From a virus: 21,628 nt of DNA. The DNA is taken from IMG/VR virus record IMGVR_UViG_3300009180_000253, positions 1 through 21,628 of that record, one strand, 5' to 3'. How positions within the stretch are numbered: position 1 is the stretch's first letter; each line of letters starts with the position of its first letter. Under the pieces are notes generated by a model, which saw nothing but the letters and a program-made list of their open reading frames with translations, had not been told where the DNA came from and did no database searches. Shown one piece after another: positions 1-21,628 of the stretch. A program made the translations under genes and the position numbers.

Positions 1-176
1 TCAGCTTGTTTTAAAGACATCATTTGTTCAGCAGATAATTTACCTGTTTCAATCGTCTTTTGAACATCTTTCTCGTCAATACCGAGAGCTTTGGAAATTG
101 CGGTAACTGCAAGTCCAGCAAGTGGGCCACCTAACGCTGTTGCAATACTAGGAGCAATCTGAGATAACCATTCCAT
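1..176 (-). CDS. Small phage protein, N-terminal part; candidate 3TM-type holin (partial)
   Basis: This reading frame starts with ATG at 176 and is still open at the left edge of the window, so only its first 58 residues are visible. It begins MEWLSQIAPSIATALGGPLA and continues with an Ala/Gly-rich hydrophobic stretch, then KALGIDEKDVQ and a charged stretch ending SAEQMMSLKQA. This pattern resembles the N-terminus of the phage holin family of the GTA_holin_3TM type, which forms membrane holes at lysis; that is from memory and the diagnostic later segments are outside the window. A good Shine-Dalgarno (AGGGA) lies about 8 bases upstream, inside the end of the preceding gene, whose stop is only one base away. 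The two membrane-protein genes before it support a lysis or membrane role. Other possibility: a structural protein of unknown role. Confidence 0.6.
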   Translation of the reverse strand, partial: MEWLSQIAPSIATALGGPLAGLAVTAISKALGIDEKDVQKTIETGKLSAEQMMSLKQA

Positions 177-177
177 A

Positions 178-390
178 TTATTTCCCTGCAATTAAATGAG
201 TTATATATCCTACAAAGGCTGATATACAAGATACGACCATCATACCCACCCAAAATCCTCCACGACCTTTATTAGCAAGAGCAAGTAATTCTTCCATACC
301 TGATTCTAATTTATCAACTTTTGATGATAACTGATCAACTTTTTCTACAAGCTGGCCATATTTAACTGGATCTATTTCAAAATTAGCCAT
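178..390 (-). CDS. Small coiled-coil protein with C-terminal membrane anchor (XhlA/holin-like)
   Basis: A 70-residue protein when started at the ATG at 390 (MANFEIDPVKYGQL). An upstream in-frame ATG at 405 would add five residues but overlap the previous gene; the start at 390 lies two bases after that gene's stop and has GGAAAAG at the right distance, so I prefer it. Residues about 10-40 form heptad-like helix (LVEKVDQLSSKVDKLESGMEE), followed by a basic-Gly hinge and one membrane segment (FWVGMMVVSCISAFVGYITHLI). Coiled coil plus a C-terminal membrane anchor is the architecture of XhlA-type and similar phage lysis accessory proteins. Its place between two other membrane or holin-like genes agrees with a lysis cassette, but no endolysin is visible in the window. 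The exact function is inferred. Confidence 0.7.
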   Translation of the reverse strand: MANFEIDPVKYGQLVEKVDQLSSKVDKLESGMEELLALANKGRGGFWVGMMVVSCISAFVGYITHLIAGK

Positions 391-392
391 AA

Positions 393-665
393 TTAACTTT
401 TCCATATTTTAAAGTTATTAAATACAACATAGCCATAAAATAAGTTTAGTAATAATAGGCAAATTGGGTAATCAATTAAAAGTATTCCTAAGCAAATAGC
501 AAAGGATTTATAAATAATTAATGATGGGACAATGCCAATCTTATTAATACCCCATTCCACAATCTTATTAGCCTCTTTACCTTTGTCAGATGCAATACAT
601 AGGTAAGTAGTCAGCCCATCAACTAATTGCATCAAGATAAAGATAGCCAATAAGAGATAAGCCAT
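393..665 (-). CDS. Small multi-pass membrane protein (DUF5658-like)
   Basis: A 90-residue protein started at the ATG at 665 (MAYLLLAIF). A GTG at 680 would extend it into the previous gene, while the ATG follows that gene's TAA by one base. Three hydrophobic segments are visible: about residues 2-20, 43-63 and 65-80. The loop between the first two carries the sequence KGKEANKIVEWGI, which looks like the 'D...EANP' signature of small DUF5658-type membrane proteins common in phages. The family assignment is by eye. Function is unknown; membrane location is clear. It sits directly upstream of the coiled-coil/anchor protein and the holin-like gene, so it may be part of the lysis set, although proteins of this kind have no proven lysis role. 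The upstream Shine-Dalgarno is weak, suggesting coupled translation. Confidence 0.65.
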   Translation of the reverse strand: MAYLLLAIFILMQLVDGLTTYLCIASDKGKEANKIVEWGINKIGIVPSLIIYKSFAICLGILLIDYPICLLLLNLFYGYVVFNNFKIWKS

Positions 666-666
666 C

Positions 667-996
667 TTAGATACCAGCACCAGGAGTTACATAAATAACT
701 GAAGTACCACTAGCAGTAATGCCAGTAAAGTAAGAATTAAGGCCAAAAGCAAAAACTTCAATTGCTCCTGGCAACATTGGTAAACAATTAGCTGAGGCAG
801 TCAGTACAGAAGCATTAGCAGCTGCTTCAGTGGCATTTCTGCCAATACCTAAAAAAACTACGACTGTGCCGGAGTTACAAATTCGATAGTTACCAGATAA
901 GCTAGTTCCTTCATAGTTACTTGCTTGCACTGCTGTCGGTGCTGATGTGGCTGCGGTAAATGCTACTGATTTACCTGATTGTGCGAATGGGTTCAT
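667..996 (-). CDS. Small beta-rich phage protein, probable virion component
   Basis: A 109-residue protein rich in Ala, Ser, Thr, Gly and Val with alternating hydrophobic residues and no membrane segment or signal peptide. It starts MNPFAQSGKSVAFTAATSAP and has the stretch YRICNSGTVVVFLGIG near residues 37-52 and a C-terminal GTSVIYVTPGAGI. I recall similar short proteins in many phage genomes, where they lie near tail genes and are called hypothetical or structural; a beta-sandwich fold is my inference from the composition. The start is supported by AAGGA about 13 bases upstream and by a one-base gap to the previous stop. It resembles, in size and composition only, the protein at 20162-20557. 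Role could be decoration, fibre tip or chaperone; I cannot decide. Confidence 0.65.
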   Translation of the reverse strand: MNPFAQSGKSVAFTAATSAPTAVQASNYEGTSLSGNYRICNSGTVVVFLGIGRNATEAAANASVLTASANCLPMLPGAIEVFAFGLNSYFTGITASGTSVIYVTPGAGI

Positions 997-997
997 G

Positions 998-1357
998 TTA
1001 TTTTTTTCCTTTTAATAAAGTGGCTTTCCAAGGCAAGGGAGTTATTTTTGGAACAATTGAAGGATTAATTAAACTTTCAATTTGTCCATCAAGATTTGCT
1101 TTGATATTAATTACCAAAGTTTCATCCGACTGAATCCAATCTAATATATCTTGTTCTTTTAAATTTTGATAAGGAATATATTCAGTATTTTCAATAATTT
1201 TAAAAATATAAATATCTTGAATTGATGCAGTTATTTCAGGATTTTCATTATTTACTGCTGTAACAATAAAATTAGCAGATACTGCAAAATCATTTACTGG
1301 TGCTGGTGGGCAAGGTAAAGTTGAAATTGCAGTAATTTTCCAAGTATAAAGATTCAT
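998..1357 (-). CDS. Phage protein of DUF7936 type, downstream of tail fibre
   Basis: A 119-residue protein. The N-terminus MNLYTWKITAIS, the central part with EYIPYQNLKEQDILDWIQ, and the C-terminal signature LINPSIVPKITPLPW match my memory of the phage family DUF7936, in which the pattern 'YxxLTExxVxxWV...QIxxQINPPxxPxxxPLPW' is conserved. The family is normally found beside tail-fibre or structural genes, and here it follows the fibre gene by three bases. Its function is unknown to me; an accessory role in the fibre or tail is inferred only from position. There is no signal peptide or membrane segment. The reading frame is intact and the start at 1357 is the only reasonable ATG. Confidence 0.75.
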   Translation of the reverse strand: MNLYTWKITAISTLPCPPAPVNDFAVSANFIVTAVNNENPEITASIQDIYIFKIIENTEYIPYQNLKEQDILDWIQSDETLVINIKANLDGQIESLINPSIVPKITPLPWKATLLKGKK

Positions 1358-1360
1358 GTT

Positions 1361-2806
1361 TTAACCTACTTTCCAATTTGTACCATCTGAATAAACTGGA
1401 ACTGCAACAGCACCTCCAGTAGCTACTGTTGCACCAAAGGTAGGTGCTAAAGCATCTGTTACAAAAGCTCTTGCTCCAACACCACTTGTTGATGCTGATG
1501 GTAATGTTGCAACAGTATAGTTTGTTGATTTGGTAACACCATACGTTTGAGTTAATGTTGTACTTGTATTACCAATAACTGTATTATTTGAACCAAGGCC
1601 TACAGCGGTATATCCAATAACCATTTCATTGGTATTTGCTACTCCTGATCCTACTGTTTGATAACCAATGTATGTATTATTTGAACCAGTAGTATTTGCA
1701 TTTGCTGAAGCATTTCCATAACCAGCATTTGATCCAATTGCAACGTTATTGCTTCCAGTAGTTAAATAAAGTGCAGTAAATCCTACAGCGGTATTACCAC
1801 TTGATGTAGAAACTGCTTGTAATGAATTTCTTCCAATGGCCGTATTCGAGCTGCCACTCGTGTTTGCTCCAAGACAATTCACTCCCATAGCCGTATTCGA
1901 ACTACCAGTATTATTAGATCCCAAAGCACTAGCACCTAATGCCGCAGAATATTGGCCAGTAGTGTTATTGTAAAGAGCTTGATAACCAACAGCAGTAATC
2001 GCAGAGTTAGCAGTATTAAAATAACCAGCTTGATAGCCTACTAAAGTGATATTACCATTAACTAAATTTGAATAACCGGCTTGATATCCTACTAAAGTAT
2101 TGTTTCCACCAGTTGTATTTTTATTACCAGCTTGGTAGCCTACTGCTACTATATTTGCACCAGAAGTGTTTGAAGCTAATGCACTTACACCATTTGCTGT
2201 ATTGGTTGCTATTGATCCAGCTCCTTTGCCAATGGTTAAACCTGATATCGAAGCATCGTTAGTGGCACTAAATGCTCCAGCAGCACTAAATGCACCTACC
2301 AAAACACTATTTGTATAAAAACTTAAAGCATTACTATTTAATGTACCAATAGCTAAAGGCATTGTTACAGACTGTAAATAGACTGTGCTGGCAGTATTAA
2401 TAATGTTTTGCCCTGGTGTATTGTATCCAGAGCTAGTAACTCCAAAATCACCATAATAAGTGGATGCAGTACCAACATCATTACTAACAATAAAATCAAC
2501 GGATGCTGCTGCACCGGCATTAGTATTTTGAACTATTTTCTGTGTATAAGCATTAGCAGAAGATGTGTAAGAACTATAAATATTAATGTCTGAATAGCCT
2601 AGTGTTCCAAAAGCATAAGAACCTTGATTAGCAGAAGAAGTAATATCTTTAGTAGCGACATAGCTTAACGCACTTGTAGCTCGACCAGCAGTTAAGTTTG
2701 CAACAGTAACTTGTTTAGTTGTTGCACTTTGAACAATTGGCAATAATTCTGTGCCAACTAAAGGGGTTGTTGATGCTGGTAAACCACTAATTTTTACATC
2801 AGCCAT
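1361..2806 (-). CDS. Tail fibre with YadA-like head repeats and shared C-terminal module
   Basis: A 481-residue extended fibre. Residues 1-42 (MADVKISGLPASTTPLVGTE and following, with TKQVTVANL) look like the short anchoring region found at the N-terminus of many phage fibre proteins. Residues about 43-200 are Ser/Ala/Asn-rich beta-type sequence without a family I can name. Residues about 204-412 hold roughly ten imperfect repeats of the YadA/trimeric-autotransporter head type (for example NTLVGYQAGY, NTAIG, NNVAIGSNAGYGN), which in bacterial adhesins fold as a trimeric left-handed beta roll. Residues 430-481 form a C-terminal module also found at the end of the gp26-position protein. TAAGGAATTATTATG joins the end of the 44-residue gene to this start, so the two are coupled. 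The protein is most likely a trimeric host-binding fibre additional to the tailspike. Fine specificity cannot be read from sequence. Confidence 0.85.
   Translation of the reverse strand: MADVKISGLPASTTPLVGTELLPIVQSATTKQVTVANLTAGRATSALSYVATKDITSSANQGSYAFGTLGYSDINIYSSYTSSANAYTQKIVQNTNAGAAASVDFIVSNDVGTASTYYGDFGVTSSGYNTPGQNIINTASTVYLQSVTMPLAIGTLNSNALSFYTNSVLVGAFSAAGAFSATNDASISGLTIGKGAGSIATNTANGVSALASNTSGANIVAVGYQAGNKNTTGGNNTLVGYQAGYSNLVNGNITLVGYQAGYFNTANSAITAVGYQALYNNTTGQYSAALGASALGSNNTGSSNTAMGVNCLGANTSGSSNTAIGRNSLQAVSTSSGNTAVGFTALYLTTGSNNVAIGSNAGYGNASANANTTGSNNTYIGYQTVGSGVANTNEMVIGYTAVGLGSNNTVIGNTSTTLTQTYGVTKSTNYTVATLPSASTSGVGARAFVTDALAPTFGATVATGGAVAVPVYSDGTNWKVG
1364..1519 (-). other. C-terminal module shared with the gp26-position protein (copy 1)
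   Basis: Encodes residues 430-481 of the fibre: TVATLP, then G-x-R-x-[FY]-VTDALAPTF, a GG-A stretch and a final GTNW-x-x-G. The same ordered motifs end the protein at 10395-11111. Codons differ throughout, so this is not a recent duplication. It may be a trimerisation or tip domain; I infer this only from its position at the end of two fibre-like proteins. Confidence 0.75.
1571..2197 (-). repeat. YadA-type head repeats within fibre gene
   Basis: The translated product contains about ten imperfect repeats of roughly 14-23 residues with the core pattern N-T-x-x-[VIM]-G-x-x-[AS]-[GL]. Examples are VGYQAGNKN, VGYQAGYSN, VGYQAGYFN, VGYQALYNN, MGVNCLGAN, IGRNSLQ and IGSNAGYGN. At DNA level the three GYQAG(Y) units are the closest copies. 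Such repeats make a trimeric beta roll in YadA-like adhesins. Confidence 0.8.
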
Positions 2807-2815
2807 AATAATTCC

Positions 2816-2950
2816 TTAAACTAAAATAAATGAACCATCTTCTTGAACTAAATTATCACTAGATTCAGTAATTAATTTATCATTAACTGGTATGTTTCCA
2901 GTATTCACTGGAGGACTTCTAAAATTGTGCCAGCCATTATTTCTTAACAT
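2816..2950 (-). CDS. 44-residue protein, first gene of the fibre transcription unit
   Basis: A small open frame with ATG at 2950 and TAA at 2816-2818, coding MLRNNGWHNFRSPPVNTGNI, then PVNDKLITESSDNLVQEDGSFILV. Three things support it as a real gene: a strong Shine-Dalgarno (AAAGGA, eight bases from the ATG), a near-consensus promoter ending 41 bases before it, and a stop codon that forms part of the Shine-Dalgarno region of the fibre gene (TAAGGAATTATTATG). The C-terminal pattern 'LITE...LVQEDGSFIL' resembles the 'EDG-x-hydrophobic' endings I recall in tiny phage proteins near fibre genes. No membrane segment or signal peptide. Function unknown; possibilities are a fibre-assembly helper, an adaptor joining the fibre to the tail, or a leader gene that mainly sets fibre translation. 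Confidence 0.65.
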   Translation of the reverse strand: MLRNNGWHNFRSPPVNTGNIPVNDKLITESSDNLVQEDGSFILV

Positions 2951-2990
2951 AATTAATCCTTTAAGATTTCAATAAACACAATTACCATAA

Positions 2991-3019
2991 AATATATTCT
3001 TTAACCTATGACTTGTCAA
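2991..3019 (-). promoter_or_regulatory. Sigma70-type promoter for the 44-residue gene and fibre
   Basis: On the minus strand, TTGACA (3014-3019, perfect -35) is followed by exactly 17 bases and TATATT (2991-2996, five of six to TATAAT). The expected start of transcription is near 2984, giving a leader of about 34 bases that carries AAAGGA before the ATG at 2950. It starts just two bases downstream of the tailspike stop codon. This is the best promoter match I found in the window. Confidence 0.75.
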
Positions 3020-3020
3020 T

Positions 3021-5255
3021 TTATACTGCTGATCCAGTCAATGAGTAAATATTTGAATCATAAAGCCTTACACCAGCAGCACTAGAAGTTGTTGCTTGAC
3101 TTAAAGTAAAGGTTGAACCAACAATATTAGTAATATAAGTGCCAGGAACAATTCCAGAACCTAAAATTTTATTACCAATAGCCCAAGCACTTGGATTAGA
3201 TACGCTAGTAATGCTAGTGCTTGTATTTGTTGTGCCAGTAGTTGCAGAGTGATATCTAGGCCACCATTGGGTATTTAAACTATATGTGCCTGATGCAACA
3301 CTTTGAGGAACACCGCTAATTGTTATTGCATTACCAACAACACTTGAAACACTTCCTAAACAAAGATTAGGAACAGAAAGTGTGCCAACTCCATTTTGAA
3401 CTGTTGTGCTAGTTGTTGTATAAATTAAATCGCCAGTATTGATTAAGTTACCATTAGGTGCAGTAAATGTTGCAGTACCATTAGAAGCAACAGTAATAGC
3501 AATACTTCCTAAACTAACTTGATAATTGCCATCTCCACCACCAGATATATATTTAGTTCCAGTAGTGTCATTATTAAAGTTAATTTCTGAACTTATTGGC
3601 ATAACTGCTTTATCTAAATATTGGCTAGAAATTGCATAAATTTTTTGTGATAAAGGTTGACTTGAATCAACATTAGTTCTTGATCCTATATCGTCAAAAT
3701 GAGAATTTCTGAAATAAACTTCAGTCATCACAAAGCTAGTATTTCCTGTTTTAGATGCACCTAATTTAAATTCGTTATAAAGACTTTCACCAAAATCACA
3801 ATTATCAAAAATAATGTCACAATAAGTTTGTGAAGCAAATCTATATGGAGAATTAAACCCAGTTGCTCCAGCAAAAAATGAACAATTATCAAATTTAACG
3901 TTGGTATATGCTAATAAATGTAAATCAGCATAAATACCACTGTATTTCCAAAAAGAAAAATCGCAATTTACAAAATTTACTGGTGCACGAGCGGACACTT
4001 GGCTTACGCCACAGAAACCAATGGAAGCAAATGCTTCTGCATGAACTCCTTGTATAAAGTTACTTTGACCATATCTACCATTAATATTAAATAAATATTT
4101 ACCAGACATATTGCACCCATAAATATAAGGTGCAAATCCTGTTTGTGAGCCATAAGTATTGCCATCAAATCCATACAAAGAAATAGCATTAGTACCACCA
4201 AACCACCAAATATTTCTTGATTGAGTTTGACCTATTGAAAATCCTACTTTGTTTTGAATAATAAAATTGTTAGAAAAAGACATTTCAGAAGCATTTGTAG
4301 TAATCCCGTTTGGAGATAAACAAATACCTACAACAAAGCCATTAACAACTAAACCATTAAATTCACATGATGATGTTTCAGCAGCCGAAGCAACATAATA
4401 AGATGATAAGCCTGGATACCCACCATCTGATGGAACAGATGTACCAAATGGATCAACTACAATACCTGCATAAGGAGAATATCTTGAATCCCTACATCCA
4501 GCAGTAACATAGGTACTATTTGTCATTAAATCTGAAGTGCCTGGATTTAAATTAGGACTAAATATGTTTTTACCTAATACATAAATATTAGATATTTTTA
4601 CTCCACGACCATTTTGAATACCAATAGCAAAAGTATTGTTAAATGTTGGCACAATTTGAGCCATTTTTGTTAAGGCAGTATTGGCTTCAAAACCAAACTT
4701 TTCACCTTCAATTTCAATACTTGAATAAGACCAAAATGTACCTGACCAAGAACCAACAATTAAAGGGGATGAAATTTTATATGTACCAACATTAACAAAT
4801 AATTTTCTTTGATTTGCTATGCAATAATTAATTGCATTTTGTAATGCAGTTGTATCATCAGTAGTTCCATCACCAGTAGCTCCAAAATCTTTTACTGAAA
4901 TATATTGAGATAATTTTGCTGTCACTGTTTCTGGTACAGAATTAGTAAAAGGTGGGGTATAAATAACATTTGAGGCATCATTACTAATCAAACTGAGAGT
5001 AGGTTGATCCCAAATAAGGTTGCCATTGACATCAGTAACAATCTGTCTATAACTTCCTACACCATAAGCAATACACTCTCCAGCACTGTCTAAAATGATT
5101 GGATTTGTATTTAAAATGCTTAAAGCAGCATTTTGATAAGTATTCTTAAAAGTTGTGGTTGATGGAATATAGTAGTAAACAAATCCACCAGCCAAAGGAT
5201 TACCATTGGCATCTAAGAATTGTTGCTTTGCGTTTGGAATTAGTGAGCCACTCAT
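3021..5255 (-). CDS. Tailspike with pectate-lyase-type beta-helix
   Basis: A 744-residue protein in the P22 gene 9 position. Residues about 1-90 form a head-binding-type domain (QQFLDANGNPLAGGFVYYYI, then NTNPIILDSAGE and YRQIVTDVNGNLIWD), the usual adaptor that fixes phage spikes to the tail. At residues 119-145 comes the pectate_lyase_3 signature ISVKDFGATGDGTTDDTTAL, starting a right-handed beta-helix that continues to about 560 with many aromatic and Asn-rich turns. The C-terminal part (about 590-744) has beta-rich segments, including a 'GSGIVPGTYITNI...FTLSQATT' unit of a type common in phage spikes. Such proteins are trimers that bind and often cleave surface polysaccharide; catalytic residues cannot be assigned by eye. 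ATGA overlap with the gp16-like gene shows it is translated from the late transcript. Confidence 0.88.
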   Translation of the reverse strand: MSGSLIPNAKQQFLDANGNPLAGGFVYYYIPSTTTFKNTYQNAALSILNTNPIILDSAGECIAYGVGSYRQIVTDVNGNLIWDQPTLSLISNDASNVIYTPPFTNSVPETVTAKLSQYISVKDFGATGDGTTDDTTALQNAINYCIANQRKLFVNVGTYKISSPLIVGSWSGTFWSYSSIEIEGEKFGFEANTALTKMAQIVPTFNNTFAIGIQNGRGVKISNIYVLGKNIFSPNLNPGTSDLMTNSTYVTAGCRDSRYSPYAGIVVDPFGTSVPSDGGYPGLSSYYVASAAETSSCEFNGLVVNGFVVGICLSPNGITTNASEMSFSNNFIIQNKVGFSIGQTQSRNIWWFGGTNAISLYGFDGNTYGSQTGFAPYIYGCNMSGKYLFNINGRYGQSNFIQGVHAEAFASIGFCGVSQVSARAPVNFVNCDFSFWKYSGIYADLHLLAYTNVKFDNCSFFAGATGFNSPYRFASQTYCDIIFDNCDFGESLYNEFKLGASKTGNTSFVMTEVYFRNSHFDDIGSRTNVDSSQPLSQKIYAISSQYLDKAVMPISSEINFNNDTTGTKYISGGGDGNYQVSLGSIAITVASNGTATFTAPNGNLINTGDLIYTTTSTTVQNGVGTLSVPNLCLGSVSSVVGNAITISGVPQSVASGTYSLNTQWWPRYHSATTGTTNTSTSITSVSNPSAWAIGNKILGSGIVPGTYITNIVGSTFTLSQATTSSAAGVRLYDSNIYSLTGSAV

Positions 5256-7834
5256 TGTTCATTTCCTTTTTTTAATTCCATCAGATTACCTAAATTATAG
5301 TTGTTCTTCATGGTTTCTTGCATCTTTTGGGCATCCTTCTTAGAAAGATTACGCAATAGTAAATTTTTTCCAGCTTCACCAACAGCAACACCAGCACCTG
5401 TTCCAGTTCCATGACTTAAATAACTAGCAATAGCTCCTCCAGCAAAAGGTATTTTTTCAGCTAATGCTGGTAATATCCCCATTCTTTCAGCTTGCATTGC
5501 AGCACCTTCATAAGAATGGATGCCTGGCATAATCTGACCACCAAGGTTTAATTGATGGAAAGCTAATTGCTCATCGGGATCGAAAGCATATCGAATCTTT
5601 CCTTCTCTTGAGTTCATTATTTTATTTGCTGAATTTTGATTCCATACCCCAGCTTTTGCTTCTCCAGCCTTAAATATTTCACGAGCAATCGATCCTTTCA
5701 TTTCTGATTTAATCATATTTGCTTGTTCAATTAAATCAGATGGAACTTTGTAATTAATATTTCCGACCTTAATGAATCCTTTAGAAATATTGTCAGCAGT
5801 ATCGTAAATATGTTTCCATTGAGCAGTATCTAAACTGTTTAAACTACTCATTATCTTGTCTTGATTTACACCTTTTTTAATACCATTAGGATCAAATTCA
5901 CCAAAGATGGTATCCATGCCTTTAGAGTCAAAAATGGTTTTTTCTAAGGCATGGAGTTTTCTTCCAGTTAAAATTAAACCAGGACCACCAGCTCTAGCAA
6001 TATCTTCATCAATTGAATTAACTAATTGACCTATTTCGTATCTGTTTTCAGGTTTCCATAAACGATTAACAGATTGCCTTAATTTTTCTAATCCAGCAAT
6101 TGAATTTGGCTTTGTTCCTTGCAGTCCTTCAGTTTTATGTAAATCTAACAATTCTTGCACTCCAGAAGTAAAATCCCTTTGTCCTTTCGATTTTAATTCT
6201 GCTTGAAATTGTTTATTATTTAATTGACCTTCAAAACTTGTGGCATCTACTGGGTTATCTCCCACCTTCTTTAAGGCCATTTTATAAACATCATGCTTCA
6301 ATTTGTTTAAATAACCTTTAATGCCTTCATACTCTCCTGTATTGGAATCAAACTTACCAATAAAGCCATTATTTAAAGCATTGCCACGTTCTTCATCATT
6401 AATTAATGCACGACTAGCACCAGTCTTTTCAATCCGCTCATTTGCAAAATTAGTAAGAGCATTTTGTTCACTTGCAATTTGCTCTTGGAGTATATGGCCA
6501 TAAGGAGATTTATCTGGTCTTTTTGCTTCATTGTATTCAGCTCTTAAAGTATTTTCATTGCCAGTTATAACACCTGGTCTAATTTGTTTACTATCTTTTA
6601 AGATTGGTCTAAGAATATCTGCTCTTGTTAATTGCTCATTAGGAGCTACATCTCCAGCTGTCTTTGATGATTTAACTTGTGGGAATATTTCTCCACGACC
6701 ATAAGATTCACCAGATAGCTTTCCAGAGAAAGGATTGTTCTCGACCATTGCTGCACCTACACCGCTCAATGTAGAAATAGGAGTGACATTAGCCGGCATT
6801 GCTGGTAATTTCTGTAATGCTGGTTCAGTCAATGCATATTTACTTGGCATCTTAGGAGCATTGATCTCAGGAGGCTTTTGATACCCCATGCGACCTAGCA
6901 ATTGGCTTTCTACACCTAACATTGGTGGAAGTGGTGCTGATGTACCTAATACTTTTTTAGGCACTTCTCCGAGCATTTCAACAAGGTTCTGCCCTGTTTG
7001 AGTCTGTGGCTTATATTGGAACTGACTAATCAATTCACTACGTTTCTTTGCCTCTTCATAAGCAGAAGGTTGGCTTCCCTTGGGGACATAACCATAAGCC
7101 ATTGCTGATGGAATTGCAGTCACTGCACCAGTGGCCATTGATCCGGCAGCCTCAATACCACCCAATAACTTCTCAAGCATAGTATTCGGTTTAACTTCTT
7201 GAGGAGCGACTGTTTGACCTAAGCCAATTCTTGATAAGGCAGCAGTCATCACATCCAAAGGAGAATAGACTTTATTCTGTTGTGGCTGGCCTTGCTCTGG
7301 CACTAAAGATTCAGCTTGTTTTAATAAATCAGCACTTGAAACACCTTGGAAAGAAGGAGCTACATATGAAGCCTTTGGATCAATCTGAACATGAACTGGA
7401 TCACCTTTTTTTACCAATGGCCTGTGTAATCCATATTGTGCCAAGAATGAATCTGGCACACTTGTTGGCAAATCAATTGCATTTTGATGCACCATCGATG
7501 CACCTTTTGGTACATCAGCCGGAGTAAATATACCCTTTTCACCAGCTGCGGCTCTTTTCTTTAAATCTTCTTGTTGCTGTGCGGTTCGAGCTCCACTCGT
7601 AATAGGAAGATCTAATCCTTTAGGATTTAACTCTTTATTGTTTTTCCAATCCTCTTGCATCCTTGCAATTCGATTTTGCAAGTCAGAATCTAAACTTTCT
7701 AAATCAATTTTAGGGGTTTCACGCAAAGGCTTAGTATCACGAGGGATCTCAAGCTCATCAAAAGTAACAGTTGGCTTTGATGGCTTATATCCACCTTCTG
7801 ACAATAAATCTTTAGAAGAAATTAATCGTGCCAT
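5252..7834 (-). CDS. P22 gp16-position ejection protein with N-terminal M15-peptidase-like domain
   Basis: An 860-residue protein in the position of P22 gene 16 (protein ejected with DNA). Residues about 76-152 look like a zinc D,D- or L,D-peptidase of family M15: LPITSGARTAQQQ, then GASMVHQNAIDLP with His116 and Asp121, then YGLHRPLVKKGDPVHVQI with His148. These would be the three zinc ligands. The first motif is two residues shorter than the usual S-x-H-x6-D spacing, so activity is uncertain. The remainder is mostly charged, helical, soluble sequence with a Gly/Ala-rich hydrophobic patch near residues 800-820 (AGGAIASYLSHGTGTGAGVAVG) that could contact membrane. The start overlaps the previous stop as TAATG, and the end overlaps the tailspike start as ATGA. 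Likely role: crossing the cell envelope during DNA entry, with local peptidoglycan cutting. Confidence 0.75.
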   Translation of the reverse strand: MARLISSKDLLSEGGYKPSKPTVTFDELEIPRDTKPLRETPKIDLESLDSDLQNRIARMQEDWKNNKELNPKGLDLPITSGARTAQQQEDLKKRAAAGEKGIFTPADVPKGASMVHQNAIDLPTSVPDSFLAQYGLHRPLVKKGDPVHVQIDPKASYVAPSFQGVSSADLLKQAESLVPEQGQPQQNKVYSPLDVMTAALSRIGLGQTVAPQEVKPNTMLEKLLGGIEAAGSMATGAVTAIPSAMAYGYVPKGSQPSAYEEAKKRSELISQFQYKPQTQTGQNLVEMLGEVPKKVLGTSAPLPPMLGVESQLLGRMGYQKPPEINAPKMPSKYALTEPALQKLPAMPANVTPISTLSGVGAAMVENNPFSGKLSGESYGRGEIFPQVKSSKTAGDVAPNEQLTRADILRPILKDSKQIRPGVITGNENTLRAEYNEAKRPDKSPYGHILQEQIASEQNALTNFANERIEKTGASRALINDEERGNALNNGFIGKFDSNTGEYEGIKGYLNKLKHDVYKMALKKVGDNPVDATSFEGQLNNKQFQAELKSKGQRDFTSGVQELLDLHKTEGLQGTKPNSIAGLEKLRQSVNRLWKPENRYEIGQLVNSIDEDIARAGGPGLILTGRKLHALEKTIFDSKGMDTIFGEFDPNGIKKGVNQDKIMSSLNSLDTAQWKHIYDTADNISKGFIKVGNINYKVPSDLIEQANMIKSEMKGSIAREIFKAGEAKAGVWNQNSANKIMNSREGKIRYAFDPDEQLAFHQLNLGGQIMPGIHSYEGAAMQAERMGILPALAEKIPFAGGAIASYLSHGTGTGAGVAVGEAGKNLLLRNLSKKDAQKMQETMKNNYNLGNLMELKKGNEQ

Positions 7835-9366
7835 TATTGACCTTTAGTAATTAAATCATTAATTTTGTCGATATGTTTTGCTGCATCAATAAAGCGTTTT
7901 GATTTGTTACCGCCTAAATTTTCAACGACTGAAGCAAATGCTTTAGGATCTGTTTTCTTATTTAATGAAGCATCATATAAACGAATCGTATCAAGATCTA
8001 AAACTTTGTTCCACTTATCTTGGAAATCTATTACCTTCTCAGGTGATTTTGAATACTTTTGAACACCTTGATAAAACAAATCATTTATTTCACCCATCAT
8101 TCGATTAATTCGAGTAGCCTCAATAATGGATTTCTTATCCCATGAAGTTGTTCCACTAATCTCACCAGCCAATCTTTGTCCAGCATCGGAAGCATTAATG
8201 CCTGGGTTCTTTGCTAATTCAGCATTTTGTAATGCTAATTGATGGCCTAATAAATTAAAATCAGTAACAGAATTGCCTGTATATGGTAATCCAGCAAAGT
8301 TACCTTTAAGATCATTTAATAATGAACCGCCAGTACCAGTTGATGCCTTTTCAGCATACTCAATAATCTTTCCAGCATTGAATCTTAAAGTTGGAATAGC
8401 AGCTGCCTTTTCACGAGCATCGTTATATATTTGGTTGCCTTTTGTTAAATTAGTTTCAGTTGTTGTAGCTAAGTTTGTAACCATTGGCTTTTGTGGTGGC
8501 TGACCTTGTTGCATTGGACTCATACCACTTTGAGGCATTCCAACTTGATTCATTCCACCTTGAGGAATAATTGTTGGAGCACCACTTGGATTCATAATGT
8601 ATTTAGTGCCAGATGGTAATCCTGTTCCATCGCCTTCTTGAGCTACTAATTGAGTGCCTGTTGGTAATTGACCTTGAATAAATCCGGATGGAGAAGTCTG
8701 GCCTGTTAATGGCTTTACAGTGAGTATTTGAGTTCCACCACCAGTGCCAACATATTGCTGTTGTGGTAATAACTTACTGAACAAAGTTTCATTATTCAAT
8801 GTAGCTCTTTGTTCAAATTTAATCCAATTATGTAAAGCATCTCGATCTTGTTCAGCATTGCCAGTTTTAGGTGGTAATGTAGCCATATGAGTGCCAGCTT
8901 CTTGTGCACTAAAGACACCTTTGCGAACTAAATCAGCAAATAAATTTATAACTTGGTCTCTATTAACTTCTTTTCCCTCATCAATACTTGCGACTAATGG
9001 CCCAATTCTTTGACCAGCTAAACCATTTTTAGTAGCTAATTTATTTAATTTTGCAATGTCTGAGTTTGTTTGGCCAGTTTCTAATGTATATAATTTTGCT
9101 GCGAAATCCGGCAAATTTAAAGAAGCATTTGGATCTTGAGCCAATTTAGCAATGATTGCTGGAACATCTCTATTCCCATTAGCATCAGTAAATTCTTTCA
9201 TGGCTGCTGATACTGCTTTATTTGATTCTAAGCCTTGTTGAGCTTGTTCTAAAGCCACTCTATTCTTAGCAATATTTTGACCAGCAGCGTAACTTTCAAG
9301 AATACCCCCAAAGTCGGGAGTGACCATTTGTTTTGGTACTACTTGAGTTGATTGAGCTAATTCCAT
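7834..9366 (-). CDS. P22 gp20-position putative ejection (DNA transfer) protein
   Basis: A 510-residue soluble protein between the gp7-like and gp16-like genes, where P22 has gene 20, one of its three ejected proteins. No catalytic motif is visible. The first 200 residues are Ala/Gln-rich and helical (ILESYAAGQNIAKNRVALEQ; QQGLESNKAVSAAMKEFTDA). Residues about 210-300 are a flexible Gly/Pro/Met/Gln-rich linker (GGMNQVGMPQSGMSPMQQGQ). The last 200 residues are again helical, with GTTSWDKKSI and EATRINRMMGEINDLFYQG. A helical, Gln/Ala-rich protein with an unstructured middle fits a protein that must unfold to pass the portal. Assignment rests on position and composition; sequence similarity to P22 gp20 was not tested. 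AAGGA lies 13 bases before the start, next to the stop of the previous gene. Confidence 0.65.
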   Translation of the reverse strand: MELAQSTQVVPKQMVTPDFGGILESYAAGQNIAKNRVALEQAQQGLESNKAVSAAMKEFTDANGNRDVPAIIAKLAQDPNASLNLPDFAAKLYTLETGQTNSDIAKLNKLATKNGLAGQRIGPLVASIDEGKEVNRDQVINLFADLVRKGVFSAQEAGTHMATLPPKTGNAEQDRDALHNWIKFEQRATLNNETLFSKLLPQQQYVGTGGGTQILTVKPLTGQTSPSGFIQGQLPTGTQLVAQEGDGTGLPSGTKYIMNPSGAPTIIPQGGMNQVGMPQSGMSPMQQGQPPQKPMVTNLATTTETNLTKGNQIYNDAREKAAAIPTLRFNAGKIIEYAEKASTGTGGSLLNDLKGNFAGLPYTGNSVTDFNLLGHQLALQNAELAKNPGINASDAGQRLAGEISGTTSWDKKSIIEATRINRMMGEINDLFYQGVQKYSKSPEKVIDFQDKWNKVLDLDTIRLYDASLNKKTDPKAFASVVENLGGNKSKRFIDAAKHIDKINDLITKGQ

Positions 9367-9379
9367 TATTTATTATTCC

Positions 9380-10006
9380 TTATGCTTTTGTTGGGGTTGC
9401 ACCATAAATACCAGCACCGGCTTTAGCAAGGTTTAATAAGCTATTAAATGTATTGGCCTCTTGTGCTCCTGATCCGACTGTTCCTTGAGCAATTGCATTA
9501 CCAGCATTAACTGCTGAGTTATAACCACCTTGACCAATACCGGCAGCAGCGTTTTGTCCCATTGTTAATAATTGAATTAATGGATTTGTATTTGCTTGAA
9601 AACCCTGTAAAGCATTTCTAAATTGATCGTTATAGGTTGTATTAGCCAATCCTGTTGTATAGTCAGCCAAAGCCTTACTTTGTGCTCCAGATCCTAACAA
9701 ACCTTGAGATGACAATTGATTATTTGTATTCTTTAAGCCTTGGCCTAAAATAAATTGATAGGCTGGTGTGTTTGCATAACTTTCTGGGTTATATTGAAAA
9801 CCTCCACCAGTCCCACCTAATCCCAATAAACTCATCAGATTTGGCATTGCAGTAGCACCAAATTGAGAATAAGGAGCTAAGTTTTGTTGTAACTGTGAAT
9901 AACCTTGAGCTTGAGATTCAGCTTGCTGTCGTGCAGCTAATGTTGAAGCATCCGCTTGTTGTTTAGTTCCAAATAATCCACCAATTGCATCTGTAATAAA
10001 ACTCAT
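9380..10006 (-). CDS. P22 gp7-like DNA transfer/ejection protein
   Basis: A 208-residue protein in the P22 gene 7 position. It begins MSFITDAIGGLFGTKQQADA, has a Gln-rich helix near residues 15-45, a Gly-rich loop (LLGLGGTGGGFQ), the motif TPAYQFILGQGLKNTNNQLS at about 80-99, LLGSGAQSKALADYTTGLAN at about 103-122 and a hydrophobic Ala/Gly-rich C-terminus. The pattern 'YQF-x3-G...GLLGSGAQ/SG...A...GLA...Y...F...L' is one I associate with the phage DNA-transfer/injection protein family that includes P22 gp7. It is probably packaged in the head and released into the host envelope with the DNA. The start overlaps the stop of the GNAT-like gene (TAATG), with a strong GGGGAG Shine-Dalgarno. Confidence 0.75.
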   Translation of the reverse strand: MSFITDAIGGLFGTKQQADASTLAARQQAESQAQGYSQLQQNLAPYSQFGATAMPNLMSLLGLGGTGGGFQYNPESYANTPAYQFILGQGLKNTNNQLSSQGLLGSGAQSKALADYTTGLANTTYNDQFRNALQGFQANTNPLIQLLTMGQNAAAGIGQGGYNSAVNAGNAIAQGTVGSGAQEANTFNSLLNLAKAGAGIYGATPTKA

Positions 10007-10398
10007 TATCTACTCCCCATCATGACCATTGCATGAAATTTGTTATCTCTGATATAGGCTTTCTTGATTCTACCTTCTTCAATAAACCCACACGCTTTAC
10101 TCAATTTTAATGCACTTTTGTTCCAATCGCCAATAGGAGCAATGAACTTGCAAGCTCCACGCTTTCTCATTTCTTTTATGCAATGCTCAACAAACTTTTG
10201 CGTTTCTTTACACTTCAACAGACAAACATGAATTTCATAAGTTGATGGAGTTACCATTCTAAACATTACAAACCCACATTGATGGACAAAATAATCAGCA
10301 GTATCAGAATAAGTAAACTGTTTCTTTTCTACTCCATCGACTCGAACCGAGTTCCATACTCGATCATTTTGCATAATCGATTCAATAAACTCTTTCAC
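10006..10398 (-). CDS. P22 gp14-position GNAT-fold protein (DUF2824-like)
   Basis: A 130-residue protein. I place the start at the GTG at 10398, which forms a GTGA overlap with the stop of the upstream gene; a TTG at 10410 would add four residues. The C-terminal half has the GNAT acetyltransferase layout, most clearly DWNKSALKLSKACGFIEEGR followed by KKAYIRDNKFHAMVMMG, the part that forms the last helix and strands of the fold. The acetyl-CoA loop R/Q-x-x-G-x-G/A is not evident; the corresponding segment reads KFVEHCIKEMRKRGACKF. It lies exactly where P22 has gene 14, whose family (DUF2824) I believe is GNAT-like. It may be a degenerate enzyme used in assembly or one that modifies a virion protein. 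It is oddly Cys-rich (six Cys) for this genome. Confidence 0.75.
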   Translation of the reverse strand: MKEFIESIMQNDRVWNSVRVDGVEKKQFTYSDTADYFVHQCGFVMFRMVTPSTYEIHVCLLKCKETQKFVEHCIKEMRKRGACKFIAPIGDWNKSALKLSKACGFIEEGRIKKAYIRDNKFHAMVMMGSR

Positions 10399-11111
10399 GC
10401 AGCCACCCAAGCAGTTCCGTTATAAAATGCTGGTGATTTAATTGCTCCACCACCGACCAATACCCCTAAGAATGTAGGAGCTAAAGCATCAGTAACATAG
10501 GTTCGCATTCCAATCGTTCCAGCTGGCAATGTAGCTACTGTAAAGCCAGTGCCAATAATCGGCTCTTTAATAGTTGGCTTATTGTCTAAAACAACATTTG
10601 TTCCTGTGCCTGTGACTGAATATGATGTACCCCAAGCAGATCCAGTTGAATTTGGAATGCCAGCACTCGGATAAACCATTGGTAAACTATTACTTAGTGA
10701 ACCGGCAGAAAAGTTTAATCCTGTACCAATCGTTACATTGCTAAAACCACCAGCACCATTACCATATAAAACACTTCCGCCACTTGTAGGTGGTGCATAG
10801 TCAAATCCAGATATTGCTGCGGATAGTGCAGTACCATTCCCTTTTACTAAGCCTGTAACTGTGGTTTTAAGGGTTATAGTGGCTTCATTATTTACTACAG
10901 TTACTGTTCCGGCAAATCCATTAACAGTTGCAACAATTAAATTAATTAATGCCAAGGCTTGAACTTGCGTTAATGTTAAAGCTGGTGTTTCATCAGCACC
11001 TGTTCTTTGATAAAGCTGAACCAAAAACATTAACCAAGGAACAGTTAAATTCTTATTATCATCCACCAATGGAACATTGAGGACTGGAAGATTAGTGGAT
11101 AGGTTTGCCAT
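10395..11111 (-). CDS. P22 gp26-position tail protein (needle/fibre-like)
   Basis: A 238-residue protein between the gp10-like and gp14-like genes, where P22 has the tail needle gp26 (about the same length). The N-terminus LPVLNVPLVDDNKNLTVPWL followed by MFLVQLYQRTG is a short anchor motif I recognise at the start of many phage tail proteins. A short helix follows (TQVQALALINLIVATV). The rest is beta-rich fibre-like sequence (VTGLVKGNGTALSAAISGFD, SGGSVLYGNGAGGFSNVTIG) and lacks the long heptad coiled coil of P22 gp26. The final 49 residues match the C-terminal module of the fibre at 1361-2806. It may plug the tail like gp26 but with a beta-fibre shaft and a tip domain. TAATG overlap with the gp10-like gene. 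Confidence 0.65.
   Translation of the reverse strand: MANLSTNLPVLNVPLVDDNKNLTVPWLMFLVQLYQRTGADETPALTLTQVQALALINLIVATVNGFAGTVTVVNNEATITLKTTVTGLVKGNGTALSAAISGFDYAPPTSGGSVLYGNGAGGFSNVTIGTGLNFSAGSLSNSLPMVYPSAGIPNSTGSAWGTSYSVTGTGTNVVLDNKPTIKEPIIGTGFTVATLPAGTIGMRTYVTDALAPTFLGVLVGGGAIKSPAFYNGTAWVAA
10398..10544 (-). other. C-terminal module shared with the YadA-like fibre (copy 2)
   Basis: Encodes residues 190-238: FTVATLP, G-M-R-T-Y-VTDALAPTF, a VGGGA stretch, then NGTAW at the very end. It aligns in order with residues 430-481 of the fibre, including an identical VTDALAPTF block. See the separate finding for interpretation. Confidence 0.75.
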
Positions 11112-12532
11112 TATTGGTTATTACTTGACGCATCAATAAAAACACCATTTAAAGCAGTTCGAACTGGTGGACTCCAAGACACTTCAAAGACTCGATCACG
11201 AGCCATGCCCAATCTGTTCCATTGCATGACTGTAATATATTCACCTTCCATGCCTAAACTTTGAAATACTGGATTACCATAAGTCTTACCACGATCATTT
11301 GACCATCTTAAACCAACATTAATTTCAACATTGTTATAACCATTACCTGATTCCATCTCAAGAATCAAACTACGATAACGTACACGATTAGAAGAATCAT
11401 CTTCCATGTGATAAAAAGTTCTCACTCTAGTAATTACTTGGCCATTGTCTGTGTAGTTATCCTGATCAATTGCATAAAGATTTCCTGTTTCCCAATCACC
11501 AACAACTAATTTTCCATAAGCAAATGCAAAGCAATTGGATCGATGACGATTAAACACACCTTCATTATCAATATAATTCCACTCATTCCATTGTTGATTA
11601 GATAAGTCATAAACCCATGTCTTATTGGCAGTCGGGAAAGTTACAACATAAAAGAAATGGCCATTGAGCTCGTAGGTATAACCAATTGCATCAGCTAAAG
11701 TTGGATAACCTTGCAATTCATTGTTGATCGCAAAGGTAGAAATAATATTAGCAGCGAAGTTAGCAGTCTTACAAATAAAGGCTTGACCTTGTGGTGACTG
11801 TGCCACCCAATAGAGCTCACCATCCATTTGAGCAATTGAGTTGGTGGCAGCACATCCATATTGCATGAATGAACCAGGTAACCTTCCAAAAGGGAAGGTA
11901 GTATTGCCTTGGTTAAACCATATTTCAGTCGTAATTTTGCCGAATAAATAAACATATCGTCTAGTAATGCCGATATCAATTAAAGAGTCTGAGAATCCTG
12001 TGGTACTTGCATAATCAATCGGATCAAAGGTGGTAGTGTTCGGCAATGAAATATACCATTGACGTGTACCAATACGATTTAATACAAAGTAACCATCTAC
12101 ATAATTGACTTGATTACCGCCATAAAAGCCTGGCTGACTAATCTGAGCAAAAGCATTAGTTGCTAAATTGATTGTCCAGCCACTATTATATACGCCATCA
12201 ACGAGAATAATATCGGTTGTATTATCGACCATCGATACTGGGCCGGTAGATGAGGTAATTGTGCCTATGCTAGTAAATGCCCATAAGCTACTGATTGCAT
12301 AGACTGTGTTCCCACAAACACCATACAATTGCCCATTGGTTGCATAATATAGGCCACGCCACTTGGTTGGTGCTACTGTTCCCAAAAGGGTTAAGCCTGG
12401 TGTTGGATAGTGAGTATAAGGAAAAACTGAAGTTTGAGGATTTGCTTCTAAATATAAATTAATGCAACGCTGAGCGGAAGCAATTATGCTCCTTGCTTGA
12501 TAAGCTCCATTGGATAAAGCAATCTTTGCCAT
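11111..12532 (-). CDS. P22 gp10-like packaged-DNA stabilisation / tail hub protein
   Basis: A 473-residue protein, almost the length of P22 gp10 (472). The N-terminus with YQARSIIASAQRCINLYLEA and YPTPGLTLLGTV fits the 'N-x-Y-x-E...TPG' opening of the phage_stabilise/gp10 family, which closes the tail after packaging. The middle is a series of beta-rich blade-like segments with YVDGYFVLNRIGTRQWYIS, LVDGVYNSGWTI and FAYGKLVVGDWETGNLYAID, suggesting a beta-propeller-like body. The C-terminus has VEINVGLRWSNDRGKTYGNP and NRLGMARDRVFEVSWSPPVR, which I also associate with this family. Neighbours (gp4-like upstream, gp26-position downstream) agree. Start and end both overlap neighbours as TAATG. 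It binds gp4-like protein and carries the needle in the P22 model. Confidence 0.85.
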   Translation of the reverse strand: MAKIALSNGAYQARSIIASAQRCINLYLEANPQTSVFPYTHYPTPGLTLLGTVAPTKWRGLYYATNGQLYGVCGNTVYAISSLWAFTSIGTITSSTGPVSMVDNTTDIILVDGVYNSGWTINLATNAFAQISQPGFYGGNQVNYVDGYFVLNRIGTRQWYISLPNTTTFDPIDYASTTGFSDSLIDIGITRRYVYLFGKITTEIWFNQGNTTFPFGRLPGSFMQYGCAATNSIAQMDGELYWVAQSPQGQAFICKTANFAANIISTFAINNELQGYPTLADAIGYTYELNGHFFYVVTFPTANKTWVYDLSNQQWNEWNYIDNEGVFNRHRSNCFAFAYGKLVVGDWETGNLYAIDQDNYTDNGQVITRVRTFYHMEDDSSNRVRYRSLILEMESGNGYNNVEINVGLRWSNDRGKTYGNPVFQSLGMEGEYITVMQWNRLGMARDRVFEVSWSPPVRTALNGVFIDASSNNQ

Positions 12533-13275
12533 TATCCAGCACTTCCAACATAGAAATCACCATAAATATTGTATGCTCCAGACTTGCCTCTTAAGGCCAC
12601 TGGCATATGCAACAATGGGATCTGTGAGTTGTTTTCCATGATGGCTCTCATGGATACTTCAGCATATCGTGTAATCTTTGGATTCTCAGGCAATCCGTAT
12701 ATCGTTAGTATACGATCTGCAAGATTCCATTGCATTGCATCCAAATACTCAGCTGGCATTACGATTACTTCACTTAAATTTTGGAATGCTTGTAACTGTG
12801 TCATCACAGTTAAGAATATTTGATATTGATTATTTGGCACTGGCCACACAAATACATTGCCGACTGGGAAGGTTGAATCATAAAACACATACTGAGGAAA
12901 AGCATTTAGTGTCTTAATGCTGATTCTGTCGTAATCTTCTTTGGCTCTTAATACTTGTAAAGGATAATCCACTGGCAAATTAGAACCACCTTGCATTCGA
13001 ATGAATGCAGCTTCTATTTTTGCTGGTCTTTCAATATTGAATTGTTGGCCTAAACCAATTGTGTAAGATGTTGCACCAGTTGCAGTGATGCTAACAGTCT
13101 TTAAGTTGTAAACCATATACCTTCTGCGTTGCCACTGGGCAATCATCATATTCAGCATATTGAAACAATCGTTAATATCTTCAGGCAAAGATGATTGACC
13201 TACACCCACCACGTTTGCAGTCTTGAGGGCTAGATTAACAATGTCCCTCGGAGTGGTTGGCAATGGCTGGCTCAT
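12532..13275 (-). CDS. P22 gp4-like tail accessory / portal adaptor protein
   Basis: A 247-residue protein following the coat gene, the P22 gene 4 position; it is longer than P22 gp4 (166). The N-terminal helix bundle is recognisable: TPRDIVNLALKTANVVGVGQ, then LPEDINDCFNMLNMMIAQWQ-RRR. It is followed by beta-rich sequence with VDYPLQVLRAKEDYDRIS and VFVWPVPNNQYQIFLTV, and the C-terminus MQWNLADRILTIYGLPENPK. These are features of the head-tail adaptor family in P22-like and related short-tailed phages. In P22, gp4 binds the portal ring and begins tail assembly. The extra beta-rich region is typical of longer family members. AAGGA nine bases upstream gives it its own strong ribosome site just after the hairpin that follows the coat gene, so it need not rely on coupling. 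Confidence 0.85.
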   Translation of the reverse strand: MSQPLPTTPRDIVNLALKTANVVGVGQSSLPEDINDCFNMLNMMIAQWQRRRYMVYNLKTVSITATGATSYTIGLGQQFNIERPAKIEAAFIRMQGGSNLPVDYPLQVLRAKEDYDRISIKTLNAFPQYVFYDSTFPVGNVFVWPVPNNQYQIFLTVMTQLQAFQNLSEVIVMPAEYLDAMQWNLADRILTIYGLPENPKITRYAEVSMRAIMENNSQIPLLHMPVALRGKSGAYNIYGDFYVGSAG

Positions 13276-13295
13276 ATCTATCCTTAAATATTAAA

Positions 13296-13324
13296 TAATG
13301 GACTCCCTTTTGGGAAGCCCATTA
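13296..13324 (-). terminator. Hairpin after the coat gene (possible attenuating terminator or processing site)
   Basis: In the minus-strand RNA, UAAUGG and CCAUUA pair (6 bp), then a small internal loop, then UUCCC with GGGAG (5 bp, one G-U) around an AAAA loop. The G-U pair works only in minus-strand RNA, matching the direction of transcription. UUUAAUAUUU follows, a weak U-tract. It lies between the coat stop (13345) and the gp4-like start (13275). It may reduce read-through, or protect the 3' end of coat mRNA. Confidence 0.5.
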
Positions 13325-13344
13325 AATACAACTACAACGCAAAT

Positions 13345-14544
13345 TTAAACTACGTCAGCGACTACGCAAGCCCACTCAGGTTTGATTGCTGCATAACCAT
13401 AAAGAATGTCCATACGAGTAATCAAGCTATCTGACATCACGTCATACGCTTCAATCATTCTTAAAGAGATTCCATCAAACTGTGCTCTTGCAGCCTGTAC
13501 CACACCAGCTGTTGGCATTTCTAAGTCAGCACAAGCTAAAGTAAATGCTTCTGGGAAGTAAGCTAAGTTCTGACGATACTGTGAACCAGCCGGCATTACT
13601 AAGCTAATTGCAGCTGAGTTTGCTGGTGATGCAGTTACAGTATTGAATGCTGCCGGAGCTGCAACAATTGCTGGGTAAATTGGAATGCTTGTTGCACCAG
13701 AAGCTACGTTAGCAGTAACAACGAACTGACGTAACTGACCTTGTGAAGCACCAGTCAATCTGTTGATTGCGAATACGTTAGCAATAGTGATGATGTCACC
13801 CTTAGTCAATGTACCAGTAATTGCGTTCACTGCTAAAGTAGTACCAGTCTGTGAAGCACCATTCACTGTACCAGCTGTGAATGTACCAGTTGTGTGAACT
13901 AAAGTAGTTTGATCGTACATCCAATCGAAACCTAAAGTATCACGACTGATAATGCCTGTTTCATACTGATCTGCAATTTTCACTTGTGGGTTAAACAAAC
14001 CAGCTAAAGATGAAATTGTTCTTGATTGAGTTACTGGATCAAGAATAATTTTACGATCCATACGAGGACATAAATTTTGATCGAGAGCTGCACCAGCCTG
14101 TAACCATTGTGCAGCTTGTGGGCTGTTAATAGTTGTACCAGATAAGTTTGCGACCATATTGCTTGAAGCATTAACTACGTTCATTAGATCAGCAGCAACA
14201 TAAGCAGCTAAACGATTTACTGCTGGAGCTAAAACACGCTCAGAGAAATCATCTAATTGCATTGTCTTTTCAGCAGTACCGAAAGAGATAGGCACGTTTG
14301 CTTGAGTTGCGACTGTTAAGGTTGTATTCTGCTCGTTAGTGCCTTGAGGAGTAATAGAAGGACCAGTTGTCACTGTGTAATCGTTTGGAAGTCTTACACG
14401 GAGTGTACTTCCAATTTTCGCTCCGGATCGAGCGAATTGATCATCATACTGACGTGATACTGTTCTTAAAAAAGCATTGGTTTGAGTGAACAGACGCACC
14501 GCTTCATTGGTGATCTGATCAATCGTTAATAATGAATTTGCCAT
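13345..14544 (-). CDS. Major capsid (coat) protein, P22 gp5-like
   Basis: A 399-residue coat protein directly after the scaffold gene. The opening MANSLLTIDQITNEAVRLFT with FLRTVSRQYDDQFARSGAKI, then STLRVRLPNDYTVTTG and VPISFGTAEKTMQLDDFSER, is characteristic of the P22_CoatProtein family (HK97 fold). Residues about 215-320 are a Thr/Val/Ala-rich insertion (TGTFTAGTVNGASQTGTTLA onward), in the place of the P22 telokin-like I-domain, ending before AGSQYRQNLAYFPEAFTLAC. The C-terminus ISLRMIEAYDVMSDSLITRM DILYG is also typical. By eye its codons are more uniform than in neighbours (many GCT, GTA, CCA), fitting high expression. It has its own upstream promoter, a leader of about 110 bases, a TGGAG ribosome site and a downstream hairpin. 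Confidence 0.92.
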   Translation of the reverse strand: MANSLLTIDQITNEAVRLFTQTNAFLRTVSRQYDDQFARSGAKIGSTLRVRLPNDYTVTTGPSITPQGTNEQNTTLTVATQANVPISFGTAEKTMQLDDFSERVLAPAVNRLAAYVAADLMNVVNASSNMVANLSGTTINSPQAAQWLQAGAALDQNLCPRMDRKIILDPVTQSRTISSLAGLFNPQVKIADQYETGIISRDTLGFDWMYDQTTLVHTTGTFTAGTVNGASQTGTTLAVNAITGTLTKGDIITIANVFAINRLTGASQGQLRQFVVTANVASGATSIPIYPAIVAAPAAFNTVTASPANSAAISLVMPAGSQYRQNLAYFPEAFTLACADLEMPTAGVVQAARAQFDGISLRMIEAYDVMSDSLITRMDILYGYAAIKPEWACVVADVV

Positions 14545-14661
14545 GAATAAATCTCCATAAATTAAGGAAAAAAATAATAAAAAATACTTACTTTTCGCTT
14601 GGCTAGAGGAAATTATTCACGCCTATTACAATGATTCTACGGCTCATTTTGGCCTGAATTT
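14545..14661 (-). promoter_or_regulatory. Leader of coat mRNA
   Basis: About 110 bases between the predicted transcription start (near 14655) and the coat ATG. It contains a short possible hairpin (AATGA...TCATT), a 14-codon frame at 14603-14647 without a clear ribosome site, an unusual U-rich run (TTTTTTATTATTTTTTT on the minus strand, about 14564-14580) and then TGGAG before the ATG. Every other structural gene here has a leader of near zero length. Confidence 0.5.
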
Positions 14662-14690
14662 ATTGTACCCTTTATTTTTTAAATTATCAA
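14662..14690 (-). promoter_or_regulatory. Sigma70-type promoter for the coat gene
   Basis: On the minus strand TTGATA (14685-14690, five of six to TTGACA) lies exactly 17 bases from TACAAT (14662-14667, five of six to TATAAT). The spacer is AT-rich. The predicted start is near 14655. It is in the 163-base non-coding gap between scaffold and coat, the longest gap in the window. Confidence 0.7.
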
Positions 14691-14707
14691 CAATAAGGGG
14701 TAATAGA

Positions 14708-15418
14708 TTATCTTCTTCTTCTTGCGTTCTCAGATCTCCACTTAATCCATGCTTGAGTATCTGAAGGACTTGGCTCTGCACCACCACTTGATCGACTTGA
14801 TCCACCATCCACATCACCGACTGGAGCTGGTGCATTGGATTTCTGTTTACCAAGTTCTTTAGTGGCTTTTGATGATAGTTTAGTCAATTCAACTCCCATT
14901 TGCATTGGACTTAGATTCGCAATCCTAATTGCTTCGTTAATATTCTCAGACTTACCCAAGAATGTAATTACTTTCTCAGGAGCTGGGATTGCAGCCAAGG
15001 CTTGTAGGAAATCTTGACCACCGACACCAGCCAGCTGAAGATTCGTCACCGACTTGTCGTATACATCACCAAACTCCTCTTTTGCATTCTTTTCAATCTC
15101 AGTCATTTTATTAACAAATGATTGCTCTTGAACTTGTTGGGCTGCAATTTGTTTAGCATACGTCATGGCAAGTTCTTGAATATTCTCTTGCGGAGAATAC
15201 GTTTGTTCTTGCTGAGGCTGATATTGTTGTTTAGACTGCATTTCCTCTAGTTTCTGCTTGGCTGCGTTCTTCTCGGCAGCCAGCTCACCCATTCTTCTAC
15301 GAGCCCAGTCCGGCAGTTCGTTATAAGAATTTTCTTGCTTTGCTTCTTGTTTGGGTTCTTCAGTAACTATTTCTTGAGGTAATTCGCTATCTATTTGCGT
15401 TGTAGATTGCTCATCCAT
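14708..15418 (-). CDS. Scaffolding protein, P22 gp8-like
   Basis: A 236-residue protein between portal and coat, the scaffold position. The first 35 residues are acidic and Gln/Glu-rich (EIVTEEPKQEAKQE). Residues about 35-75 are a charged helix (DWARRRMGELAAEKNAAKQK) with Gln-rich sequence, followed by helical segments (YAKQIAAQQVQEQSFVNKMT; EIEKNAKEEFGDVYDKSVTN). The tail is a flexible Gly/Ser/Pro linker (DVDGGSSRSSGGAEPSPSDT) and a short basic helix AWIKWRSENARRRR. In P22 gp8 a small basic C-terminal helix binds coat; the same architecture is seen here, though the protein is shorter than gp8 (303 residues). It guides procapsid formation and is then lost. The start has AAGGA upstream and lies two bases after the portal stop. 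Confidence 0.85.
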   Translation of the reverse strand: MDEQSTTQIDSELPQEIVTEEPKQEAKQENSYNELPDWARRRMGELAAEKNAAKQKLEEMQSKQQYQPQQEQTYSPQENIQELAMTYAKQIAAQQVQEQSFVNKMTEIEKNAKEEFGDVYDKSVTNLQLAGVGGQDFLQALAAIPAPEKVITFLGKSENINEAIRIANLSPMQMGVELTKLSSKATKELGKQKSNAPAPVGDVDGGSSRSSGGAEPSPSDTQAWIKWRSENARRRR

Positions 15419-15420
15419 TG

Positions 15421-17637
15421 TTAAATTCCTTCAGGTTGTATTTGCGGTTGTTGTTGTGGAGATTCCATTTGTTGCGGTTGTTGCATTTGTTGCGGTTGAT
15501 TTGATTCTAAAATATTTGGTAAATAGTCATGAATCAATTGCGATGGATCAAATTGTGTCTGATCGTATTCGACTGCTGGTGGTTGTTGTACTTCTATTTC
15601 TTCATAAGTCTTTTGAGCAATAGCATTTATTTGCTCTGGCTTCATATTTGCCAAGATTACTTTCAATCGATCTGTTTCTGCTTTAAATGCGTTGATACTA
15701 TCCTGACGCTCATCTTCGTATCGAATTGCTATATGATTCAATGCTTGGATGTCAGCACGTTGTTTCTCAATATCAAGGTAAGATTGTTTCTCATTCAATT
15801 GCTGAGTTAATTCTTGAATTGCTTGTTGTGATGCCTGTAACTGTTGCATCATCATTTGTTCTTGCTCGGATGGTCCAGTGCCTAAAATACTCTGTGGAAT
15901 CCAATTTCTCATACGTTCTTGTAGTTTATCAGCACCAGGGAAATCAGCTGCACCCATGTATAAATCACCAATTACTTGTGATAATGCCGGCTGTGCTACT
16001 AATAACTTGGTCATCGAATCAAATGCTTCAGCTCTCTTCGTATCATAACTCGGACCACACTCTGCCACCACGTCAAACTTACCAACATTCGGATTAAAGA
16101 TGGTTTTAACCTTGGCATCAGCCTCTTCTTCCTTCTGAACAATAGCTTGTTGTGCCTGTGGATCGACCATAATCTGATCTTCAGAACCATCTTCACCTAA
16201 TATTCTGACGATACGTTTTGTATCATAAATCTTAGGAATCAAATCAATAATAATCTTACCGACAAATTGAACAGTATTAGCCTGTGCATCTTGAAAATGG
16301 AAAGTAGCTCTATTGCCCTGTTTAATCCTCTTATCAATTGATACACCAGATAACTCTTGAGATTGTTGTCCAAAGGTCTGTTCATACTGACCAGAGGCCA
16401 TACTCATTTCCATGTTAGCAGTGGCCATCCCTTCGGTATAGACAGTTGCACCAGTTGGTGCTGGAGCTTTACTTGGTGTCGGAACTGGATTTCCTTGCTC
16501 ATCAGCAGAGTTATAAGGCAAATAAGCATGATTCTCTGTGTTCGCAGTAGCCCAGTAATTCTCTAGTCCATTGATTGCTTCGACTGGTGCAAGGTAAGGA
16601 GATTTAGATTGCAGAGCTCCATATTCGAGTGCAGCTGAGGCATTATAGTTGTATGCTCTTTGAGCATCTTTCATATAACGCACAATGCCTTTGCGATCTA
16701 GTCTTTGTTCAATGATTACTTCTTCACCGACTTGACGAGCAATTGGAATATAAGTACCAGGCCAAATACCTTTCTCTAACACCTCTGTGCCACCAATTAA
16801 GTATTTTCTAATGATGTGCTTATCGATACGTCTGCGATCAATACCCTCTCCACCAGTGCGGATAATCTCATTAAAGAGCTTTCTTTCTTCGACAGTAATA
16901 TCTGATTCACGCATGAATTTAACGCTGCCATCATCATTCGTGATGGAGTAAAGCCATTCTTTACGAGTTTCTTTTTCGTAATAAGTTGCCACTTTTACAA
17001 CATCTTTAGTAACCCATTGCTGATTACCATTGCTTGTTGGCACTTTAACATTAGGATATTTACGCTCAAACTCTTTCCTTGGCATATCTTCATAAATAAA
17101 AGCATACTTGGCATCTGAGCCATCACGCTTCTTAATGTGTGGATCTAAATAGACTGAAAGTGCATCTGGAATCTCTTTAATGTAAATCTCTTGATCAAAT
17201 GTTGAATCATCAGCATATTTAGTAATGACTTGCACATAACCAATACCGCCACCGACTTGTTGCTCGGAAGCAATATCGTAGGCCACCTTGGCATTACTTT
17301 TGTATTCAATGTGACGAATAAGGCCTTCATAAATCTGGGCAGCTTCATATGATGCTTCACCATTGGTAGGATGGACCTGAATTGATGGCTTGTTCTCTTT
17401 CATCTGATTAACAATCATTAACCAGTGAGTATGGACTTTATTAATTGTAATCATTGGCTGAGTAGCCATATGTCTACGAGCTTTGACTGAAGGCTCCCAT
17501 TGATCTTGATTATCAGAGTCAGCAAATAAGAAACGCATATCTTCTTTAAATCGTTGACGAGATAATGCTTCCCAGTCTAAACAACTCTTGAAGTTATCTT
17601 GAGCTCTCGCAATAATGTCTTTTTCTTTTTCAGCCAT
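15421..17637 (-). CDS. Portal protein, P22 gp1-like
   Basis: A 738-residue portal, close to P22 gp1 (725). Typical segments: the start with NFKSCLDWEALSRQRFKEDM and RFLFADSDNQDQWE; QPMITINKVHTHWLMIVNQM with the following KENKPSI; VGGGIGYVQVITKY; the wing/clip region RYMKDAQRAYNYNASAALEY; and GVSIDKRIKQGNRATFHFQD. From about residue 585 a long Gln-rich coiled coil is seen (QQLQASQQAIQELTQQLNEK), equivalent to the helical barrel of P22-type portals. The last 45 residues are low-complexity Gln/Pro. The portal forms a dodecameric ring at one vertex, the channel for TerL-driven packaging. It follows terL by ten bases with AAAGGA as ribosome site. Confidence 0.93.
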   Translation of the reverse strand: MAEKEKDIIARAQDNFKSCLDWEALSRQRFKEDMRFLFADSDNQDQWEPSVKARRHMATQPMITINKVHTHWLMIVNQMKENKPSIQVHPTNGEASYEAAQIYEGLIRHIEYKSNAKVAYDIASEQQVGGGIGYVQVITKYADDSTFDQEIYIKEIPDALSVYLDPHIKKRDGSDAKYAFIYEDMPRKEFERKYPNVKVPTSNGNQQWVTKDVVKVATYYEKETRKEWLYSITNDDGSVKFMRESDITVEERKLFNEIIRTGGEGIDRRRIDKHIIRKYLIGGTEVLEKGIWPGTYIPIARQVGEEVIIEQRLDRKGIVRYMKDAQRAYNYNASAALEYGALQSKSPYLAPVEAINGLENYWATANTENHAYLPYNSADEQGNPVPTPSKAPAPTGATVYTEGMATANMEMSMASGQYEQTFGQQSQELSGVSIDKRIKQGNRATFHFQDAQANTVQFVGKIIIDLIPKIYDTKRIVRILGEDGSEDQIMVDPQAQQAIVQKEEEADAKVKTIFNPNVGKFDVVAECGPSYDTKRAEAFDSMTKLLVAQPALSQVIGDLYMGAADFPGADKLQERMRNWIPQSILGTGPSEQEQMMMQQLQASQQAIQELTQQLNEKQSYLDIEKQRADIQALNHIAIRYEDERQDSINAFKAETDRLKVILANMKPEQINAIAQKTYEEIEVQQPPAVEYDQTQFDPSQLIHDYLPNILESNQPQQMQQPQQMESPQQQPQIQPEGI
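15466..15498 (-). repeat. Short direct repeat in the portal C-terminal Gln/Pro tail
   Basis: The 15-base sequence CATTTGTTGCGGTTG (plus strand) occurs at 15466-15480 and again at 15484-15498, a period of 18 bases. It encodes alternating QPQQM units in the last residues of the portal protein. The repeat keeps the frame, so copy-number change would lengthen or shorten the tail without disrupting the gene. Confidence 0.8.
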
Positions 17638-17647
17638 AAATTATCCT

Positions 17648-19003
17648 TTACATCCACGATCCACCATAGTTACCATTCCTAGTAAGCATTGGAGGTTTCT
17701 TTGGTATTGTTAATTTCTTTTCTGCTCGATCTCGAACCATGCCAGGGAACAACTCAGTCAATACCCATATCCACGCATCCACTCGGTTTGGAGAAGCATT
17801 ACCAATATATCCCTGCGTAGAAAATCCAGCCATCTCATCCTCTAGCTCAATAAACCTTCCACAATGCCTAATTTTACCTTGTTCGTAAAGAAGAGAAAAG
17901 GGTTCAGCTCGCACTACTTTACCACGAGAGGCACTAACTGCCTTGTATGGTGTCCGAGGCCTTGCAGTCTGGATGACCTGTTCGACCATTGCACCACCAA
18001 AGTTTGATTCAGCCAATACAAGATCAGCCTTGTGTCTGTCAAATGCAGAGGCAGCCACCTTACCCCAAGTAGCCGGTCCAGCTTTAATTGTGCAATCTTC
18101 TAGTAAGTACGCATTGCCATCAGTACCCAAAGCACCCACAACAATCCCAATGGCATCATTATCAGCATTGTCAGTATCACCACTGCCACTTGGATCAACT
18201 CCGACAAGTACACGCACAAAATCCGGTAATCGTTCATCTTCCACTCGCCACTTGTCAATATCTTCTTCTTTAAATAACTGATTAGGATTGGCATCGGCAA
18301 ACTCTCCTTCAAGAAATCGTTTTCTTAACCTAGCACTAAGATTTTTGAGCGTATCCAAATAGCCAGATGATAGATTTTCTTTGTTATCAGTGGGATTAAT
18401 TTGAAAATTAACATAATCCTGTTCGTTACCAATCGGATTCTTTGTTTCAGGGTCTCTGTGTTGTATGAATAGTGCATAAGTCCAGTGATTTTTGTTAGGT
18501 GGATTACAGTCAAAATACATTCTTGGTTTAAGTAATGTTGGGTTCTTTCCTTCAATAACTTGTTCAACTTTCTGTGCAAGTCTGGTGATGGCAATCCCTA
18601 CAGAATTATAAGGTATCTGACTACATTCGTTCAAGTAGATGGTAACAAACTCCATACCTAGAATCTTCTCAGTTCGCTCTTTGTCATCGAGTCCACCAAA
18701 CCATATCTCTGATCCATTAGGCAACGTGATAAACCAATCAGTCTTATTGATGTTGTATTTAACACTAGGAAAGGAGAGCTCCATCACCTTTGGAAAAGTA
18801 TCATACACAATGGAGTTTTTAACCTGGTTGAATCGGAATCGGAGAATGGCATGACGTGATTTAGGAGCTTTGAGTGCTCGAACTATAATCTGCCGGACTA
18901 ATAAAAATGTCTTACCTGATCTTGATCCACCAAATAACATGGCATAGGTTGCATCGCCATTAATGATATTGAGAGCCTCTACTTGTTTAGTATGAAGTTT
19001 CAC
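17648..19003 (-). CDS. terL: Terminase large subunit (ATPase and nuclease)
   Basis: A 451-residue packaging motor. Walker A is GGSRSGKT at residues 25-32. The Walker B-like strand is FVTIYLNE at 119-126, with Asn before the catalytic Glu126, as in many Terminase_3/6-type proteins. The coupling motif is YFDCNPP at 163-169. The nuclease domain shows VGVDPSGSG with Asp270, DLVLAESNFGG with Glu332, and NRVDAWIWVLTELF with Asp409, the expected three metal-binding acids. The start is GTG at 19003, overlapping the TerS stop as GTGA; the next in-frame ATG would remove residues just before Walker A. Together with TerS it cuts concatemeric DNA and pumps it into the procapsid through the portal. Length and motifs indicate a full, intact protein. 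Confidence 0.95.
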   Translation of the reverse strand: MKLHTKQVEALNIINGDATYAMLFGGSRSGKTFLLVRQIIVRALKAPKSRHAILRFRFNQVKNSIVYDTFPKVMELSFPSVKYNINKTDWFITLPNGSEIWFGGLDDKERTEKILGMEFVTIYLNECSQIPYNSVGIAITRLAQKVEQVIEGKNPTLLKPRMYFDCNPPNKNHWTYALFIQHRDPETKNPIGNEQDYVNFQINPTDNKENLSSGYLDTLKNLSARLRKRFLEGEFADANPNQLFKEEDIDKWRVEDERLPDFVRVLVGVDPSGSGDTDNADNDAIGIVVGALGTDGNAYLLEDCTIKAGPATWGKVAASAFDRHKADLVLAESNFGGAMVEQVIQTARPRTPYKAVSASRGKVVRAEPFSLLYEQGKIRHCGRFIELEDEMAGFSTQGYIGNASPNRVDAWIWVLTELFPGMVRDRAEKKLTIPKKPPMLTRNGNYGGSWM

Positions 19004-19335
19004 GCCTGTTCATCTTGGGGTAATAATTGAATCGTTAATGCCGAACCATCAGCACCTGATAACTCTTGTTTAACTGTTTCGGACCATTTCATCTGTGCCT
19101 TAGTCCACCAGATCATCGCAGTGGTATCACCTGACTGTGCTTTATTGAATAAAGTATCCGCAATCTGCGTACTGGCTTCAGCCTTTCCTAAGACTAACTC
19201 GACTTCATAATGTTTGCACAATGTTTTAATGTCAATACCACCAAGCAATGCACAAATTTGAGCTTGAGGCAGTCCAAGGCCAGAGGTTCTTTTTACTATG
19301 GCTCTTGTTGCTTCAGTTGGCTCGTGTTTTCTCAT
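19000..19335 (-). CDS. terS: Terminase small subunit
   Basis: A 111-residue protein immediately before terL. The first 45 residues are a helix-turn-helix DNA-binding domain: EPTEATRAIVKRTSGLGLPQ, then AQICALLGGIDIKTLCKHYE. It is followed by a helical oligomerisation region (GKAEASTQIADTLFNKAQSG, then DTTAMIWWTKAQMKWSE) and a short C-terminal tail. The pattern 'IA-x-x-LG-I-x-x-x-TL-x-x-H-x-x-x-EL...A...L...A-x-SGD-x-x-A-x-x-x-W-x-K' is one I know from phage small terminases. It recognises the packaging site and recruits TerL. Shine-Dalgarno is weak (AAAAGA close to the ATG), although it is the first gene after a 95-base gap. In P22 the pac site is inside the corresponding gene; no such site can be identified here by eye. 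Confidence 0.88.
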   Translation of the reverse strand: MRKHEPTEATRAIVKRTSGLGLPQAQICALLGGIDIKTLCKHYEVELVLGKAEASTQIADTLFNKAQSGDTTAMIWWTKAQMKWSETVKQELSGADGSALTIQLLPQDEQA

Positions 19336-19430
19336 TCTTTTATTGTAAGGAAATAATTAATAATTTATTTTTAAAATAAGTAAATAAATCAATTGTTTAT
19401 TAAATATACTTAAATCCTTTTATGAAGAAT
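19336..19430 (-). promoter_or_regulatory. AT-rich gap before terS, possible late-promoter region
   Basis: Ninety-five bases made almost only of A and T, with a perfect 7+1+7 palindrome (TTATTTT-A-AAAATAA, 19365-19379) and a TACAAT hexamer at 19342-19347 that lacks a matching -35. TTGATT at 19388-19393 has no good -10 at normal spacing. An unused Shine-Dalgarno-like AAAGGA is at 19415-19420. It is the likely place for a late promoter or a packaging-related bend, but the sequence does not prove this. Confidence 0.35.
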
Positions 19431-19592
19431 TTAAACTGTAATTTCTTTTTCTAATTCTAACTCTATTTTGCTTGATAAATTAAGTAGTTTTTGAGTTAAT
19501 AACTCACCTCTTTGAATCTCTAATCGATTACTAGGAACAATCTTGCTAATCTGTACCCAAGTTAAATAAAATTCTTTTAGATTTTCTTCCAT
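19431..19592 (-). CDS. 53-residue hypothetical protein
   Basis: Started at the ATG at 19592, the frame codes MEENLKEFYLTWVQISKIVP, then SNRLEIQRGELLTQKLLNLSSKIELELEKEITV. The ATG overlaps the stop of the upstream gene as TAATG and has GGA eight bases before it, so I prefer this to a longer version beginning at 19676, which would overlap the upstream gene by 85 bases. The protein is mainly helical, with heptad-like Leu spacing from residue 25 on that could form a coiled coil. I do not recognise a family. It is the last gene before terS, so it is made with the preceding small genes. Confidence 0.55.
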   Translation of the reverse strand: MEENLKEFYLTWVQISKIVPSNRLEIQRGELLTQKLLNLSSKIELELEKEITV

Positions 19593-19864
19593 TAACAATT
19601 CCAATTCTTCAATGAGGCTTTGGCTCTTCCAGCCGGACCTTTTGCTTTCTTTACTACACCCGTCATCCTCGCACAAAATGATTCTTTTCTTGCTTCATCT
19701 TTCTTTGTCTTTGGATTCGGAGCTGGAGGCTTTAAATCAGATCCATTCTTCGCATTGTATTCAGCTCTGCCTTTTGCAGTCATACCAGCACCTTTATCGG
19801 TTGGGTTATAAGTCTTACCCTTACCGACTGTTTTATGCGGAATTGCTTTATCGTGCTTCTTCAT
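19592..19864 (-). CDS. Small basic phage protein, DUF6321-like
   Basis: A 90-residue, lysine-rich protein. The pattern TDKGAGMTAKGRAEYNAKNG, followed by SDLKPPAP, ESFCARMTGV and the C-terminal KNWNC, matches a family of small phage proteins I recall as DUF6321 ('GLTAKGR...YN...TGSNLKAP...RKSFCARM-x-GV...ALRKWNC'). Function is unknown. Two conserved Cys (in SFCARM and at the C-terminus) and the strong positive charge suggest nucleic-acid or protein binding, but this is inference. The ATG overlaps the stop of the upstream tiny gene as ATGA; the stop overlaps the next start as TAATG. No membrane segment. Confidence 0.75.
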   Translation of the reverse strand: MKKHDKAIPHKTVGKGKTYNPTDKGAGMTAKGRAEYNAKNGSDLKPPAPNPKTKKDEARKESFCARMTGVVKKAKGPAGRAKASLKNWNC

Positions 19865-20022
19865 TTCTTTTTCGCAGTCTTAGCAGCTTGTTTAAATGCT
19901 TCAGCTGTTGGAGCACCTTTAGTGCCTGGCTTCCGCATCTTTTCTACTTTCTTTCCTTCAGCTTTCTCTTCTGCTATACGTTTTCTTTTAGCATCAATGT
20001 TGGCATAAAGTCCATTTTTCAT
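19861..20022 (-). CDS. 53-residue basic phage protein (GLYANI family)
   Basis: ATG at 20022, TGA at 19861-19863. The product is MKNGLYANIDAKRKRIAEEK, then AEGKKVEKMRKPGTKGAPTAEAFKQAAKTAKKK. The combination GLYANI-x-AKR-x-RIA...KMRKPG-x-KGAPT...F-x-x-AAKTAKK is a pattern I recognise from many phage genomes, where it is a hypothetical protein near the terminase genes. It is very basic and probably partly unstructured. Both ends overlap neighbours by ATGA, so translation is coupled to the genes on each side. Function is not known; DNA or virion binding is only a guess from its charge. Confidence 0.75.
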   Translation of the reverse strand: MKNGLYANIDAKRKRIAEEKAEGKKVEKMRKPGTKGAPTAEAFKQAAKTAKKK

Positions 20023-20159
20023 TTTTTCTTTTTCTTTCCAGCTTCACGCTTTTCAGAATAAGCAATAGCAAGACTTTGTTTTAAAGGCTTGCCACTCTTT
20101 AACTCAGCCTTCACATTCTTTTCAAAGGCTTCTTTGCTTTTAGATTTAACTAAAGGCAT
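20019..20159 (-). CDS. 46-residue basic phage protein (MPLVKSKS family)
   Basis: ATG at 20159, TGA at 20019-20021. The product is MPLVKSKSKEAFEKNVKAEL, then KSGKPLKQSLAIAYSEKREAGKKKKK. The pattern MPLV-K-x-KS-K-x-AF-x-x-NV...GKP-x-x-Q-x-LAIAYS-x-x-R is one that recurs in phage genomes as a small uncharacterised protein. It lies two bases after the stop of the beta-rich protein upstream and overlaps the next gene as ATGA. A lysine-rich C-terminus suggests interaction with DNA or RNA. The Shine-Dalgarno is weak (AAAG), so translation may depend on ribosomes finishing the previous gene. Confidence 0.72.
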   Translation of the reverse strand: MPLVKSKSKEAFEKNVKAELKSGKPLKQSLAIAYSEKREAGKKKKK

Positions 20160-20161
20160 CT

Positions 20162-20557
20162 TTATAGTGCATGAATAATTGCAATATTCAACTTAACAGC
20201 TTCAGATAATGGCCCAGCTGATACGTTGTATAAACTGATTACTGCTGATCCAGCTGCGATAGTTGATACGAATGCTGTATAAGTACCGGCTGTTGCGTTA
20301 CCACCTGATACGTTTACCATTAAAGTATCTCTGGCTGAGATGAGTGAATTGTTTAAAGTGAATGAAGCAATTGCTCCAGCAGCCAAAGAAGCATTGTTCA
20401 TTGTTACGTGAACATTACTAAAGTTGGATGTAACTCCTGTTGGTTTGCTAGTTGCCTGAGTTACTGTACCTTGTGCTGCTTTGCTATAACCAAGTTCTTG
20501 GTCAGCATAGCACGTTAAAAATACTGGGGTATCGACTGCAACGCCTGTAAATGCCAT
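20162..20557 (-). CDS. Beta-rich probable virion protein
   Basis: A 131-residue protein without Arg-rich, membrane or signal regions, dominated by Ala, Thr, Ser, Val and Asn. It begins MAFTGVAVDTPVFLTCYADQ, then has VTSNFSNVHVTMNNASLAAG, AIASFTLNNSLISARDTLMV and ends AGPLSEAVKLNIAIIHAL. The repeating blocks ('SLAAGAIASFTLNN', 'DTLMVNVSGG-x-AGTY', 'AGSAVISLYNVSAGPLSEA') suggest a compact beta-sandwich. I recall this pattern ('AAGA-x-x-SFTV-N-N...GG-x-AG-x-Y...G-x-x-x-x-x-x-x-N-x-SGGALSEA') in phage hypothetical proteins close to head genes. A decoration or head-fibre role is possible but unproven. Good Shine-Dalgarno (AAGGAAG) and clean two-base spacing to the previous gene. Confidence 0.72.
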   Translation of the reverse strand: MAFTGVAVDTPVFLTCYADQELGYSKAAQGTVTQATSKPTGVTSNFSNVHVTMNNASLAAGAIASFTLNNSLISARDTLMVNVSGGNATAGTYTAFVSTIAAGSAVISLYNVSAGPLSEAVKLNIAIIHAL

Positions 20558-20559
20558 GA

Positions 20560-20772
20560 TTATCTTCCTTTAATTTTTTCTAAAGTTTTAATTTGAGCGG
20601 CAGCGTATTTCTTGACTGCCATCATTCTTTTTCGATCTGATTCAAGTTCTTTAGCTCTGGTGAGGCAAGCTAAATCTTCCCTTGCTTGCCAATTAGAAAC
20701 CTCGTCATTCTGTTCCTTAACGACTGTTCCCAGCTTCATTAATGAATTGGATGGAGTTTTCCTCGTAGCCAT
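20560..20772 (-). CDS. 70-residue charged helical hypothetical protein
   Basis: The product begins MATRKTPSNSLMKLGTVVKE and continues with QNDEVSNWQAREDLACLTRA, then KELESDRKRMMAVKKYAAAQIKTLEKIKGR. It is highly charged and predicted to be almost fully helical after residue 10; heptad spacing at the end suggests a coiled coil. I do not recognise a named family, though small phage proteins with a 'LxTLxRAEEIxxDxxxMxxVK' pattern are familiar from similar positions. The start overlaps the upstream stop as TAATG. Nothing in it indicates an enzyme. Confidence 0.65.
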   Translation of the reverse strand: MATRKTPSNSLMKLGTVVKEQNDEVSNWQAREDLACLTRAKELESDRKRMMAVKKYAAAQIKTLEKIKGR

Positions 20773-21035
20773 TACTTGCCTTTGTTGCCAGAAGAAATAT
20801 TCGTTTCCTTCGGCATTGGCACACCATTGACACGAACTGGTTCAGCTTTAGGACCAGCTGGAGCTTGAATCATTGGCTTTGTGCCAAATCTGCAATTACT
20901 TGCATAATCAACAGCAGCTTGAATATTACCAGCGTCTGGCAAACCAGAAGAACCTTTTTTGTTTTTTTCAGCAGTAGTTTGATAAGCCATTCTTTTTGAT
21001 GAATCGCTCATACCTTTAACGTCATAATCTTTCAT
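20772..21035 (-). CDS. 87-residue hypothetical protein
   Basis: The product begins MKDYDVKGMSDSSKRMAYQT and includes SSGLPDAGNIQAAVDYASNC, GTKPMIQAPAGPKAEPVRVN and a Lys/Gly-rich end. It is polar, Pro/Gly-rich in its second half and probably flexible. I recognise no family. A strong AAAGGAAAA ribosome site is 4-12 bases upstream, and the gene follows a 39-base gap that contains a 15-base palindrome. The end overlaps the next start as TAATG. Based on the context it belongs to the packaging/virion operon. Confidence 0.65.
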   Translation of the reverse strand: MKDYDVKGMSDSSKRMAYQTTAEKNKKGSSGLPDAGNIQAAVDYASNCRFGTKPMIQAPAGPKAEPVRVNGVPMPKETNISSGNKGK

Positions 21036-21056
21036 TTTATTTTCCTTTGCAAAGAA

Positions 21057-21071
21057 ATCTCAACATGAGAT
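21057..21071. promoter_or_regulatory. Perfect short palindrome between two genes
   Basis: ATCTCA-ACA-TGAGAT, six bases each side of a three-base centre. It sits in a 39-base gap between the nuclease stop and the next ribosome site. In minus-strand RNA it forms a 6-bp hairpin followed by UUCUUU, a weak terminator-like arrangement; as DNA it could be a small operator. Neither is proven. Confidence 0.35.
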
Positions 21072-21074
21072 GAC

Positions 21075-21356
21075 TTATTTTAACATATTTGCTAGTTTGT
21101 GAACACCATCTATCGAATCAATCCTTACTACTGGCCCGCCCTTCCAATTACGCATAAACTCACTTTGAGCCTCAGTAAATTTAGCCTTTTCACTCGATTT
21201 AATCTCAACAAGAATAGTATGAGTGTTACCAATTCCCACCATAATGTCCGGAAACCCTCTACCAACATGAGAAGTAATATACACATTAAAACCTAATTTT
21301 CTAAATTCTTCAACAATTTCATTTTGGTTTTTATCTACTCTTTTAGCGTATGTCAT
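21075..21356 (-). CDS. Small PD-(D/E)XK / VRR-NUC-type nuclease
   Basis: A 93-residue protein with the core of the restriction-nuclease fold. RGFPDIMVG gives the catalytic Asp37 after a G-x-PD signature; ILVEIKSS gives Glu51 and Lys53 of the E-x-K motif; KFTEAQSEF provides the usual downstream Gln64. The N-terminal helix (NEIVEEFRKLGFNVYITSHV) is the expected first helix carrying a conserved Glu. This compact form is typical of single-domain VRR-NUC or Holliday-junction-resolvase-like phage proteins that act on branched DNA. It is the first gene of the leftward operon, next to the divergent region. A role in resolving branched DNA before packaging is reasonable from its place ahead of the terminase genes. 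There is no clear Shine-Dalgarno. Confidence 0.85.
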   Translation of the reverse strand: MTYAKRVDKNQNEIVEEFRKLGFNVYITSHVGRGFPDIMVGIGNTHTILVEIKSSEKAKFTEAQSEFMRNWKGGPVVRIDSIDGVHKLANMLK

Positions 21357-21403
21357 TGTATATTAATAAATTTGTGTTATAAATCGCTATTATAGGGGTA
21401 AAT
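21357..21403. promoter_or_regulatory. Divergent promoter region
   Basis: This 47-base gap separates the leftward nuclease gene from the rightward gene. On the minus strand it contains a perfect TATAAT at 21389-21394; the expected -35 would be inside the rightward gene and is poor (GATGAA). On the plus strand TATAAA (21378-21383) follows a weak TTGTAT (21356-21361) by 16 bases. AGGGG lies just before the plus-strand ATG. The region must start transcription both ways, perhaps with an activator. Confidence 0.5.
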
Positions 21404-21628
21404 ATGAAATATTCATCCGATGAAGAATTTATACGAGTGTGGCTAGAATTAAAGTCTGCTACCAAAGTTGCTAATTTTTTTAAGCAAACAGTTCGATCAG
21501 TATACATTCGCAGAAAAGCCCTTGAAGCAAGGCACAAGATTTCTTTAGATGCAAATTCAGGCACATTTACACCAACAAGATTAATAACCCCTGGCAATAT
21601 GCGTAGGGAACTTGAAGTAGATTTTGGA
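21404..21628 (+). CDS. HTH-type N-terminus of a rightward gene (partial), possibly a metallophosphoesterase
   Basis: An open frame from ATG at 21404 to the right edge, 75 residues without a stop, and the only plus-strand gene. It begins MKYSSDEEFIRVWLELKSAT, then KVANFFKQTVRSVYIRRKAL, a helix-turn-helix-like segment, and RHKISLDANSGTFTPTRLIT. The ribosome site AGGGG is nine bases before the ATG. Phage genes with this opening ('DEEFI-x-x-W-x-x-x-x-S-x-x-x-VA-x-x-x-x-x-x-VRSVY-x-RR-x-x-LE') often go on to a calcineurin-like phosphoesterase domain; that part would lie outside the window, so the second function is an inference. It probably belongs to a replication or early-gene block transcribed to the right. 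Confidence 0.7.
   Translation, partial: MKYSSDEEFIRVWLELKSATKVANFFKQTVRSVYIRRKALEARHKISLDANSGTFTPTRLITPGNMRRELEVDFG

Follow-up and report, generated by a model that had tools for sequence, protein, structure and literature searches.

A chimeric 44-codon gene as the likely joint of a receptor-binding module exchange beside a P22-type tailspike

The question raised by this locus is where the fibre unit that follows the tailspike gene begins, and how it came to be joined to the structural genes before it. The window, i.e. the whole stretch of DNA that was analysed (21,628 bases; 37% GC), is a single viral metagenome record, and its minus strand carries what can be read as the structural gene block of a short-tailed phage. 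The terminase and portal genes were assigned by eye from their translations, the P22-type coat protein was identified by a match to PF11651, and the head-tail adaptor and head-closure protein matched phrog_637 and phrog_578, respectively, in the PHROG database. The head-closure protein is followed by the tailspike, a 44-codon mini-gene (ORF44), a fibre, a DUF7936 protein and several small genes (Table 1).

Table 1. Features of the tailspike-fibre region of the window
Feature	Position	Strand	Remarks
109-aa gene	667..996	-	Conserved; bounds the variable block on the right, with 89-94% identity in L061, L133 and L134
DUF7936 gene, 119 aa	998..1357	-	3 nt downstream of the fibre; fibre-DUF7936 order also in L061
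YadA-like repeat fibre, 481 aa, with ISGLP head	1361..2806	-	Head common to donor-like phages
TAAGGA	2813..2818	-	ORF44 stop codon overlapping the fibre Shine-Dalgarno; kept across the mini-protein family
ORF44, 44-codon mini-gene, chimeric by comparison	2816..2950	-	ORF call and homologue comparison
C-box LITESSDNLVQEDGSFILV of the mini-protein family	2819..2875	-	Predicted beta-hairpin
Putative recombination joint	2880..2911	-	Own-group match stops, donor-like (L220) match starts
Fixed 13-residue start MLRNNGWHNFRSP	2912..2950	-	Common at the DNA level to L061, L133 and L134
Spike-ORF44 gap, 70 nt	2951..3020	-	A+T-rich (21% GC); relatives resembled in the last ~12 nt (ribosome-binding site) only
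Sigma-70-like promoter match TTGACA-17-TATATT	2991..3019	-	11/12; first base 1 nt past the spike stop
Tailspike, 744 aa, first receptor-binding protein	3021..5255	-	Anchor (4998-5255) conserved, remainder variable

The N-terminus of the tailspike was recognized by profile as a P22/Pam1-type head-binding domain (7eeq; E 7e-10), and its predicted fold (mean pLDDT 79) matches those of the cyanophages Pan3 (9vyg) and Pam1 (7eeq), followed by that of P22 (2vky, 1lkt). Residues 1-86 are conserved and represent the virion anchor of the first receptor-binding protein, while the match to a pectate-lyase domain starts at residues ~108-118, about 20-30 residues past this anchor. Relatives were collected as 51 loci by means of the head-tail adaptor, the best 80 matches to the spike anchor and the best 80 matches to the fibre. 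Among those examined, the gene directly past the spike may be an ISGLP/ISAL-type fibre, separated by a gap of ~0-10 nt without a small ORF (e.g. L032 and L144-L149), an MTISRNLSF-type gene (L136 and L141) or an unrelated small gene. The content of the junction thus differs among relatives and is not conserved together with the spike in all of them, and the view of the preliminary description that the fibre is an exchangeable module adjoining a P22-type tailspike holds, with relatives carrying other fibres, a fibre right after the spike, or none. The relatives show replacement of the whole block from the C-terminal part of the spike to the 109-aa gene, as opposed to a clean insertion. The fibre itself matches virion structural and tail-spike PHROGs. 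Its C-terminal module has matches of 73-94% in dozens of lake-phage contigs, and its C-terminal end (1361-1525) resembles by eye that of a 238-aa protein (10395-11111; similar end at 10395-10530, minus strand) in the pattern VTDALAPTF...GGA...P...GT.W.

The same description had reported a promoter-like site immediately after the tailspike stop codon and a 44-residue gene with its own ribosome site and coupling to the fibre, and both were recovered: on the minus strand, the spike stop codon TAA (3023-3021) is followed by TTGACA (3019-3014), a 17-nt spacer and TATATT (2996-2991). This is the sole site of at least 11/12 on the minus strand of the window, where 0.58 such sites are expected from dinucleotide shuffles. 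In Markov sequences of gap composition, the probability of a match of at least 11/12 is 0.002 for the gap between the spike and ORF44 and ~0.014 when all gaps of the window are considered, five of which are at least 29 nt in length. The match is therefore unusual, but not overwhelming. Over the 8 kb scanned, promoter-like sites show no enrichment, with 25 found against 32 expected. A second 11/12 site (TTGACA-16-TATAAC; 5026-5053, plus strand) is located antisense inside the spike gene and is probably a chance occurrence.

Contig L061 alone among the relatives carries the same mini-gene and fibre as the window, but the best promoter match in its 41-nt gap reaches 9/12. Among the 44 other mini-genes with enough upstream sequence, none is preceded by a promoter match of at least 10/12, and a counterpart is also missing in L133 and L134, where the corresponding gaps measure 0 and 16 nt. 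The gap sequences of the window and L061 are not homologous, and absence of the site in L061 is as such no disproof of its activity in the phage of the window. By contrast, most closer relatives keep a TTGANN-17-TANAAT-like site in their coat leader, which shows that a likely promoter can be recognized as conserved in this group and indicates that internal promoters probably exist in it. In the window, the coat-leader site (TTGATA-17-TACAAT; 14662-14690, minus strand) is located inside an inverted repeat, ACCCCTTATT...AATAAAGGGT, the arms of which change together in relatives, and is possibly a regulated coat promoter. The same leader (14545-14707) also contains a conserved RNA element (14585-14655, minus strand) upstream of the coat gene, with the pattern AGGYC..AATGA..RCCG..TCATT..GGCGT..AGCC..CGAAAAGT. 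Covariation supports a pseudoknot formed by the helices GGY/RCC and AATGA/TCATT, with 7 pairs in which both sides have changed (16 cells; 0/500 shuffles), a third helix is less certain, and the leader has no match in Rfam up to E=1.

A real promoter before ORF44, providing extra or independent transcription of the mini-gene, fibre and downstream genes within the late operon, is a reasonable possibility that nevertheless falls short of being probable: the near-complete match with optimal spacing in one of so few gaps, and the conserved promoter of the coat leader, speak for it, while its absence from L061 and from upstream of the other mini-genes and the lack of regional enrichment speak against it. 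Such a promoter would be compatible with an exchange joint inside ORF44. As part of a moving unit the site was rejected, there being no counterpart in L061 or before the 44 other mini-genes, and it does not mark the start of the unit as had been proposed, since the DNA held in common with other phages starts inside ORF44 instead. If active, the site would be an addition made locally, inside the late operon.

The joint was mapped by DNA match in 30-nt bins between the window and contigs L133, L134, L220 and L061. The match to the phages of the window's own group (L133 and L134) ends at ~2910. L220, a mini-gene phage of another group with the usual N-terminal half, matches the window from ~2900 onward only, and this match is unbroken over the C-box, stop codon, Shine-Dalgarno and fibre head (82.6% over 247 nt; 73-100% in full bins). 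The L220-like stretch comprises LITESSDNLVQEDGSFILV, the stop codon, TAAGGA, and the ATG and head of the fibre, while the match to L061 extends throughout. As the own-group match ends where that to L220 begins, the exchange boundary is placed inside ORF44, near 2890-2910 and ~100 nt past the promoter-like site. In the phage group of L220, the matching end closes a mini-protein of 52-54 aa. When INPHARED was searched for distant DNA matches to the junction, only the fibre head of Dishui Lake phage DSL-LC05 was returned. Judged by these matches, ORF44 is chimeric, with a recombination breakpoint, an exchanged module and a conserved coupling geometry; the direction of transfer between the groups is one that we infer.

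ORF44 is preceded by AAAGGATTAATTATG, and the ATG of the fibre lies 9 nt beyond its stop codon. The start MLRNNG[RW][HY]NFRSP is found in four contigs, namely the window, L061, L133 and L134. In each of these it comes after the same anchor of the spike, and scanning IMG/VR at the DNA level with an exact degenerate pattern for this start gave nothing beyond these four. In L133 the 13-residue peptide forms the N-terminus of a 361-aa Gly-rich protein (PF21722), and in L134 that of a 405-aa head-spike-fibre protein (NF048003). The best family matches in these two proteins begin at residues 17 and 21, just past the peptide, and by sequence comparison both are unrelated to the fibre of the window. 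Codon identity at shared residues between the window and the other three contigs is 0.90-1.00 over the first 13 codons, which being few are indicative only, and 0.48-0.72 over the spike anchor. The chimera is present in two of the four, the window and L061, where it encodes a stand-alone protein of 42-44 aa. The middle of this protein diverges between the two, and their C-terminal halves differ by two synonymous and six nonsynonymous changes, with no strong selection evident in this pair. A chance ORF was rejected as an explanation, given the homologues in L061 and in the mini-protein family. An INPHARED search with the 44-aa ORF gave one weak match, which leads to DSL-LC05. Taken as a whole, the AF2 model of the mini-protein is poor (pLDDT 57), and the beta-hairpin predicted for the C-box (residues 33-43; pLDDT ~70) is of modest confidence.

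The family to which the end of ORF44 belongs was collected by a DNA-pattern scan for NLxQEDGxFI, which yielded 65 stretches with 48 distinct motif-bearing ORFs, all but one of them (47/48) ORFs of 42-54 aa that end in the motif. For nearly all of the 47 mini-genes, an ISGLP-type fibre or spike-head protein begins within a few nt of the stop, and 40 overlap their upstream neighbour by 4 nt. Most retain the arrangement of stop codon, Shine-Dalgarno and start codon, in which the next ATG is closely preceded by TAAGGA or by a GGAG located in the last Glu codon. A mini-gene lies directly upstream of 28/60 ISGLP-type fibres and a long ORF precedes another 28/60, although these loci are partly motif-selected and the counts do not represent frequencies. 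The mini-protein has no match in PHROGs, Pfam, NCBIfam or PDB, and no paper naming the NLxQEDGxFI motif turned up in the literature library that was searched. An annotated example is the 'hypothetical protein' WJZ48169 of DSL-LC05, a metagenome-assembled phage that its authors describe as lytic (PMC10611076). ORF44 shares the traits of the family, being a stand-alone ORF within this length range that ends in the C-box, and also its placement directly upstream of a fibre gene with the Shine-Dalgarno overlapping the stop. The usual MSWGVGLR-type N-terminal half is, however, replaced by MLRNNGWHNFRSP in the window and by a similar start in L061. Among the loci examined this Gly-rich half (MSWGVGLR...) is never fused to a fibre, which weakens any equation of it with a docking peptide.

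Only two mini-gene relatives were recovered when bacterial genomes were scanned, on beta-proteobacterial and Methylococcaceae MAG contigs (L282 and L283), which hints weakly at the hosts. L282 is a phage contig resembling DSL-LC05; it carries terminase and portal genes, and host flanks were not seen on it. In DSL-LC05-like phages, the mini-gene is preceded by a gene of ~101 aa (L067, 2411-2716; L217, 5606-5908; ...TPIPAYTPIPF...WRVSVLQVSAAGTVYAKP), which by eye looks like the 109-aa gene of the window.

The very constant stop/Shine-Dalgarno/start geometry, the frequent 4-nt overlap with the preceding gene and the replaceable N-terminal half are what would be expected if ORF44 were a translational-coupling leader only, the product of which is irrelevant and the stop-overlapping Shine-Dalgarno of which sets fibre synthesis. 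We consider this rather unlikely, as the residues of the C-box are kept across the family at a near-saturated pS of 0.78 (pN/pS of 0.29 for the C-terminal half, with pN at the C-box lowered by the collection of members through the motif itself). It is less probable still that ORF44 is a degenerating relic of an earlier fibre N-terminus that persisted after fibre replacement: the peptide does head complete fibres in L133 and L134, but the ORF is open in both the window and L061, with the family C-box and coupling intact. Finally, a moron, i.e. a self-contained lysogenic-conversion unit beside the tailspike, which the preliminary description had suggested in case the sequence is a prophage, appears very improbable, since despite the variable content adjoining the tailspike, as at the ant moron of P22-like phages (PMC2629481), the unit consists of a virion fibre module and not a host-fitness gene, the promoter is not conserved, no minus-strand terminator-like site is present between the spike and ORF44 or after the fibre, the fibre is tightly packed against the downstream genes, and there is no sign of lysogeny, an integrase (PF00589) occurring in one distant record of 13 related ones, all fragments, and in none of the nearest. 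Morons are not part of virion morphogenesis or the phage life cycle (PMC2629481, PMC7067206), from which a fibre with tail-spike and virion structural matches differs, and the absence of terminators together with the close spacing of DUF7936 likewise argues against a self-contained cassette.

The explanation we favour, with moderate confidence, is that the exchange of a receptor-binding module left its joint in ORF44: a fixed start was combined with a donor-like mini-gene end coupled to the fibre, and the putative docking peptide was split off onto the mini-protein. In this phage group, the tailspike with its P22-type anchor would be followed by a second receptor-binding module, of which the first 13 codons (MLRNNGxHNFRSP) are fixed, with replacement of all that follows as far as the conserved 109-aa gene. 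Either in a common ancestor of the window and L061 or in a source from which both drew, the fixed start may have been joined in frame to a foreign mini-gene end, comprising the last ~20 mini-gene codons, the stop-overlapping ribosome site and an ISGLP-type fibre from another phage group. The outcome would be a stand-alone protein of 42-44 aa, as against a fibre with an N-terminal docking peptide, and translation of the fibre would most likely proceed by coupling to the mini-gene. The mini-protein could then serve the fibre as a small partner, in the virion or during assembly, with an N-terminus that contacts the spike or tail and a C-terminal hairpin that contacts the fibre; this docking or adaptor role is one that we infer. 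More tentatively, and as an idea that we hold to be doubtful, the undescribed family of ~50 residues may constitute a separate tail-fibre adaptor, in which the N-terminal half fits the virion and the C-box fits the fibre, such that recombination mounts a foreign fibre and leaves the fibre gene unchanged.

Phages change hosts by fibre exchange, and a working attachment to the virion is needed each time. Here the joint can be read directly, in a tiny gene with the first 13 codons of one group and the coupling end of another. Were the mini-protein an adaptor, it would explain, in a general and testable way, the mounting of unrelated fibres, and a family of ~50 residues, present in none of the libraries searched, would gain a function.

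Several known systems share parts of this arrangement. The ant moron of P22-like phages likewise adjoins the tailspike gene, but is located 5′ of it and carries regulatory and immunity genes, whereas the unit in the window is a virion fibre (PMC2629481). The mechanism is best paralleled in Klebsiella phages and in K1-5 and G7C, where second receptor-binding proteins are held by a short conserved N-terminal peptide while the remainder is swapped, and the KP32/KP34 Klebsiella phages and the coliphages K1-5 and G7C possess, as does the window, a first receptor-binding protein with a virion anchor (PMC6872550). In the window spike, family searches found no T4gp10-like docking domain, and there is little room between the anchor and the pectate-lyase match. 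L133 and L134 fit the conserved-peptide second receptor-binding protein, with a group-specific peptide and a swapped remainder, while in the window and L061 the peptide is found on a separate protein of 42-44 aa and not on the fibre. P22/Pam1-type tailspikes share with the window a head-binding anchor, by profile and fold, which is conserved ahead of a variable remainder; the window differs in the second fibre module after the spike. To our knowledge, such a module is not part of the P22 tail. Further counterparts are the mini-proteins of lake phages such as DSL-LC05 (WJZ48169), with which ORF44 has in common the C-box (TES-x-NLVQEDG-x-FILV), a length of 42-54 aa, a Shine-Dalgarno overlapping or adjacent to the stop codon and a position before a fibre or spike-head gene. 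In place of their usual N-terminal half (MSWGVGLRxGVAVGLGSI...), the window and L061 carry the MLRNNGxxNFRSP start of their own phage group, and the overlap with the preceding gene has been lost.
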